Source: Winslowiella toletana
GTDB lineage: Bacteria; Pseudomonadota; Gammaproteobacteria; Enterobacterales; Enterobacteriaceae
NCBI RefSeq assembly: GCF_017875465.1
Contig: NZ_JAGGMQ010000001.1
Coordinates: 4,588,001-4,652,000 of the forward strand
Direction: 5' to 3'
DNA length: 64,000 bases
How positions within the stretch are numbered: position 1 is the first letter of the stretch; every line of letters begins with the position of its first letter. The translations under genes were made by a program, and so were the position numbers. The notes beneath the pieces are model-generated. The model was not told the origin of the DNA, ran no database searches, and saw only the letters and a program-made list of their open reading frames with translations. Below are positions 1 to 64,000 of this stretch, one piece after another.

Positions 1-467
1 CCGAAATGCGTGAAGTGGAAAATGACGATCAGGTGCAGTGTCTGGTGAGCTTTGACAGTGGTGCTTCCGGGGTGATCGAAGCTTCCCGTATTGCCGCCGG
101 GCGTATTTTCGGCGTGTACTGGGAAGTCTCCGGCACCGAAGGCACACTGTATATGGACGGCGAGCGCTTTAACGAGTTGCAGGTTTATCGCTTCAATGAT
201 GATAAGCATGATCGCGGTTTTAAAACCCTGCTGGCTGGCAGCCAGATCCCGGCCTATGCCGGTTTTTTTGGCTTCGATTTTGGCGGTGGCGGGCTGGGGT
301 ACTTTGATATCAAAGTGATCGAGGTCCACGACCTGGTGCAGGGCATCTGTAGCGACCATGACTGCTATCCGAATTTTGCCTTCGGCCTGCAAAACCAGCA
401 GATCCTGACGGCCATTGAACAATCAATGGCGTCACGCCGCTGGGTGCAGGTTGCTGCAGGCGAGTAA
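1..467 (+). CDS. Gfo/Idh/MocA family oxidoreductase, C-terminal part (5' end outside window)
   Basis: The reading frame is already open at the left edge, so this is the C-terminal ~155 residues of a longer protein. It carries the substrate-binding half of a Gfo/Idh/MocA NAD(P)-dependent sugar dehydrogenase: beta strands ending in the VSGTEGTLYMDGERF turn typical of the family, and a closing helix with an LQNQQILTAIEQS segment. The Rossmann half lies upstream. It stops 28 bases before the next oxidoreductase of the same superfamily, so the two are probably co-transcribed. The substrate cannot be read from this fragment; the neighbouring dehydrogenases suggest an inositol- or sugar-type polyol. 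Confidence 0.8.
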   Translation, partial: EMREVENDDQVQCLVSFDSGASGVIEASRIAAGRIFGVYWEVSGTEGTLYMDGERFNELQVYRFNDDKHDRGFKTLLAGSQIPAYAGFFGFDFGGGGLGYFDIKVIEVHDLVQGICSDHDCYPNFAFGLQNQQILTAIEQSMASRRWVQVAAGE

Positions 468-495
468 TCTGATAAAAACAACCACAGGAGAGACT

Positions 496-1536
496 ATGTT
501 TCCTTCCTCATTACCCGTACCCCGTCGCCCGGCGGCAGGCGCTATTCCTTCACTGCGCTGGGGGATAATCGGTCCCGGCTGGATTGCCGATCACTTTGCC
601 AGAGCGCTGTGTGAATACAGTGCGCAGCAGCTGGTGGCGGTGGCGTCACGCAGTCAGCAGAAAGGCGATGCCTTTGCCGCCCGCTGGGGGATTCCGCAGG
701 TGTTTACTTGTGTTGATGAGATGCTGGCGCGGCCGGATATTGATGCGGTGTATATTGCCACGCCGCATAATCACCACTATCCGGACGGACTGAAAGTGCT
801 CAGTGCCGGTAAACATACCCTGATTGAGAAGCCGCTGGCGCTAAATGCGCGTGAAGGGGCGGAACTTCAGGCGCGCGCCAGGCAGCAGGACGTCCTCTGT
901 ATGGAGGCGATGTGGTGCGACTTTACACCAAAATATGATGTGCTGAGTCAGCTGCTGGCAGATGGTGTCTTAGGCGACCTGCATACCCTGATTGCCGATC
1001 ACGGCGAGTTTTTTACCCCCGATCACCGTATCTTTAATCCCGAGCTGGCCGGTGGCCCGATGCTGGATCTTGGCAGCTATCTGATTGCGTTGAGTATGAA
1101 AGTTGGCGGCGCGCCGGAAAGCATTGTCGCCAGCGGCCAGCCGGCGCCCGGTGGCGTTAATGGTCAGGCATCGATGTTACTGACCCATGCTAACGGCATG
1201 CACTCAGTATTAAACACTACCCTGTTTAGCAATACCCCCGGCGGTGCGGTGATTGCCGGGCGTGACGCCACTATACTGATTGACGGGCAGTTCTACGCAC
1301 CTGGCGCCTTTACCCTGACCGCCAGCCAGGGGGGCAAAAGTTTACGCTGGCAAGAGCCGAACAACCGTTATGCCCAGCTGAGCCATGAAGCGGAACATTT
1401 TGCCTGGTGCGTCGGCCAGCGCCTTAACGACTCACCGATCCGCTCGCTGGATAGCGCGTTGCTGACGCTGTCAGTGATGGACGAAGCGCGTCGGCAGATG
1501 GGCATTGTTTTTAATGAAGAGAAAGTAGCAGGTTAA
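496..1536 (+). CDS. Gfo/Idh/MocA family NAD(P)-dependent oxidoreductase
   Basis: This is a 346-residue dehydrogenase. The start is the ATG preceded by AGGAG five bases upstream; an earlier in-frame ATG at 415 lies inside the previous gene and has no ribosome site. Residues ~17-130 form the Rossmann domain with the glycine-rich WGIIGPGWIADHFARA and the family motif IEKPLALNAREG. The GGPMLDLGSYLI stretch resembles dihydrodiol/xylose dehydrogenase members rather than the D-x-x-x-H catalytic motif of inositol dehydrogenases. It directly follows another oxidoreductase. The substrate is unknown. A GC-rich hairpin after the stop separates it from the convergent gene. Confidence 0.85.
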   Translation: MFPSSLPVPRRPAAGAIPSLRWGIIGPGWIADHFARALCEYSAQQLVAVASRSQQKGDAFAARWGIPQVFTCVDEMLARPDIDAVYIATPHNHHYPDGLKVLSAGKHTLIEKPLALNAREGAELQARARQQDVLCMEAMWCDFTPKYDVLSQLLADGVLGDLHTLIADHGEFFTPDHRIFNPELAGGPMLDLGSYLIALSMKVGGAPESIVASGQPAPGGVNGQASMLLTHANGMHSVLNTTLFSNTPGGAVIAGRDATILIDGQFYAPGAFTLTASQGGKSLRWQEPNNRYAQLSHEAEHFAWCVGQRLNDSPIRSLDSALLTLSVMDEARRQMGIVFNEEKVAG

Positions 1537-1540
1537 CCGC

Positions 1541-1564
1541 ACGGGCGGCGAGAACGCCGCCCGT
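1541..1564. terminator. GC-rich hairpin between convergent dehydrogenase genes
   Basis: ACGGGCGGCG and CGCCGCCCGT form a perfect 10-bp stem with an AGAA loop, lying between the stops of two convergent genes. There is no T-tract, so the role as a bidirectional terminator rests on position. The same GGGCGGCG core recurs in other intergenic gaps of this window. Confidence 0.6.
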
Positions 1565-1569
1565 TCCGC

Positions 1570-2583
1570 TTAAAATACGATCCGTTCGATATTACAGAAG
1601 CGTTTCTCCGCCAGTGACTGCACCGCCGCTTCGGCAATCGCCTGCGCCTGCAAGCCATCCACTAATCCTGGCAGATCCGCCACCGCCTCACCGTTTAGCT
1701 GACGCACAAAAGCATCCAGATGCTGATAGTACGTCTCGCGCACCCGGCTAAACCAGTCCGGCCACAGGCCCGGCCGGGTGACCTGCGAACCCTGCCATAG
1801 TGTCGCCCCTTGTGGACACTGACTGGCGGACTCCGCCATTCCGCGCTCGCCGATCACGCTGATACGTTCATCATAGCCATAACCGGTGCGTCGGGTGTTA
1901 TCCAGCTGCGCCAGCGCGCCGCTGTTCATCTGCATAATCAGCACTGAAGTATCAACATCACCAAACGCGCTGATTTCCGGCAATGCCAGCGCCGCACCCA
2001 GCGCGCCAACACGACTGACTTCATCTTCCGTCAGCCAGCGTAACAGATCGAAAAAATGAATCGCCTGGTCGCGCATCTGACCGCCGGAGGCTTGCAGATA
2101 GCTGAGCGGCGGCATTTCAGAGGCGCGGCATACCATCTGAATCAGCTCGGTACGGCCAATGGCGCCCTGTTGCAGATGGCGCTTAAGCTGCTGATGGCTG
2201 TTATCAAAGCGCCGGTTAAAGCCAACAGTGATCGGCAGATTAAATGGCAGCACCTTTTCCACCACGCGTTTTGCGCGATCCAGCGACAGGTCGATTGGTT
2301 TTTCGCAATAGATCGCTTTTCCCGCGCGGGCGGCGGCGGCCAGCAGTTCAGCATGGCTTGGGGTGGCGCTGGCGATCAGTACCGCATCAATCGCATCACT
2401 GTTAATCGCCTGGGTGACGTCCGCCACCTGCGCGCCATAGCGCCCGGCAACGGCTTGTGCGCGTGCGGCATCAGGATCGGCGACCAGCGCCAGTTCCACT
2501 TGCGGATGCGCCGCCAGATTCTGTGCGTGAACCTGACCGATAAAACCGCTGCCCAACAGGGCAAATCGTTGCTTTGCTGCCAT
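1570..2583 (-). CDS. iolG: Inositol 2-dehydrogenase-like Gfo/Idh/MocA oxidoreductase
   Basis: This 337-residue protein is close in layout to bacterial inositol 2-dehydrogenases. The N-terminal Rossmann fold has LLGSGFIGQVHAQNLA, followed by the YCEKPIDLS motif that positions the catalytic lysine. A D-x-x-x-H motif (DQAIHFFDLLRW) supplies the catalytic Asp/His pair. The C-terminal half holds DVDTSVLIMQMNSGALAQLD. The known reaction for the family is oxidation of myo-inositol to scyllo-inosose with NAD+; related polyols are possible here. It is divergent from a LacI-family gene with ~125 bp between starts, so that regulator probably controls it. The exact substrate is an inference. Confidence 0.75.
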   Translation of the reverse strand: MAAKQRFALLGSGFIGQVHAQNLAAHPQVELALVADPDAARAQAVAGRYGAQVADVTQAINSDAIDAVLIASATPSHAELLAAAARAGKAIYCEKPIDLSLDRAKRVVEKVLPFNLPITVGFNRRFDNSHQQLKRHLQQGAIGRTELIQMVCRASEMPPLSYLQASGGQMRDQAIHFFDLLRWLTEDEVSRVGALGAALALPEISAFGDVDTSVLIMQMNSGALAQLDNTRRTGYGYDERISVIGERGMAESASQCPQGATLWQGSQVTRPGLWPDWFSRVRETYYQHLDAFVRQLNGEAVADLPGLVDGLQAQAIAEAAVQSLAEKRFCNIERIVF

Positions 2584-2606
2584 TTTTTTGACTCCGGATA
2601 TTGAAT

Positions 2607-2622
2607 AATGTGAGCGCTATCG
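2607..2622. promoter_or_regulatory. Possible LacI-family operator
   Basis: The AATGTGAGCGCTATCG stretch has a central AGCGCT palindrome, the usual core of LacI-family operators. It sits just upstream of the iolG-like start and opposite the LacI regulator gene. The flanks are not symmetrical, so this is a weak call. Confidence 0.3.
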
Positions 2623-2710
2623 TGCAGCGTACATTGTGAAAATACCTTCAGCCGATACACTTGAAGAACGTGGTTTTTGATGGAATCCCCTCAACGCTGT
2701 GCGGGATGAA

Positions 2711-3757
2711 ATGGGCAGGATGAAAAAAATTACCCTCGAAGCGCTGGCTAAAACCGCCGGTGTCGGCGTCGCCACAGTGGATCGGGTGCTGAACGAACGT
2801 GGCGGCGTCTCGCCAGCCACCGTGCGAAAAGTACTGGAAGCGGCGCGCGCTGCGGGGCTGAATCGTATTTTGCCGGAAGAGCATCGCCATCCCTGGCAAC
2901 TGGAAGTGGTGCTGAGCGGTAATGACTCCTTTTTCTTTAAGCAGCTGGCGCAGGATTTTAGCGAGGTAGCCAACGGCCTCGGTTATCGCCGCCTGACCCT
3001 GCACCGCACCTTTATCCCGGAATCGCGTCCCGATAAACTGGCCGCTCATATTGTTGCCTGTAGCCATAAACGCGATGGTCTGATCGTCTTTGCCCACGAA
3101 TATGCTGCCATCTATGATGCGCTGGCGTTATGTAAACAGCGTGGTGTACCGGTGATTACCATTGTCAGCGATCTGCCGGGTGCTGAACGCTTATGCCACG
3201 TCGGTATTAACCAGTTGCAGGCAGGGCGTACCGCCGGGCTGTTAATGGGAAAAATGCTGCATACGGCCGGTGAAGTGATCATGATCAGCGGCCGCTTTGA
3301 TTACATTGCGCACCGCTTGCGTATTCAGGGGTTTCGCGATGTATTGCAGCAGGATTTTCCGCATATCGGTCTGCGTGAAGTGCTGGCGGGGCAGGAGCAA
3401 CGCGATACCATCAGCAAGCTGCTGGAAAAACAGCTGAGTCAGGCGGGCAAAATCACCGGCATCTATAACACCGGCCTTGGTAACCGCGAAATCAGTGAGG
3501 CGCTGGCGCGCCACCGGATGTTGGATAAAAGCGTGTTTATTACCCATGAGTTATATCGCTCCACCCGCGAATTGCTGGCAAAAAAAGCGATCTCCCTGAC
3601 TATCGACCAGAACACCCGCCAGCATGCCCAGCTGGCTACCGATATTATGGTAAGGCATCTCGACAGTGGTGATCTGCCGGAAACCTACGCCAGCGGCAAG
3701 GTCGAATTTATGCTGTTTACCGGTGAGAACTACAATCAGGCGCTGACGGTAACTTGA
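2711..3757 (+). CDS. LacI family transcriptional regulator
   Basis: This is a sugar-responsive repressor of ~348 residues. The N-terminal LacI helix-turn-helix reads LEALAKTAGVGVATVDRVLN, followed by the hinge helix VRKVLEAARAAG. The remainder is a periplasmic-binding-protein-like effector domain (HIVACSHKRDGLIVFAHEY, ATDIMVRHLDSGDLP) of the CcpA/RbsR type with an extended C terminus. GTG 2699, ATG 2711 and ATG 2720 are all possible starts; 2711 was chosen because CGGGA lies upstream, while the GGGCAGG before 2720 abuts the codon. It is divergent from the inositol-dehydrogenase-like gene and is presumably its local regulator. Confidence 0.85.
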   Translation: MGRMKKITLEALAKTAGVGVATVDRVLNERGGVSPATVRKVLEAARAAGLNRILPEEHRHPWQLEVVLSGNDSFFFKQLAQDFSEVANGLGYRRLTLHRTFIPESRPDKLAAHIVACSHKRDGLIVFAHEYAAIYDALALCKQRGVPVITIVSDLPGAERLCHVGINQLQAGRTAGLLMGKMLHTAGEVIMISGRFDYIAHRLRIQGFRDVLQQDFPHIGLREVLAGQEQRDTISKLLEKQLSQAGKITGIYNTGLGNREISEALARHRMLDKSVFITHELYRSTRELLAKKAISLTIDQNTRQHAQLATDIMVRHLDSGDLPETYASGKVEFMLFTGENYNQALTVT

Positions 3758-3778
3758 TGGGTGGCACTGGCATCATTA

Positions 3779-3802
3779 ATTGTTATGTTATAACATAACA
3801 AT
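3779..3802. promoter_or_regulatory. Zur-like operator (24-bp perfect palindrome)
   Basis: The core TGTTATGTTATAACATAACA is a perfect palindrome that extends two more bases on each side. Enterobacterial Zur boxes are centred on the same TGTTATANTATAACA pattern. It lies 35 bp before a CobW-family zinc GTPase gene, as expected for a zinc-starvation promoter. Confidence 0.8.
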
Positions 3803-3836
3803 AAAGCATGCTGGATGCTGAATCAGGAGAGTTATC

Positions 3837-5060
3837 ATGTCACAGATTATCGCAGAGCATACTGCGCTACGCCGCCTGCCGGTTACCGTACTGTCCGGTT
3901 TTCTCGGCGCAGGTAAAACCACGCTGTTAAATCACATTCTTAATAATCGCGAAGGCCGTCGGGTAGCGGTGATTGTTAATGATATGTCCGAAGTGAATAT
4001 TGATGCGACGCTGGTCAGAGAGGGCGGCGCGCAGCTGTCGCGCACGGATGAAAAACTGGTTGAGATGAGCAATGGCTGCATCTGCTGCACGCTGCGTGAA
4101 GATCTGCTACTTGAGGTGACGCGACTGGCGAAAGAAGGGCGCTTCGATCAGCTGGTGATCGAGTCCACCGGTATTTCTGAACCGCTGCCGGTAGCGGAAA
4201 CCTTTACCTTTGCCGATGAGGATGGCAGCAGCCTGTCAGAAGTGGCGCGGCTGGACACCATGGTGACGGTGGTGGATGCCGGTAATTTTCTGCGCGATTA
4301 TCAGGCGCATGAGAGTTTGCAGGCTCGCGGGGAGTCGTTGGGGGAAGAAGATCAGCGCACGGTGGTCGATCTGCTGACCGACCAGATTGAATTCTGTGAT
4401 GTGCTGGTGCTGAATAAAATCGATTTAATCGATGCGTCGCAGCGCCAGACATTGCTGGCGATTCTGCACAGTCTGAATCCACGTGCAAAAGTCGAGTTAG
4501 CCGAGTTTGGTCGCGTGCCGCTCGATCGTCTGCTGAACACCGGTCTGTTTGACTTCGATGCTGCTGCGCAGGCACCGGGCTGGTTGCAGGAGCTGCGCGG
4601 TACCCATACGCCGGAAACGGAAGAGTATGGCATCCGCAATTTTGTGTTCCGTGCACGTCGTCCTTTTCATCCACAGCGCTTCTGGCAGCTGTTCGGCGGC
4701 GATCTGCCTGGCGTGATTCGTTCCAAAGGCTATTTCTGGCTGGCCAGCCGTCCGGGTTATGCCGGTAACTGGTCGCAGGCTGGCGGTGTGGCGCGGCAGG
4801 GCATGGCCGGGATGTGGTGGGCAAGTGTACCGAAAGCGCGCTGGCCACAGGATCAAGCGTCACTGGAGATGATTAAGCAGAACTGGGTCGAAGGCAGCGG
4901 TGATGCGCGCCAGGAGCTGGTGTTTATTGGCATTGAGATGGATGAAGCGCAGTTGCGGCGGCAGCTGCATGCTGCATTGTTAACCGAGCGCGAGATGGCG
5001 ATGGGACCTGCGGAGTGGGTGGCGTTTGACGACCCGGTTCCTGACTGGTTTATTCATTAA
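3837..5060 (+). CDS. zigA: Zinc metallochaperone GTPase, CobW/G3E family (ZigA-like)
   Basis: This 407-residue G3E-family GTPase has Walker A GFLGAGKT at residues 21-28, the family metal motif GCICC at 80-84 (Cys81, Cys83, Cys84), the ESTGISEP switch and the NKID guanine-specificity motif. The C-terminal CobW domain (~255-395) includes RPFHPQRFW and ends in ...DDPVPDWF. Members of this type bind zinc and deliver it to client enzymes under zinc limitation, in the cytoplasm. A perfect Zur-like palindrome upstream supports that role. The start has GGAG eight bases before ATG. It could be called YeiR/YjiA-like, but length and C terminus fit ZigA better. Confidence 0.85.
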
Positions 5061-5069
5061 ATCATTTTG

Positions 5070-5094
5070 CGGCTGGTTCAGGCAGAGCCAGCCG
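5070..5094. terminator. Hairpin between convergent zigA-like and ycgR genes
   Basis: CGGCTGG and CCAGCCG form a stem around TTCAGGCAGAG in the 45-bp gap between two convergent stops. No T-tract is visible; its position suggests a bidirectional terminator. Confidence 0.45.
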
Positions 5095-5105
5095 GATGAA
5101 AGCGC

Positions 5106-5840
5106 TTACTGGAAACGCATCGCTTTATCGCGCGCCAGGCGCTCAAGGGCGAAGATCACCTGCTGCAACTGACGCTCCTGCACCGCAGTCAGCGCCACAA
5201 AGCGAAAACTCAGACGCGGCGTGCTCACCGTTTCATTTTTACTGCTGACGGTGGTGCGCTCACCGATATGTATCAGCTGAGCATCAACGGTAAACTGACC
5301 ATACTCCCCCAGCTCCACATAAAGATTGCGCAGAATATCGCCGCTGCTGAGTTTCTCCGGCAGGGCGCCAACCACCAGCACGCCGATACCACCAAGGGAA
5401 AGATCCTGCAGACGAAAACGCGCTTTGCTGCCGTCGGGCCACTGGGTTTCACAGAAGAACACCGGTTCCAGCGGCGCATTAACGCGGAAAAACTCCCGGC
5501 GTTGCAGCATCCACAGCTCATCGGGCAGCGGGGCGGCAAAGGCCGGTAAACCTTCATGTTCAGTCGCACTGAGTGAGGGCAGAGAGAACTCAACTTTTGC
5601 CCCACGGGTTTCGGCTGAAATCTGCAGATCTTCTGACTGCAACGCCAGCTGATTGTCATACTGACTACTGCCGTAATCGACCACCACCTGCTCTTTATCG
5701 ACAAACAGCAGGCGGCTGATAAATTGTCCGCGCGAACTGGCAACCCTTACCGGGGTCTGGTGTTTTTCAAGATCGCGCAGCACGCCGAGAACCGCCAGCG
5801 TGCCACGCTTAAGATACTGCTCTTTATCTTCCTGTTTCAC
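5106..5840 (-). CDS. ycgR: Flagellar brake protein YcgR (c-di-GMP effector)
   Basis: This 244-residue protein has the YcgR architecture: an N-terminal YcgR domain (~10-105) and a C-terminal PilZ domain. The c-di-GMP-binding residues are present: RREFFRVN at 114-121 and DLSLGGIG at 146-153. In E. coli and Salmonella, YcgR loaded with c-di-GMP binds the flagellar motor and slows swimming. It stands alone here, not beside flagellar genes, as in E. coli. Identification by motif and length is firm; direct action on the motor is taken from the family. Confidence 0.93.
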   Translation of the reverse strand: MKQEDKEQYLKRGTLAVLGVLRDLEKHQTPVRVASSRGQFISRLLFVDKEQVVVDYGSSQYDNQLALQSEDLQISAETRGAKVEFSLPSLSATEHEGLPAFAAPLPDELWMLQRREFFRVNAPLEPVFFCETQWPDGSKARFRLQDLSLGGIGVLVVGALPEKLSSGDILRNLYVELGEYGQFTVDAQLIHIGERTTVSSKNETVSTPRLSFRFVALTAVQERQLQQVIFALERLARDKAMRFQ

Positions 5841-5987
5841 ATCCTGCTCCGCTACGGTTAATCACAGGTTATTGCACTTATCCAGTCACTATCGGCGCTA
5901 ATCCAGCAGACTTTAACGCTTTTGCTTTTGCCGTCAGGCTTTTTAACGACAAAGTTTGGATTCAAATCACAGAGTTAGAAATCTCGC

Positions 5988-5996
5988 CTATACTTA
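5988..5996 (+). promoter_or_regulatory. Sigma-S-type promoter -10 element
   Basis: CTATACTTA is a near-ideal extended -10 for RpoS-dependent promoters and lies ~50 bp before the first of two small stress-protein genes. The match is by eye and no start site is known. Confidence 0.55.
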
Positions 5997-6047
5997 TTCC
6001 CAGTAATGGCAACGGGATAGCCGTCAGCCTGGATAAAGGAGAGTGTA

Positions 6048-6245
6048 ATGTTTTCTAAGCGTGAAGCCCGTAACAATCTTGAGCAGGTGCAGGAATATTC
6101 CCGTGAGAAGGGCAGTGAACTTTGTGGTGAACTGAAAAGTGTCGCCAGTGATTCCTGCGACTACCTGAAAAAAAATCCGTGGGCTGGCGTTGGCATCGGT
6201 GCCGCGCTGGGTCTGGTGGTTGGCGTGTTAATTAGCAAAAAATAA
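6048..6245 (+). CDS. DUF883-type small membrane-anchored protein (ElaB/YqjD-like)
   Basis: This 65-residue protein has a charged, helix-forming N-terminal half (Glu/Lys/Ser rich) followed by KKNPWAGVGIGAALGLVVGVLISKK, a single C-terminal membrane segment. The NPW-G-x-G-x-A-x-G-x-x-x-G signature is the hallmark of DUF883 proteins such as ElaB and YqjD, which are tail-anchored in the inner membrane; YqjD associates with ribosomes in stationary phase. It is shorter than ElaB (~100 residues). It follows an AAGGAG site and a sigma-S-like promoter, and is 10 bp upstream of another small stress membrane gene. Confidence 0.8.
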   Translation: MFSKREARNNLEQVQEYSREKGSELCGELKSVASDSCDYLKKNPWAGVGIGAALGLVVGVLISKK

Positions 6246-6255
6246 GGAGCAGAAA

Positions 6256-6504
6256 ATGGGATTTTTTTTGTGGATCATTTTTGGTCTGATTGCCGGGATT
6301 ATTGCGAAATGGATTATGCCAGGTAAAGATGGCGGTGGTTTTATTATCACTGTGATTTTAGGCGTTATTGGCGCAGTGGTTGGCGGCTGGATTAGTACTC
6401 GCCTGGGTTTTGGCACCGTAGATGGCTTCAACTTCGGTAGTATGGTCATCGCAGTGCTCGGTGCCATTCTGGTGCTGTGGATTTATCGTAAAGTCAGAAG
6501 TTAA
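6256..6504 (+). CDS. GlsB/YeaQ/YmgE family stress-response membrane protein
   Basis: This 82-residue, very hydrophobic protein has three membrane segments (about 3-20, 28-48 and 56-77). The family pattern is clear: LIAGIIAKWIMPGKDGGG, then ILGVIGAVVGGWI and the closing LGAILVLWIYR. YeaQ and YmgE (transglycosylase-associated family name) are induced by general stress in enterobacteria but have no established biochemical role. It is in an apparent operon with the DUF883-type gene, sharing its promoter. Confidence 0.9.
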   Translation: MGFFLWIIFGLIAGIIAKWIMPGKDGGGFIITVILGVIGAVVGGWISTRLGFGTVDGFNFGSMVIAVLGAILVLWIYRKVRS

Positions 6505-6523
6505 CCACTGACTGCAAGAACTC

Positions 6524-6579
6524 AAGCCCGGGTGAAAGTGGCCATCAGCAGATGCGGTGGCCTGCGGTCACCCGGGCTT
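6524..6579. terminator. Long inverted repeat between convergent genes
   Basis: AAGCCCGGGTGA (6524-6535) and TCACCCGGGCTT (6568-6579) form a 12-bp perfect outer stem. The 32-base loop contains a second small GGCCA/TGGCC pairing. It fills the gap between two convergent genes and may act as a bidirectional terminator, though no T-run follows. Confidence 0.45.
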
Positions 6580-6582
6580 ACT

Positions 6583-7815
6583 TTATCTGGCGTCAGCCAT
6601 TACTGCGTCATCAGCGCTTCCAGCTCGCTGACCCGGGCGGAAACCATGCCGCCGCGCCGTCATCGCAATCACGATCCCCACCGCCAGCAGTAGCGCCGCC
6701 ACCCACGGAAATACCGTGATGCCCCAGCTATCCAGCAGCAGACCACCCATCACTCCCGCCGCTGCAATCGCGCCGTTCCACGCCACCACATTCATCGACA
6801 ATGCAACATCAGCTGCGCTTCCCGCCGTATCCGCCAGCGCCGTCTGCAACAGCGTGGCGGCGCCGCCAAAGGTCAGCCCCCATAGCGCCACACCACAGTA
6901 AATCACCTGCGGTGAGGCGGCCTGCAAGCCAAACAGCAGGCAAATGGCGGCGAAACTCGCCATGCTGATTAGTACCGCCGCGCGCAGAAAACGATCCACC
7001 ATTTTGCCGGTTACCCAGATGCCTGCCAGCGCCGCGAGGCCGAATACCAGCAGGATCTGATCCACCTTTTCCGCCAGCCCGGCGGTAGTGACAAAAGGCG
7101 CAATATAGGTATACAGCAGGTTATGGGCCAGCATCCAGGCAATCACCACCGCCAGTACCGGACGCACACCCGGCAGAGTAAATACCCTGCGTAGCGGCAG
7201 TTGTTGATTGCTCTGCTGTCCCGGATAGTCGGGCACTTTGACCAGCACCCAGATAATCAGCAACAGGGTGAGCAGGGACATCGCGCCGAAGGTGGTGCGC
7301 CAGCCCAGCAGCGCGCCCAGCCAGGTACCCAATGGCACGCCAACTGACAGCGCGATGGGCGTTCCCACCATTGCCAGCGCCATCGCGCGTCCCTGTTGAT
7401 GCGGCGCCACCATGCGTCGTGCATAACCTGCCAGCAGACTCCATGCCAGTCCGGCGGCCACGCCAGCGAAGAAACGCGCCGCCAGCGTCAGGCCGTAATG
7501 TGGCGACAGCGCCGTAATCGAATTAAACAGCAGGAAACCGGCGATGCTTAACAACAGCACATTGCGACGGCGCCAGCCGCGTGTGGCAATGGTTAGCGGG
7601 ATGGCGGCCAGCAGCGAGCCAAGCGCATAGGCAGTGACCATCTGTCCGGCCAGTGATGACGAAATACTTAGCCCCTGGGCGATTTGCGGCAGCAGTCCGG
7701 CGGGCAGGGTTTCAGTAACGATGCAGATAAAACCGGTCATTGCCAGCGCCAGTAGCGCGGAAACCGGCAGACGATCGCTGGAGGATCGTGCCGATGATGC
7801 AGGTGAAATAGTCAA
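6583..7815 (-). CDS. MFS transporter, DHA1-type efflux (sugar or drug exporter)
   Basis: This 410-residue major facilitator has twelve predicted membrane segments. Family motifs include the acidic TM1 segment FICIVTETLPAGLLPQIA, motif A-like positions after TM2, and AGYARRMVAPHQQGRAMALAM between TM4 and TM5, as in SetA/AraJ/YdhP-like efflux pumps. The last ~20 residues are polar. It is divergent from a TetR regulator; the 141-bp shared intergenic region carries two copies of a TGTATCGAT-type operator, so it is very probably repressed by that TetR protein. The exported compound is unknown. Confidence 0.85.
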   Translation of the reverse strand: MTISPASSARSSSDRLPVSALLALAMTGFICIVTETLPAGLLPQIAQGLSISSSLAGQMVTAYALGSLLAAIPLTIATRGWRRRNVLLLSIAGFLLFNSITALSPHYGLTLAARFFAGVAAGLAWSLLAGYARRMVAPHQQGRAMALAMVGTPIALSVGVPLGTWLGALLGWRTTFGAMSLLTLLLIIWVLVKVPDYPGQQSNQQLPLRRVFTLPGVRPVLAVVIAWMLAHNLLYTYIAPFVTTAGLAEKVDQILLVFGLAALAGIWVTGKMVDRFLRAAVLISMASFAAICLLFGLQAASPQVIYCGVALWGLTFGGAATLLQTALADTAGSAADVALSMNVVAWNGAIAAAGVMGGLLLDSWGITVFPWVAALLLAVGIVIAMTARRHGFRPGQRAGSADDAVMADAR

Positions 7816-7861
7816 AACAACATTCCTTTTGCAGGTGCAGAATAAGGGAGAAAATCACTTA

Positions 7862-7930
7862 TGTATCGATCGGTATAATTGTTGGGGGATCGCTGGCGGG
7901 TTGTCAATGACTTTTGTATCGATTAGTATA
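7862..7930. promoter_or_regulatory. Tandem TetR-type operators between exporter and regulator
   Basis: TGTATCGATCGGTATA (7862-7877) and TGTATCGATTAGTATA (7915-7930) match at 14 of 16 bases and are direct repeats 53 bp apart. Each is itself near-palindromic around TATCGAT. They sit between the divergent MFS and TetR genes, the usual place for autoregulated TetR operators. Confidence 0.6.
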
Positions 7931-7956
7931 TAAATAATCATCATAAGGAGTTTGCT

Positions 7957-8571
7957 ATGGCGCAGATGGGGCGTCCTCGCCGCTTTGACCGGAGACAAGC
8001 TGTTGAACAGGCAATGCACCTTTTCTGGCAGCAGGGCTATGAATCCACCTCGCTGAGCCAGCTAAAGGCCGCAATCGGCGGCGGCATTTCTGCGCCCAGC
8101 TTTTATGCTGCTTTCGCTTCTAAAGAGGCGCTGTTTGCTGAGGCGGCGCAGTGTTATTTAGCCAGCTATGCACAGGTGACGGCGTGTCTGTGGGACAACG
8201 ATCTGGCACCGCGCCGGGCAATTGAGCAGGCATTAAGGCAGTCGGCCAGCATGCAGTGTGAACCAGGTCATCCGAAGGGATGTATGGTGGCGCTGGGGAT
8301 AATGAGCGCGCCAACGGCGGAGTACGCCGACGTTGTCAGGCCGCTGACCGAATCGCGTAGCCGGACGCGCGCCGGGTTTATTGCCTGTGTCGAACGCGGC
8401 ATTGCCCGTGGTGAATTGCCAGCAGAAACGGATGCGCGGGTTATGGCGGCGGTATTCGATAGTTTTCTGCTGGGGCTGTCTACGCTGGCAAGGGATGGTG
8501 TTGAGCATCAGGTGTTTGCGGCGGCCATCACGCAAATTTTGCAGCTATGGGATACGGCGGCGTGCCGGTGA
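7957..8571 (+). CDS. TetR/AcrR family transcriptional regulator
   Basis: This 204-residue repressor has an N-terminal TetR DNA-binding domain (~8-55; AVEQAMHLFWQQGYESTS and SFYAAFASKEALFAEA) and a C-terminal ligand domain with a GCMVALG-type helix seen in exporter-linked TetR proteins. The start has AAGGAG eight bases upstream. It is divergent from the MFS exporter and has tandem operators in between, so it likely senses the exported compound and represses both genes. Confidence 0.88.
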   Translation: MAQMGRPRRFDRRQAVEQAMHLFWQQGYESTSLSQLKAAIGGGISAPSFYAAFASKEALFAEAAQCYLASYAQVTACLWDNDLAPRRAIEQALRQSASMQCEPGHPKGCMVALGIMSAPTAEYADVVRPLTESRSRTRAGFIACVERGIARGELPAETDARVMAAVFDSFLLGLSTLARDGVEHQVFAAAITQILQLWDTAACR

Positions 8572-8574
8572 AAC

Positions 8575-8597
8575 AAGGGAGACATGATGTCTCCCTT
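8575..8597. terminator. Bidirectional hairpin terminator
   Basis: AAGGGAGACAT and ATGTCTCCCTT pair perfectly around a single base (a tighter GGGAGACA/TGTCTCCC stem with a TGA loop is more realistic). It lies between the convergent TetR and siderophore-receptor stops, with short A and T runs on the outer sides. Confidence 0.6.
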
Positions 8598-8604
8598 TCG
8601 CTTA

Positions 8605-10725
8605 TCAGAAATCGTAGCCGATGGTAGCCATCACCGTGCGTTCTGCCCCTTTGTAGCAGTAACCGGTGCCGTAACAGGCGGCGATATATTCGCGGTCGGT
8701 CAGGTTGTTGGCATTCACCTGCACAAATGCGCCTTTTAACTGGCTGTCCCATGCGCCAAGATCGGCGCGCAGCGAAGCATCAAACAGCGTCACCGAAGGC
8801 AGACGGGTGGTGTTTTCGTTGTCCGCCCACTGTTTGCCGAGATAACGCACGCCGGTGCCGACGCTGATGCCATAATCAAACTGATAATGCGCCCAGGCAG
8901 AGGCCATCTGATTAGGGGTGATATAAGGCGTATGCCCGCTGTTGCCATCTGGCGATTCTTTAAAGCGCACATGGTTTAGCGTGTAACCGGCGATAGTGCT
9001 CAGGCGCGGGGTTAACTGATTGCGCGCCTCCAGCTCGATCCCCTGCGAATGCACTTTACCGGCCGGTACGTTAATTCCTGATACCACATCGCGGTTAGAG
9101 ATATCTTTCTGCGTCAGATCGTACGCTGCGATGGTGTACATATCTGAGGTACCCACCGGCTGATATTTCACCCCGGCCTCGTACTGCTCGGCGGTGCTCG
9201 GTTTGAGCAGATTGCCATCCGGGCCGGACAGCGAGCTTGGCGTGACGGCCTGGCTGTAACTGACATAGGGCGAAACACCACTGTCAAAGGCATACAGCAG
9301 TGAAGCCCGGCCACTGATATGATCGTCCGAGCGGCGACGTGAGGTTTCATCGGTATCGTTGACTTGCTTAGAGACAATACGGTCATAGCGGCCGGACAGA
9401 TCAAGATGCCACTTATCCAGTTTCATCTGGTCCTGCAGATACAGCCCGGTCTGATGGTAGCGGCGGGTAATATCATCATTTTCATAGAAATTCAGCGCTG
9501 TACCGCCTGACACCCCGGTAAAGGGATTCAGATTACTGGCGGTAGCCTGGCCATCCCACATATCATTTTTGTACTGATGATATTCTGCGCCGAGCACCAC
9601 TTTATGCTGCAGATCGCCGGTGGCAAAATCGGCTTCCAGCTGGTTATCAATCGCCAGTGCGTCGAGGCTGGAGCGGTTACCGGAGTAATAACGCCGCATC
9701 TCATCGCTGTCAGGGCTGACCCAGCCGGCCTGATAGACCTGATCCAGATTGATATTGGAGTGGGTATAGCTGGCGTTGGAGCGGAATGCCCAGGTTTCGT
9801 TAAAGCGGTGGGCGAACTCATAGCTGTAAATCTGCTCGCTACGCTTGTACTGATCGACTGAACTCTCGCCCTCATAGAAGCTGCGGCTGAGGGTTTTGCC
9901 GTTGTGCGAACTGGTGGTGCCATCAAGTGGCACCGAGCCATGATAGCCGCCGGAAGGATCTTTCTGCAGATAGGCCTTCAGCAACAGTGAGGTGTCTTCG
10001 GTCGGCTGCCATAACAGCGCGGGCGAAATGGCGTAGCGCTCTTCACGGGTATGATCGTACTGGGTATCACTGGTGCGGGTCATGCCGGTAATGCGAAACG
10101 CCCACTGGTCATTAATCGCATTGGTATAGTCAAAAGCGCCGCCTTTGGTATTTTGCGTGCCTGCCGACAGGCGGAAATGCCCCTCTTCAGTAAATTGCGG
10201 CCGCCTGGAGGTCATATTGACCAGCCCTCCCGGTACGGTCTGACCATAAAGCGCGGAGGAGGGGCCTTTAATAATATCGACGCGCTCAAGGAACCAGGGA
10301 TCAACCTGCAGGACGTTGTGGCTGCCGCCATCACTCATTACCCGCAGTCCGTCAAGGAAGGTGTTATCGGTGTCGCCGCCATGGAAACCACGCAGCGAGA
10401 TGGTATCGAAACGTGAGGCTGCCCCGGCGAAGTTAGTAAATACGCCCGGCGTGTAGTTCAGCACCTGATTCAGGTTGCTGGCGCCCTGATCGTCGATCTG
10501 CTGGCGGGTGACCACCGAAACGGACTGGCCGGTGGTGATCAGTGGCTCATCGGTTTTGGTTGCGCCTTTACTGGTGGTCGCGGTGTAACCAGAGGTCGGA
10601 GAGTCCGCGGTTTCGGCGGGTTGCGCACTGACGACGATGGTTTCGGCAGCAAACGAAAGGTTGGGAGCGGTAACAGCAAGTGAACAGAGCAGAACAGAAC
10701 GCTTTAAAGTAAAAGACATTCTCAT
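8605..10725 (-). CDS. TonB-dependent ferric siderophore receptor (FoxA/FhuA/FhuE class)
   Basis: This 706-residue outer-membrane receptor has a signal peptide at residues 1-26 (cleavage after SFAA) and a TonB-box-like ETIVVSA. The plug domain runs ~60-165 with LNYTPGVFTNF, SLRGF and the RVDIIKGPSSALYGQ motif. A 22-strand beta barrel ends in GAERTVMATIGYDF with a terminal Phe. The C-terminal Cys pair (AACYGTGYCYKGAER) is seen in hydroxamate receptors such as FhuA, FhuE and FoxA; ferrioxamine is a plausible ligand. A Fur box upstream indicates iron control. There is no adjacent ABC importer. Confidence 0.9.
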   Translation of the reverse strand: MRMSFTLKRSVLLCSLAVTAPNLSFAAETIVVSAQPAETADSPTSGYTATTSKGATKTDEPLITTGQSVSVVTRQQIDDQGASNLNQVLNYTPGVFTNFAGAASRFDTISLRGFHGGDTDNTFLDGLRVMSDGGSHNVLQVDPWFLERVDIIKGPSSALYGQTVPGGLVNMTSRRPQFTEEGHFRLSAGTQNTKGGAFDYTNAINDQWAFRITGMTRTSDTQYDHTREERYAISPALLWQPTEDTSLLLKAYLQKDPSGGYHGSVPLDGTTSSHNGKTLSRSFYEGESSVDQYKRSEQIYSYEFAHRFNETWAFRSNASYTHSNINLDQVYQAGWVSPDSDEMRRYYSGNRSSLDALAIDNQLEADFATGDLQHKVVLGAEYHQYKNDMWDGQATASNLNPFTGVSGGTALNFYENDDITRRYHQTGLYLQDQMKLDKWHLDLSGRYDRIVSKQVNDTDETSRRRSDDHISGRASLLYAFDSGVSPYVSYSQAVTPSSLSGPDGNLLKPSTAEQYEAGVKYQPVGTSDMYTIAAYDLTQKDISNRDVVSGINVPAGKVHSQGIELEARNQLTPRLSTIAGYTLNHVRFKESPDGNSGHTPYITPNQMASAWAHYQFDYGISVGTGVRYLGKQWADNENTTRLPSVTLFDASLRADLGAWDSQLKGAFVQVNANNLTDREYIAACYGTGYCYKGAERTVMATIGYDF

Positions 10726-10823
10726 TATTTCCTATCCTTTATTTTATGGTGATTGAGCCACACTCCAGAGGGGGAACCGCGGCTAAGGCGCAAATTTATA
10801 GCAATTGAGCAGATTTTTATCAG

Positions 10824-10842
10824 TCTAATGATAATTATTATC
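10824..10842. promoter_or_regulatory. Fur box upstream of siderophore receptor
   Basis: TCTAATGATAATTATTATC matches the 19-bp Fur consensus at 16 positions by eye and lies ~100 bp upstream of the receptor start in an AT-rich gap. It predicts repression by iron-loaded Fur. Confidence 0.75.
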
Positions 10843-10954
10843 TTTCTCGTTTGTGGTTTCAAGCATTGATTTTACTTAACTATTCACACAATAAGATCGG
10901 GGTATTAACCAAATGGCGTGGAAACGGGCAGGAAGTGTGTCAAAAGGTTACAGT

Positions 10955-10971
10955 GGCGCGCGATGCGCGCC
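10955..10971. terminator. Hairpin downstream of MHS transporter
   Basis: GGCGCGC and GCGCGCC with a three-base loop form a compact stem 12 bp past the stop of the minus-strand transporter. No T-tract is present; weak call. Confidence 0.3.
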
Positions 10972-10983
10972 TGAGGGCAGGAT

Positions 10984-12249
10984 TTAGCTTTCCAGGTCGC
11001 GCAAATGGTCGTCGGGGCGCAGGGTAAGGATCGCCAGCAAGCTGATTAGCGAGATAATCACCACATAGTAAGCCGGAATATTGATATTGCCGGTCTGTTT
11101 AATCAGCGAAGTGATAATCAGACCGGCACAACCGGAAAACACCGCGTTGGAGAGCGAATAGGCGAGACCTAAACCGGTATAACGCACGCGGGTGGGGAAC
11201 ATTTCGGCCAGCATCGCCGGACCGGGCCCGGCCAGCAGACCGACCACCGCGCCAGCCAGCATTACCGCCAGCCCTTTCAGCCACAGTGACGCCTCAGGTT
11301 GCTGTAAGATCGCCAGTAACGGGAAAGTAAACACAATCACGGCGCTAATCGCCAGCAGCATAATCCGGCGACGGCCATAGCGATCGCTAAGGCGACCGGC
11401 CGGTAAAATGGTCAGGGCAAAGCCAATATTACCCAACACCGTGGCGACCAGTGCCTGCTGAAAACTGGCATGCAGCGAGGTTTGCAGCCACGAGGGCATC
11501 ACCACCAGAAAGGTATAGCCTGCCGCTGACCAGCCCATCATGCGGCCAATCCCCAGCACAATGGCTTTGAATACGCCAGGCAGCGGCGCACTGGCCGTCT
11601 GCTGCTGCGCCTGCTTAAAGGTTGGCGTTTCGTCCAGCTGCAATCGCAGCCACAGCGCGACCAGACCCAGCGGCAACGCCAGCAGGAACGGAATGCGCCA
11701 GCCCCAGCTATGTAGCTGCGCGCTGCTGAGCAGAGCTCCCAGCAGCGCAACAATCCCGGCCCCGGCCAGTAAACCCAGCGCCACGGTAAAAGATTGCCAG
11801 GCGCCGTAACTGCCGCGTTTGCCGCGCGGCGCAAATTCGGTCATCAGCGCCACCGCGCCGCCAAATTCGCCGCCAGCAAACAGCCCCTGCAACATGCGCA
11901 GCAGTGTCAGCAACAGCGGCGCGGCAACGCCCAGCGTGGCATAGGTCGGCATCAGACCGATGGCGGCGGTCGCCAGCGTCATCATAATTAATACCGCGAT
12001 CAGCGTTGGCTTGCGGCCAATGCGGTCGCCGATACGACCAAAAATAATCGCGCCAATGGGGCGGCAAAAGAAGGCAAGGGCAAAAGCGGCGTAGGTGAGG
12101 ATCAGGCTGGTGATTTCGCTTTCACCTTCCAGCCGAAAGAAATTACCGGCAATCACCGTGGCAAGAAAGCCGTAAACACCAAATTCATACCATTCGATAA
12201 AGTTACCGACCGAACCGGCGACCAGCGCGCGGCGGTTTGAGCTTTGCAT
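10984..12249 (-). CDS. MHS-family MFS transporter (metabolite:H+ symporter)
   Basis: This 421-residue transporter has twelve membrane segments. The start is ATG at 12249 with GGAG five bases upstream; the longer frame to 12336 runs through a repeat region and is not supported. MHS signatures are clear: GNFIEWYEFGVYGFLA in TM1, FGRIGDRIGRKPTL (motif A), LLRMLQGLFAGGEFGGA, and GWRIPFLLALPLGLVALWLR. Relatives import citrate, proline/betaine, shikimate or alpha-ketoglutarate by proton symport. It is immediately downstream of treA but the gap carries repeat hairpins, so co-transcription is doubtful. Confidence 0.85.
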   Translation of the reverse strand: MQSSNRRALVAGSVGNFIEWYEFGVYGFLATVIAGNFFRLEGESEITSLILTYAAFALAFFCRPIGAIIFGRIGDRIGRKPTLIAVLIMMTLATAAIGLMPTYATLGVAAPLLLTLLRMLQGLFAGGEFGGAVALMTEFAPRGKRGSYGAWQSFTVALGLLAGAGIVALLGALLSSAQLHSWGWRIPFLLALPLGLVALWLRLQLDETPTFKQAQQQTASAPLPGVFKAIVLGIGRMMGWSAAGYTFLVVMPSWLQTSLHASFQQALVATVLGNIGFALTILPAGRLSDRYGRRRIMLLAISAVIVFTFPLLAILQQPEASLWLKGLAVMLAGAVVGLLAGPGPAMLAEMFPTRVRYTGLGLAYSLSNAVFSGCAGLIITSLIKQTGNINIPAYYVVIISLISLLAILTLRPDDHLRDLES

Positions 12250-12275
12250 GTTTGCTCCACGGTTTATAAAAAGGC

Positions 12276-12334
12276 GGGCGGCGATAACGCCGCCCCTACG
12301 ACAAAGCTGATACAGGGCGTCGATAACGCCGCCC
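12276..12334. repeat. Two tandem GGGCGGCG-type hairpins
   Basis: GGGCGGCGATAACGCCGCCC (12276-12295) and GGGCGTCGATAACGCCGCCC (12315-12334) are near-identical 20-bp stem-loops, 19 bp apart. They lie between treA's stop and the next gene. The same core occurs elsewhere in the window, which suggests a dispersed intergenic repeat that may also end transcription. Confidence 0.6.
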
Positions 12335-12341
12335 ACAACAT

Positions 12342-14024
12342 TTACCGTGTGTTAGTGATATCACCCACGTTATTACAGGTGACATTTTTCGGGCAATACA
12401 TATCCATCAGTTTCAGGGTGACGCCATTGGTCCAGCCAAAGCCGTCCTGCAACGGATATTCACCGCCGCCGCCGCCGCCAAGGCCTTTACCTTCCACCAC
12501 ATATTTTTCTACCAGCTTATGCTGCTTATCGTAAGTGCCCTGCACATTATTCAGGAAGCGCATGCCGATATCTTTTGCCAGCGTCTGCTTACCATAGTGA
12601 TTAAGACCTTCCACCGCTACCCACTGTAATGGCGCCCAGCCGTTGGGGGCATCCCACTGCTGGCCATTATTCACATTGGTGGTAGCCAGTCCGCCCTCTT
12701 TGACCAGCTGCTTCTCTACCGCCGTGGCAGTACGATTAGCCTTATCTTTATCAGCCGCCTGCAGGAACAGCGGGAACAGCGTGGCGGCGGTCAGCTGTTT
12801 GCGCACGCTGTTTTTCTTCCAGTCGTAGTCAGCAAACCAGCCATCCTGCTCATCCCACAGATAGTGGTTTATCGCTGCCTGACGTTTTTTCGCCAGATCG
12901 GTAAAGCGCTGGCTGGCGTCATCCTGTTTCGCCACTTTGCTGGCATGGGCGAGGGTTGTTTCCAGCTGGAACAGCAGCGCATTAAGATCGACCGGAATAA
13001 TCTGCGTGGTGTGAATGGTTGACAGATCGCCCGGTTTATCAAACCAGCGCGAACTGAAATCCCAGCCCGATGCCGCACCGGAACGCAGATCGCGATACAG
13101 CTCCGCTTTATTACGATCCGGCGCTTTGCTGGCGGTGGCGATATCGTCCATATACGACTCGGTACGCGGCACATCGCGCGCATCCCAGTAGCGGTTAAGC
13201 AGGGTGCCATCTGGCAGCTTTACTACCCGCTTGCTGGCTTCACCGGCTTTTACCGTCGCGGCGTCCGCCATCCAGTAATCATGCTCTTTCTGCAACTGCG
13301 GCAGATATTTGCTGTAAACCTGTTCGCCGCCATGTTTCGCCAGCAGCTCAACCATCAGGCTAAAGAACGGTGGCTGGGAGCGGCTGAGATAGTAGCTGCG
13401 GTTGCCGTTGGGAATATGGCCATATTTATCCAGCTCATGGGCGAAGTTATCGACCATATCCTGCACGCGATCCCAGTTCCCGCTTTCGGCAAGGCCGAGC
13501 ATGGTGAAGTAGCTGTCCCAGTAATAGACCTCGCGGAAACGTCCGCCGGGCACCACATAGGGTTTCGGTAGCGGCAGCAGCGAATCATACTGGCTGGCCT
13601 TATCGGTGGTGCGTGTCAGTACTGGCCACAGGCCATTAATATGCTCACGCAGACTCTGTCCTGCCGGTGGAACATATTTTTCACCCTCTGCGGGCAGGGT
13701 AAAATTAGTGTTCACAAAACGGCGCAGATCGAAATTGCGCTGCGATTTCTGCATCTGCCAGTCGGCGACAATCGACGCGGGATCCGATTTCGGTACTGCA
13801 TCTGCAAAGGTCTTCTGATCGGGGAAGAATTTGGCCGATTGCACCGCGTGATACAGCGGGCCAAGTCGCACATCAGGGGGTTGCGGCACGCTACTTAACA
13901 TGCGTTGTTGGTTATTTTCCCCATCCGCATGGGCAGTTAACGTAACGCCTACCAGCGCACCGCTTAATATCAGTGGTACGACTAATGCCGCTCTCCATTG
14001 ACGGCTATCAACTCGTTTCATCAT
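12342..14024 (-). CDS. treA: Periplasmic alpha,alpha-trehalase
   Basis: This 560-residue family GH37 enzyme hydrolyses trehalose to two glucose molecules. ATG 14024 has AGGAG eight bases upstream, and the next 35 residues form a signal peptide ([19 protein letters not shown]), so it acts in the periplasm. Both family signatures are intact: [14 protein letters not shown] and [12 protein letters not shown], plus the glycine-rich [19 protein letters not shown] near the end. It allows growth on external trehalose under high osmolarity in E. coli, where glucose is taken up by the PTS. In the same window the treZ-treY-glgX operon makes trehalose in the cytoplasm. Confidence 0.95.
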
Positions 14025-14189
14025 CGGCAGTTCTCCTTGTCCAGACCAGCATGATCTGTAAGTTATTGACCATGCGAAAAACTTTAGACGAAATTTGAGC
14101 AACTGGCTGTAATGAGGGTGTGAAGTGTGAGGTAGCTAATGAATTTAGCGTTTCGCAATGCGCAGGGTTGCCAGGCCCGGCGCCGGTGT

Positions 14190-14855
14190 TTAGCCGGTCA
14201 GTAACGCACGTTTAAACGACAAAACATGCTCACGATTTGCGGCTTCGGCGGCCTGACGATCCTGACACGCCAGCGCAGCAATGATCGCCTCATGTTCGGC
14301 AATCACTTCCTGCATATGGCTTTCGTGCGACAGGGTTGTCGCCCAGAAGCGCTGCGCCTGGGCATGGATAACGCTAAGAATATCAATCAACCGGCTGTTG
14401 CCGGCGATGCTGGCCAGCAGATGGTGGAACTGGCGATCGAGCAGCATCATACTGATGCGGTCGCGCTGCTGACTGGCGGCGGCAATCTGCTGATTAATCG
14501 CGCGCAGCGCGGCAATATCACTGTCGGTGATGCGCTGACAGGCGAGGGCGATACAGAGAGACTCATTGGCCAGCCGGACTTCAATCAGCTCCAGTGCGTC
14601 ATCAATCGACAGTGGTGCCACCATCACCCCTTTACGGGGGATCACCTGTAGCAGTCCTTCACCGGCTAAACGATGAATCGCCTGGTTAACCGGCGTACGA
14701 CCCATTTCGAGATCCGCCATCACCTGCGCAGTATTCAGGTAATCGCCAGGCTTATAGCTCAGGGTGATTAGCGCCTGCTTAAAGCGTAAATAAGCCAGTT
14801 CATTTAACGATAATGCGCGCGGGTTTTCACCCAATTGCATAGTGTCGCTGCTCAC
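14190..14855 (-). CDS. GntR family regulator, FadR/FCD subfamily
   Basis: This 221-residue protein has an N-terminal winged helix (AQVMADLEMGRTPVNQAIHRLAGEGLLQVIPRKGVMVAP) and a C-terminal all-helical FCD ligand domain with DRQFHHLLASIAGN and a closing EHEAIIAAL. The conserved Asp/His residues usually bind a metal and a carboxylate ligand. It is divergent from the DUF2848/amidase/transporter operon, and a perfect 14-bp palindrome lies between the starts, which fits local repression of that operon. Confidence 0.87.
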   Translation of the reverse strand: MSSDTMQLGENPRALSLNELAYLRFKQALITLSYKPGDYLNTAQVMADLEMGRTPVNQAIHRLAGEGLLQVIPRKGVMVAPLSIDDALELIEVRLANESLCIALACQRITDSDIAALRAINQQIAAASQQRDRISMMLLDRQFHHLLASIAGNSRLIDILSVIHAQAQRFWATTLSHESHMQEVIAEHEAIIAALACQDRQAAEAANREHVLSFKRALLTG

Positions 14856-14930
14856 ATTTCACTCCGACGATTTGAACTCTTTCACATTCTACACAAAAAC
14901 ATGGCATGAAAATCGCTTATTTAAGGTTAG

Positions 14931-14944
14931 TGTGAAATTTCACA
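14931..14944. promoter_or_regulatory. Predicted GntR/FCD operator
   Basis: TGTGAAATTTCACA is a perfect 14-bp palindrome 26 bp before the DUF2848 gene, between it and the divergent GntR regulator. A related TTTCAC...TTCACA half-site set lies nearer the regulator gene. Confidence 0.6.
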
Positions 14945-14970
14945 GTGATTTCAAATAAGGATTAGATGTG

Positions 14971-15663
14971 ATGAAACTGAGCTTTAGTTTACCTGCAAAT
15001 CAGACTGATACACTAAATACCGATGTAAATCAGCTGGTTATTGCTGGCTGGACCGGTCGTGACCATCAGGCAATTATGCACCATATCAGTGAGCTGGAGG
15101 CGCTTGGCGTGCCCCGTCCTGGTGCAGTGCCGCTGTTTTATCGTGTCGCAAGTAATCAGCTGACGCAGGCTGACTGCATAGAAGTTGTGGGTGAACACAC
15201 CTCCGGCGAAGCGGAACCGTTGATCTTTACCGTTGAGGGCGAGTTGTATGTCTCACTGGCCTCCGACCACACCGATCGTCAGCTGGAAACTTACAGCGTG
15301 GCGATGTCCAAACAGGTCTGCGTTAAGCCGGTGGCGCAGCAGGCCTGGGCGATGAAAGAGGTGGCCGGTCACTGGGATAGCCTGATTTTACGTTCCTGGA
15401 TCCGTGAGCAGGGCGAATGGGTACTGTATCAGGACGGCACGCTGGCCACGCTGCGCACGCCGCTGGATCTGCTGGATCGTTACACCAGCGCAGCGGCGAC
15501 CGGTGGTATCCCCGCCAATGGTCTGGCGATGACCTGCGGCACCCTTGGCGCTATCGGCGGTATCCGTCCGGCCAGCGAGTTCCGTATGGAGCTGGTGGAT
15601 GAAACCCTTGGCCGCACCATCAGCCATCAGTACCGCAGCACTGTGCTGCCGGTTGTCGCCTGA
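14971..15663 (+). CDS. DUF2848 family protein
   Basis: This 230-residue cytoplasmic protein matches the DUF2848 layout: N-terminal LVIAGWTGRDHQAIMHHISELEALGVPRP, the middle YVSLASDHTDRQLETY with conserved Asp/His, and C-terminal PANGLAMTCGTLGAIGGIRPA. The fold resembles fumarylacetoacetate-hydrolase-type proteins, so a hydrolase or isomerase role on a small carboxylate is plausible but unproved. It is the first gene of a four-gene run (DUF2848, amidase, small alpha/beta-barrel-like protein, MHS importer) under a divergent GntR regulator. GTG 14968 is an alternative start. Confidence 0.8.
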   Translation: MKLSFSLPANQTDTLNTDVNQLVIAGWTGRDHQAIMHHISELEALGVPRPGAVPLFYRVASNQLTQADCIEVVGEHTSGEAEPLIFTVEGELYVSLASDHTDRQLETYSVAMSKQVCVKPVAQQAWAMKEVAGHWDSLILRSWIREQGEWVLYQDGTLATLRTPLDLLDRYTSAAATGGIPANGLAMTCGTLGAIGGIRPASEFRMELVDETLGRTISHQYRSTVLPVVA

Positions 15664-15673
15664 GGAGCCGCAT

Positions 15674-17023
15674 ATGAAAAAAGTGACTCTGAAACAGGCC
15701 AGTGAACAGCTGGCGCAGGGCAGCCTGCAAGCCAGCGAATTACTGCAGCAGGCGCTGAGCCGGATTACCGCGCCGGATGGCGAAGGCCAGCGGACGTTTA
15801 CCCGCGTGTATGCCGCAAGCGCCACGCAGCAGGCACTGGCCGCCGATACGCGCCATGCGCAACAACAGCGGCTCGGCGCGCTGGATGGCATTACGGTATC
15901 CATTAAAGATCTGTTTGATGTCGCGGGCGAAGCCACTACCGGCGGTTCAGTGATCCTTGCAACGGCAGACGCCGCCAGCGCCAATGCGGCAGTGGTTGAT
16001 CGCCTGTTGCAGGCCGGTGCAGTGATTGTCGGCAAAACCAATATGACTGAGTTCGCCTATTCGGGTCTGGGCATCAACCCGCATTACGGCACGCCAGCCA
16101 ATGCTTTCGATCGCGCCAGCCGTCGTATTCCTGGCGGCTCCTCTTCCGGTGCGGCGGTGGCGCTGACCGACGGCATGTGTCTCGGCTCGGTGGGCACCGA
16201 TACCGGGGGATCGGTGCGTATTCCTGCGGCGCTATGCGGACTGACCGGCTTTAAACCGACGGCGCGCCGTATTGATGCCGCCGGTCTGCAACCGCTCTCG
16301 CCGTCACTCGATTCCATCGGTGTGCTGGCGCATAACGTCAGCAGCTGCCTGCTGCTGGATGCCGTGATTGCCGGTGAGCCATTAGCGGCGGTGGCGCAGG
16401 ATTTACGTCATGCACGTTTTGCTGTACCGCAAACCCTGGCGCTGGATGGGCTGGACGAAGCGGTCAGCAGCGCGTTTTATCAGGCGATTGACCAGCTTAA
16501 AGCGCAGGGCGCTACCGTGGATAGCCTGCCATTAAGCGAATTTGCGGAGCTGGCGACCATCAATGCAGGCGGCGGTTTTACCGCGCTGGAGTCCTGGCAG
16601 TGGCATCAGTCGCTGATTGCCCGCCAGCCGGAAAAATATGATCCACGGGTGATCTCGCGGATCCGTCGTGGCGCTGAACTGACAGATGCCGACCGCATCA
16701 CCCTTGAACAGCAGCGCGCCGACTGGCAGCAGCGCGTCAGCGCTCAGCTCAGCGGCTATCACGCCTTGCTGATGCCGACAGTGCCGACCATTGCGCCAGC
16801 TATCGCCGAACTGGAAGCCGATGAAGAGCGCTACTTCCGTGTTAATGGCGCGATGCTGCGCAATCCGTCGATTATCAACTTCCTTGACGGTTGTTCCATT
16901 TCTCTACCCTGTCAGCCAGCGGGTGAAGCGCCGGTTGGTCTGATGGTTTCCGCATTACCGATGCAGGACAGCGAACTGATGGGCTGGGCGCTGAGTATCG
17001 AACAGGCCCTGACAAGGGCGTAA
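15674..17023 (+). CDS. Amidase, amidase-signature family
   Basis: This 449-residue hydrolase carries the complete amidase signature: catalytic Lys in GITVSIKDLFDVAG, the cis-Ser in IPGGSSSGAAVALTDG and the nucleophile Ser in VGTDTGGSVRIPAALCG. Its start is ATG 15674 with GGAG seven bases upstream, ten bases after the DUF2848 stop; the frame extending back to 15545 is an overlap artefact. It would cleave an amide, releasing ammonia. The pairing with DUF2848 and an importer suggests catabolism of an exogenous amide or carbamoylated compound. The substrate is unknown. Confidence 0.88.
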   Translation: MKKVTLKQASEQLAQGSLQASELLQQALSRITAPDGEGQRTFTRVYAASATQQALAADTRHAQQQRLGALDGITVSIKDLFDVAGEATTGGSVILATADAASANAAVVDRLLQAGAVIVGKTNMTEFAYSGLGINPHYGTPANAFDRASRRIPGGSSSGAAVALTDGMCLGSVGTDTGGSVRIPAALCGLTGFKPTARRIDAAGLQPLSPSLDSIGVLAHNVSSCLLLDAVIAGEPLAAVAQDLRHARFAVPQTLALDGLDEAVSSAFYQAIDQLKAQGATVDSLPLSEFAELATINAGGGFTALESWQWHQSLIARQPEKYDPRVISRIRRGAELTDADRITLEQQRADWQQRVSAQLSGYHALLMPTVPTIAPAIAELEADEERYFRVNGAMLRNPSIINFLDGCSISLPCQPAGEAPVGLMVSALPMQDSELMGWALSIEQALTRA

Positions 17024-17059
17024 TTTTTATTTACCGGGCATATTGCAGGAGAAAAAATC

Positions 17060-17695
17060 ATGAATCGTTCTGTCCAGGGAATGCTGTTTGTTGCAACGGA
17101 TGTTAATCCGGCTGATGAAGCTGACTTTAACCAGTGGTATGACCGTGAACACGTGGAAGAACGTGTGGCGATCAGCGGCTTTTTAAGCGGCACGCGTTAT
17201 CAGGCGCTTGACGGCAGCCGTAAATATCTCGGTCTGTATAAAACGGGTTCGCTGGCCGATTTCACCAGCGATGCCTATCATGCCGCTTTTACCCGCCAGA
17301 CCGCCTGGTCGGTCAGCAATCTGAATAAAATGATCGATCCGATGCGCCGGGTGTGCGCCATTGAGGCGAAAGTTGGTTTTGGCAGCGGCAGTCATCTTGC
17401 CATTCTGACGCTGAAAGCAGAGCAGGACAGCGCCAGCGTGCGCCATCTGGGAGAGCGCCTGTTTGCCGAAGCGGGTTTTATCAGCTCCAGCCTGCTGCTG
17501 CCGGACAGTGAACTGAGCACGCCGCTGCCGAAAGAGGCGCGCGAAAACCGCCAGTTATTACCGATGATGTTAATTGAAAGCAGCAGCGCCGACGCCAGCC
17601 AGCGTCTGGCCGCGCTTGCCGGTGAGTTACTTAATGCCCACGCCAGTTTTTACGCGCTTAGCTGGCAGCTGACCAAGCAGGAGATGCCATCATGA
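17060..17695 (+). CDS. Dimeric alpha/beta-barrel-like protein of unknown function
   Basis: This 211-residue protein starts with GMLFVATDVNPADEADFNQWYDREHVEERVAISGFLSGTRY, the NQWYDxEHxxER pattern seen in EthD/ferredoxin-like alpha-beta barrel proteins. The second half, with AILTLKAEQDS, looks like a degenerate repeat of the same fold, so a tandem two-barrel protein is likely. AGGAG precedes the ATG. Its stop overlaps the next ATG by four bases (ATGA), indicating translational coupling with the MHS importer. No catalytic role can be assigned. Confidence 0.7.
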   Translation: MNRSVQGMLFVATDVNPADEADFNQWYDREHVEERVAISGFLSGTRYQALDGSRKYLGLYKTGSLADFTSDAYHAAFTRQTAWSVSNLNKMIDPMRRVCAIEAKVGFGSGSHLAILTLKAEQDSASVRHLGERLFAEAGFISSSLLLPDSELSTPLPKEARENRQLLPMMLIESSSADASQRLAALAGELLNAHASFYALSWQLTKQEMPS

Positions 17696-18999
17696 CGCTG
17701 TTAAATACTGATAATCCCGAGCGTGAAGCGCAAGTTACGCCGAAAACCGGACGGCTGGCCGCCGCCAGCTCAATTGGCACCGCGCTCGAATGGTATGACT
17801 TTACCGTCTATAACATTATGGCGGCGCTGATCTTCAACCATGTGTTTTTCCCGTCGTTTGATCCGCTGGTAGGGACGATTCTGGCGTTTTCTACCTATGC
17901 AGTTGGTTATATCTCACGTCCGATTGGCGGCATGGTATTTGGTCATCTCGGCGATGTGCTTGGCCGCCGCTTTGTGCTGGTGACCACGCTGGTGATTATG
18001 GGGGTTACCACCGCGCTGATGGGGCTGCTGCCAGGCTACGCCAGCTGGGGTATCTGGAGTCCGGTACTGCTGGTGGCGCTGCGCTTTGTGCAGGGGATTG
18101 CCCTTGGCGGCGAGTGGGCGGGTGCAGTACTGCTATCTATGGAGCACGGTAAACCGAATCAGCGTGGCCGAAACGCCTCGTTTGCGCAGGTCGGGCCGTC
18201 ATGCGGCACGCTGATGGGAACCGGCCTGATCACCCTGATTACCGTGATGATGACCGCCGAACAGTTTCAGCAGTGGGGCTGGCGTATCCCGTTCCTGCTG
18301 AGTCTGGTGCTGGTGCTGTTTGGACTCTGGCTGCGTCGTGGCGTGGGCGAAACGCCAGCGTTCCTGAAGCTGGAGAAAAGCAAAAAAACCACTCATACCC
18401 CACTGAAAGAAGTGTTTGTTAAGCATCCGCGGGCGCTGCTGATTGCTGGCGGCTCGCGCATTGGTTCCGATGTGCTGTATGCGCTGGTGGTGGTCTTTAC
18501 CCTGACCTATGTCACCACGGTGCTTAATCTGCCGCGTCCGCTGGCGCTGCTGGCCACCATGCTCGGCGCGGTAGGCAATGCGATTACCGTACCGATGTTT
18601 GGCGCGTTGTCGGATCGTATTGGTCGCCGTCCGGTGTATATGATTGGCGCAGTGCTGGCGATGATCTGGGCATTTGCATTCTTTGCCCTGCTCGACAGCG
18701 CCCAGCCGTGGTTAATCTGCCTCGGCGTGATTGGTGGCCTGCTGATCCACGCGATAATGTACGGTCCGCAGGCGGCATTTGTTACCGAACAGTTCCCGAC
18801 CCATGTACGTTACGCTGGTTCCTCACTGGCCTATACGCTGGCGGGAATTATTGGTGGCGGATTCGCGCCGTTGATTATTACCACGCTGTTTAAAGAGACG
18901 GGCAGCACGCTGTGGGTATCGCTGTACGTAGTGCTGGCGCTGCTGATTACTTTCGTTGCGTTATGGAAAGCGCAAGAGACTGCTCATAAGCCCTTGTAA
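17692..18999 (+). CDS. MHS-family MFS transporter (importer of amidase operon)
   Basis: This 435-residue, twelve-segment transporter has TM1 SIGTALEWYDFTVYNIMAAL, motif A FGHLGDVLGRRFVL, ALRFVQGIALGGEWAGA and WGWRIPFLLSLVLVLFGLWLRRGVGETP, all typical of metabolite:H+ symporters such as ShiA and YhjE. It is the last gene of the GntR-linked operon and overlaps the preceding stop, so it very likely brings in the amidase substrate or a related carboxylate. Confidence 0.87.
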   Translation: MTLLNTDNPEREAQVTPKTGRLAAASSIGTALEWYDFTVYNIMAALIFNHVFFPSFDPLVGTILAFSTYAVGYISRPIGGMVFGHLGDVLGRRFVLVTTLVIMGVTTALMGLLPGYASWGIWSPVLLVALRFVQGIALGGEWAGAVLLSMEHGKPNQRGRNASFAQVGPSCGTLMGTGLITLITVMMTAEQFQQWGWRIPFLLSLVLVLFGLWLRRGVGETPAFLKLEKSKKTTHTPLKEVFVKHPRALLIAGGSRIGSDVLYALVVVFTLTYVTTVLNLPRPLALLATMLGAVGNAITVPMFGALSDRIGRRPVYMIGAVLAMIWAFAFFALLDSAQPWLICLGVIGGLLIHAIMYGPQAAFVTEQFPTHVRYAGSSLAYTLAGIIGGGFAPLIITTLFKETGSTLWVSLYVVLALLITFVALWKAQETAHKPL

Positions 19000-19026
19000 T
19001 TACATTGTTATAACTGACATCTGATT

Positions 19027-19062
19027 GACACAACCATGACACAAAACTGTCATGGTTGTGTC
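19027..19062. repeat. 15-bp perfect inverted repeat at phoA promoter
   Basis: GACACAACCATGACA (19027-19041) and TGTCATGGTTGTGTC (19048-19062) are perfect complements separated by six bases. The right arm overlaps the Pho box. The structure could end the upstream transporter operon or present PhoB half-sites on both strands. Confidence 0.7.
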
Positions 19063-19064
19063 GC
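19047..19064 (+). promoter_or_regulatory. Pho box (PhoB site) of phoA
   Basis: CTGTCATGGTTGTGTCGC keeps the two CTGTCA-type heptamers in 11-bp phase, as in enterobacterial Pho boxes; the second heptamer is imperfect. It lies 53 bp before the phoA start and predicts induction by phosphate starvation. Confidence 0.65.
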
Positions 19065-19116
19065 AAACTGGCTCCCTGAAACCTTTGGCAAAACTTTTTC
19101 ATGGAGATACGACGTA

Positions 19117-20523
19117 ATGCAAAACAACAAACTGTTTACTCTCACGCTGCTCGCCACGCTTTTTTCCGCCCACTGTTATGCTGATGTTGCTGCTTATAGC
19201 CGTGCCGCGCAGGGTGATCTCACTCAGCCGGGTGGTGCGCGTCGTCTGACGGCAGATCAGACCGAGGCATTAAAGGCGTCGTTAAAAAACAGCACGGCGA
19301 AAAACGTTATTCTGCTGATTGGCGATGGTATGGGCGACTCTGAAATTACTGCAGCCCGTAACTATGCCGAAGGTGCGGGCGGTTTCTTTAAAGGCATTGA
19401 TGCGCTGCCGCTGACCGGTCAGTACACCCACTACGCGCTGGATAAAAAAACGCACAAGCCTGATTACGTGACCGATTCCGCCGCTTCCGCCACCGCCTGG
19501 AGCACCGGGGTAAAATCCTATAACGGTGCGATTGGCGTTGATGTCAATGGTAAAGATCACCCGACCATTATGGAGATGGCCAAAGCGGCAGGTAAAGCGA
19601 CCGGCAATGTCTCCACTGCCGAACTGGAAGATGCCACGCCAGCTGCGCAGATTGCGCATGTCACCTCACGCAAATGTTATGGCCCGGAAAAAACCACCGA
19701 AGTCTGCGCCACTAATGCGCTGGAGAAAGGCGGTAAAGGTTCTATCGCTGAGCAGCTACTGAATGCCCGCGCAGATGTGACGCTGGGTGGCGGCGGGAAA
19801 ACCTTTGGCGAAACAGCAAAAGCCGGGGAGTGGCAGGGCAAAACGCTGGAAGAGCAGGCTAAACTGCGAGGCTATCAGCTGGTCAACGATCTTGACGGAA
19901 TGAACGCCATCAGCGTCGCAGATCAGGATAAACCGCTGCTCGGTCTGTTCGCTGCGGGCAATATGCCGGTGCGCTGGAAGGGACCAAAAGCCAGCTATCA
20001 CGCGAATCTTGAGGGTAAACCTGTGAGCTGCGAAGTGAATGCTGAACGTCCGGCTGCTGTACCCACGCTGGCGCAGATGACGGATAAAGCCATTGAGTTG
20101 TTAAGTAAAAATCAGAATGGCTTCTTCCTGCAGGTTGAAGGCGCGTCGATTGATAAGCAGGATCATGCGGCCAATCCTTGTGGTCAGATTGGTGAAACCG
20201 TGGATCTGGATGAAGCGGTGCAGAAGGCGCTGGAGTTTGCGCGTAAAGATGGCAATACGCTGGTGATTGTTACCGCTGATCATGCGCACTCCAGCCAGAT
20301 TATTGCCAATGACAGCAAAGCGCCGGGTCTGACCCAGACACTGAATACCAAAGAGGGTGGCCTGATGACCATCAGCTACGGTAACTCGGAAGAGGATTCG
20401 CAGGGCCACACCGGCACCCAGCTGCGTATTGCGGCTTACGGCCCGCATGCGGCGAATGTGGTGGGACTGACCGATCAGACCGACCTGTTCTATACCATGC
20501 GTGCGGCAATGGGCATTAAGTAA
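19117..20523 (+). CDS. phoA: Alkaline phosphatase
   Basis: This 468-residue periplasmic phosphomonoesterase starts at ATG 19117 (GGAG upstream), followed by a signal peptide to residue 22 ([14 protein letters not shown]). The earlier in-frame ATG at 19036 lies inside the promoter inverted repeat and is rejected. Catalytic features are intact: DGMGDSEI (metal), [20 protein letters not shown] with the nucleophile Ser, [10 protein letters not shown], and VTADHAHSS with metal-binding Asp/His. It releases phosphate from esters during phosphate starvation, consistent with the Pho box. Cys residues for two disulfides are visible ([19 protein letters not shown] with NPCGQ). Confidence 0.95.
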
Positions 20524-20530
20524 TGCAGAT

Positions 20531-20554
20531 CCCTCCCGCAGAAATGTGGGAGGG
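20531..20554 (+). terminator. Hairpin after phoA
   Basis: CCCTCCC and GGGAGGG pair (with CA/TG extension) around GAAA, eight bases past the phoA stop. It is GC-rich but followed only by GTTAAG, so it is a probable rather than certain terminator. Confidence 0.55.
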
Positions 20555-20667
20555 GTTAAGTCTCTGACAGATAAGTAAAGATAAGTGAAATATCCGGGAG
20601 GAATATTGCATTGCGTGGCGAATTTGCTGATTATTTGCGCTATGCATAGATTAAGGGAGTATTACTG

Positions 20668-20742
20668 ATGGTTGCGATTCCCCTCGACGCCCCAGGGCTG
20701 GCGGCATTTATTGCGGCGATGAAATATATTTTCGTCAAATAA
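20668..20742 (+). CDS. Candidate small protein of 24 residues
   Basis: This short ORF is well framed as a gene: AGGGAG eight bases before ATG, 24 codons, and an independent hairpin 18 bp after the stop. The peptide begins MVAIPLDAPGLAAF and continues as a mildly hydrophobic helix ending in a Lys. It is too short to be assigned to a family, and may be a small membrane-associated protein or a leader peptide. It lies alone between phoA and a convergent membrane-protein gene. Conservation has not been tested. Confidence 0.4.
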   Translation: MVAIPLDAPGLAAFIAAMKYIFVK

Positions 20743-20760
20743 AACTTAGCTAAATGATTT

Positions 20761-20783
20761 GAGATCGCCATTGCAGCGATCTC
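20761..20783 (+). terminator. Hairpin after small ORF
   Basis: GAGATCGC and GCGATCTC form a perfect 8-bp stem with a CATTGCA loop, followed by TTCTGT. It may terminate the small-ORF transcript, the convergent gene, or both. Confidence 0.5.
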
Positions 20784-20816
20784 TTCTGTAATCGGCAGGA
20801 AGCAAAACTTACAGGA

Positions 20817-21581
20817 TTAAACGGTTATCGCTTTCCTTCGCTGCATCATCACTGACAGTGTCACCAGCACAACAATTCCCAGCAGCAGTGTGGCTGATGC
20901 GCCATAGCGGCTTAGCTCTAATCCACCTTTACTTAACGGTTTATCAAGGAAGTCGCCAATGACGGCGCCGAGTGGTCTGGTGAGAATAAATGCTGCCCAG
21001 AACAACAATGTGCGGGAAAGACGGGTGAACTTATAAGCCAGCGCCAGCGCGATTAATGCGCCACCAAAGACCACGGTACTGCCCGCATAACCAAAGCCTG
21101 CATCATCGGCCATCCAGTCACCCAACGCGGTGCCCAATGTCTGAGAAAACATAATGGTCAGCCAGTAGAAACGCTCTGCTTTAGGGGTAGTGATATTATC
21201 GCAGTCAATTTTACCCACTGATACATACCAGACGCCAAATGAGATCAGCATCAGTGTTAACAGCAGGGCTGACCCCCCGGCATAGCCAATGCCTATTGAG
21301 CGGTCGGCAAAATCGGCCAGCGTGGTGCCGACGGTGGTGGTGGCAATAATCGTAAACCAGTAGAGTGCTGGTTTATAGTCGGTGGCTTTCACCTGAAAGG
21401 TGACAGCGGCAATAAAGATGGCGGCAAAGATAATGGTACTGACAAGGTAGCCCAGCTCCATCGACATGGAGAGCGCATCGCCGCCAGTTTCTCCCAGCGT
21501 GGTGGCTAAAATTTTAATCAACCAGAACATCATGGTGATTTCCGGTACTTTACTGACGATATCGAAACGTGTTGAATGCAT
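20817..21581 (-). CDS. COG4705/DUF347 repeat membrane protein
   Basis: This 254-residue inner-membrane protein starts at ATG 21581, preceded by GGAAGAAG; upstream extension to 21716 is unsupported. It has about eight membrane segments arranged as four DUF347-type repeats, each with a TT-x-G-x-x-x-x-D core: ATTLGETGGD, TTTVGTTLAD, SQTLGTALGD and TRPLGAVIGD. The family occurs widely in bacteria with no settled function; the repeated Thr/Gly/Asp sites inside membrane helices would suit ion or metal binding. The repeat pattern is seen directly; the transport idea is inference. Confidence 0.8.
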   Translation of the reverse strand: MHSTRFDIVSKVPEITMMFWLIKILATTLGETGGDALSMSMELGYLVSTIIFAAIFIAAVTFQVKATDYKPALYWFTIIATTTVGTTLADFADRSIGIGYAGGSALLLTLMLISFGVWYVSVGKIDCDNITTPKAERFYWLTIMFSQTLGTALGDWMADDAGFGYAGSTVVFGGALIALALAYKFTRLSRTLLFWAAFILTRPLGAVIGDFLDKPLSKGGLELSRYGASATLLLGIVVLVTLSVMMQRRKAITV

Positions 21582-21877
21582 GATGTTCTTCTTCCGCTGG
21601 TGAGGTTGGTCAAGGCTAATATAACCACGCAGGATTAAGATAAACTTAAGAAGAACTTTATTTTTGCTGGCAGGATAAAGCTGCTGTAATGACGTGAAGT
21701 ACATTCCTGTCAACACATTGGCTGCTATTAATAACTTAAGGTACTGTTGAATTCATCCAGCTTATGAGCAATATCTCTTAATACAGTGAAGCTGGCTGAT
21801 GAATGTTAAGTCTAATTTCAGTTGCCAATGTTTGTGCTTCGCTGACACAGTGCATCTGGTTAAAACGCTTGTGCCAT

Positions 21878-21904
21878 GAGCCAAATGTTTGGCAGATTTG
21901 GCTC
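21878..21904. terminator. Inverted repeat downstream of kinase gene
   Basis: GAGCCAAAT and ATTTGGCTC are perfect 9-bp arms around GTTTGGCAG, about 60 bp past the kinase stop on the minus strand. No T-run is visible. Confidence 0.3.
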
Positions 21905-21964
21905 AAAGTGGCTCGCTGCGGGAGAAATCATGTCAATATATTGGCGCTGTTTACGTTATTTATT

Positions 21965-22936
21965 CTATTCCAGCTCATAATCTCTCTCGCCGGTATAGTT
22001 ATAGTAATACTGAACCGTTTGCAGCATAACATGCCCGTCAACTATCTGGCGCATTCTGTCGCGAACCTCATCAAGGTTTAATGAGGTGATTAAATCGACA
22101 TCATTATCAGGGAAGTATTGCATTTGTGTCTGAATGCTTATTATATCCGCACCCATTAATTTTCGCAGTTCATCGACATCATGTGAACATTCAGATCTGA
22201 ATTTATAATGCCTGGCCGCAGCGCCATTAATACCAAAGGCCTCAATCATATACTCTAAGTCTGACCGAATCAGAGTAAAGACGTTTTCAAAACTCTGGGT
22301 TATCTCCAGCAGAGCAGAATCGTTGCTTAACTGATTATGGAACGCCTGATTAGCACTTTCGCCGAGGGGGGATTGTTTACAAATCTCACTTAACAATAAC
22401 ATTAATTGCGTTTTATCATGGCTGAACCGGGTTTTCTGCGTGGCTTCAGCAGCATCTTTTAATGAGCTAAGATACATAATATCAATGATTTTAACGTTAT
22501 CATTAGCATCAATTAAAATATTTTCATCATGCAGATCCATATGCACCAGGCCCTGAGCATGGATATGTTTAACCCCTTCAGCGATCTCATGACCCAGTTT
22601 ATATGCTTGCTGATTAGTCAGCGTTTGTGTGAGGCGCGTCTGCAGGGTTATACCGTTAATATGTTCCATAACGATACAGGTATCTTCAATATATTCCGTG
22701 AGGGTGCCAATATCTTCGCCAGCTTTTGGCATCTTCAATGTTTCGACAGAATAGATATCGACAACATTTTTATGTTTGGATCTTACCAGCGCCTGAGCAT
22801 GTTGCAATATAGTCGAGACACCTTTCCCTTCTTCGCGCAATATTTTTACTGCAACCTGCCGGCCAATTTCATCGCTGCCCAGCCAGACATCGCCAAACCT
22901 GCCATCACCAATTCGCTTAATGAGATTTACTTTCAA
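21965..22936 (-). CDS. Hanks-type Ser/Thr protein kinase-like protein
   Basis: This is a soluble kinase-fold protein of about 323 residues. The likely start is TTG 22936, with GAGG eight bases upstream and the protein beginning at the first kinase strand (KVNLIKRIGDGRFGDVW). Visible motifs are the glycine loop GDGRFGDVW at 10-18, VAVK at 28-31, and the catalytic loop HMDLHDENIL with His132, Asp134 and Asn139. The DFG triad is replaced by DIM at 152-154, and the alpha-C Glu is not obvious (His at the expected place). The C-terminal ~130 residues are not recognised. It is AT-rich relative to its neighbours and lies directly downstream of tRNA-Ser, suggesting acquisition by transfer. Confidence 0.75.
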   Translation of the reverse strand: MKVNLIKRIGDGRFGDVWLGSDEIGRQVAVKILREEGKGVSTILQHAQALVRSKHKNVVDIYSVETLKMPKAGEDIGTLTEYIEDTCIVMEHINGITLQTRLTQTLTNQQAYKLGHEIAEGVKHIHAQGLVHMDLHDENILIDANDNVKIIDIMYLSSLKDAAEATQKTRFSHDKTQLMLLLSEICKQSPLGESANQAFHNQLSNDSALLEITQSFENVFTLIRSDLEYMIEAFGINGAAARHYKFRSECSHDVDELRKLMGADIISIQTQMQYFPDNDVDLITSLNLDEVRDRMRQIVDGHVMLQTVQYYYNYTGERDYELE

Positions 22937-23060
22937 AGGTTCAACCTCTGGATCATATCCAATGAAGTGAGGAGCCTTGCTCCCCGTCGCTCCCAGCTTA
23001 AACCGGGTAATTATTGTCGGGGGTAACCTGCGCTGGCAAGTCGTCGTTCGCGGGAAACAC

Positions 23061-23090
23061 AAAAAAAGCCCGAACCTGAGTTCGGGCTTT
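23061..23090 (-). terminator. Rho-independent terminator of tRNA-Ser
   Basis: On the minus strand, AAAGCCCGAA and TTCGGGCTTT pair around CTCAGG, followed by a run of T. It starts 10 bases after the tRNA and is a textbook intrinsic terminator. It separates the tRNA transcript from the kinase gene. Confidence 0.9.
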
Positions 23091-23100
23091 CTCTTAAATA

Positions 23101-23188
23101 TGGCGGTGAGAGAGGGGTTCGAACCCTCGATACGTTGCCGTATACACACTTTCCAGGCGTGCTCCTTCAGCCACTCGGACACCTCACC
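23101..23188 (-). tRNA. serW: tRNA-Ser (anticodon GGA)
   Basis: This 88-nt class II tRNA includes an encoded CCA end. The acceptor stem GGTGAGG pairs with CTCTCACC-type sequence, the anticodon loop CTGGAAA carries GGA, a long variable arm (TGTATACGGCAACGTATC region) is present, and the T-loop GGTTCGAACCC is intact. It is nearly identical in pattern to the E. coli serW/serX product. Translation through it gives the familiar false N terminus of the kinase frame. Confidence 0.95.
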
Positions 23189-23430
23189 ATTTGTCGTCAA
23201 CAAGCCGTATGTCGACGGGCGCTAATGTAGGGATTTCCGCTTATCGCGTCAATATTCTTTCTTCATCTGCTGATGCGATCAGACAGTTTTGCAGCATATT
23301 GTTGCGAAATTCAGCGAATAGCGCAGATTTCCCGGTTCTGCCATTCGCCGTTTAATGTGTGATTCAGATCAATTATTACTTGCCAGCACGACGATTTTGC
23401 CTGAGCCTTGAGAAAAAAAGAGGAGCGACT

Positions 23431-24372
23431 GTGGACATTATTTTTTATCACCCATTCTTTAACGCCACTACCTGGATCAACGGGTTACAGCAGCGCCTGC
23501 CGCAGGCTACTATCCGCAAATGGCTGCCGGGCGATGAGGCCCCGGCCGATTATGCATTAGTCCGCACGCCGCCCGTGGCGATGTTGCAGGGGCGCAATCA
23601 GTTAAAAGGCGTGTTTGCCCTTGGCGCTGGCGTGGATGACATTCTTTCCCAGCTGAAACAACATCCTGAAATGCTGCCTGAACATGTGCCGTTGTTCCGT
23701 CTGGAAGATACCGGTATGGGCCTGCAAATGCAGGAGTATGCGGTCTACACCGTGCTTGGCTGGTTCCGCCGCTTTGATGACTATCAGCTGCAAAAACAGC
23801 AGGCGCTATGGCAGCCGCTGGAAAACTACAGCCGCAAAAACTTCACTATCGGTATCCTTGGCGCCGGAGTTTTAGGCAGCAATGTTGCGCAGAGCCTGAA
23901 AGCCTGGGGCTTCCCGATTCGCTGCTGGAGCCGTTCGCCGAAGCAGATCGACGGAGTCACCAGCTATCATGGCGACGATCAGCTTAATGATTTCCTGAAC
24001 GGCACGCAGGTACTGATTAACCTGCTGCCAAATACCCCGCAAACCGTTGGCATCATTAACCGACAGTTGCTTAGCCAGCTGAATGATGGCGCCTTTGTGC
24101 TGAATCTGGCGCGCGGTGCGCATCTGATTGAGGATGACTTACTGGCGGCGCTGGAAGCGGGAGCGATCAAAGCGGCGGCGCTGGATGTATTCGCCCAGGA
24201 GCCGCTGGCGGAACAGAGCCCGCTCTGGTCGCATCCGCGTGTAGCCATTACCCCGCATAATGCGGCGGTAACCCTGCCGGATGAAGCGATGGATTATATC
24301 GCCAAATCGATTCTGCAACGCGAAGCGGGTGAGATGCCGGAAGGAAAGGTTGATCTCGCACGCGGCTATTAA
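23431..24372 (+). CDS. ghrA: Glyoxylate/hydroxypyruvate reductase A
   Basis: This 313-residue D-2-hydroxyacid dehydrogenase uses a GTG start with AGGAG five bases upstream; the sequence then follows E. coli GhrA ([11 protein letters not shown] for MDIIFYHP). The NAD(P)-binding fold includes [16 protein letters not shown] and CWSRSPK (basic residues favour NADPH). The catalytic Arg lies in LNLARG, and the His in [14 protein letters not shown]. It reduces glyoxylate and hydroxypyruvate in the cytoplasm. ycdX and ycdY follow as in E. coli, but here a ~550-bp segment with a truncated DUF29 gene is interposed. Confidence 0.95.
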
Positions 24373-24405
24373 TTAGCGCAAAACCTGGTAAATGCGATTT
24401 CAAAG

Positions 24406-24430
24406 GCGCCAGCTTGCTGGCGCTTTTTTT
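24406..24430 (+). terminator. Rho-independent terminator of ghrA
   Basis: GCGCCAGC pairs with GCTGGCGC and is followed by seven T, about 34 bp after the ghrA stop. It is a strong intrinsic terminator and shows that ghrA is not co-transcribed with ycdX here. Confidence 0.92.
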
Positions 24431-24600
24431 ATTATACCAATCAGTAACCTGTATCGATATTGACAGCCTTATTGAAAGATTAAAAGATATCCGCTTAACC
24501 GGCCGTGGATGCGCTGAGCAGAGGTTTTGACGACTATGAAATACTCTGACAAACTACCTGAAGATCATCGCTATCTTTTATCCCTATCCCGGAGGCTCCC

Positions 24601-24885
24601 GTGGGAACTCGTTATGAAACTGATGTGCTCGCCTGGTCAACCGAACAGGCGGCATTACTACGTGCCGGTAAATTCTCCCAGATCGATATTGAACATATCG
24701 CCGAGGAGATAGAGGACGTGGGCAAAAGTGAAAAGCGCGAACTCGAAAGCCGGATTGAGTGCTCTTCCCGAAAAGTGTATCTGGTCTATGGAAAAGATAC
24801 TTTCGGACGATTTCTATCCAGAATCGTAAGAGATTTGGAATATCAAAAACGCTGTTCTGAGACAGCGTTTTTCAGCTGGCTGTAA
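24601..24885 (+). pseudogene. Truncated DUF29 family gene
   Basis: A GTG start with CGGAGG upstream opens a frame whose first ~50 residues match DUF29 proteins (YETDVLAWSTEQAALLRAGKFSQ, then EEIEDVGKSEKREL). After ESRIE the family sequence is lost: DUF29 proteins continue with a conserved LLMHLLKW region to ~140 residues, but here the remaining ~40 codons are unrelated and run through a hairpin. The total is 94 residues. It is interpreted as a decayed or interrupted gene in the segment between ghrA and ycdX. The product may still be made but should lack most of the domain. Confidence 0.6.
24845..24872. terminator. Bidirectional intrinsic terminator
   Basis: AAAAACGCTGT and ACAGCGTTTTT form a perfect 11-bp arm pair with a TCTGAG loop, giving A and T tracts on opposite sides. 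It lies within the tail of the truncated DUF29 frame, confirming that this tail is non-coding in origin. Confidence 0.85.
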
Positions 24886-24930
24886 CTGAAAGATGCTATC
24901 CTTGCGTTAACCCGTAAGGAGAAAATAACT

Positions 24931-25668
24931 ATGTACCCCGTTGATCTTCATATGCACACCGTTGCCAGCACCCATGCCTACAGCACCCTGCACGATTACG
25001 TGGTGCAAGCCAGAACCAAAGGTATCAAACTGTTCGCCATTACTGACCACGGCCCGGATATGGCCGATGCGCCGCACGCCTGGCATTTTATTAATATGCG
25101 TATCTGGCCGCGGCTGGTGGATGGCGTGGGGATTTTACGCGGTATTGAAGCCAATATTAAAAACACCGCCGGTGAAATCGACTGCACCGGACCGATGCTG
25201 GACGCGGTTGATCTGGTGGTGGCGGGCTTCCATGAGCCGGTGTTTCCACCGCAGGATAAAGCCACCCATACCGAGGCGATGATTGCGGCGATGGCTAATG
25301 GCGATGTGCATATTATTTCCCATCCGGGCAACCCGAAGTTCCCGGTTGATATTCCGGCGATTGCCGCCGCTGCCGCTAAATATGATGTGGCGCTGGAAAT
25401 CAATAACTCCTCTTTTACCACCTCGCGCGCGGGCAGTGAACCTAACTGCCGGGCGATTGCCGCCGCAGTGCGTGATGCTGGCGGGCGTCTGGCTTTTGGC
25501 TCTGACTCCCATACTGCGTTTACCCTCGGTAATTTCGAACACTGCCTGCGTATTATGCATGAAGTAGATTTTCCGCAAGATCGCGTGTTAAATGTCACGC
25601 CGCGCCGCTTGCTGGATTTCCTTGAACTGCGCGGGCGCTCGCATATTGAAGAATTCGCTAATTTGTGA
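24931..25668 (+). CDS. ycdX: PHP-domain phosphatase YcdX
   Basis: This 245-residue protein is the same length as E. coli YcdX. PHP metal ligands are visible: [37 protein letters not shown] and FGSDSH, which together bind the trinuclear zinc site known in this family. It hydrolyses phosphomonoesters in vitro, and in E. coli, YcdX and YcdY act together and are linked to swarming motility. AAGGAG precedes the ATG. ycdY follows 36 bp downstream, so the pair is probably an operon. Confidence 0.94.
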
Positions 25669-25704
25669 CGCTGTCACGTTGAACCTCTGAATGGACTGAT
25701 ATCA

Positions 25705-26250
25705 ATGAATGAGTTTTCCATCATCTGCCGCATTCTCGGCTCGCTGTTTAATCGTCAGCCGCAGGATCCGTTGCTGGTGCCGCTGTTTACCATGTTGCGT
25801 GAAGGCAAGTTGCAGCAGCACTGGCCACTGGAGCAGGATGAGCTGCTAACCCGCCTGCAACAGCACAGCGACCCACAGGCGCTGGCTGCGGATTACAATG
25901 CGCTGTTTGTCGGCAGTGACTGCAAAGTGCCGCCTTACGCTTCGCAGTGGGAAAATGGCCCGCAGGAAGCAGAAGTCCGTGCTTTTTTACAGCAGCGCGG
26001 CATGCCACTCGGCGATGCGCCGGTAGATCATTTTGGCGCTTTACTGCTGGCGGCGTCATGGCTGGAGGATCAGTCGGAAGAGGATGAGAGTCAGGCGCAG
26101 ATTGCGCTGTTTGACGACTATCTGATGCCGTGGTGCGGTCAGTTCCTTGGCAAAGTGGAAGCCCATGCCAGCAGCGTCTTTTACCGGACCCTGGCGGCAA
26201 TCAGCCGTGAAGCCGTGCAGGCGATGCGTGATGAGTTAGCTGAAGAGTAG
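25705..26250 (+). CDS. ycdY: TorD/DmsD-family chaperone YcdY
   Basis: This 181-residue all-helical protein is of the NarJ/TorD/DmsD chaperone family, close to E. coli YcdY (184 residues). The family region YNALFVGSDCKVPPYASQWENGP and PVDHFGALLLAASWL is intact. YcdY is known as a redox-enzyme-maturation-type chaperone that activates the phosphatase YcdX by improving zinc loading. Its position directly after ycdX fits that role. Confidence 0.92.
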   Translation: MNEFSIICRILGSLFNRQPQDPLLVPLFTMLREGKLQQHWPLEQDELLTRLQQHSDPQALAADYNALFVGSDCKVPPYASQWENGPQEAEVRAFLQQRGMPLGDAPVDHFGALLLAASWLEDQSEEDESQAQIALFDDYLMPWCGQFLGKVEAHASSVFYRTLAAISREAVQAMRDELAEE

Positions 26251-26260
26251 AAGAGTAATA

Positions 26261-26290
26261 ACAGGGCGGCATAACGCTATGCCGCCCTGT
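26261..26290. terminator. Long hairpin between convergent genes
   Basis: ACAGGGCGGCATA and TATGCCGCCCTGT are perfect 13-bp arms around ACGC. It occupies the 47-bp gap between ycdY and the convergent MFS gene; probable bidirectional terminator. Confidence 0.7.
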
Positions 26291-26297
26291 AGCAATG

Positions 26298-27617
26298 TTA
26301 ATTAGTTAACCGCAACGGTTTCTTCACAAACAGGCCATAACTGATCGCCCCCAGCATCAGCAGTGCTGCGCCCAGCAGGAACACGTTAGTAAATTTCCCC
26401 GTCATATCCAGAATAATACCAGTCACAATTGGCGCCATCGCCGCACCAAGGAAGCCTCCAAAGTTCTGAATCGCCCCCAGCGACGCCACTTGCTCTTTTG
26501 GCGCAATATCGGTCGCCAGCGTCCAGATTGCCCCTTGCGGCATCTGTGAACAGAAGTAGCCCAGTGACAGCAGTGTAATCGCCAGCGGCGTACTGCTGAC
26601 AAACGGGATCGGCGCAACAAAACAGGCCGCCAGCGCTGCACCCAGCACGATTGGGATCTTACGTGCGCCAATGGCTGCCATGCCACGGCGTACCAGGCGG
26701 TCGGAGAGCATACCACCCACCAGCACACCGAGAATACCGGCAAGGAAAGGAATTGAGGCAATCCAGCCAGTGGCTTTCAGGCTGAAACCGAGCGATTTTT
26801 CCAGATAGCTTGGCAGCCAGGTCAGGTATACCCAGATGGTAAACATAATCGAGAAGTTACCAATCACCATAAACCAGGTGGTTCTTTGCTTAAACAACGT
26901 GCCCCAGCTGACTTTGACCGTGCCCTGCGTATCTGGCTCGGCGACGGTGCGATGTCCGGCATGGATCAGCGCATCTTCGCGCGCCGTCGGGTCGCGGTAG
27001 AACTTCAGCCACGCCACAATCAGCGGGATGCCCATCAGGCCGATGGCGATAAACATCCCACGCCAGCCAAGGGTCAGCAGCAAGACGGTCAGAATCGGCG
27101 GCGCAATAGCATTGGCAATCTGCGAGCCGGTATTAATAATTGCCGTCGGTAAACCGCGCTCTTTATCGCCAAACCAGCGGTGGGTGATCTTAATCCCCGA
27201 GGTGAAAAATGGCGATTCGGAAATGCCCAGCATCATGCGTAAGCCATAAAACATCGAGTAGCTGTTAACGAACGCCGCCATCACCGTAAAACTCGACCAC
27301 AGGCCAAGCGCCCATGAGAACATCCGTTTCGGGCCAAATTTATCCACCAGCCAGCCTGCGGGCAGGTTTGCCAGCGCATACGGCCAGAGAAACGCCGACA
27401 GCAGTAATCCCATTTCAGTCTGCGAGAAGCCAAATTCGGCAGCGATGGTGGTATTGGCGATACTGAGGTTGGCGCGATCCAGATAATTGACCACCGCGGC
27501 AGTCAGCAGAATCAGAATAATGCCCCAGCGCAGACGCGTAACCACCGGCGTCGCGGCTGTTGCTGCTGTGCCGGGCAGGGCGCCGGCAGCCAGAGTTGAT
27601 TGACCGTTTTTCATCAT
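26298..27617 (-). CDS. MFS transporter, ACS family (sugar-acid importer)
   Basis: This 439-residue, twelve-segment transporter follows the hexuronate/glucarate/galactonate (ACS) pattern: VVNYLDRANLSIANTTIAAEFGFSQTEMG in TM1, PAGWLVDKFGPKRMFSWALG (motif A), GISESPFFTSGIKITHRWF, and GAIWTLATDIAPKEQVASLGAIQNFGGFLG late. Such proteins bring in hexuronates, aldarates or related acids with protons. It is the last gene of the operon and its ATG overlaps the preceding YhcH stop by four bases. The operon lyase and kinase argue for a keto-sugar-acid route. The exact substrate is unknown. Confidence 0.88.
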   Translation of the reverse strand: MMKNGQSTLAAGALPGTAATAATPVVTRLRWGIILILLTAAVVNYLDRANLSIANTTIAAEFGFSQTEMGLLLSAFLWPYALANLPAGWLVDKFGPKRMFSWALGLWSSFTVMAAFVNSYSMFYGLRMMLGISESPFFTSGIKITHRWFGDKERGLPTAIINTGSQIANAIAPPILTVLLLTLGWRGMFIAIGLMGIPLIVAWLKFYRDPTAREDALIHAGHRTVAEPDTQGTVKVSWGTLFKQRTTWFMVIGNFSIMFTIWVYLTWLPSYLEKSLGFSLKATGWIASIPFLAGILGVLVGGMLSDRLVRRGMAAIGARKIPIVLGAALAACFVAPIPFVSSTPLAITLLSLGYFCSQMPQGAIWTLATDIAPKEQVASLGAIQNFGGFLGAAMAPIVTGIILDMTGKFTNVFLLGAALLMLGAISYGLFVKKPLRLTN

Positions 27618-28102
27618 GGGTTCTCGTGGGTGAACAAGCTCAGGTGAATTTTAATAACCGCTTTGCGGATCGCCGATTCGCCGTGGGTTTGACAGCAGGG
27701 ACGATGAACATCATGCGGAAAGAACACGGCAAACATGCCGGGTTCGAGGGCAATCATCGATTCATTAATGGTGTGCTGATAGAACACGATATCGTGCTGC
27801 GCAGCGCGGTCTTCGGTTACACGGTGTTCAGGATGGGCACGCGCGACGCCAATGCTCTCCTCGCCTTGTAACAGATACTGAATATCAACGTAGCTAAAAT
27901 GCGACTCGGCGCGCATCTCAGCGGCAGGCACGGTATTCATCTCCTGCAGCAGGCAGAACATTTTATTGTCCGGCAAAATGTCATATTTACCGGTGGTCAG
28001 GGCAGTAAAATCGGTGTTGTTAATCCAGCTAATAGCCTGGCTGATGACCGGATGGAGGGCATGTTTTTCCCTCGCCCAATCCTGGCGATCACAAATAATC
28101 AT
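27614..28102 (-). CDS. YhcH/YjgK/YiaL family protein (sugar anomerase-like), copy 1
   Basis: This 162-residue cupin-fold protein starts MIICDRQDWA; the upstream in-frame extension to 28171 is not supported. Conserved family stretches include GKYDILPDNKMFCLLQE, HFSYVDIQYLLQGEESIG and GMFAVFFPHDVHRPC, with the His/Glu residues that bind metal. NanQ (YhcH) converts alpha- to beta-sialic acid so that NanA can act; YiaL and YjgK belong to other sugar operons. Here it lies between an aldolase/lyase gene and a sugar-acid importer. A second, very similar copy lies ~2.4 kb upstream. Confidence 0.88.
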   Translation of the reverse strand: MIICDRQDWAREKHALHPVISQAISWINNTDFTALTTGKYDILPDNKMFCLLQEMNTVPAAEMRAESHFSYVDIQYLLQGEESIGVARAHPEHRVTEDRAAQHDIVFYQHTINESMIALEPGMFAVFFPHDVHRPCCQTHGESAIRKAVIKIHLSLFTHENP

Positions 28103-28183
28103 GGTTTGTATTCCCGTATAGTTATCGTTAGCGGGTATTTGGGTACAGCGGACGGCGCATTGCTGCGCCATCCTTCCACAGGG

Positions 28184-29107
28184 TTAACCCGCGATTTTCT
28201 TTTGCCACAGCGCCGTGCCCTGCTGGATTTGCTCCAGCAACACGCCAAGGCCCCAGAATTTCTCCAGCACGTTATCTTTGTTTACCCGGCAAAATTCACT
28301 GTCGAAGGTGCCGAGACGCTGGTGATAGATCTTGGCGTTTTTCGGGTAGCCAAGGGTTTCGGTGACCGCAGAAAGAGAGAGGAACAGCGACAGTTCATGC
28401 GCCAGCTCCGGCTGTTCAGCACCGTGGTGATACAGCCAGTGATACAGCTCCGGATGGAAATTGGTAAATACGCCGCTAAATCCTTTCGAACCGGCCTGCA
28501 TCGCGGGCCAGGCAATCGCGGCATTGGCGTTAATAATATTCAGCGGAGTACCTTCAGCAAGGCGCACGCGCTTCTCAACCGTCGGCAGATCGCAGCTGAC
28601 ATCCTTCAGCACCACAAAGCGGCCGCTGCTGGCGCAGAAGCTAAACTCTTCATCGCTGAGCAGACGGCGATAAGGGGCCGGACACTCATACAGGCCAAGC
28701 GGCATTGAGGATGGCAGCGCTTCCAGCAGCTGGTTCAGGGTGCGATAAAACACCTCACTGCCTTCATTTCTCGCATCAAGATGATTGGTCACCAGCACCA
28801 GCGCATCGATACCGCTGTTTGCCATTGCGGTCAGCTCAGCAATCTGCTGCTCAATCGCATCGCTGATATGGCCGGAGGCAATCACCGGCACGCGTCCGGC
28901 AACCTTTTTCACCACAAACTGCGCCAGTTCCACGCGCTCCTGCAAGGAAAGGAACTGCATTTCGCTCGACTGGCAGACCGCAAACAGCGCATCAACGCCC
29001 TGTTGCAGATACCACTCAATCAGGCGCTCAAGACCGGGATAATCAATCTGGTTATCATCGGTAAAAGGCGTCAACATCACCGGCACAATGCCTTCAATCT
29101 GTTTCAT
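28184..29107 (-). CDS. NanA/DapA-family aldolase or lyase
   Basis: This 307-residue TIM-barrel enzyme of the N-acetylneuraminate lyase/dihydrodipicolinate synthase superfamily has IVPVMLTPFTDDNQIDYPGLERLIEWYLQQGVDA at the N terminus. The Schiff-base Lys lies in FVVLKDVSCD and the catalytic Tyr probably in LGLYECPAP. The usual GTGE loop is replaced by VCQSSEMQFLS, which argues against DapA and for a keto-acid lyase. ATG 29107 has GGAGAG upstream. With a ribokinase-type kinase, YhcH proteins and a sugar-acid importer it likely cleaves a 2-keto-3-deoxy sugar acid or a sialic-acid-like compound. Confidence 0.82.
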   Translation of the reverse strand: MKQIEGIVPVMLTPFTDDNQIDYPGLERLIEWYLQQGVDALFAVCQSSEMQFLSLQERVELAQFVVKKVAGRVPVIASGHISDAIEQQIAELTAMANSGIDALVLVTNHLDARNEGSEVFYRTLNQLLEALPSSMPLGLYECPAPYRRLLSDEEFSFCASSGRFVVLKDVSCDLPTVEKRVRLAEGTPLNIINANAAIAWPAMQAGSKGFSGVFTNFHPELYHWLYHHGAEQPELAHELSLFLSLSAVTETLGYPKNAKIYHQRLGTFDSEFCRVNKDNVLEKFWGLGVLLEQIQQGTALWQKKIAG

Positions 29108-29160
29108 TGTTCTCTCCTGGCGACAGAGGTTCTGCCGCAAATGGTTAAATAGTGACGCTA

Positions 29161-30375
29161 TCAGCGCTGGGCAAGACGGGTAGCGACCTGCTGATGATCG
29201 GGCATATTGGATGCGCCTTCGCGTTCGACGGCCAGTGAAGCGAAAGCCGAGGCGTAGGTGGCGGCTTGCGCAATGGTGTCGCCGGAGGCAATCGCCGCCG
29301 CGAAAGCGCCATTAAAGGCATCACCGGCGCCGGTGGTATCGACGCTGAGCGCCGGGAAGGCGGCAATATGCTGGAACTGATGGTTGTCATACAGCAGGGC
29401 GCCGCGCGACCCCATGGTGATAATCACCCGGCGCGCGCCCTGGCGCACAATCGCCAGCGCCGCTTCTTTTGCGCTCTCCAGATCGGTAACTTCAATGCCG
29501 GAGAGCAGCGACGCTTCGGTTTCATTGGGCGTCACCACATCGGCATACTGCAGACAGGCGATGATGTCGCTGGAAAATGGCGCCGGATTCATAATCACCT
29601 GCACGCCAAGGGTATTCGCCAGCTTCATCGCATTAAGGGTGGCGGAGAAGTTATTCTCCAGCTGCAACAGCAGCACATCAGAGGACGACAGCTCGTGGGT
29701 CAGCTCCGCCACTTCATCATCGGTGATGGTTTTATTCGCGCCGGAGTAGATGGCGATCATGTTCTCGCCATTCTCCTGTGACACATAAATAATCGCGTTG
29801 CCGGTGGGTTCGACATCGGTCTGATAAAGCTTAAAAGAGTGAATATCGGATGCGGACAGATGGTCAAAGGCGAACTGACTGAACTGATCAGTGCCCACTT
29901 TGGAGACAAAATGTACGCGCGCACCGGCGCGACTGGCGGCCATCGCCTGATTTGCCCCTTTGCCGCCCGGACCTAAAGTGCTGCCGAGCGCCAGCAGTGA
30001 TTCACCGCCTTTGGGAAAACGCGCCACTTTGGCCACGATATCGACGTTAAACGAGCCAAGAATACAGACCTTTCCCTTCATACTTTTACTCCGTTTGCGC
30101 TGATGCTGGTTTTTCTGACGCTGATCTCCCAGCCGTTTAAGCAGCACTTCAAAATTGCCGCCGGTTTCGCTAATTAACTTTGCCTGCAAGTTGCGGCGCA
30201 CAATAATCGCGCCGCCGTGGCAACGCTGGACCAGACCCATCCGTGCCAGCGCGCCTAAATCGCTGCGAATGGTCTCTTTGGTGACCGCAAACGTTGCGGC
30301 GAGCCAGGCCACACTGACGCGTTCCAGATCGTCCAGATAATCGATAATTTTTTCGCGGCGTTCTTCAAGAAACAT
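29161..30375 (-). CDS. DeoR-type HTH domain fused to ribokinase-family sugar kinase
   Basis: This 404-residue fusion starts at ATG 30375 with GAGG five bases upstream. Residues ~1-60 are a DeoR-type winged helix (RREKIIDYLDDLERVSVAWLA, ETIRSDLGALARMGLV, RCHGGA). A basic linker (~70-97) leads into a complete PfkB kinase from MKGKVCILGSFNVDIVAKV: GPGGKGANQAMAASRAGA (substrate/N-terminal signature) and DTTGAGDAFNGAFAAA (ATP signature with catalytic Asp). The kinase half alone is ribokinase-sized. It heads an operon with a lyase, YhcH and importer. A kinase that senses its own substrate and represses the operon is the simplest reading; E. coli YeiI is a precedent for an HTH-kinase, but with another HTH type. 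Confidence 0.85.
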   Translation of the reverse strand: MFLEERREKIIDYLDDLERVSVAWLAATFAVTKETIRSDLGALARMGLVQRCHGGAIIVRRNLQAKLISETGGNFEVLLKRLGDQRQKNQHQRKRSKSMKGKVCILGSFNVDIVAKVARFPKGGESLLALGSTLGPGGKGANQAMAASRAGARVHFVSKVGTDQFSQFAFDHLSASDIHSFKLYQTDVEPTGNAIIYVSQENGENMIAIYSGANKTITDDEVAELTHELSSSDVLLLQLENNFSATLNAMKLANTLGVQVIMNPAPFSSDIIACLQYADVVTPNETEASLLSGIEVTDLESAKEAALAIVRQGARRVIITMGSRGALLYDNHQFQHIAAFPALSVDTTGAGDAFNGAFAAAIASGDTIAQAATYASAFASLAVEREGASNMPDHQQVATRLAQR

Positions 30376-30401
30376 TGTCACCTCAGCAAGTTAGTTAAAG
30401 C

Positions 30402-30442
30402 CTAAGGGAGCGCTTGCGGGTAAAAAGTGACAGCGATCATAT
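30402..30442 (-). promoter_or_regulatory. Shared promoter/operator module, copy 1
   Basis: This 41-bp stretch upstream of the HTH-kinase gene begins CTAAGGGAG on the plus strand and ends GCGATCATAT; its counterpart at 31079-31119 has the same ends at exactly the same spacing. It ends 26 bp before the gene start and may hold the operator of the fused regulator. Confidence 0.5.
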
Positions 30443-30548
30443 GTGGCGGTGAAAAACGGAAGGAAACAAAAATGAAACCAGGTGGAAGAAATGAGGGGTA
30501 GATCACACCTTGCCGGGTGGCAGTCGATCCGCCCGGCAAAGTGGCGGT

Positions 30549-31025
30549 TTAACTGAACAGGTTCAGGTTGATTTTGATCACTGCTTTACGGATGGCTGAA
30601 GTGCCATGGGTCTGACAGCAGGGACGGTGTACATCATGGGGGAAGAAAACTGCAAACATGCCTGGCTCAAGGTGAATCATCGACTCATTTACCACCTGCT
30701 GGTAAAACACGATATCGCGTTCCTGCGCATAATCTTCGGTAATTACATTCGCCGTATTCGCGCGTGCCACACCGATACTCTCTTTGCCTTTTAACAGGTA
30801 CTGAATATCAACATAGTTAAAATGCGCTTCCGCAGGACGGTCGGCGGCGGGTTCGGTATTCATCTCCTGCAAAATACAGAACATCTGATTGTCGGGCAAA
30901 ATGTCATATTTGCCGGTGGGCAGCGCGCTTAAATCAGTGCTGGCAATCCAGCTGATTGCCTGTTCTATCACCGGATGAAAGGCGTGTTGTTCGCGCGCCC
31001 AGTCGTCACGATCGCAAATAATCAT
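30549..31025 (-). CDS. YhcH/YjgK/YiaL family protein (sugar anomerase-like), copy 2
   Basis: This 158-residue paralog of the YhcH protein encoded at 27614-28102 appears roughly three-quarters identical by eye, including MIICDR, GKYDILPDN, YVDIQYLL and GMFAVFFPHDVHRPCCQTHG. It lies upstream of the HTH-kinase operon as a separate unit (173-bp gap), with its own copy of the 41-bp promoter module. This suggests co-regulation and possibly an early, separately tuned dose of the same anomerase or a paralog for another anomer. Confidence 0.88.
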   Translation of the reverse strand: MIICDRDDWAREQHAFHPVIEQAISWIASTDLSALPTGKYDILPDNQMFCILQEMNTEPAADRPAEAHFNYVDIQYLLKGKESIGVARANTANVITEDYAQERDIVFYQQVVNESMIHLEPGMFAVFFPHDVHRPCCQTHGTSAIRKAVIKINLNLFS

Positions 31026-31078
31026 GTGGCAGTCCCCGTAGAGTGATTGATGGTTTATTGGTCTGTATCATCAGGAGA

Positions 31079-31119
31079 CTAAGGGAGAGACCGCCGGGAA
31101 ATAATGACTGCGATCATAT
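31079..31119 (-). promoter_or_regulatory. Shared promoter/operator module, copy 2
   Basis: CTAAGGGAG at one end and TGCGATCATAT at the other, 41 bp overall, align without gaps to the module at 30402-30442. It lies ~54 bp upstream of YhcH copy 2. Confidence 0.5.
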
Positions 31120-31205
31120 TTATTACCATCGGCGGGGTTACCGGGTGATTAATTGCCGCTATGCAGCCATTGCCGGTGCGCGGAACCCGCAGGCGCCGCG
31201 CGGGA

Positions 31206-32102
31206 TTATTCCGTTTTACGTCGGCGCGGCAGACGTGGAAAGCGGGCATGCATACGTAGATTACGCAGATTGATCACCGAAATTGCCGTGCCGAAAATCA
31301 CCAGCAGTGCGCCCGCCACTTTAAACAGATTCATACTGTCGCCCAGCACCACCACGCCCATAATCACTGCCAGCACCGGCGTTAACAGCGAGTAGGGCAT
31401 AATCAGATTGACGTTATATTTCTTCAGCAGCGCATACCACAGTGAATAAGCGACAATCGATGAGCCGATCGCGCTGTATAAAATACCGAACCAGCCGCGC
31501 CAGCTGGAATGGGTTAACGCGTTAAGCTGATCCGACTCCATCAGCCAGGATGCGAGGCCGACAATTGGGATGGCGAGAAACGAGATCCAGCCGGTCATGG
31601 TGAGCGGTTTTATCGGCGGCGACTTTTTGACAATCATATTACTTATCGCCCAGCCTGCGGCGCTGCACAGCAACAGGCACAGCACCCACCAGCTGGGAAT
31701 GGTCGGGCTGCCGGTCAGCACCACCACGCCGGTCAGCGAAATGGCAATACCAAAAATCTGCATCAGCGTCAGCTTCTCATTCAGGATCACCATCGCCAGC
31801 AACATCGCAAACGGCGTGCCGAGCTGAACCACAATCGCCCCGGTGCCGGCATCGGTATAGTTGATGCCGACAAACAGCAGCGAAAAGTGCAGAAAGCCAA
31901 AGGTAAATGCCAGCGGCGCCAGATAGCGCAGCTGTTCGCGCGTCACCCGGGTAAAGGGGATCAGCAGAACAGCCACCACCACAAAGCGCATGCAGGTCAT
32001 AAACAGCGGCGGCAGATCCAGCAGGCCCCACTTTATGGCGACGTTATTAAATGCCCAGAGAAATACCACCAGTAAAACCAGAAAAAAATGACGCAGTGCC
32101 AC
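31206..32102 (-). CDS. EamA/DMT family transporter
   Basis: This 298-residue inner-membrane protein has ten membrane segments in two EamA repeats (about 5-132 and 142-280). First-repeat features are VVFLWAFNNVAIKWGL and NYTDAGTGAIVVQLGTPFAMLLA; second-repeat features are AAGWAISNMIVKK and SSIVAYSLWYALLKKYNVNLIMPYSLLTPVLAVIMG. E. coli EamA (YdeD) exports cysteine and O-acetylserine; the present protein is of that type but the cargo is not established. The tail is Arg-rich (RFPRLPRRRK), consistent with a cytoplasmic end. It stands alone. Confidence 0.85.
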   Translation of the reverse strand: MALRHFFLVLLVVFLWAFNNVAIKWGLLDLPPLFMTCMRFVVVAVLLIPFTRVTREQLRYLAPLAFTFGFLHFSLLFVGINYTDAGTGAIVVQLGTPFAMLLAMVILNEKLTLMQIFGIAISLTGVVVLTGSPTIPSWWVLCLLLCSAAGWAISNMIVKKSPPIKPLTMTGWISFLAIPIVGLASWLMESDQLNALTHSSWRGWFGILYSAIGSSIVAYSLWYALLKKYNVNLIMPYSLLTPVLAVIMGVVVLGDSMNLFKVAGALLVIFGTAISVINLRNLRMHARFPRLPRRRKTE

Positions 32103-32321
32103 GACGCAGTCCTTAGTTTTGCGTTGTTAACTCACGACTCATCATGACACGAATATTTGTTGCACGGGGCAAACGAAACAGTAATTTTTTAACCGCAGCG
32201 GCATAAGGTCCTCAGAAAAAGTTATGAGACGCGCAGCCTAACAGCTGGCAAACTGGTTTACCGATACCTGACTTACTCCGCACGCTGATTTTGCGTTAAC
32301 CGACAAGGATCCTGATTCGGC

Positions 32322-33032
32322 ATGTCTTATTTAGCCAAAGCGCCTTTAGCTATTATTCAACTGGAAGTGCCTCCTGCCGATGTCAGCGCGCAGGTTGGTG
32401 AGCAGAGCCACTGGTTTGTGCAGGCGCTACAGTTACAGCCGCAAGACTATATTGTGGTGCGTCCACATCTGGGCGAACAGCTTCCCGATTTTGATCAACT
32501 CTCCGCCGCCATTCTGAGTGGCTCCTGGGCGATGGTGACCGACCACGCTGACTGGAGTGAACGCACTGCGGCCTGGGTGCAGGGCGCGATTGAGCAGCAG
32601 TTGCCGCTGCTGGGCGTCTGCTATGGTCATCAGCTGATGGCCTATGCGCTGGGGGGTGAAGTGGCGGACAATCCGCGTGGCTGGGAGCGGGGCTTAAAGC
32701 CGGTGGAAAATCTGGCGCCGGGCGATGCGTTGTTGTCAGCACTGCCAGCGCAGTTTGAAGCCTGGCTCTCACATCGTCAGTCGGTCGTACAGCCGCCTGC
32801 CGGCGCGCAGGTGCTGGCGCGCTCCGCGCTTGATGAGTGTCAGATTATTCGCTACTCGCCGACGGCATTGTCAGTGCAGTTTCATCCGGAATTTGATGCG
32901 CAGATTATGACCGCCTGCCTGCCCGCCGGAGTCAGTGATGATGGCGTCGGGTTGCAGGGCGCCGACTGGGCGCGCAGCCTGCTGGAAACCTTCTACCGCA
33001 GCGCGCAGCCGCGTCAGGTGCAGACGGGCTGA
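32322..33032 (+). CDS. Class I glutamine amidotransferase-like protein
   Basis: This 236-residue stand-alone GATase1 domain, similar to the GuaA glutaminase half, has nucleophile Cys100 in LGVCYGHQLMAYALGG and the His/Glu pair in SVQFHPEFD. An oxyanion region SGSWAMVTD precedes it. Related E. coli YfeJ-type proteins have no settled synthase partner. It likely hydrolyses glutamine or a gamma-glutamyl compound. It is monocistronic, between a divergent DMT transporter and a perfect 14-bp hairpin. Confidence 0.85.
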   Translation: MSYLAKAPLAIIQLEVPPADVSAQVGEQSHWFVQALQLQPQDYIVVRPHLGEQLPDFDQLSAAILSGSWAMVTDHADWSERTAAWVQGAIEQQLPLLGVCYGHQLMAYALGGEVADNPRGWERGLKPVENLAPGDALLSALPAQFEAWLSHRQSVVQPPAGAQVLARSALDECQIIRYSPTALSVQFHPEFDAQIMTACLPAGVSDDGVGLQGADWARSLLETFYRSAQPRQVQTG

Positions 33033-33041
33033 TATGCTTAT

Positions 33042-33076
33042 CCTGTGACCTTCAGTCAATGGCTGAAGGTCACAGG
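33042..33076 (+). terminator. Hairpin after glutamine amidotransferase gene
   Basis: CCTGTGACCTTCAG and CTGAAGGTCACAGG are perfect 14-bp arms with a 7-base loop, starting ten bases past the stop. Only TTAT follows, so termination may not be purely intrinsic. Confidence 0.65.
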
Positions 33077-33221
33077 TTATATAACCGTTTTGCCGAAATA
33101 TTAAAGCCTGCTTCACATTTTTATCTCAAGTTAACTGACATTCGCCATACCCTCTGCCAGTGTTAAATATTCGTTATTCGATTGTTAATAAAAACACTAA
33201 TCAACAGGCAGGAGAATAGCC

Positions 33222-34742
33222 ATGCGCTATGCATATCCCGGATACAAAGATTCGCTGATCGCTCTCCAGCAACGTTATGGCAACTATATCAACGGCGAAT
33301 TTGTCCCACCGGTGAATGGCGAATATTTCACCAATACGTCACCCGTCAACGGTTCAGCTATCGGCGAGTTTCCCCGCTCAGCCCTGGAAGATGTCGATAA
33401 CGCGGTAGATGCGGCTCATGCCGCTGCCGAAGCCTGGGGCAAAACCTCCGTGCAGGTACGCTCGTTAACCCTGCTGAAAATTGCCGACCGTCTGGAGCAG
33501 AATCTTGAACGGATGGCGATTAATGAAACCTGGGACAACGGCAAACCGGTGCGCGAAACCCTGGCTGCCGATCTGCCGCTGGCTGTCGACCATTTCCGTT
33601 ATTTTGCCGGTTGCCTGCGGGCGCAGGAAGGCAGCGTGGCGGAGATTGATGAGTTTACCGCCGCCTATCACTTCCACGAACCGCTGGGCGTCGTAGCGCA
33701 AATTATTCCGTGGAACTTCCCGCTGCTGATGGCGGCATGGAAGCTGGCGCCAGCACTGGCGGCCGGTAACTGTGTGGTGCTGAAACCGGCGGAACAGACG
33801 CCTTTGTCGATCACGCTGTTTGCGGAACTGATTAACGATCTGCTGCCGCCGGGCGTGCTGAATGTGGTGCATGGCTACGGTCGCGAAGCGGGCGAAGCGC
33901 TGGCGTCGCATCCGCGTATCGCCAAAGTTGCGTTTACCGGCTCCACCGCCACCGGCGGTCATATTCTGCAGCTGGCGGCGAAAAGTCTGATCCCTTCCAC
34001 CGTTGAGCTGGGCGGTAAATCGCCGAATATCTTCTTTGAAGATATTATGCAGGCCGAGCCGTCATTTATTGAAAAAGCTGCGGAAGGGGTAGTGCTCGGT
34101 TTCCTTAATCAGGGGGAAATCTGTACCTGTCCGTCGCGTGCGCTGGTGCAGGAATCGATCTACGAACCCTTTATGGCTGCAGTGCTGGAACGGGTGAAAA
34201 CCATTAAGCGTGGCGACCCGATGGATAGCGAAACCATGGTCGGCGCGCAGGCGTCACAGCAGCAGTTCGATAAAATTCTCTCGTATCTGGAGATTGCGCA
34301 GCAGGAGGGGGCGGAAGTGCTCACCGGCGGCGGCATTGAAAAGCTGGAAGGCGGGCTGTCGACCGGCTACTACATTCAGCCGACATTGCTGAAGGGCAAC
34401 AACAGCATGCGTGTCTTCCAGGAGGAGATTTTTGGACCGGTAGTGGGGATCACCACCTTTAAGGATGAAGCGGAGGCGATTGCGATTGCCAACGACTCGA
34501 TCTACGGCCTTGGCGCGGGCGTCTGGACGCGGGATATTAACCGCGCTTATCGCGTCGGCCGGGCGATTAAAGCCGGACGCGTCTGGACCAACTGTTATCA
34601 CCTCTACCCGGCGCATGCCGCTTTCGGTGGCTACAAAAAATCCGGTATCGGGCGTGAAACCCATAAAATGATGCTCGATCATTACCAGCAAACCAAAAAC
34701 CTGCTGGTCAGCTACAGCGTGCAGCCGCTTGGTTTCTTCTGA
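33222..34742 (+). CDS. aldB: NAD(P)-dependent aldehyde dehydrogenase (AldB/ExaC type)
   Basis: This 506-residue aldehyde dehydrogenase is very similar in order and wording to E. coli AldB (512 residues), e.g. [33 protein letters not shown] region, [24 protein letters not shown], the catalytic Glu in [12 protein letters not shown] and the nucleophile Cys in [13 protein letters not shown]. The ending [11 protein letters not shown] also matches. It oxidises acetaldehyde and related aldehydes to acids in the cytoplasm. GCAGGAG precedes the ATG and a strong terminator follows. The paralog ExaC/YdcW cannot be excluded by eye. Confidence 0.88.
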
Positions 34743-34761
34743 GTCTGCGCGTTGCTAAGTC

Positions 34762-34790
34762 ACGGGGCGAATCTTCGCCCCGTTTTTTTT
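34762..34790 (+). terminator. Rho-independent terminator of aldehyde dehydrogenase gene
   Basis: ACGGGGCGAA and TTCGCCCCGT form a perfect 10-bp stem with a two-base nominal loop, followed by a run of eight T, 20 bp after the stop. Confidence 0.93.
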
Positions 34791-34902
34791 GCCGATCATA
34801 TCCGTGCGTTAGCACATTGCATGGGTGGTTTATTACCCGCTAAGAAATATGATACTTTGCCAGTCAATAATCAGGGATACAGGCAAAAAACAGGAGTAAC
34901 GG

Positions 34903-35925
34903 GTGAAAAAAGCGTTATCTTTCGCGCCGTTGTTGATATGGATCGCGATATTTATTTATGCACTGGCTTTTATCGCCATTGTTATCCAGCAAAAATCACC
35001 GGCTGACGAACTGATTCCCTGCGCAATATTTGCCAGCATGCTGATACTGGTGCTCTATATTGTCAGTTATGGGGTGGCAAGCGGCGAGAGAAAACAGCGC
35101 GAAGCCGACAAACTGGCCACTTTTTTTCTGCTGCATAAACAGGGACGCCTGCACGGCGTCATTAAGTCTTCACGCTATTCACTGATACTGTATTTGCTGG
35201 CAACACTGCTGTTTCTTGCGCAGGATAATACCGCGGCGCGGGCGCTATTAATGCTGTCCAGCATTGTCATCGTGATGGTGATTGTAGACTTCTGGTTTCT
35301 GCACTATCAGCAGATTGGTGCGGAATATCGCGCCCGCAGCTGGAAAGTACTGGCGATCTGTTTTTCTGCAATATTGTTCTTCGCCAATATGCTTTCGTCA
35401 CAGTTTATTCTTGAGGCATTTGATATTGAACCGGCACGGCTGAATTTTACCCGCTGGTCGTTTTCGCTGATTATGGTGCTACTGCTGATGTCGCCGGTAA
35501 GCTATTTTGTGCTGTTAATCCATGGCGCCTTTATGCGCGTCGCCAGACGCAGCCGGCGTCAGGCGATGATGGCGCTGTTTGATAGCGTAACCGTCACCAC
35601 GCTGCTGTTTGGCATGTCGCTACTGCTGCTGATTACCACTAAACTGCCGGTGCTGGGTAATGCCATGACCGGCTATTTTTATCATTTCGATACCCGCACC
35701 ACCTTTTCCTGTAAACAGCAGTACCATATTATCCCGCGTCTGGGTGACCAGGCTGGCTATATCAAAGTGGCCGAGGGGGAATACCGGGCGATTTATCAAA
35801 AACAGGGCGGCGTTTACGTAGAAACGGTGATCTGTCAGCCGGATGGCAGCTATAAGTTAAATGACATCAGATACGCCAGCGATATCCGGCGGCTTAATCA
35901 GCGCATGGCCGCCAATGGCAGTTAA
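34903..35925 (+). CDS. Membrane protein of unknown function
   Basis: This 340-residue protein starts at GTG 34903, with CAGGAG six bases upstream. It shows about seven hydrophobic segments: residues ~5-28, 37-58, 90-107, 112-132, 147-166, 184-208 and 230-247. These are followed by a soluble C-terminal domain of ~85 residues with TTFSCKQQYHIIPRLGDQ, YRAIYQKQGGVYVETVICQ and NDIRYASD. The single Cys pair in this domain suggests it faces the periplasm. It resembles uncharacterised enterobacterial membrane proteins; no function is recognised. It is convergent with ascG, almost abutting it. Confidence 0.7.
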   Translation: MKKALSFAPLLIWIAIFIYALAFIAIVIQQKSPADELIPCAIFASMLILVLYIVSYGVASGERKQREADKLATFFLLHKQGRLHGVIKSSRYSLILYLLATLLFLAQDNTAARALLMLSSIVIVMVIVDFWFLHYQQIGAEYRARSWKVLAICFSAILFFANMLSSQFILEAFDIEPARLNFTRWSFSLIMVLLLMSPVSYFVLLIHGAFMRVARRSRRQAMMALFDSVTVTTLLFGMSLLLLITTKLPVLGNAMTGYFYHFDTRTTFSCKQQYHIIPRLGDQAGYIKVAEGEYRAIYQKQGGVYVETVICQPDGSYKLNDIRYASDIRRLNQRMAANGS

Positions 35926-35926
35926 A

Positions 35927-36949
35927 TTATGCGGGCCGCAGAAAGGGCCCGTCAATTACCGAATCGCGGATAATCAGATCCGATAAAAAGATATTCTCTT
36001 TGGATAAGTAGCCGCCATCCAGCATGGAGATCAGACGATTAATTACTTCATTAATCATATCGCTGATCGGATCTTTGACACTGGAGAGCGCCGGATTAAG
36101 GAACGGGGCATTGGGGATATTGTCGAAACCGAGCACCGACACCTGCTCCGGCACTTTAATGCCCGCTGCGTTCAGCGCTTTGATTGCGCCAATCGCCATA
36201 TCATCATTGCTGGCAATCAGCGCGCTAAAGGGTTGCTGCGTAGCCAGCAACGCTTCGGCGGCCGCCGCGCCGCTGGCCGCAGTCCATTTGCCTTCCACGA
36301 CCAGCGACGGCTGAAACGTCACTGCATAACTGCTTAACGCCTGTCTGTAACCGGTAAGGCGCTCCATGGCGGTCGGGGAATCCAGTGAACCGGTAATAAA
36401 AGCGATTTGCCGATGGCCATGCTCCAGCAGATAGCGGGTAGCGAGATCGCTGGAACCCTGATGATCGCAGCAGATACAGTGGCTCTGATGTTTCCGCAGT
36501 CTGCGGTTGACCACCATAACCGGCTGTTTATGCTGTTCGACAATCAGATCGAGGGCATCGACGGTTAAAAAGCGCGGATAGAGAATAATGGCGTCGCAAC
36601 GTAAATCGAGCAGAAACTGAATCGCTTGCTGCTCTTCGGCGGCGCTGTGTTTGCCATCCACCAGAATCAGCTGACGACCGTTGGCTTCTAACTTTCTCGC
36701 CGCCTGCGACAGCAGCTCGTTAAAGTAACTGCCGTTATACAGGGTGTTGGTCACCACCAGGCCAATACACTGAGATTTGCTGCTGGCCAGATTGCGCGCC
36801 AGCAGATTGGGCCGATAGCCGGCCTCTTCAATAGCCTGAAATACCTGCTGTTTAGTGGCTTCACTGACATAGCCTTTACCTGACAGCACACGGGAGACCG
36901 TGGCCTTTGAGACGCCAGCTTTCTTTGCCACTTGCTGCATGGTAGACAT
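35927..36949 (-). CDS. ascG: LacI-family regulator AscG
   Basis: This 340-residue repressor has an N-terminal HTH MQQVAKKAGVSKATVSRVLSGKGYVSEATK, hinge YRPNLLARNLAS and an effector domain with FNELLSQAARKLEANGRQLILVDGKH and a FSALIASNDDMAIGAI motif. The sequence follows E. coli AscG, the repressor of ascFB (arbutin, salicin and cellobiose genes). In E. coli, ascG lies directly divergent from ascFB; here a GAPDH paralog and a GlxA-type regulator lie between. A LacI-type site before ascF fits AscG control. Confidence 0.88.
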   Translation of the reverse strand: MSTMQQVAKKAGVSKATVSRVLSGKGYVSEATKQQVFQAIEEAGYRPNLLARNLASSKSQCIGLVVTNTLYNGSYFNELLSQAARKLEANGRQLILVDGKHSAAEEQQAIQFLLDLRCDAIILYPRFLTVDALDLIVEQHKQPVMVVNRRLRKHQSHCICCDHQGSSDLATRYLLEHGHRQIAFITGSLDSPTAMERLTGYRQALSSYAVTFQPSLVVEGKWTAASGAAAAEALLATQQPFSALIASNDDMAIGAIKALNAAGIKVPEQVSVLGFDNIPNAPFLNPALSSVKDPISDMINEVINRLISMLDGGYLSKENIFLSDLIIRDSVIDGPFLRPA

Positions 36950-37005
36950 CGCTACTTCCTGAATTGATTCATATTCGCGTTATTCTACACATTTCAGCAG
37001 GGTAA

Positions 37006-37028
37006 CGGGCGGCGTTTTTCGCCGCCCG
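37006..37028. terminator. GC-rich hairpin downstream of GAPDH paralog
   Basis: CGGGCGGCG and CGCCGCCCG with a TTTTT loop, six bases past the gapA-like stop on the minus strand. It belongs to the same GGGCGGCG hairpin class seen elsewhere in the window. Confidence 0.55.
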
Positions 37029-37034
37029 CAGCCA

Positions 37035-38045
37035 TTACAGCCCGCGTTTTTCCATCCACAGCGCCAGATCAACCAGGCGATTTGAGAACCCCCACTCATT
37101 GTCATACCAGGCGAGGATTTTGACCATTTTGCCACCGATCACCAGCGTCGACAGACCATCAATAATCGATGACCGTGGATCGCCGCGATAGTCGCTGGAA
37201 ACCAGCGGTTCGTCGCTGTAGCCGAGAATATCCTGAAGCGGACCTGATTCCGCCGCCTGACGGAAAGCGTTATTGACCTCATCGACGGTGACATCGCGTT
37301 TCAGGGTCACCGTCAGATCGACAATCGACACCACCGGCACCGGAACGCGCAGCGAATAGCCGGTCAGGCGGCCATCGAGCGACGGAATCACTTTGCCCAG
37401 CGCTTTCGCGGCGCCGCTGGAGTAGGGCACAATCGACAGCGCGGCAGCACGTGCGCCACGCAGATCTTTCTCCGGCTGATCATGCAGCGCCTGGCTGTTG
37501 GTGTAGGCGTGAGTGGTGTTCATCAGGCCATGCTCAATACCAAATGCCTGATGCAGCACCTGCGCCGCCGGGGCCAGCCCGTTAGTGGTACAGCTACCGT
37601 TACTGACTACCCGATGCTGAGCCGGGTCATACTGCTGGTGGTTAACGCCCATCACCACCGTAATATCATCATCTTTGCCGGGAGCGGAGATAATCACCCG
37701 TTTAGCGCCGCCTTTGCTGATATGCACTTCGGCTTTAGCTTTTTCGGTAAAGAAACCGGTGGCTTCAATCACGATCTCCACGCCGACGCTGCTCCATGGA
37801 ATCAGTGCCGGATCGCGCTCGGAGAATACCTTAATAGTTTTGCCGTCAACCACCAGCTGACCTTCAGCGGCTTCCACCGGCGCGGGTAGCTTACCCAGCA
37901 GAGAATCGTATTTCAGCAGATGGGCGAGGGTTTTACTGTCCGTCAGATCATTAATCGCCACCACCTGAAAGTCGTCGCGGCCCAGTGCGGCGCGCAACAC
38001 ATTACGACCGATACGGCCAAAGCCGTTGATGCCTACTTTTACCAT
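37035..38045 (-). CDS. Glyceraldehyde-3-phosphate dehydrogenase, type I paralog
   Basis: This 336-residue enzyme has the full GAPDH fold: GINGFGRIGRNVLRA (NAD binding), IND at 31-33, the catalytic Cys152 in SNGSCTTNGLAP, His179 in MNTTHAYTNSQ, and WYDNEWGFSNRLVD. Two changes in the catalytic loop differ from housekeeping GapA (SNASCTTNCLAP): Ala to Gly and the second Cys (position 156) to Gly. It is probably an accessory GAPDH rather than the main glycolytic enzyme. It converts glyceraldehyde-3-phosphate to 1,3-bisphosphoglycerate. Located between ascG and a GlxA-like regulator, it may serve beta-glucoside or stress metabolism. Confidence 0.88.
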   Translation of the reverse strand: MVKVGINGFGRIGRNVLRAALGRDDFQVVAINDLTDSKTLAHLLKYDSLLGKLPAPVEAAEGQLVVDGKTIKVFSERDPALIPWSSVGVEIVIEATGFFTEKAKAEVHISKGGAKRVIISAPGKDDDITVVMGVNHQQYDPAQHRVVSNGSCTTNGLAPAAQVLHQAFGIEHGLMNTTHAYTNSQALHDQPEKDLRGARAAALSIVPYSSGAAKALGKVIPSLDGRLTGYSLRVPVPVVSIVDLTVTLKRDVTVDEVNNAFRQAAESGPLQDILGYSDEPLVSSDYRGDPRSSIIDGLSTLVIGGKMVKILAWYDNEWGFSNRLVDLALWMEKRGL

Positions 38046-38122
38046 GATGAGCTCCTTTGTTAGCTGTCTGATACCAATCTAGGCCGGTAAAGGTTTGGCG
38101 TAAATGACAAATAAGGATCAAT

Positions 38123-39103
38123 TTACGCCAGGCTGCGCGCGCAGAAGCGTTCGCGGTACTCACCGGGCGTCAGTTGCAGATTCCGCTCAAACACCCGCCG
38201 CAGATTGAGGCTGTTGCCGAAGCCGCTGGCGCTCGCCACCTGCTCCAGCCCTTCGCTACTCTGTTCCAGGCGCTGGCGGGCGGCGGCCAGACGGGCTTCG
38301 GCCACATATCTGGCGGGCGTTGCGCCGGTTTCACGGGTGAAGACGCGGGTAAAATTGCGTGGACTCATGGCGACGCGTTCCGCCAGCTTCTCAACTGACA
38401 GGTCACCGGCGAGATTTGCCAGGATCCAGCTTTGCAGATCGTTAATCGGGCCGGGTCTGCGCGCCTGATTCAGCAGAAAGCGGCTGAACTGCGCCTGGCC
38501 ACCAGGGCGGCGCAGATACATCACCAGATCCTGCGCCACATCGCGCGCCAGACTGAAGCCGTAATCCTCCTCTACCAGCGCGAGGGTCAGGTCGAAGCCG
38601 GTACTGACGCCTCCTGACGTCCAGAACGGCCCATCCTGCACATACAGCGGTCCGCTGGCGACCTTCACCTGCGGGTAACGGCTTTGCAGGGTTTCCAGTA
38701 ACCGCCAGTGAGTGGTGGCGTTACGCCCGTCCAGCAGTCCGCTCTGCGCCAGCAGCATCGCGCCGCCGCAGACGGATACTACCCGCCGCGCATGTGGTGC
38801 GGCATAACGCAGCCAGTCGACCACCGCGTCACCTTCCTCCGCGCTGACGCCTCTGCCGGTAATCATAATGGTGTCGCGTGGCTGGGTCGGATCGAGTTCC
38901 GCCAGCCGGTTGTCCGCCAGTAAATTGAGACCCGACTGGCCGTGAATCACATGATGGGGTTGGGTGGTGGCAATCGTCAGCTGATACAGCGGCTGATTTG
39001 CGCTTTCCGCACGCAGGCGGTTGGCTTGCATCAGGATATCGGCGATACCCGCCGCTTCAAATAGCATGCCCCCATCGGGGACGATAATCAGAATGGTTTT
39101 CAT
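38123..39103 (-). CDS. GlxA-family regulator (DJ-1/PfpI domain plus AraC HTH)
   Basis: This ~326-residue regulator has an N-terminal DJ-1/PfpI-like domain (residues ~1-185) with the elbow sequence VVSVCGGAMLLAQSGLLDGRNATTHW, and a C-terminal AraC HTH (~225-320; VEKLAERVAMSPRNFTRVFTRETGATPARYV). ATG 39103 was chosen; a TTG start at 39127 would add eight residues. Members often respond to amines, amino acids or aldehydes. Its target is not evident; the GAPDH paralog 77 bp downstream in the same direction is a candidate. Confidence 0.83.
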   Translation of the reverse strand: MKTILIIVPDGGMLFEAAGIADILMQANRLRAESANQPLYQLTIATTQPHHVIHGQSGLNLLADNRLAELDPTQPRDTIMITGRGVSAEEGDAVVDWLRYAAPHARRVVSVCGGAMLLAQSGLLDGRNATTHWRLLETLQSRYPQVKVASGPLYVQDGPFWTSGGVSTGFDLTLALVEEDYGFSLARDVAQDLVMYLRRPGGQAQFSRFLLNQARRPGPINDLQSWILANLAGDLSVEKLAERVAMSPRNFTRVFTRETGATPARYVAEARLAAARQRLEQSSEGLEQVASASGFGNSLNLRRVFERNLQLTPGEYRERFCARSLA

Positions 39104-39195
39104 GTCCTGAAAATACAAAACTGACAAAATAAGTCAAGTTACAAACGCTTAAGCGGCTGACCAATTGATAAGCAAAGCGGCGTGTCACAGCCAAT

Positions 39196-39211
39196 AGCGA
39201 TCATTATCACA
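39196..39211. promoter_or_regulatory. Possible CRP site before ascF
   Basis: AGCGATCATTATCACA fits the CRP spacing (TGTGA-N6-TCACA) with one good half-site. Catabolite control would suit a beta-glucoside PTS operon. Confidence 0.35.
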
Positions 39212-39270
39212 AAATTGAAAATATCATTTTAATTATCTTGAACTATTGATCGCATATAAACATTCTCGTG

Positions 39271-39284
39271 TGGAACCGGTTACC
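39271..39284. promoter_or_regulatory. Predicted AscG operator
   Basis: TGGAACCGGTTACC has a perfect AACCGGTT core and resembles the AACCGGTT-centred AscG site of E. coli. It lies ~75 bp before ascF. Confidence 0.6.
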
Positions 39285-39356
39285 TGGTTCGCTCATGTTT
39301 TCTGCGATGCAGCGGTTTTCCGGTCGCTGATACTACTAACCAGAGAGTCATCACTG

Positions 39357-40820
39357 ATGTCACAGAATTTTACTGAAGTGTCAAAATCGATTGTCGATGC
39401 CATTGGCGGCGTGGAAAACGTTACTGCTGTGACGCACTGTATGACGCGCTTACGCTTTGTACTGCATGATGACAGCGCGGTGGATAGCGCCCGGCTGAAG
39501 TCGATTAAAGGCGTAATGGGCGTTGTACATAATGAAAACCAGTGTCAGGTGATTATTGGTAATAATGTTGCAAAAGCGTATGCCGAAGTGGTGATACTGC
39601 TGCCGGCAGGCGCGGTCGCCGGGCGTGCAACCGCCGTGGATGGCAGAAATAAAATCACTCTGAAACGCATCGGCGCGGGCATTCTTGATGCGCTAATCGG
39701 CACCATGTCACCCCTGATCCCGGCGATTATCGGCGGCTCGATGGTTAAACTGCTGGCGATGATCCTCGATATGACCGGCATCTTTGAGAAGGGCGCTTCG
39801 ACGCTGATTATTCTCAATGTGATCGGCGATGGCGCGTTCTTCTTCCTGCCGGTGATGGTGGCGGCCTCAGCGGCGGTGAAATTTAAAACCAATATGTCGC
39901 TGGCGATTGCGATTGCTGGCGTGCTGGTACACCCTAATTTTGTCGACCTGATGGCAAAAGCGGCGCAGGGGCAGCAGGTGTCATTTATCGGTTTTGATAT
40001 TACCGCGGTGAAGTACACCTATACCGTGATTCCGGCGCTCTGCATGACCTGGCTGCTGTCGTATATTGAGAAGTGGGTCGACCGTATTACGCCAGCTGTT
40101 ACCAAAAACTTCCTGAAACCGATGCTGATCGTGCTGATTGCTGCGCCGGTTGCGATTATGTTTATCGGCCCGCTGGGTATCTGGATTGGCAGCGGCATCT
40201 CGGCGCTGGTCTATACCGTACACAGTTATCTCGGCTGGTTATCGGTGGCGATTATGGGCGCCATCTGGCCACTGCTGGTCATGACTGGTATGCATCGCGT
40301 ATTTACCCCAACCATAATTCAGACCATTGCGGAAACCGGTAAAGAGGGCATGGTTATGCCATCGGAAATCGGCGCTAACCTGTCGCTTGGCGGATCTTCA
40401 CTGGCGGTAGCCTGGCGTACTAAAAACCCGGAACTGCGTCAGACGGCGCTGGCCGCGGCGGCATCGGCGATTGTGGCCGGGATTTCTGAACCCGCGTTGT
40501 ATGGTGTCGCGCTCAGACTGAAACGTCCGCTGGTTGCCTGTCTGATCAGTGGTTTTATCTGCGGCGCTGTCGCCGGTATTGGCGGACTGGCCAGCCACTC
40601 AATGGCGTCGCCAGGACTGTTTACCAGCGTGCAGTTTTTTGATCCGACAAATCCAATGAGTATCGTCTGGGTGTTTGCGGTGATGATCCTGGCAGTGGTG
40701 CTCTCCTTTATCACCACCTTGCTGCTGGGCTTCGAGGATATTCCGGTTGAACAGCCAGCAAATGACAGCGTACCGGCTGCCCCTTATGCCGCATCGCCAG
40801 ACGTTGTAAAAGTTAACTGA
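39357..40820 (+). CDS. ascF: PTS beta-glucoside-specific EIIBC component
   Basis: This 487-residue protein has an N-terminal EIIB domain (~1-85) with the phosphorylated Cys in AVTHCMTRLRFVL, and an EIIC domain (~105-465) of about ten membrane segments with GGSMVKLLAMILDMTGI, GISEPALYGV and WLLSYIEKW. The start is ATG 39357; the longer frame from 39246 runs through the operator. There is no EIIA domain, as in AscF of E. coli, so a Crr-type EIIA must serve. It imports and phosphorylates aryl-beta-glucosides or cellobiose. ascB follows after 14 bp. Confidence 0.92.
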   Translation: MSQNFTEVSKSIVDAIGGVENVTAVTHCMTRLRFVLHDDSAVDSARLKSIKGVMGVVHNENQCQVIIGNNVAKAYAEVVILLPAGAVAGRATAVDGRNKITLKRIGAGILDALIGTMSPLIPAIIGGSMVKLLAMILDMTGIFEKGASTLIILNVIGDGAFFFLPVMVAASAAVKFKTNMSLAIAIAGVLVHPNFVDLMAKAAQGQQVSFIGFDITAVKYTYTVIPALCMTWLLSYIEKWVDRITPAVTKNFLKPMLIVLIAAPVAIMFIGPLGIWIGSGISALVYTVHSYLGWLSVAIMGAIWPLLVMTGMHRVFTPTIIQTIAETGKEGMVMPSEIGANLSLGGSSLAVAWRTKNPELRQTALAAAASAIVAGISEPALYGVALRLKRPLVACLISGFICGAVAGIGGLASHSMASPGLFTSVQFFDPTNPMSIVWVFAVMILAVVLSFITTLLLGFEDIPVEQPANDSVPAAPYAASPDVVKVN

Positions 40821-40825
40821 GATAA

Positions 40826-42265
<1,440 letters not shown>

Positions 42266-42442
42266 CCCGCTGCGGGGATCGCATTGAAAAGTGAGATTCC
42301 CGCTGTAATCTGCTTTGCTCTGTGATTAAGATGGCCTGATATCAGGTGATTAATATCGACTGAACTGCGTTTTCCACGTTAAACCGCATCACCGCCAGTG
42401 GGACAGTGAGGTTCGATTTAATAATCGAAATAAAGGACATAC

Positions 42443-43525
42443 ATGGACACTCCTCTTCTGGCAATTGACAGTAACTTTGCCACCCTTAACGACAGTGAAG
42501 TGACGGCGGCGGTGATGGATGCTTATATCCAGTCGATGTCATTCAACTTCCTCGAATTCCCGAAAAGAACAGCGCAGATTCTGGAGTTAGTGACGCATAA
42601 TCCTGCCTGGTGGAGGCGGTTAATTCATTCTGCAGATCAATTGTTGTGGATTAAAGATAAAGGTTATGGCTGGGCAGTGTACCGCCAGACCACATCCTGC
42701 GGTTTTATCCGTTTATATCGGTTTAAGCCATCTGCGACTACCGACCACACTAAAACCACGCCCTGGTCTGAAGGGAACTGGCAGACGATAAAGAGTGAGT
42801 CGGAACTCGCTGCGCTGCTGGCTACTGAAGCAACGGTATTTGTGTTTGAGCAATGGAAAAAACATCAGCTGGAAGTCAACCGTATCCCGGCTGATTTTGC
42901 CCGCGGACGACTGGCTAATACCGCGGTTTCTCAGGCTATAATTGTTGCTAAAGGCAATGGCTGCGCTATTTGTGGTGATGCTGCAACGCATCGCGCCTCA
43001 ACCACCATGGGCGCTGAACAGGCGGTAATGTTATCGGTTTCGCTGTGCGCGCAGCATGAAAACGACGTGCAACAACATCCTTGTGTACTGGCTTTTTTTG
43101 CGAGTTTATTTTTTCTGAAGTTGGATATCCCGGATCTTATTAAGCTGGATTATATTCCGGAGACGCTGACAGAACCGATGTTTGCGCTGATTGCGGCAAA
43201 TTTACAGGCCACCTTTACGCCGCCAGAGAAAAGGTCACGAGGATGGAATGTGAAATTTTGTATGGCAGATGGCTGGTCATGGCGATTACGCATTAACTCA
43301 CTAATGGACTACGCATATATGTTGTTTGATGCCGACGACAAGCAGCGACATCGAATAGATTCTGCTCCTGACCATCCGGACGTTCCCTGGGGACCCGATC
43401 ATCAGCATTACGCGCCAAAGCCCGGCAAGAAGCATCGGATTGAACCAAGTTTTACCTACGGAGTTCCCATCTTTGATTTTCCACTGCTTGAGAAAGCAAA
43501 GCAGCACTATCAAAACCAGCAGTAG
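42443..43525 (+). CDS. Orphan protein with Cys/His metal-like site
   Basis: This 360-residue soluble protein of no recognised family has GNGCAICGDA (Cys174, Cys177) and LCAQHE (Cys202, His205) giving a CxxC...CxxH set that could hold zinc. The C-terminal 65 residues are rich in His and Asp (YAYMLFDADDKQRHRID, then WGPDHQHYAPKPGKKHR), somewhat like the nuclease-like DUF6516 type, but this is only a resemblance. AAGGA precedes the ATG. It is monocistronic, with a long leader after ascB. No function is proposed. Confidence 0.65.
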   Translation: MDTPLLAIDSNFATLNDSEVTAAVMDAYIQSMSFNFLEFPKRTAQILELVTHNPAWWRRLIHSADQLLWIKDKGYGWAVYRQTTSCGFIRLYRFKPSATTDHTKTTPWSEGNWQTIKSESELAALLATEATVFVFEQWKKHQLEVNRIPADFARGRLANTAVSQAIIVAKGNGCAICGDAATHRASTTMGAEQAVMLSVSLCAQHENDVQQHPCVLAFFASLFFLKLDIPDLIKLDYIPETLTEPMFALIAANLQATFTPPEKRSRGWNVKFCMADGWSWRLRINSLMDYAYMLFDADDKQRHRIDSAPDHPDVPWGPDHQHYAPKPGKKHRIEPSFTYGVPIFDFPLLEKAKQHYQNQQ

Positions 43526-43547
43526 TGGCGTTGCGCGGTGATAGAAA

Positions 43548-43569
43548 AATCCGCGCCGTGGCGCGGATT
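43548..43569 (-). terminator. Rho-independent terminator of proX
   Basis: AATCCGCGCC and GGCGCGGATT form a 10-bp stem with a GT turn. Read on the minus strand it is followed by TTTC, just past the proX stop; it can also serve the convergent orphan gene. Confidence 0.75.
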
Positions 43570-43576
43570 AAACCGG

Positions 43577-44575
43577 TTATTTCGCGGCCGCGGCGGCCTG
43601 CTTCACCCAGCCATCAAAGGTAGCCTGATGCGCTTTAATCCAGCCTTCGACATGCTGCTGGATATGTTCGGCGGAGGATTCGCCGTCATGCATGCGCTGG
43701 TTCTGCGCATTTACATCGGCCAGCGGCAGTTTGACAATCGCAAAGAGTTTCGCGGCTGCCGGGTTTTTCTGCGCCCACTGTTTGTTGGCCACCACATGTT
43801 CGTTATTGGCGATAAAACCGTAATTTTTGCCATTCGCTAATTTGGTATCGAGATCTTTTTGCGAGCCTGGCGTGGCGGAAAACGGCACGGTTAACCAGAC
43901 CACATCTTTACCCGGCTTCAGCACATTGCTGACCCAGTAAGGTGTCCAGGTATAATACAGCACCGGCAGACCCGCTTTATAGCGAGTTAAGGTGTCAGCA
44001 ATAATCGCCGAATAATTTCCCTGGTTCTGCTGCACGGTATTGCTCAGACCATAAGCTTTCACCTGCGCCTCGATGACCGAACCACAAACCCAGCCCGGAT
44101 TACAGCCCGCCAGATCGGCTTTGCCATCACCATCGGCATCAAACAGCTTTGCCAGCTTGGGGTCTTTCAGCTGCGAAATATCGGTGATGTGATATTTATC
44201 GGCGGTTTTTTTATCGATCAGATAGCCCTGTGCTGCGCCGCTAATATAGGTGCCCTGACGATAGAATTTCTGGTCGCCACCGGCGGTCTCATACATATCT
44301 TTTTGCAGCGGATCCCAGTTTACGGCCAGATAAGTGGCATCGCCTTTGGCAATCGCGGTGTAAGCCACGCTGTAATCCACTTCCTGAGTGGGTTGTACGT
44401 CGTAACCCAGTTTTACCAGCGCATGATTAATTAATTCAGTCTGAAAGGACTCTTCCGGCAGGGTGCTCTGCACCGGATTGACTGTTACGCCTTTCCCGGG
44501 TAAATCGGCGGCAAAGGCGGCCGGAGCGGCAAACAGAATGGCAAGGGTGATGGCGTTAATTCCAGTGGTGCGCAT
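43577..44575 (-). CDS. proX: Glycine betaine/proline-betaine binding protein ProX (orphan)
   Basis: This 332-residue periplasmic protein starts at ATG 44575 and has a signal peptide of about 22 residues ([13 protein letters not shown]). The mature part carries the ProX betaine cage tryptophans in AVNWDPL, NPGWVCG and YYTWTPYWV, and the Cys pair GCNPGWVC. In E. coli it delivers betaine to the ProVW importer, but no proV or proW is adjacent here, so it either works with distant permease genes or with a paralogous system. It is flanked by an unrelated orphan gene and an lldD remnant. Confidence 0.9.
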
Positions 44576-45049
44576 AATAAGAACCTTATTATTTTTCACA
44601 AGTTAAGCCTGTAGTGGCAGGAATATTCCCGGATTGTGGTTTTGTTGGGAATGAAAATTGAAAATGGGGAGTGACGAGACGGGTATATCTGATCAGCAAC
44701 AGGATAAGTTGCAGACAGTGAAATGCATGCGGTGAGAGCTGAGGGTCAGGGTAACGCTGATTATTAGCAAATATCATGCGGGTAATGTGGGGTGAGCGCT
44801 GTCTTACAGGGTTATCGTTTAGCGGGTAAGACTCACCGTTATTCTTCCTGGTTATATGTTATCGGTTTGTTTATACCCTAACACACTGAGCCGGGCTGGC
44901 AAGTGTTACTGCCGCCATAGCGCTGATTATCCGGTGGGGTAATGGTCTGAAAGGGCATCGCGTAATTTTGCCAGCTTGCGATACCGGTTTGATTTATCAG
45001 CTTTTTTATCGGCTACACTTCCGGTTTAGCATCATAGCCAGGAGAGTCG
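44576..45049. other. 474-bp gap without a clear gene
   Basis: Between proX and the lldD remnant no ORF with a ribosome site was found. The stretch near 44990-45045 (TTTATCAGCTTTTTTATC, then CCAGGAGAG) may keep the old lldD promoter and does keep its ribosome site. Nothing else was recognised. Confidence 0.4.
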
Positions 45050-45184
45050 ATGATCATTTCTGCTGCAACGGACTACCGTGCCGCGCCGCTGGGACGCGTC
45101 TTTGTCTGTGCGCTGGTCGCCGCAGGTGAGGCGGAGGTGATTAACCTGCTGGCGCTGCCGGAGCAGCCGCCGTGTAAATTCTTT
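45050..45184 (+). pseudogene. lldD: lldD (L-lactate dehydrogenase) remnant with internal deletion
   Basis: With an intact AGGAGAG site, the frame begins MIISAATDYRAA, the exact style of the LldD N terminus, then jumps after 12 residues to LGRVFVCALVAAGEAEVINLLALPE, which corresponds to the near-C-terminal [28 protein letters not shown] region of LldD. Some 340 central residues, including the FMN and catalytic parts, are gone. The frame then continues into antisense of the next gene. It is a clear deletion remnant of an FMN-dependent L-lactate dehydrogenase; no lldP or lldR is seen. Confidence 0.75.
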
Positions 45185-45205
45185 CTGCAAAAGGGGAGTG
45201 GTGAG

Positions 45206-46648
45206 TTATGGCGTCTTGCGGGAAATATTTCGCCCGGCATCCGCGGCAAGTTTGCTGATATCGAACAGTGCAAGGGCGGTGATCGCGGCGATAACCACAA
45301 ACCCCAGCCTGAAATCCATGCCGCGTCCGGCGGGAAGTTGCAGCCAGCTGGTTAACCAGGCACCGGTGCGAATACTTAGCGCCCCCAGCGTTACGCCAAG
45401 GCCGCTGGCGAGCTGCAACGAGGTGCTGAATAGCGTATTCGCCGAGCTCATCTCCTGCGGCGGCACCTCCGCAAACGCCAGCGAACTGATGGCGGTGAAC
45501 TGCATCGAACGGCTTAGCCCGCCGATAAACAGCAGTACCAGCGTGATGATTTCTGGCGAGTCAGGCGTCAAAAAAGCGCAGCCCAGCAGCGACAATACGC
45601 AGACAATGCCATTGACCATCAGCAGCTTTTTAAAGCCAAAGTGATGGATTAGCGGGGTGGTGGCCGGTTTCATCGCCAGATTACCGGCAAACACCGCCAG
45701 CACCAGCGTACCGGCCTGAAACGCATCCATACCAAAACCAACCTGAAACATTAACGGCAACATAAATGGCGCTGAGCTGATGGTGGCGCGCAGGATAAAC
45801 CCGCCACGCATCGTAATGCGAAATGAGGGAACCGCCAGCGCGTTCAGACGGACAAGCGGCGACTGGCTGCGCCGCAAATGTCTGACTGCCCAGAGCAGCG
45901 CCAGCAGGCCGGCCGCCATCAGCGCTACTGCCGACGCAGGGTTCAAATTTTCCTGACTAAACATCTCCAGGCCCGCCACCAGACAGAGCATGGTGATACC
46001 CAGCGAGACAAAGCCGATAGCATCAAACGGGCGCTGCTTATCGGCGCTCTGGTTCGGCATGATACGCAGCGTCAGTATCATGGCGATAATGCCCAGCGGC
46101 ACATTCAGAAAGAAGATCCAGTGCCAGCTGGCCCAGGTGGTAATAAAACCACCCAGCGGCGGGCCAAGGATGGGCGCAACCAGCGCTGGCCAGGTTAAGG
46201 TGGCAATCGCCTTAATCAGATGCTCTTTTTTGGTGGTGCGCAGCACCACCAGCCGTCCGACCGGCACCATCATCGCGCCGCCAATGCCCTGCAAAATGCG
46301 CATCAGCACAAATTCGCTGACGTTATGCGTCAGGCCGCAGAACAGGGAAGAGAGGGTAAAAATCAGCAGCGCGAGGCAGAATACATTGCGGCCGCCAAAA
46401 CGCTCGGCAACCCAGCCGCTGGCAGGGATCAGCACCGCCAGCGTTAACAGATAAGCGCTAATGCCGATATTAAGATCGACAGCGCTGACGCCGAAGGCGT
46501 TAGCCATCTCTGGTAAGGCGGTAGCAATTACCGTTCCATCAAGGAACTCCATAAAAAAGGCGCTGGCAACCAGTAGCGCCACCCCTGAAATACGCCCCGC
46601 ATCCGCATCCGGCTGCTGCCGGTGTGGTGGTCTTTCTGCTAAACCCAT
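45206..46648 (-). CDS. MFS drug exporter, DHA2 (EmrB/QacA type, 14 segments)
   Basis: This 480-residue transporter starts at ATG 46648, with AGAGG upstream. DHA2 signatures are visible: FMEFLDGTVIATALPEMANAFG in TM1 (motif D1), SGWVAERFGGRNVF (motif A), RILQGIGGAMMVPVGRLVVLR and LGPPLGGFITTWASWHWIFFLNVPLG (motif C). About 14 membrane segments are predicted. No membrane fusion gene or regulator adjoins it, so the substrate is unknown. Its 3' end lies against the lldD remnant, which suggests a local rearrangement placed it there. Confidence 0.87.
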   Translation of the reverse strand: MGLAERPPHRQQPDADAGRISGVALLVASAFFMEFLDGTVIATALPEMANAFGVSAVDLNIGISAYLLTLAVLIPASGWVAERFGGRNVFCLALLIFTLSSLFCGLTHNVSEFVLMRILQGIGGAMMVPVGRLVVLRTTKKEHLIKAIATLTWPALVAPILGPPLGGFITTWASWHWIFFLNVPLGIIAMILTLRIMPNQSADKQRPFDAIGFVSLGITMLCLVAGLEMFSQENLNPASAVALMAAGLLALLWAVRHLRRSQSPLVRLNALAVPSFRITMRGGFILRATISSAPFMLPLMFQVGFGMDAFQAGTLVLAVFAGNLAMKPATTPLIHHFGFKKLLMVNGIVCVLSLLGCAFLTPDSPEIITLVLLFIGGLSRSMQFTAISSLAFAEVPPQEMSSANTLFSTSLQLASGLGVTLGALSIRTGAWLTSWLQLPAGRGMDFRLGFVVIAAITALALFDISKLAADAGRNISRKTP

Positions 46649-46833
46649 TCCACATCCTCTGCCTGTCCAATAACCGCGCGCCAACAAAGGTATGATAAGT
46701 TTGAAAACCTGTTACACCAAAAAATGCGCAAATGCGTCGGTAGCCGCTCGATTAAATAATTAGCAGTTTAATAAAAACCCACGAAATCTCAGTTAGTTGT
46801 TAAACTAATATGAGTTTTTAAATGGGAGTTGTT

Positions 46834-47820
46834 ATGAAACTGGGCTTTGCTTGTAAATTCCTGAATGCAGAACTATCGCAGCCTTTTCCTTTCAGAGCGA
46901 CGACGCGTAAAAGGTTTTTGGGACTAAATAATCAAGAGCGGATGGCATTGATATCTGAAATTTCAGCCTTCAATTTGACCAACCTGTTGCAGGTTCTCAG
47001 ACAGCTGGCTTTAGCGCCGGAAGCACTCAGGATGATGAGGATCGGCAGTGATCTGCTGCCACTCTATACCGTGCCGGAAGCCACCATTTTATATCATGAC
47101 TTTTTGCCTGAGTTATATCCCCTGTTTGCCGAGTGTGGTGATATTGCCCGCGAACATAATATACGGCTCTCTTTTCATCCTGGTCAGTATACGGTGCTGG
47201 CATCAGATAACCCATTAGTGGTCGAAAGAGCGATTGAAGATGTTGAGTATCATGCGCTGTGCGCACAGCTTATGGGCTATGGGAAACATTTTCAGGATTT
47301 CAAAATCAATATTCATATGAATGGCAAACTGGGTTTCGCCGGGTTTAGCACTGCTTTTGCTAAATTGAGCCCTGCAGCAAAGCGGATGTTAACGGTAGAA
47401 AACGATGAGATTTCCTGTTCGCTGGACGACGTGTTACAGGCCGCCGGGTTATGTCCGGTGGTGCTGGATATTCATCATCACTGGGTAAAGGAAAATACAT
47501 TTATCCTTCCTGATGATCCGCGTATCGCCTTAATCAAAGCGTCATGGCGCGGCGTAACGCCGGTGCTGCACTATTCGATCTCTCAGGAGGGGTTGATTCC
47601 CGCACAAGGGTTCCCGGACCAGACGATATCCGGCTTATCTAAAACCAAATTCAGGGCGCATTCCGATTACTATTTTAACGATACGCTGAATGACTGGGCT
47701 TTATCATTTACTGAGTTTGATATTATGTGTGAAGTGAAAATGAAAAATATCGCCAGAGATCGTTTATATGATTATGCACGGTTGCATGCACTGCCGTCCG
47801 CTGCGCTCGCCAGCCGCTGA
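46834..47820 (+). CDS. uvsE: UV damage endonuclease UvsE/UVDE family
   Basis: This 328-residue TIM-barrel endonuclease starts at ATG 46834 (GGGAG five bases upstream). The UVDE fold is evident: MKLGFACKFL, MMRIGSDLLPLY, LSFHPGQYTVLASDNPLVVERAIEDVEYHA, KINIHMNGKLG, LTVENDE and CPVVLDIHHHW, giving the His/Asp/Glu ligands of the three-metal centre. It nicks DNA 5' of UV photoproducts and abasic sites, an alternative to UvrABC. It is unusual in E. coli-like bacteria and AT-richer than its neighbours. Its stop overlaps the convergent LysR gene by 49 bp. Confidence 0.88.
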   Translation: MKLGFACKFLNAELSQPFPFRATTRKRFLGLNNQERMALISEISAFNLTNLLQVLRQLALAPEALRMMRIGSDLLPLYTVPEATILYHDFLPELYPLFAECGDIAREHNIRLSFHPGQYTVLASDNPLVVERAIEDVEYHALCAQLMGYGKHFQDFKINIHMNGKLGFAGFSTAFAKLSPAAKRMLTVENDEISCSLDDVLQAAGLCPVVLDIHHHWVKENTFILPDDPRIALIKASWRGVTPVLHYSISQEGLIPAQGFPDQTISGLSKTKFRAHSDYYFNDTLNDWALSFTEFDIMCEVKMKNIARDRLYDYARLHALPSAALASR

Positions 47821-48707
47821 GGAAAACACCCCAGCAGCCAGTCGATAAACACCCGCAGACGATAAGTGACATGGCGGTTTTGCGGATAGACGACATGAAA
47901 AGGATAGGGGGCTGGTCGCCAGGCTTGCAGAATCTCCACTATTGAGCCGTCTTTCAACAGCGGATCCAGCGCGTAAGTAAAGGTCTGAATAATCCCCAGT
48001 CCGGCAAGCGCTGCTGCGAGGTGGGCGTTACTTTCATTCACCCCTATCCGGTGTCCGGTTTTAATTTCACTCTTTACGCCGTCACGCTCGAAACGAAACG
48101 GAAACGCCCGACCACTCTGTGGCGACAGGTAGCTGACCAGCCGGTGACCATTTTTAAGTTCTTCCGGATACGCTGGCACACCATATGCTTTTAAATACGC
48201 CGGAGTGGCGCAGGTAATCAGCGTGGCATCACCAATATGGCGGGCAATCAGTGTGGAATCATGAAGCGGCCCGCCCCTGATTACGCAATCGACATTGTCG
48301 CTGATAAGGTCGACCGGACGGTCAGATACGCCCAGATCAATGTGGATATCAGGATAACGAGAAAAAAAGTCTGGCAGCGCCGGAATCAGCACGTCGCGCG
48401 CGGTCGAACCGCCAATATCAATGCGAAGCTGTCCACGGGGCTTACTCTGCACCGCGGTAAATGAGGCGTCGATATCTTCCAGATCGCGCATAATGCGGGT
48501 CGCCTTCTCGTAATATTCATGTCCTTCCGGCGTCACCGTGACACGACGGGTGGTGCGCTGTAACAATCTGATCCCCAGATGTGCTTCAAGTTCCTGAACC
48601 ATTTTACTGAGTGTCGCATTAGGCATATTCAGCGAGTCTGCTGCACGCGTAAAATTTCCGGTTTCCACCACCCGGGCGAAAGCCCGTATTGCCTGCAACT
48701 GATCCAT
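47772..48707 (-). CDS. LysR family transcriptional regulator
   Basis: This 311-residue regulator has an N-terminal winged HTH (AIRAFARVVETGNFTRAADSLNMPNATLSKMVQELEAHLGIRLLQRTTR) and a periplasmic-binding-like effector domain (LRIDIGGSTARDVLIPALPDFFSRYPDIHIDLGVSD). It is the type often paired with oxidoreductases. It is divergent from an SDR gene with ~160 bp between, and very likely regulates it. Its last ~16 codons overlap the end of uvsE on the other strand. Confidence 0.9.
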   Translation of the reverse strand: MDQLQAIRAFARVVETGNFTRAADSLNMPNATLSKMVQELEAHLGIRLLQRTTRRVTVTPEGHEYYEKATRIMRDLEDIDASFTAVQSKPRGQLRIDIGGSTARDVLIPALPDFFSRYPDIHIDLGVSDRPVDLISDNVDCVIRGGPLHDSTLIARHIGDATLITCATPAYLKAYGVPAYPEELKNGHRLVSYLSPQSGRAFPFRFERDGVKSEIKTGHRIGVNESNAHLAAALAGLGIIQTFTYALDPLLKDGSIVEILQAWRPAPYPFHVVYPQNRHVTYRLRVFIDWLLGCFPQRLASAADGSACNRA

Positions 48708-48866
48708 TGGCGTCCTCCTCTGGCGTGTTGATTATCCACGCAGGTGAATAGTGATTCCCATTTTACCGTATTTTTCCCTAAAAAAGTTAACGCTACATTA
48801 GCTTCATACCCGGCACGATACGCCGGGTGAATATTCTGACCCACTACTTTATCTGGAGAGAACACG

Positions 48867-49616
48867 ATGAATCAGCCACTGAATGGAAAAATCGCCCTTG
48901 TCACCGGCGGCACTACCGGCATCGGTCTGGCAAGCGCGCAAGAACTGGCAGCTCAGGGAGCACAGGTGTTTATCACCGGTCGTCGCCAGCAGGAACTAGA
49001 CGCTGCCGTCGCCACCATCGGCGCTGCAGCAACAGGCATTCGCGCCGATGCTTCGCTGCTCACCGACCTCGACGAAGTCTATTCCCACATCGCCAGACAG
49101 GCGGGACGACTGGATATCCTCTTCGCCAATGCCGGTGGCGGTGATATGCAGGCGCTGGGCGCAATTACGGAAGAACACTTTGATCGTATTTTTGCCACTA
49201 ATGTCCGTGGCGTACTGTTTACCGTACAGAAAGCGCTGCCTTTACTCAGCGACAGTGCTTCGGTGATCCTGACAGCATCGACCACTTCGATTCAGGGAAC
49301 CGCCGGATTTAGCGTGTACAGCGCCAGCAAAGCTGCGGTGCGCAATTTTGCCCGCTCATGGGCGCTGGATTTGAAAGGTCGCGGCATTCGCGTCAATGTG
49401 GTCAGTCCCGGCCCGGTACGCACGCCTGGTCTCGGTGGCCTGGTAAGTGAAGAGCAACGGCAGGGCTTGTTCGATGCGCTCTCTGCGCAGGTTCCGCTTG
49501 GTCGTCTGGGAGAACCGCAGGAGATCGGCAAAGTGGTGGCATTTCTTGCTTCAGATGCCGCCAGCTTTATTAACGCCAGTGAAATGTTTGTTGATGGTGG
49601 TATGGCGCAGGTCTGA
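48867..49616 (+). CDS. Short-chain dehydrogenase/reductase
   Basis: This 249-residue classical SDR has the cofactor motif TGGTTGIG, with ITGRRQQE after beta-2 (Arg-Arg favours NADP), NAGGG, the catalytic Ser in TASTTSIQG, and YSASK with Tyr and Lys. C-terminal features are SPGPVRTPG and FVDGGMAQV. It reduces or oxidises a small carbonyl/alcohol compound; the substrate is not known. The LysR-type gene is divergent from it. A bidirectional terminator follows 45 bp after the stop. Confidence 0.9.
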   Translation: MNQPLNGKIALVTGGTTGIGLASAQELAAQGAQVFITGRRQQELDAAVATIGAAATGIRADASLLTDLDEVYSHIARQAGRLDILFANAGGGDMQALGAITEEHFDRIFATNVRGVLFTVQKALPLLSDSASVILTASTTSIQGTAGFSVYSASKAAVRNFARSWALDLKGRGIRVNVVSPGPVRTPGLGGLVSEEQRQGLFDALSAQVPLGRLGEPQEIGKVVAFLASDAASFINASEMFVDGGMAQV

Positions 49617-49660
49617 ATCTGCTTTAGCCGGGCAGGTGAACGGGGAACGCCGCTGAAAAG

Positions 49661-49688
49661 AAAAATCCACGCATTTGCGTGGATTTTT
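49661..49688. terminator. Bidirectional intrinsic terminator (SDR / glgX)
   Basis: AAAAATCCACGC and GCGTGGATTTTT pair perfectly around ATTT, giving A and T tracts on both strands. It separates the convergent SDR and glgX genes. Confidence 0.93.
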
Positions 49689-49700
49689 AATGGGTCTGGT

Positions 49701-51776
49701 TTAAGGCCGCCTGAACAGTGCAATACTGCGGCCTGCCAGCTCAAAATCCTTTTCCCGGGTGATAACCATGCCGTGCTGTGCGCTGTCACAGGTGGTGAGT
49801 TCCAGCACCCAGCCGCCCTCGCCAAACTGGGGAATACGGAACGGCACCGTACCTTCGAAGGGATTAAGCAGCATCAGAACGTCGTGCCAGATGCCTTCTT
49901 CAGTTTGCAGATCCGGGCGGCCGATATAGACACCGAGTGTCGATCCCTCATCCCAGTGTTCAGACTGCTGGAAACCGCCGCCGGCATTAAACCATTTGAT
50001 ATCCATACCATCGCGCCAGCTCTCGCGGCGCAGTAGCGGCTGTTCGGCCCGCAGCCGGATAACCTGGCGGGTGAACTCGCGTAGCGACTCGCTGCTTTCC
50101 GGCAAATTATCCCAATGGATCCACGAAATCTCGCTGTCCTGGCAATAGCCGTTATTGTTGCCCAGCTGACTGCGGCCAAACTCATCGCCAGCCAGCAGCA
50201 TCGGCGTGCCATGAGAAAAGAACAGCGTGGCGAGAAAATTGCGCTTCTGACGCTCGCGCACCGTATTGATCTCGTTATCCGTCGTCGGGCCTTCGACACC
50301 ATAGTTATACGAACGATTGTCGTTATGACCGTCGTTATTATCTTCGCCGTTCGCCTCGTTATGCTTTTCGTTGTACGAAACCAGATCGTTAAGCGTAAAG
50401 CCGTCATGGGCGGTAATAAAGTTGACGCTCGCCCACGGCCGACGCCCGCGCTGATCGTAGAGATCGCCTGATCCAAGCAGACGGGCGGCGAAATCGGTGG
50501 AAACATTGTCTCCCAGCCAGTATTCGCGCACCGTGTCGCGATATTTATCGTTCCACTCGGCCCAGCCTGGCGGGAAGCCGCCGACCTGATAGCCCCCCGG
50601 GCCGATATCCCAGGGTTCGCCAATCAGCTTCAGCTTTGACAGCACCGGATCCTGCATTATTGCATCGAAAAAGCCGCCGCGTTCATCAAAGCCTTCCGGT
50701 TCGCGGCCAAGAATGGTGCCGAGATCGAAGCGGAAGCCGTCGATATGCATCGATTCCGCCCAGTAACGCAGCGAATCCATAATCATCTGCAACACGCGCG
50801 GATGCGAGGTATTAACGGTATTACCGGTGCCGGTATCGTTAATATAGTAGCGGTGCTGCTCAGGCATAGTGCGGTAATAGGAGAAGTTATCAATGCCTTT
50901 TAGCGACAGCGTGGGACCCAGCTCGTTGCCTTCTGCGGTGTGATTGTAGACCACATCAAGGATCACCTCGATACCGGCATCATGGAACGCCCGCACCATA
51001 TCGCGAAAGCCCTGGATACCGTTTGGACCGAAATAGCGGGATGCTGGCGCAAAGAAGGCGAGGGTGTTGTAACCCCAGAAATTTTTCAGCCCCTTATCAA
51101 GCAGATGATGATCGTCGGGGAACCAGTGAACCGGCAGCAGTTCAACCGAGGTGATACCGAGGCTTTTAATATAATCAACCGACGCCCGGTGACCCATGCC
51201 TTCATACGTTCCGCGCAACGCTTCCGGCAGAGCGGGATTAAGCTGGGTAAAACCTTTTACATGGGTCTCATACACCACCGTTTGCGGCCAGGCAACGGTC
51301 GGACGGTTCTCGTCATGCCAGTCGAATTCATCTGGATCGATAACCCGGCACTTGGGCATAAACGGCGCGCTGTCGCGTGTGTCGAAACTCAGGTCTTTAT
51401 CTTCATGCAGCAGGTCATAGGCGAAGTGCGCATCATCCCACTCGATATCGCCAGCCAGTTCGCGCGCATAGGGGTCGATAAGCAGCTTATTCGGGTTAAA
51501 ACGATGGCCATTTTCCGGGTCATAAGGGCCATGCACGCGATAGCCGTACAGCGCGCCGGGTTGCAGACCAGGTATATAGCCATGCCAGATCTCATGGGTG
51601 TACTCCGGCAGCTCAAGTTTTGCGATTTCGATTTTGCCGCTCGGATCGTACAGGCAAAGCTCGACCCGCTGCGCATGTGCCGAGAAGATCGCAAAATTAA
51701 CGCCCTCGCCATCAAAATTGGCGCCGAGAGGGTGACCAGACCCGCTGGTGATGGTGAAAACAGTATCATTTGACAT
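49701..51776 (-). CDS. glgX: Glycogen/maltodextrin debranching enzyme GlgX (TreX)
   Basis: This 691-residue GH13 isoamylase-type enzyme has an N-terminal CBM48 (~10-105; GANFDGEGVNFAIFSAHA) and a catalytic barrel with the four GH13 regions: VILDVVYNHTAEG, DGFRFDLGTILG (nucleophile Asp), LIGEPWDIGPGGYQVG (acid Glu) and NFITAHDGFTLNDLVSYNEKHN. It removes alpha-1,6 branches from glycogen to free malto-oligosaccharides. It is the third gene of treZ-treY-glgX, 70 bp after treY, where debranching feeds TreY. This TreX-like role is from gene context. Confidence 0.93.
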   Translation of the reverse strand: MSNDTVFTITSGSGHPLGANFDGEGVNFAIFSAHAQRVELCLYDPSGKIEIAKLELPEYTHEIWHGYIPGLQPGALYGYRVHGPYDPENGHRFNPNKLLIDPYARELAGDIEWDDAHFAYDLLHEDKDLSFDTRDSAPFMPKCRVIDPDEFDWHDENRPTVAWPQTVVYETHVKGFTQLNPALPEALRGTYEGMGHRASVDYIKSLGITSVELLPVHWFPDDHHLLDKGLKNFWGYNTLAFFAPASRYFGPNGIQGFRDMVRAFHDAGIEVILDVVYNHTAEGNELGPTLSLKGIDNFSYYRTMPEQHRYYINDTGTGNTVNTSHPRVLQMIMDSLRYWAESMHIDGFRFDLGTILGREPEGFDERGGFFDAIMQDPVLSKLKLIGEPWDIGPGGYQVGGFPPGWAEWNDKYRDTVREYWLGDNVSTDFAARLLGSGDLYDQRGRRPWASVNFITAHDGFTLNDLVSYNEKHNEANGEDNNDGHNDNRSYNYGVEGPTTDNEINTVRERQKRNFLATLFFSHGTPMLLAGDEFGRSQLGNNNGYCQDSEISWIHWDNLPESSESLREFTRQVIRLRAEQPLLRRESWRDGMDIKWFNAGGGFQQSEHWDEGSTLGVYIGRPDLQTEEGIWHDVLMLLNPFEGTVPFRIPQFGEGGWVLELTTCDSAQHGMVITREKDFELAGRSIALFRRP

Positions 51777-51846
51777 TCGTCCCTCGCCATTAAATGAAGA
51801 AAGTTCACTAAATACTTTGATTTATAACGTTTTTATTTCAATAGTG

Positions 51847-54381
51847 TCATTCACTCAGCAGGATAACTGCTGCACTACCCTCAAATAGCGCCAGCCTGAT
51901 ATGGTCATCGGTAACAATCTCTTCTCCGGAAAGAATGTCACGGTAGCGGCGATTCGCCAGCCGCGCGGGGAGGGGGATTTCTGTCTGCGGCCAGCGTATT
52001 GCATAAGGCCCGGCCGGACTCGATTCAAGCGCTGCAAACATCAGGCGAGGGGCGATAACAATCAGCGCATCGTCGTTTTCTGCACGGGCGAAGGCGATAA
52101 CGTTTTCCGCTTGCTGGCCGCTGGCGGCCAGCGGTAAGTAGTCACCGTGACGAAACAGCGCTGGCGCATGCTGGCGGCAGCGCAGCAGCCTGGCGATAAT
52201 ATGCTGATTAAGACGACCGTTCAGCCAGTTCGGTTGCGCGGAGAAATTTGGTTTTTCATTTTCAGCCAGCTGCAGGGCCAGCGCCGCGAAATCGGGTTCA
52301 CGCCGGTTATCGGGATCGACAAGGCTGAAATCCAGCGCCTCGCTACCCTGGTAGATATCCGGCACACCGGGCGCGGTTAACTTGACGATGGTCTGGGTAA
52401 GACTGTTGACCAGCCCGGCGCGGATAAACGGCTGCAATGCGGCGGCAAAATCCTGCAAAAAGGTCTGGTTGGCCGGTGACAGCAGCTGGCGGGCATAGTC
52501 GATCACCGCCTGCTCATAAGCGTCGTTGCTGTCACCCCAGTTGGTGCGTTGCTTGGCTTCCCGCAGTGCCTTCTCTACATACACCACAAAACGTTCTTCC
52601 AGCGCTTTCAGGCCCGTCTCGTCGATGGGCTGCAGCGTTGTCGGCCAGACACCGGCCAGCGCCTGATAGAGCATCCATTCGACCTGCGGTTTTGGCGCCA
52701 CGCCATCGTCGAGCACCCTGACGCTGGCGTGGTTCATCTCGCGCCAGCGCGCGATACAGTCGGCCCAGCGTTGCGGCGCTTCGGTCAGCGTACAGAGCCG
52801 CGCGCGGGCATCTTCGCCGCGCTTGGTATCATGGGTGGAGGTGCCGGAAAGCGCGTCTGGCTGCTGCTGCAGTCGTGTTTTCATCTCTGCATGAAAGCGA
52901 TCAAGCGAGAAGGCAGTCGGCACCGGTTCAGCGCCGACTTCGTTAAGCGCCAGCGCCATATTCTGGCGGTAGAACAGGGTGTCCTCCACCGATTTCGCCA
53001 TCAGCGGGCCGGTCAGCTGCTGGAATCGGGTGCGGAAGATGGCGGCATCAGTGGCAGCCGTGCCTGATACTTCACCGCGAAGAATGCGGAGAATAACATC
53101 CAGTGCCGCAGGATCCGGCGCACTGCCGCTGGCTTTAACCTTATTCGCCACCTTTTGCAGCAGCTGATTGTCAGCCGCGGTCATCCCTTGCGGCGTACCA
53201 TAGGTGCGATAGACCGGAAAGGCGATCAGCAGCTCGCGCAGAGCCGCACGGGCGGTGTTCTCGTCCAGCGTGAGGGTATCGCTGCTGGCAATTCTGGTCG
53301 CCAGCTTTAGCAGCGTAGTAAATTCACCGGCGAAATTCTTATCCACCATCAGCAGCTTCGCCGCGCGCAGTTCGGCTTTCATATCTACCGGCCTGCCCAC
53401 CACGGCCTCATAAGCTTTGCGCAGGCTGTTGATCTTCGTGCCATCCACCAGCGCATCGGTGAGCGCGGCCATAAATTCGTAACCGGTGGTGCCGGAAATC
53501 GGCCACTCTGGCGGAAGATGTTCACCTTCGCCAAGGATCTTTTCGACCGTGATATAGCAGGCAGGCCCGGCCTGCTGACGCAGCAGATCGAGGTAAGCTT
53601 TCGGGTCGGCAAGGCCGTCGATATGGTCAACGCGCAAACCGTCGACCGCGCCGCAATCCACCAGTTCAAGAATCAGCCGGTGGGTATCGTCAAATACGGC
53701 CCGATCCTCCACCCGCATGCCAGCCAGTCCGGTCACCTCAAAGAAACGGCGATAGGAGAGGTCGTGCGACGCATCGCGCCAGCACATCAGCCGCCACGGC
53801 TGGCGATCGTGCAGTTCAGCAATCTGCGTGTTGTCGCTCAGATTCAGCACTTCGGCTTCGCGACCCTGCCAGCTGGTCGGGGTCAGCGGGTAGAAGTTGT
53901 CGTAACAGGCGAAAGCGGGCTTGCCGCTGTGCGGATCAGGTTTAACGGTAATTTCGCCGTTTTCCAGCAGCGCCGCAAAGGTATCGCCAAGGAACGGCAA
54001 GGTCAGGCGGCGCGACCAGTCGATATCAAAATGGCGGGCAAAGCGGCTGTTTTCGCCATTCTCGATCACATCACGCCACCACGGGTTTTCCAGCGAGGCC
54101 GCCATATGGTTTGGCACGATATCAAGGATCAGACCGAGACCGGCGCTGTGCAGCGCCGTTACCATACGGTCAAAGCCTGCGCGACCGCCAATTGACGGAT
54201 CGAGCTGGTTAACGTCGGTCACATCGTAGCCATGGGTGGAGCCTGATGTGGCAGTGAAAACCGGCGAAGCATACAGATGGGTGATGCCAAGCCGCTGTAA
54301 ATAGGGCACCAGCGCTGCCGCGCGGTCGAAAGTCATGCCGTTGCGGAACTGAATACGGTAAGTGGCGCCAGGAATATTCAT
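51847..54381 (-). CDS. treY: Maltooligosyl trehalose synthase
   Basis: This 844-residue GH13 enzyme begins ATYRIQFRNGMTFDRAAALVPYLQRLGITHLYASPVF, the usual TreY opening. Regions for catalysis include LILDIVPNHMA, DGLRVDHIDGLADP (nucleophile Asp), YITVEKILGEGEHLP (acid Glu) and STHDTKRGEDARAR. It converts the reducing end of a malto-oligosaccharide to a trehalose unit inside the cell. Its ATG overlaps the treZ stop by four bases, so translation is coupled. Slightly longer than many TreY (~720-830), with no visible insertion identified. Confidence 0.95.
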   Translation of the reverse strand: MNIPGATYRIQFRNGMTFDRAAALVPYLQRLGITHLYASPVFTATSGSTHGYDVTDVNQLDPSIGGRAGFDRMVTALHSAGLGLILDIVPNHMAASLENPWWRDVIENGENSRFARHFDIDWSRRLTLPFLGDTFAALLENGEITVKPDPHSGKPAFACYDNFYPLTPTSWQGREAEVLNLSDNTQIAELHDRQPWRLMCWRDASHDLSYRRFFEVTGLAGMRVEDRAVFDDTHRLILELVDCGAVDGLRVDHIDGLADPKAYLDLLRQQAGPACYITVEKILGEGEHLPPEWPISGTTGYEFMAALTDALVDGTKINSLRKAYEAVVGRPVDMKAELRAAKLLMVDKNFAGEFTTLLKLATRIASSDTLTLDENTARAALRELLIAFPVYRTYGTPQGMTAADNQLLQKVANKVKASGSAPDPAALDVILRILRGEVSGTAATDAAIFRTRFQQLTGPLMAKSVEDTLFYRQNMALALNEVGAEPVPTAFSLDRFHAEMKTRLQQQPDALSGTSTHDTKRGEDARARLCTLTEAPQRWADCIARWREMNHASVRVLDDGVAPKPQVEWMLYQALAGVWPTTLQPIDETGLKALEERFVVYVEKALREAKQRTNWGDSNDAYEQAVIDYARQLLSPANQTFLQDFAAALQPFIRAGLVNSLTQTIVKLTAPGVPDIYQGSEALDFSLVDPDNRREPDFAALALQLAENEKPNFSAQPNWLNGRLNQHIIARLLRCRQHAPALFRHGDYLPLAASGQQAENVIAFARAENDDALIVIAPRLMFAALESSPAGPYAIRWPQTEIPLPARLANRRYRDILSGEEIVTDDHIRLALFEGSAAVILLSE

Positions 54382-56165
54382 GCTGCGGCTCCTGAAGCAA
54401 GGCGGACGACAATGGCATTCGGCGGCAGGCTATCGGTCGCCTGCGGCGAGGCGAAGATGATGTCGCCGGGCTGGTCGGGAAGCGGTCGGGCGTGGGTGCC
54501 GATATTCAGCGCTATCGACAGCGTGCCCAGCGGGAAACGCCAGCTGACGGCAAAAAAGCCTGGCGCGGTCGCGACGATATTGCCCGCATTGCCGCCCGCG
54601 CTGGCAAGCAATGGCACGATATATTGCTGACGCAGCGCCAGCAGCTCACGGCTCAGCGCCAGCCATGCCTTACCCTCGTTACTCTCTGGCTTGCGCCAGT
54701 CCAGTTTCGACTTTTCGAAGGTGCTGCGGGCATTGGGATCGGGCACGCTTTCGCCCTCGTGACCCGCATGGTCCGCAAACTCCCTGGCGCGCCCCTCGCG
54801 TACGGCGCGGGCGAGGTCGCCATGAAAATCGGTGAAGAACAGGAAAGGATTGGTTTCGCCATACTCTTCGCCCATAAACAGCAGCGGGATATGCGGCGAC
54901 AGCAGCAGCGTGGCTAGCAGCAGTCTGGTGCGATCGACGCCAGCCAGCGCAATCAGCCTTTCGCCCTGCGCGCGGTTGCCTGTCTGGTCATGGTTCTGGA
55001 TAAAATCGACAAAGGCGGTCGGCGGCTGGCTGGCGCTGCTGACGCCGCGCGGCTCGCCGCTGTGTGGTGAAACCTCACCCTGATACGCGAACCCCTCCGT
55101 CAGTACCCGGGCGATCAGCTTTTCCGGCTCGCTGGCAAAATCCTGGTAATAAGCATGGGTCTCGCCGGTGGCGAACACATGCATGGCATTGTGGAAGTCA
55201 TCGTTCCATTCACCGCTGAACAGCGGTACTGAACCGTCCGGTTCACGCGGATGCAGGAAAATCACATTGCGGCTGTCCTCGGTGGTCAGATGGACAGGCC
55301 GGTCAGTGATCGCTGCGCGGATACGTTCAGCGATTTCGATTAACAGGTGCTTAGCGGAAGGATCCTCGATCTGGTCAATCGCATCGAAGCGCAGGCCATC
55401 AAGGTTAAATTCCGTCAGCCAGTAAAGTGGCGCTTCAACGATATAGCGGCGCACCGCATCGACATCACAGGCAATACCTGCGCCCCACGGCGTCATCCGT
55501 TCTTTATGGAAGAAGTCCGGCGCCAGCAGTGGCAGATAATTACCCTCCGGGCCGAAATGGTTGAGCACGATATCCAGCACCACCGACAGGCCATAACCAT
55601 GGGCGGCATCGACAAAGGCTTTTACATCATCCGGTGTGCCATAGGCGCAATGGGGCGCGTAAAACAGCACGCCGTCATAGCCCCAGCCACGGTTGCCGCC
55701 AGACTGCGCCAGCGGCAGAATCTCAATCATGGTGATGCCAAGTTCAGCGAGCCATGGCAGTTTTGCTATCGCGGCCTGCAATGTGCCTTCCGGTGTAAAG
55801 GCGCCAATATGCATCTCGTAGACGACGGTTTCTTCCCACGGACGGCCGCGCCATTCGCTGTGCTGCCAGTGATAGCGGCTGGGGTCGATAACCAGCGAAG
55901 CACCGTTTACATCGGTTTTTTGCGCGCGGGAGGCCGGATCCGGCACCACCATGCCATCGGCGAGGACGAAATTATATTCTGCGTCAGGTAAAACGTCGGT
56001 TACCTGCAGTTCGAACCAGCCATCGCCATTCGCGTTCATCTGCAGATCTTCGCCGGACAGCCGGAGTGTAACGCTGTGCTGGCCGGTGGCCCAGAGACGA
56101 AAGCGAACCGTACCGGGGGCAACGAATTCTGCGCCCCAGCTTTTCAGAAATGCTTTGGATTCCAT
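54378..56165 (-). CDS. treZ: Malto-oligosyltrehalose trehalohydrolase
   Basis: This 595-residue GH13 enzyme starts at ATG 56165 (AGAGG upstream); the frame further to 56279 has no start signal. It has an N-terminal E-set domain (SWGAEFVAPGTVRFRLWA) and a barrel with VVYEMHIGAFTPEGT, GYDGVLFYAPHCAYG, VVLDIVLNHFGPEGNYL, DGLRFDAIDQIED and FIQNHDQTGNRAQGERL. It releases trehalose from the maltooligosyl trehalose made by TreY. First gene of the operon, so its upstream gap holds the promoter. Trehalose here likely protects against osmotic and desiccation stress. Confidence 0.95.
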   Translation of the reverse strand: MESKAFLKSWGAEFVAPGTVRFRLWATGQHSVTLRLSGEDLQMNANGDGWFELQVTDVLPDAEYNFVLADGMVVPDPASRAQKTDVNGASLVIDPSRYHWQHSEWRGRPWEETVVYEMHIGAFTPEGTLQAAIAKLPWLAELGITMIEILPLAQSGGNRGWGYDGVLFYAPHCAYGTPDDVKAFVDAAHGYGLSVVLDIVLNHFGPEGNYLPLLAPDFFHKERMTPWGAGIACDVDAVRRYIVEAPLYWLTEFNLDGLRFDAIDQIEDPSAKHLLIEIAERIRAAITDRPVHLTTEDSRNVIFLHPREPDGSVPLFSGEWNDDFHNAMHVFATGETHAYYQDFASEPEKLIARVLTEGFAYQGEVSPHSGEPRGVSSASQPPTAFVDFIQNHDQTGNRAQGERLIALAGVDRTRLLLATLLLSPHIPLLFMGEEYGETNPFLFFTDFHGDLARAVREGRAREFADHAGHEGESVPDPNARSTFEKSKLDWRKPESNEGKAWLALSRELLALRQQYIVPLLASAGGNAGNIVATAPGFFAVSWRFPLGTLSIALNIGTHARPLPDQPGDIIFASPQATDSLPPNAIVVRLASGAAA

Positions 56166-56714
56166 GCAATGGCCTCTTTTAATCCAGCAGTGAGCAACGG
56201 ATGACAGCCCGTGGTAGTGGTTCCGGTAATCCGGATGCCGAAGTGGCCCGGCCTCAGGCGACATACCACCAATAATCATAGACTAAGAAATCGACAAGCC
56301 TGCATCTGCTGATCGGTTATCATTTCTTGTTGCTCACTACTCACCAGAACCGGCATCGCAGATGCACGCCGACCCGGGAGGGGATCTTCCGGAGGGTGAC
56401 CGACACGCACGGGTTTATTTTGTCCGGCAGGTGGCGGTGAACTGATTGGCGGTAGGTGTTCAGCACTTCTTCTACCGAAGTAAACTGACAATCGTCACGG
56501 TCATAAAACCCTCGCTTCAAGGGACTTTGCGCAGAAAAAACAACATATCAGATTACTTATTGCAGGCTGATCATCAAGGTTATCGGGATATCTGTCTGAT
56601 TTACAGATAAGCACCTATTGATGAATCTGGCTCATAACGGCAATGCTCTGTCATGCATTATCCGGCGACTGCCAGCTGATAACATAAGCTCATTCATTCT
56701 GCCTGGAAATTATA
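56166..56714. other. 549-bp gap upstream of treZ
   Basis: This holds the promoters of treZ (minus) and the Bcr-type gene (plus). A frame of 71 codons on the minus strand at 56276-56491 has no ribosome site or recognisable family and was not accepted. No conserved RNA or operator was identified. The short CCCGGGAGGGGATCTTCCGG stretch near 56370-56395 is symmetric but not assigned. Confidence 0.4.
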
Positions 56715-57929
56715 ATGGATAACGCACACCAGCGTATCAACACCTTCACTGTGAAATCGAGCGGGTTTACTTTTGTTCTTATTCTTAGCGCATTAATGGC
56801 TTTTACGTCGTTATCCACCGATATTTACCTGCCCGCCATGCCAGTGATGGCAAAAGAGCTGCAGGGTGATGCCGAACTTACCATCACCGGATTTTTAATC
56901 GGCTTTTGTCTCGCGCAGTTGATATGGGGGCCAGTCAGCGACCATTTTGGCCGTAAAACGCCACTGTTTATTGGTCTGGTGTTATTTATGGTCGGCTCAG
57001 CAGGCTGTGCGCTGTCAACGGATATCATGCAAATTGTTTTCTGGCGCGTTTTCCAGGCGCTGGGCGCCTGTACCGGCCCGATGCTGGCTCGCGCGATGAT
57101 TCGCGATCTGTTTGGCCGCACCCGGGCCGCGCAAATGCTCTCAACCCTGATGGTGATTATGGCTATCGCGCCGATTGCCGGGCCGCTGCTGGGTGGCCAG
57201 ATGATCAGGGTGACCTCGTGGCACAGCATATTCTGGTTGCTGGCGGGAATCGGCGCTTTAATGCTGGTTTTGGTGTGCTGGCTGCCGGAAACCTTAGCAG
57301 CAGAGAAAAGGGTTAAAGCCTCTCTGGCTGGCGCATTCAGCAACTATTACCACTTGCTGAAAACTAGCCAGTTTATGCGCTTTACGCTCTGTGTGACCTT
57401 CTACTACGTCGCCGCCTATGCGTTTATTACCGGTTCGCCTTTTGTTTATATCTCTTACTTCGGCATCGATCCGCAGCACTATGGCTGGCTGTTTGCGGTC
57501 AATGTGATGGGCTTAATGGCCGTGAGTATGGTGAACCGACGTCTGGTTCATCGCTATCCGCTGGAGTCACTGCTTAAATTTGCGGCGGTGATTGCCGCTG
57601 CTGCCGCCATCACGCTGGCAATCAGCATAAAACTGGCTTTCGGCGGGATAGTGATGATTATTATCCCGGTGTTTATTTTCTTTGCCATGAATGGAATTAT
57701 CGCCGCCACTTCAACGGCGGCGGCGATGGATGCTGTGCCAGATATGGCTGGCTCCGCATCCGCATTAATTGGATCTCTTCAGTACGGCAGCGGCATTATC
57801 TCTTCTTTGCTGCTGGCGTTATTAAGTGACGGCACTCCCTGGACCATGAGCTGGATAATCGCGCTATTTACCCTGGCGAGTGCCGTAATGGCGTTAACGG
57901 CACCTGGGACGGTTAAACCCGTTAGCTAA
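56715..57929 (+). CDS. Bcr/CflA-family MFS drug exporter
   Basis: This 404-residue, twelve-segment transporter has Bcr/CflA signatures: TSLSTDIYLPAMPVMAKELQG in TM1, LIWGPVSDHFGRKTPL (motif A), RVFQALGACTGPMLARAMIRDLFG and LMVIMAIAPIAGPLLGGQM (motif C). The family includes bicyclomycin and chloramphenicol exporters. No linked regulator. It ends convergently with the exported hydrolase gene, with a four-base overlap of stops. Confidence 0.87.
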   Translation: MDNAHQRINTFTVKSSGFTFVLILSALMAFTSLSTDIYLPAMPVMAKELQGDAELTITGFLIGFCLAQLIWGPVSDHFGRKTPLFIGLVLFMVGSAGCALSTDIMQIVFWRVFQALGACTGPMLARAMIRDLFGRTRAAQMLSTLMVIMAIAPIAGPLLGGQMIRVTSWHSIFWLLAGIGALMLVLVCWLPETLAAEKRVKASLAGAFSNYYHLLKTSQFMRFTLCVTFYYVAAYAFITGSPFVYISYFGIDPQHYGWLFAVNVMGLMAVSMVNRRLVHRYPLESLLKFAAVIAAAAAITLAISIKLAFGGIVMIIIPVFIFFAMNGIIAATSTAAAMDAVPDMAGSASALIGSLQYGSGIISSLLLALLSDGTPWTMSWIIALFTLASAVMALTAPGTVKPVS

Positions 57930-58978
57930 ATATTGTTATCGAAGAAGGGATCCAGCTGGCTCATCGCCTGATCGACATAACGAGGCACCCAGTAGGTCTC
58001 AATATGGGTCGCGCCTTCGATAAGATACAGCTTTTTGTTACTGGTGCCGGTGGCCTGCTTAAACGCACTTTCGGTCATATAGAGTGAGTCGGCCTTGCTG
58101 CCTGCCATCATCAGCAGCGGCTGATTGATCAACGCCATATTGCTTTGGGCGTCAAAACGCATCAGGTCGAGCAGGCTGCTGGTGGTATAGCGGAAAGTAG
58201 AATTCGGATGGGCATGGGTTTTGCCGTAATACTCATAGCCCTGACGATAGAGATCAAAAGGCAGTCTGGCGATTTGCTCATCTGTCAGATTCGCATCGCC
58301 TGAGTAAGTGATTTCACCGGTCGTGGCCTCTTTGATTCGCGCGTCTGTGGCCACTTTCAGGCGATCCTGAATCGTTGCCAGCTGGGAATCCTGATAGCCG
58401 TTGCGGCGCACGCGGCCGGAGTCAAACATGCTCAGGGTGGCTAACGCCTTAAACCGCTTGTCTGTCTGGGCGGCTTTGAGTGAATAACCGCCGCCGCCAC
58501 AGATACCGAGCAGGCCAATACGTCCGGCATCAACGCCCGGATACTGACTGATATAGTCGGCCATGCCGTGAATATCCTCAATGCGGTTAGCTGGTTTGTC
58601 CACGCTGCGCGGCATGCCGCCGCTGGCGCCCTGATAAGCCGCATCGGCGGTGATAGTGATATAGCCATGTTCTGCCAGTCGCTGTGCATACAATCCGGCA
58701 ACCTGTTCTTTAACACCGCCGTTTGGATGCGCCACCACCACCGCAGGGTATTTTTTCGCCGGATCATAACTGGCAGGCGTATAGATATTGGCCGCGATTT
58801 GAATGCCGTGCAGATCATATTTCACCGGATGAATATTGACCTTGCCCTGAACATTTTCGCGAATCGCCCCGTCATACACCAGGGTAAAGGGGTTCTGCTT
58901 GTAATCCGCGGCCTGAGCGGTTGAAGCCAGTCCGGCCATTGCTGTCAGCAGTAGTGCATTTAAAACGTTGAGTTTCAT
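57926..58978 (-). CDS. Exported alpha/beta hydrolase (dienelactone hydrolase-like)
   Basis: This 350-residue protein has a signal peptide of about 23 residues (LLLTAMAGLASTAQAAD). It has an alpha/beta hydrolase fold: VVVAHPNGGVKEQ (oxyanion region), nucleophile elbow GLLGICGGGGYSLKAA with Cys in place of Ser, the acid in MMAGSKADSLY and the base in EGATHIETYW. A Cys nucleophile is the dienelactone hydrolase trait, and here it is periplasmic. It is divergent from a two-component system, with a three-half-site operator in between, so it should belong to the same regulon. Confidence 0.85.
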   Translation of the reverse strand: MKLNVLNALLLTAMAGLASTAQAADYKQNPFTLVYDGAIRENVQGKVNIHPVKYDLHGIQIAANIYTPASYDPAKKYPAVVVAHPNGGVKEQVAGLYAQRLAEHGYITITADAAYQGASGGMPRSVDKPANRIEDIHGMADYISQYPGVDAGRIGLLGICGGGGYSLKAAQTDKRFKALATLSMFDSGRVRRNGYQDSQLATIQDRLKVATDARIKEATTGEITYSGDANLTDEQIARLPFDLYRQGYEYYGKTHAHPNSTFRYTTSSLLDLMRFDAQSNMALINQPLLMMAGSKADSLYMTESAFKQATGTSNKKLYLIEGATHIETYWVPRYVDQAMSQLDPFFDNNI

Positions 58979-59113
58979 GTTATCTCCAGGGGTAGCGTCG
59001 CGGCGCGACAGTGATAGTGCCCGCTTAGCTTAGGGAGAGAGGTCTGTCAGCATCATGACCAGAGCGTAACAATTTTGTCAGTTATCGCTGTCGCCAGCAG
59101 CAGCAGGGGTTTT

Positions 59114-59144
59114 CTGACAATTTTGTCAGCAAATTGTCAGCCTG
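59114..59144. promoter_or_regulatory. Three-half-site operator, copy 1 (response regulator target)
   Basis: CTGACAA, 2 bp, TTGTCAG, 4 bp, TTGTCAG, then CCTG: an inverted pair plus a direct third half-site. The inverted part has the arrangement of OmpR-family metal-sensing regulator boxes. It lies between the divergent exported hydrolase and the response regulator. A further TTTTGTCAG half-site lies at ~59073-59082. Confidence 0.7.
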
Positions 59145-59238
59145 CTGTTGGCAAACAGAGCAGAAAGTGAGGTAGCGCAACAGGCTGTTCAGCGCCTGGC
59201 GCGCTAAAAATCTCGTTACAGATAAGGAAGTACGCGCT

Positions 59239-59928
59239 ATGCGCTTATTGTTAGTTGAGGATGAAGAGAAAACCTCATCCTATGTCAGCCGCGCGCTGGC
59301 AGAGTCCGGCTTTACCGTTGACGTCTCCGCCGACGGTGCGGAAGGTCTGCACTATGCGCTGGAGTTCGATTATGACGCGGTAATCCTGGATGTCATGCTG
59401 CCGGGTATCGACGGCTACCGTGTGCTGGAAGGGATTCGCGGCAGTAAACAGACGCCAGTACTGATGCTGTCTGCTCGCGGATCGGTCGATGAACGGGTTA
59501 AAGGGTTGCGACTCGGCGCGGATGACTATCTGCCGAAACCCTTTTCACTGATTGAGCTGGTCGCGCGCATCCAGGCGCTGGTTCGTCGTCGTGCGACAGA
59601 TGGGGTGGATATTACACAACTGCAAATCCACGATCTGCATCTGGATCTTCTGGCGCGCCGGGTATTTCGCGCTGGCAACCGGCTGGAGCTCACCGCCAAA
59701 GAGTTTGCGCTGGTCAGCCTGCTTGCCCGTCACCAGGGAGAAATCCTGTCGAAGATGATGATTGCAGAACAGGTCTGGGATATGAATTTCGACAGCGACG
59801 CCAATGTTGTCGAAGTGGCGATTAAGCGCCTGCGCGCCAAAATTGATGCTCCCTTTGATGTCAGATTACTGCACACCGTGCGCGGGATGGGATACGTACT
59901 GGAAGTCAGGTCGCATTCGCAGCCATAA
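59239..59928 (+). CDS. OmpR-family response regulator (heavy-metal type)
   Basis: This 229-residue regulator has a receiver domain (~1-115) with the phospho-acceptor Asp51 in VILDVMLPG, acidic residues VEDEE, and Lys in LPKPF. The winged helix of the OmpR type is at ~125-222 ([22 protein letters not shown] and [13 protein letters not shown]). It resembles CusR/CopR/PcoR, which respond to metals, but some relatives respond to redox or aromatic compounds. The histidine kinase gene follows 14 bp downstream. Operators of inverted CTGACA/TGTCAG occur before this gene and before the cupin gene. Confidence 0.92.
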
Positions 59929-59941
59929 ACGGAGACTGATT

Positions 59942-61405
59942 ATGTTTAAGCGCTCCATTTCCGGGCGTCTTGCTTTGCTGTTTGTTCTGAGCATTGTGCT
60001 GATTGTCCTGACGCTGGGTCTGCTGTTACGCAGTTCATTACACAACTCATTGCAAAAGCAGATGCATAACGAGCTGCTGTTTCGTGAGTCACTGATGAGC
60101 CCATGGATAACCGCGCGGACCTCAGCTGAGGGATGGTCAGTTCTGGCGAATAAGTTTACCGATTTGGCCAGTTCCGAAGGCGAGCGGGTGCGTTACTGGA
60201 TATTGAGTGACGACGCCCGTTTCAATATCGGCGGCGCGCCGCCGATGGAGGTGAACTGGGCCTCGCTTCACGAGGGATTAAATAAAGTACCTGGCGCGTC
60301 TGACGGCTCCTGCTCGCTGTTCCTGCTGGTAAAAACCATTCCGGCCAGAGGAGAACGGCCAGCGCTGCGCTATGTGGTGGCCATCGATTCAACACCCTAT
60401 ATGGGAACGCTTGATGCTTTTACGCGCGCGCTGCTGGTTATCTCCGCCTTTGGCGTATTTATTGTCGCATTACTTGGCTATGGCGTCTCACGTTTTGGTC
60501 TGCGTCCGCTGGGGGCATTAAGCCAGCAGGCCCATCATCTGGCTCCCGGCGATCACGCCCGGCGACTGGAAACCAGTGCGTTGCCGGAGGAACTCAGGCA
60601 GCTGGCTTCCTCATTTAACGGCGTACTGGAACGGCAGGAAATCGCCTGGCGACAGCTGGAGAGTTTTAATGCTGATGTCGCCCATGAGCTGCGCACACCG
60701 CTGACCAATCTGATTGGTCAGACGCAGCTGGGATTATCCCGCCGCCGTGCGCCGGAGGAGCTTGAAGAGTTACTGGGTTCCAATCTGGAAGAGCTGGAGC
60801 GGATGACCTCCATCGTAAACGATATGCTGTTCCTGTCGCACGCGCATGCGGGCGAGCATGCGTCACAACTTACGCAGGTTTCTTTACGCGAAGAAACCCT
60901 GAAAACCGCTGAATACGTTGAGCCTTCTTTTGCTGAAAAGCAGCTTTTATTAGCGGTTGAGGGTGATGCGCTGGCCCATATTGACCGGCGGTTATTCCAT
61001 CGTTCGCTGGCCAATCTGCTGGAAAACAGTGCACGCCACTCTGCGCCGCAGAGTACGGTGACCGTCAGTTTAAGCGCAACCCATAGCCATGCCACGGTAG
61101 CGGTATCAAACCCCGGCGCCCCGGTTGCGCCTGAGCATTTACACCGTCTGTTTGAGCGCTTTTACCGCGTCGACTCTTCGCGCGCCAGAAGCGATACCCA
61201 TCACGGTCTCGGGTTATCGATTGTTCGCGCGGTGGCGATCATGCATCGGGGAAATGTCTTCGCGCGTAGTGAGCGAGGCATCAATACCTTTGGCCTGAGC
61301 TTTGCTCTCTCTTCCGCCAGCGAGCAGCAACACCCGACAGCAGAGCAGTCGCAACCTCTGTTTCAGGCACTTACTGACAGGATTGTCAGCAAACCGTCAG
61401 CCTGA
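59942..61405 (+). CDS. Sensor histidine kinase (heavy-metal sensor type)
   Basis: This 487-residue sensor starts at ATG 59942, 14 bp after the response regulator; the earlier frame from 59804 is not coding. There is a membrane segment at ~8-30, a periplasmic domain (~31-158), a second segment at ~160-182 ([17 protein letters not shown]), HAMP, the H-box with [17 protein letters not shown]-box [11 protein letters not shown] and G-box [13 protein letters not shown]. It resembles CusS/CopS-type sensors. The periplasmic domain shows no metal-binding His/Cys cluster by eye, so the signal may not be a metal. The 3' end contains the second operator. Confidence 0.9.
61374..61404. promoter_or_regulatory. 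Three-half-site operator, copy 2
   Basis: CTGACAG, 2 bp, TTGTCAG, 4 bp, CCGTCAG, then CCTG, matching copy 1 at 26 of 31 positions with identical spacing. It overlaps the end of the histidine kinase gene and lies 58 bp before the cupin gene. Confidence 0.7.
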
Positions 61406-61461
61406 CGACATCGACCGGTGGTTACAATCATTGCCACGTTTTAACCACATGGACGCAATGT

Positions 61462-61941
61462 ATGACGGGAAAACCACGCTGTCTGGGGCTGTTGCTGGCG
61501 GTTATCACTTTCTCATCTGTCGCGCAGCCGCAACACGCTTCAGGGCATATCGCAGTCGCCGGCAGTCAGAAACCGGTTGCCGGTCCGGCTGAGAACTTTA
61601 CCGGCCGCGTGCGGGTCGATCCGCTGTTTGTGGCGGATAACGCGATTGCGGCTTCGGCAGCCTATGTCACCTTTGAGCCGGGGGCGCGCTCAGCCTGGCA
61701 CACACATCCTGCAGGTCAGCGACTTATCGTCACCTCCGGCGTCGGTTTAACCCAGCAGGAAGGGCAGTCGGTGCAGATTATCCGCCCCGGAGATGTGGTC
61801 ACTTGTCCGCCGGGCGTTAAACACTGGCATGGCGCCGCCCCCGACAGTGCAATGACGCATCTTGCCGTGACCGGTCTGGTGGCAGGCAACAGCGTAAAAT
61901 GGATGGAGAAAGTGTCAGATGAACAATATCACGCGCATTAA
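61462..61941 (+). CDS. Exported cupin-domain protein
   Basis: This 159-residue protein has an N-terminal signal peptide (~1-22; [17 protein letters not shown]) and a single cupin barrel with metal ligands WHTHPAGQ and GVKHWHGA, like the small cupins that accompany carboxymuconolactone-decarboxylase proteins. It could be an oxidoreductase, lyase or small-molecule binder. It is preceded by the second operator of the two-component system and overlaps the next gene by 23 bp, which argues for co-translation. No strong ribosome site was seen. Confidence 0.82.
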
Positions 61942-62695
61942 GCAGCTTACCCCGGCGATTTTATTGATTTGTAGCTGTAGCCTGGCGTCGCAGGCGGCAA
62001 CCAGTGACGCGGCGACCGCATCGATAAATCAGTCGCAAGCGGCTGGCGAGACGCTAACGGCACGCCAGCAGGCCATCCCGTTGATGGCGGCATTTATGGC
62101 AAGCAGCCAGATGGAAAAACTGGATAAAGCACTTAATCAGGGTCTGGATGCCGGATTAACCGTCAACGAGGCCAAAGAAATTCTGGTACAGCTTTACGCC
62201 TATACCGGCTTTCCGCGCAGCCTGAATGCGCTGAATGTCTTAATGCAGGTTACGCAGGCGCGTAAGCAACGCGGCATCCATGATATTCAGGGCAAAGAGC
62301 CAGTAAAACCTGTTCCGGCTGGCGATGAACTTCGCCGTACAGGTACGGAGAACCAGACCAGAATCTCTGGCGCACCAGTGCAGGGGCCGCTTTTCGAGTT
62401 TGTTCCGGTGATCAATCAGTTTCTGCAAACCCATCTGTTTGGCGATATTTTTGCCCGCGACAATCTTGACTGGCAAAGCCGTGAACTGGCAACGGTCGGC
62501 GCATTAGCCGCCACGCCGGGTGTGGAAGCACAGCTACTGTCCCACACCCGCGCCAGTCTGCGCGTGGGACTCAGCCGCGGGCAACTGCAACAGCTGGTGA
62601 AAATTTTGCGTGATAACGGTGAACCACAGGCCGCGGCACGCGCTGAACAGGCACTGCTTAGCGCGCAGGCCAGCGCCGATAAGGAGAGTAAATGA
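61919..62695 (+). CDS. Exported carboxymuconolactone decarboxylase-like protein (two CMD domains)
   Basis: This 258-residue protein has a signal peptide ([18 protein letters not shown]) and two CMD repeats (~45-115 and ~175-245). The first includes [29 protein letters not shown], the second [36 protein letters not shown]. The CxxC redox pair of AhpD-type members is absent, so it is not a simple peroxidase partner. It is exported, as are its cupin and hydrolase neighbours. The start overlaps the cupin gene. Confidence 0.83.
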
Positions 62696-63285
62696 TGGCG
62701 GACTCGCATGATTCCCACCGCCGAATGCTGCTTAGCGCGCTGGCGGGCATAACGCTGTCGAAGGTTATTCTGCCGCCTGCCGCGGCCAGTACGCTGAACA
62801 CCGCAGATAACCGCGGCACCCTGGTGGTGTTTTTTTCCAGAAGCGGCAATACGCGGGTGATCGCCGGGGTGATCCATCGCAGCCTTCATACCGATCTGTT
62901 CGAAATTGAACCCGCGACGCCGTATCCGCAAGACTATTTCCGGACGGTAGAACTGGCGAAAAATCAGCGCGATGGTGGCGTAAAACCTGCGTTAAAAAAT
63001 AAGGTCGCCAGTATCGAACAATACCAGACGATCTATTTAGGCTTTCCGATCTGGGGCACCACTGTGCCACCGGTGGTCCAGACCTTTCTGAGTAACTGTA
63101 ACCTCACCGGTAAGCTGCTGATTCCTTTTATTACCCATGGCGGATATGGCATCGGTGACAGCGAGGTGATTTTAAGCCGTCTGGCGCCAGCCGCCAGGCG
63201 CGAGAAACCACTGGTTATTGAGTGCTATCAGGAAAGAAAAACCACGGAAGCTGTAACCAGCTGGCTGGAAGCGATTCGTAGCTAA
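62692..63285 (+). CDS. Exported flavodoxin-like protein with possible Tat signal
   Basis: This 197-residue protein opens with a possible Tat signal (SHRRMLLSALAGITL, two Arg then hydrophobic) followed by a flavodoxin domain (~42-195): the FMN phosphate loop FFSRSGNTR, IYLGFPIWGTTVPP (aromatic stacking on flavin) and FITHGGYGIGDSE. A folded FMN protein would need Tat export, which fits. It overlaps the CMD gene by four bases (AAGGAGAG upstream; ATG 62692 or 62695). It may supply electrons to its exported partners. Confidence 0.83.
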   Translation: MMADSHDSHRRMLLSALAGITLSKVILPPAAASTLNTADNRGTLVVFFSRSGNTRVIAGVIHRSLHTDLFEIEPATPYPQDYFRTVELAKNQRDGGVKPALKNKVASIEQYQTIYLGFPIWGTTVPPVVQTFLSNCNLTGKLLIPFITHGGYGIGDSEVILSRLAPAARREKPLVIECYQERKTTEAVTSWLEAIRS

Positions 63286-63393
63286 TATGCGTTATTAATG
63301 AAACCGGTAAATAAGGCCAATCTGCCTGACTACATAATTATTGCTGCAAATAGCGTTATGATTTAAACGCTGAAAATCACAGAGGAAATATCC

Positions 63394-64000
63394 TTGAAGC
63401 TACTATTAAAAATATTGAGTTTATCGCTGCTGGCGGCAGGCGCTGTTGCGCATTCCGCGGAGCGTGAACCGCTGGTTATTCAGCAACAAGGCAGCTTTGC
63501 GGCGGGTGGCGCGGTGACGACAGCGGCTGGACAGTTTGATGCCAAAAAACCGCTGGATTCGGCCGGACAGAGCTATCATGGCGATCATGCTAATGTGTTC
63601 TGGCAAACGCCGCAGAAGCCACATAAATATCCCATTATTATGTTGCACGGCGCCGGGCAGTCTTCACGCAGCTGGCAAACCACTGCGGATGGCCGGGAAG
63701 GCTTTCAGAACATTTTTCTGCGTCGGGGATTTTCCACTTATCTGGTCGATCAGCCACGCCGGGCCAGTGCGGGCCGCAGTATGGTCGAAAGTAGTGTGAC
63801 GCCGAAACCGGATGAGCAGATGTGGTTTAATCAGTTCCGTCTTGGCGTCTGGCCAGCGTTTTTTAAAGGCGTGCAGTTCTCTGATGATAAACAGGCGCTT
63901 AACCAGTATTTCCGCCAGATGACGCCCAATACCGGGCCTTTTGATATTAACGTTATCGCCGCTGCCATGTCGGCGGTGGTGGATAAAGCCGGTCCGGCCA
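63394..64000 (+). CDS. Exported alpha/beta hydrolase (3' end outside window)
   Basis: From TTG 63394 with AGAGGAA upstream an open frame runs to the window edge, giving 202 residues without a stop. A signal peptide (~1-21; LLLKILSLSLLAAGAVAHSA) is followed by an alpha/beta hydrolase region with PIIMLHGAGQSSRSWQTTADG (oxyanion strand), RRGFSTYLVDQPRRASAGRS and the cap segment. The nucleophile elbow lies beyond the edge. It is the fourth gene of the exported cluster, separated from the flavodoxin gene by ~108 bp. Confidence 0.75.
   Translation, partial: MKLLLKILSLSLLAAGAVAHSAEREPLVIQQQGSFAAGGAVTTAAGQFDAKKPLDSAGQSYHGDHANVFWQTPQKPHKYPIIMLHGAGQSSRSWQTTADGREGFQNIFLRRGFSTYLVDQPRRASAGRSMVESSVTPKPDEQMWFNQFRLGVWPAFFKGVQFSDDKQALNQYFRQMTPNTGPFDINVIAAAMSAVVDKAGPA

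Follow-up and report, generated by a model that had tools for sequence, protein, structure and literature searches.

Winslowiella toletana carries a two-component system at which one operator-like sequence occurs both in front of the response regulator gene and over the end of the histidine kinase gene. Which genes does this sequence control, and in what manner? The question arose from a stretch of 64,000 nucleotides of the genome (the window), in which a sequence-only reading had described a 31-bp pattern of three half-sites at 59114-59144 and 61374-61404 and had taken it to mark a two-component regulon. The pattern proved exact: the two copies, both on the + strand, agree at 26 of 31 bases and are spaced alike. 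Their placement was borne out as well, one copy facing the regulator gene with the hydrolase gene divergent from it, the other lying over the kinase end before the cupin gene. Both of the two operators counted then are real, but the count was too low, for a third, diverged copy faces the exported hydrolase at 59044-59081 (-); similarly, the three half-sites are all present, but each array holds four in an 11-bp register.

On the basis of the comparisons below we propose, with a probability of roughly 85%, that the arrays would serve as class-II-like activator operators of the regulator encoded at 59239-59928, at three promoters of which one is autoregulatory. A two-component system that occurs in many enterobacterial genera, labelled 'heavy metal' and yet mostly adjoined by exported-looking detoxification enzymes, would thereby gain a computed regulon and operator.

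Genes at the locus

The gene for an exported alpha/beta hydrolase (57926-58978, -; Peptidase_S15/DLH Pfam matches, signal stretch read by eye) is the proposed target of the third array. On the + strand follow the OmpR-family response regulator (59239-59928), the sensor histidine kinase (59942-61405; TIGR01386, 399.5 bits against a cut-off of 292.55), a cupin of the (R)-mandelonitrile lyase family (61462-61941; NF049940, above the cut-off), a carboxymuconolactone decarboxylase family protein (61919-62695; N-terminal signal-like stretch by eye) and a flavodoxin (62692-63285; Flavodoxin_4, Tat-like N-terminus by eye). The regulator is the genome's only protein above the cut-off of the heavy-metal subfamily TIGR01387 (CopR/SilR/CzcR; CztR), with 293.1 bits against 279.2. 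It stays below the equivalog cut-offs of CusR (NF007346, 273.8 against 420 bits) and HprR (NF008567, 261.4 against 353 bits), and its DNA-binding domain has 57% identity with that of CusR over 98 residues. Judged by these scores, it is a regulator of the CopR/SilR/CzcR family, distinct from CusR and HprR.

The metal efflux or metal-binding neighbours that the TIGR01387 name would lead one to expect, though the HMM does not require them, are absent, and the hydrolase, cupin, decarboxylase and flavodoxin are found instead; phosphate genes are likewise absent among the typed neighbours. By eye, most neighbour proteins have a signal-like or Tat-like N-terminus, and as a group they look like detoxification enzymes, mostly exported-looking. 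Of the silver/copper ligands of CusS given in the accessible excerpt of PMC10100754 (H42, F43, S84, M133, M135, H145 and H176), 0 of 7 occur at the aligned places of the window kinase, in one MAFFT alignment whose loop region aligns poorly. Copper is therefore not supported as the signal; the system probably responds to some other stress, either periplasmic or caused by electrophiles or oxidants. Cysteine 124 of the kinase stands in a C-x-(L/F)-(F/Y) context in 56 of the 64 loci with a readable kinase start, and among the 8 loci lacking that context three (L022, L026 and L031) retain the cysteine in another one. A literature search for work on this gene cluster returned no paper that matched 4 of 5 terms.

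Three arrays with a common layout

Array R (59114-59151, +), which faces the response regulator gene, reads CTGACA attt TGTCAG caaat TGTCAG cctgc TGTTGG, with an inverted half-site at positions 1-6 and direct half-sites at 11-16, 22-27 and 33-38. Array C (61374-61411, +) faces the cupin gene and overlaps the final codons and the stop of the kinase gene. Array H (59044-59081, -), read from 59081 to 59044, is CTGACA aaat TGTTAC gctct GGTCAT gatgc TGACAG. The shared layout thus consists of CTGACA inverted at 1-6, followed by direct TGTCAG at 11-16, NGTCAG at 22-27 and TGTTGG, CGACAT or TGACAG at 33-38; in arrays R and C the fourth half-site, 11 bp beyond the third, is the weaker one (TGTTGG at 59146-59151 and CGACAT at 61406-61411). 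The direct half-sites advance in 11-bp steps, and after another 11 nt a -10-like hexamer occupies array positions 50-55, namely GAAAGT, a weak one, at promoter R (59163-59168, +), TACAAT at promoter C (61423-61428, +) and TAAGCT at promoter H (59027-59032, -). From the start of the array to the start codon there are 103 bases for the hydrolase, 125 for the regulator and 88 for the cupin. The inverted TGACA-N4-TGTCA is present without mismatch at 59114 and 61374; the window arrays hold a 6-4-6 inverted repeat of the AgrR type, imperfect in array H (TGTTAC), and all three have an in-phase direct half-site at offset 22. A sigma-70 consensus scan of 58900-61500 gave no match on the + strand and two on the - strand, with 1.7 expected in all; one of the two describes another hydrolase promoter, with CTGACA at 59081 as its -35 and CATGAT at 59057-59052 as its -10.

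From the observed sequence, spacing, conservation and position of the arrays relative to the -10-like hexamers we infer regulator binding, order of occupancy, stoichiometry, activation over repression and operon extent as follows. Array H would serve the hydrolase, array R the regulator-kinase operon, and array C the cupin, decarboxylase and flavodoxin genes. Two phosphorylated regulator molecules would occupy the palindrome symmetrically, more monomers or dimers would then align head to tail on the direct half-sites, and the last bound unit would sit at the -35 region beside RNA polymerase, replacing a poor -35 in a class-II-type activation. Since array R faces the regulator-kinase operon, we propose that the system regulates itself, and array R would make it self-amplifying.

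Uniqueness in the window and the genome

Outside the box the flanks of the two 31-bp copies could not be aligned, and a recent duplication of a larger segment was ruled out for this reason. A scan of the window with 26 specified consensus bases found nothing closer than 8 mismatches elsewhere. In the genome of the strain itself (5,299,050 bases, 2 contigs), CTGACA-N4-TGTCAG-N6-GTCAG had exactly two matches without mismatch, both at this locus, the next best having 2 mismatches, and TGACA-N3-TTGTCA was matched without mismatch only at the 59114 and 61374 copies. When up to 3 mismatches were allowed on both strands, the three-half-site core gave 22 matches against 7 with a backwards control, and weak matches alone therefore mean little. 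The four-half-site pattern at the same tolerance gave 4 matches against 1 for its backwards control, three of them being the window arrays (0, 2 and 2 mismatches) and the fourth having 3 mismatches; since the hydrolase-type array served as the model for this pattern, array H matches it with 0 mismatches by construction. With a score built from all three array classes, whose rows include the window's own arrays, only the three window sites reached 8 (45.7, 37.2 and 36.5). The searches with the three- and four-half-site patterns revealed no distant target in this genome. Closest after the window arrays comes a candidate located between rpoE and nadB, which departs from the three-half-site pattern at 2 bases and from the four-half-site pattern at 3.

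Conservation in relatives

A kinase scan of an 84,980-species collection yielded 70 loci, the nearest being that of Winslowiella arboricola (90% kinase identity); locus L070 (34% for the regulator) was excluded from the class counts. The sequence-only reading had suggested a search of related genomes for the pattern beside orthologues, and it is indeed conserved there, which supports the view that the repeated operator marks a regulon. Array R keeps all 17 core bases (1-6, 11-16 and 23-27) in 44 of the 68 relative loci, and 57 of the 68 keep at least 15. For array C, the 45 loci with a cupin match include 34 with all 17 and 37 with at least 15. Array H keeps at least 14 of 17 in 41 of the 46 relative loci; the match in one of the 41 (L045) is the R palindrome read backwards, the true H array of that locus standing at 5113. 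Control stretches from the same loci, which may include true sites because other real arrays were left in, had at least 15 core bases in 4 of 1234 cases on the + strand, and at least 14 in 11 and at least 15 in 4 of 1221 cases on the - strand.

Mean information reached 1.3-1.6 bits over the array compared with 0.2-0.3 just upstream. Bases 23-26 of the array attained 2.0 bits, a value inflated, like that of the other core bases, by the choice of rows on the 17 core bases; positions 33-38 and 50-55 are unaffected. For the information and hexamer counts, L045 and the score-13 rows L007, L011, L013, L022 and L058 were excluded from class H, duplicate rows were collapsed (as 66-mers and 60-mers, respectively), and the window's own arrays were kept as rows. 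Among the excluded rows, that of L022 looks like a true array H with one change. TANNNT at offset 50 was present in 39 of 39 kept H arrays, 34 of 35 unique C arrays and 31 of 55 unique R arrays (H and C including the window's own), as against at most 2, 2 and 15, respectively, at the other offsets from 17 to 54. The looser NANNNT was uninformative, with 54 of 55 R arrays at offset 50 yet up to 36 of 39 H, 35 of 35 C and 40 of 55 R arrays elsewhere. Array position, spacing and -10 offset are hence conserved across the 69 relative loci. Many of these relatives are closely related or share the locus horizontally; the near-identical locus across genera, together with one copy carried on a conjugative Pantoea plasmid, means that the row counts are not independent and that independence is overstated.

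Rearranged loci as natural tests

More than 1 kb separates the array from the regulator in 23 loci, of which 22 have an aldo/keto reductase gene in between, 78-91% identical to the annotated reductase of L108. In 22 of 22 such loci an array with at least 15 of 17 core bases precedes the reductase at the divergent promoter, at a distance of 1.2-1.4 kb from the regulator, array R having been searched beside the hydrolase only. A second + array just before the regulator was absent in the reductase loci among the matches listed from a whole-locus scan (about L029-L035 excluded). The 23rd locus (L019) has neither reductase nor good array, and L108, which was left out of these counts, carries each of the three arrays. 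Some loci (L015, L020, L021, L033 and L047, the flavodoxin being typed in L015 only) have a flavodoxin gene inserted between those of kinase and cupin, and there flavodoxin and cupin are each preceded by an array of their own. In L009 and L044 the two directions share a single palindrome that has direct half-sites to its left and to its right. Furthermore, four Kosakonia/Enterobacter loci (L043, L046, L048 and L063) show, by eye, two direct half-sites 11 nt before TAGAAT or TAACAT and no recognisable inverted half-site, one direct half-site of L046 being changed to TTTCAG; L064 does not fit this pattern (by eye).

At a score threshold of 16, the 69 loci contained 47 further sites outside the three class matches, part of which are the same three array kinds missed by the class search (e.g., in L038, L039, L041, L042, L045 and L055). 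The genes after others of the 47 sites code for an exported flavodoxin, an AraC-type regulator, a YdgH/BhsA-like protein, a carboxymuconolactone decarboxylase, an RND membrane-fusion protein, a second hydrolase, DoxX and DJ-1/PfpI, as typed by Pfam for ten hand-chosen proteins, the Pantoea reductase and hydrolase included. Such a set points to a possible detoxification regulon.

The layout across the regulator family

A TIGR01387 search of 114 genomes of the window's class added 29 new loci (L110-L138), 19 of them above the cut-off. Of the 19 loci above the cut-off, 10 had the palindrome TKACA-N4-TGTMA (at most 1 mismatch) no more than 350 bp upstream and 9 had none in that range; of the 10 loci below the cut-off, 0 had it. 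In the ten loci thus chosen (20 directions), similarity to the own half-site rose to 3.8 of 6 at offset 22, the mean at other offsets being 1.42 (sd 0.42), whereas the 2.5 at offset 33 was hardly above the next values (2.45 at 48 and 2.4 at 50). TANNNT stood at offset 50 in 15 of 20 directions, and no other offset had it in more than 1 of 20, with the reservation that the aligned sites had been viewed before the profile was computed and that the offsets were derived from the earlier enterobacterial arrays. In a held-out set of 150 genomes across the phylum (28 new loci, all above the cut-off), the palindrome occurred in 7 of 28 loci and offset 22 was again highest (2.71), and TANNNT appeared at offset 50 in 2 of 14 directions. 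The offset rule is strong in one set of ten loci and only partly repeated in the held-out set.

Among individual promoters, the layout fits E. coli cusC (TGACA-N4-TGTCA, TGTCAC at 22, TAAAGT at 50) and the HprR promoter of E. coli hiuH-msrPQ (ATTACA-N4-TGTAAT, TGTAAG at 22, TATCCT at 50); hiuH we take to be the gene also called yedX. It also fits plasmid silC (TGTCAC, TAAAGT) and silE (TGTCAT, TATAAT), and it is absent in the cusR and hprR directions of E. coli, at plasmid silR and at the palindrome beside pcoA. The direct half-sites may tell which side is the strong promoter.

Comparison with known systems

Statements on published systems refer here to the accessible excerpts of the papers cited. 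The closest precedent is AgrR of Cupriavidus metallidurans, whose operators are described as a 6-4-6 inverted repeat with, at some of them, an in-phase direct half-site, and which is proposed to be a type II activator at promoters with a poor -35; mutation of the promoter-proximal direct half-site 'largely affected' activation (PMC7380067). The AgrR box resembles the window arrays in inverted repeat, in-phase direct half-site, fair Pribnow box and poor or absent -35, and type II activation with positive autoregulation, as proposed for it, is the reading that we propose here. It is set apart by half-sites of ATTACA rather than CTGACA, by the direct half-site being confined to some operators, and by AgrR acting on silver/metal genes and being active unphosphorylated (PMC7380067). 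Since an inverted repeat with a direct half-site has already been described, the kind of operator is known; to this the present analysis adds the locus, its third operator, a fourth half-site and a -10 at constant offset. Two earlier statements had to be abandoned. The inverted pair had been likened to the classic OmpR-family box, which is in fact an arrangement of tandem direct repeats, the inverted pair being a box of the CusR/PcoR/CopR type (PMC7380067). The third, direct half-site had been called unusual, although AgrR has one (PMC7380067) and cusC, hiuH and silC/silE have theirs at the same offset.

CusR binds the palindrome TGACAAnnTTGTCA (PMC11195947), and in the excerpts its E. coli box is described as the palindrome alone; its target is copper/silver efflux, unlike the window genes, and the ligands of the CusS type are absent from the window kinase in the one, loop-weak alignment. 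HprR belongs to an oxidant-response system with a periplasmic repair target (PMC9302797), uses ATTACA half-sites and has an equivalog cut-off that the window regulator misses. For CopR, several TGACA motifs are reported inside long footprints (PMC12428095). The Pho box (consensus CTGTCAT-AWAW-CTGTMAY; PMC3465305) is like the arrays in its direct TGTCA-type half-sites and 11-bp steps, and differs in having no upstream inverted half-site and in belonging to another regulator and other genes; compared by eye, spacing and TGTCA core of the arrays fit this consensus, but spacer and last base do not. PhoB is reported to target cusR and yedX by ChIP-chip, gel-shift and reporter assays and cusC by ChIP-chip and reporter (PMC3465305). 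Within the excerpts on CusR, HprR, CopR, PhoB and AgrR, a direct half-site in such a role is named for AgrR only (PMC7380067). The assignment to the regulator is supported by its CusR-like DNA-binding domain, by the AgrR precedent and by the geometry of cusC, hiuH, silC and silE.

Alternative explanations

Could the palindrome alone be the operator, the direct half-sites being -35 region sequence that resembles it by chance? The boxes of CusR, PcoR and CopR are indeed described as palindromes (PMC11195947, PMC12428095, PMC7380067), positions 33-38 overlap the -35 region, and the 2.0 bits of bases 23-26 are inflated by row selection. Against this, offset 22 stood highest both in the ten loci chosen on the palindrome only and in the held-out set, the AgrR mutation affected activation (PMC7380067), and the four Kosakonia/Enterobacter loci keep direct half-sites next to no recognisable inverted one, which together make this explanation improbable. 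Less probable still is that the direct-repeat part is a Pho box with PhoB acting here. TGTCAG-N5-TGTCAG does resemble the consensus in half-site and 11-bp step, and cusR, yedX and cusC are reported PhoB targets (PMC3465305); however, the arrays accompany this regulator in relatives, palindromes of like layout accompany other TIGR01387 regulators, the upstream inverted half-site is foreign to a Pho box, and phosphate genes are lacking among the typed neighbours. PhoB might nevertheless cross-bind at the arrays.

That the second copy is kept because it encodes the kinase C-terminus is scarcely credible. The kinase stop does fall at the same array place in 38 of 49 array-bearing loci, and the class C conservation at positions 30-32 includes the stop codon; nevertheless, across the 69 loci the stop lies inside the array in 42 at three offsets (38, 3 and 1 loci, hence two other places in 4) and before it in 7, array C occurs in all three reading frames relative to the kinase, and the same array is also found outside coding sequence, ahead of the regulator operon and of the hydrolase. 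Because the stop falls at three places in the array or before it, array C is no coding artefact, and coding constraint as its sole cause was rejected. Repression from the arrays in place of activation is unlikely. It would agree with an array that covers the -35 region and with the description of CusR without acetyl phosphate as repressing cusCFBA (PMC8249747), but the arrays lie upstream of the -10, a good -35 was not found on the + strand in the sigma-70 scan of 58900-61500, and AgrR activates from such a position (PMC7380067). As to activation at three promoters, the points that speak against it are the weak GAAAGT at promoter R, the misfit of cusR, hprR, silR and pcoA, the 20 of 69 relatives without an array at the kinase end, the alternative sigma-70 promoter of the hydrolase, the low palindrome and TANNNT counts of the held-out set, the 9 of 19 class loci lacking a palindrome, and the barely raised value at offset 33.

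A possible polar array in the wider family

Beyond this locus, we put forward, as a tentative idea at a little under even odds, that the box described for CusR, HprR and SilR is incomplete. The family would use a polar array, in which an inverted pair is extended on one side by one or two direct half-sites at 11-bp steps and the -10 is fixed at offset 50. Such an array would combine palindromic binding as in CusR with tandem binding as in PhoB, and it would show which of two divergent promoters is activated. If this is true, its Pho-box-like part could explain the PhoB binding reported at cusR-cusC and yedW-yedX (hprR-hiuH). The simple layout rule (offsets 1, 11, 22 and 33, with the -10 at 50), which fits some promoters linked to CusR, HprR and SilR, could sharpen site prediction and would offer an account of this cross-binding. 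A loose fit is also seen at the Pantoea hprR/uraH site, on the uraH side (TGACAG, TATAAC).

The entire regulator-kinase-detoxification cluster, together with additional aldo/keto reductases and one nitroreductase, was found on a conjugative Pantoea plasmid (NZ_OW970317.1; locus L108, 1-12672), where an IS30 transposase lies close to it. Loci highly similar to the cluster were found across many genera, and we therefore consider that the cluster may be mobile. An enterobacterial-type locus (L005, 73-92% protein identity) was also present in a record titled Chryseobacterium, an assembly that is perhaps mislabelled or mixed.

Arrays toward a gene for an RND membrane-fusion protein, a product typed in L049 only, were located in L049 (5074-5128, minus strand) and L061 (5090-5144, minus strand), in both cases adjoining the orthologous regulator. 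In Phytobacter and Kosakonia, arrays of the same layout stand upstream of small AraC-type regulators (typed in L034 only) and YdgH/BhsA-like proteins (typed in L035 only), at about 7785-8070 in L034-L036 and at about 4454-4790 in L043, L046, L048, L063, and L064.

A perfect ATTACA-N4-TGTAAT palindrome adjoins pcoA (L107, 3193-3206); unlike the plasmid promoters silC and silE, it has no clear direct half-site and lacks their -10 offset. Within the W. toletana genome itself, the closest other match to the array pattern (C1:1213359-1213396; L087, L170) carries two mismatches to the three-half-site and three to the four-half-site version, and is flanked by rpoE-like and nadB-like genes, as named by eye.
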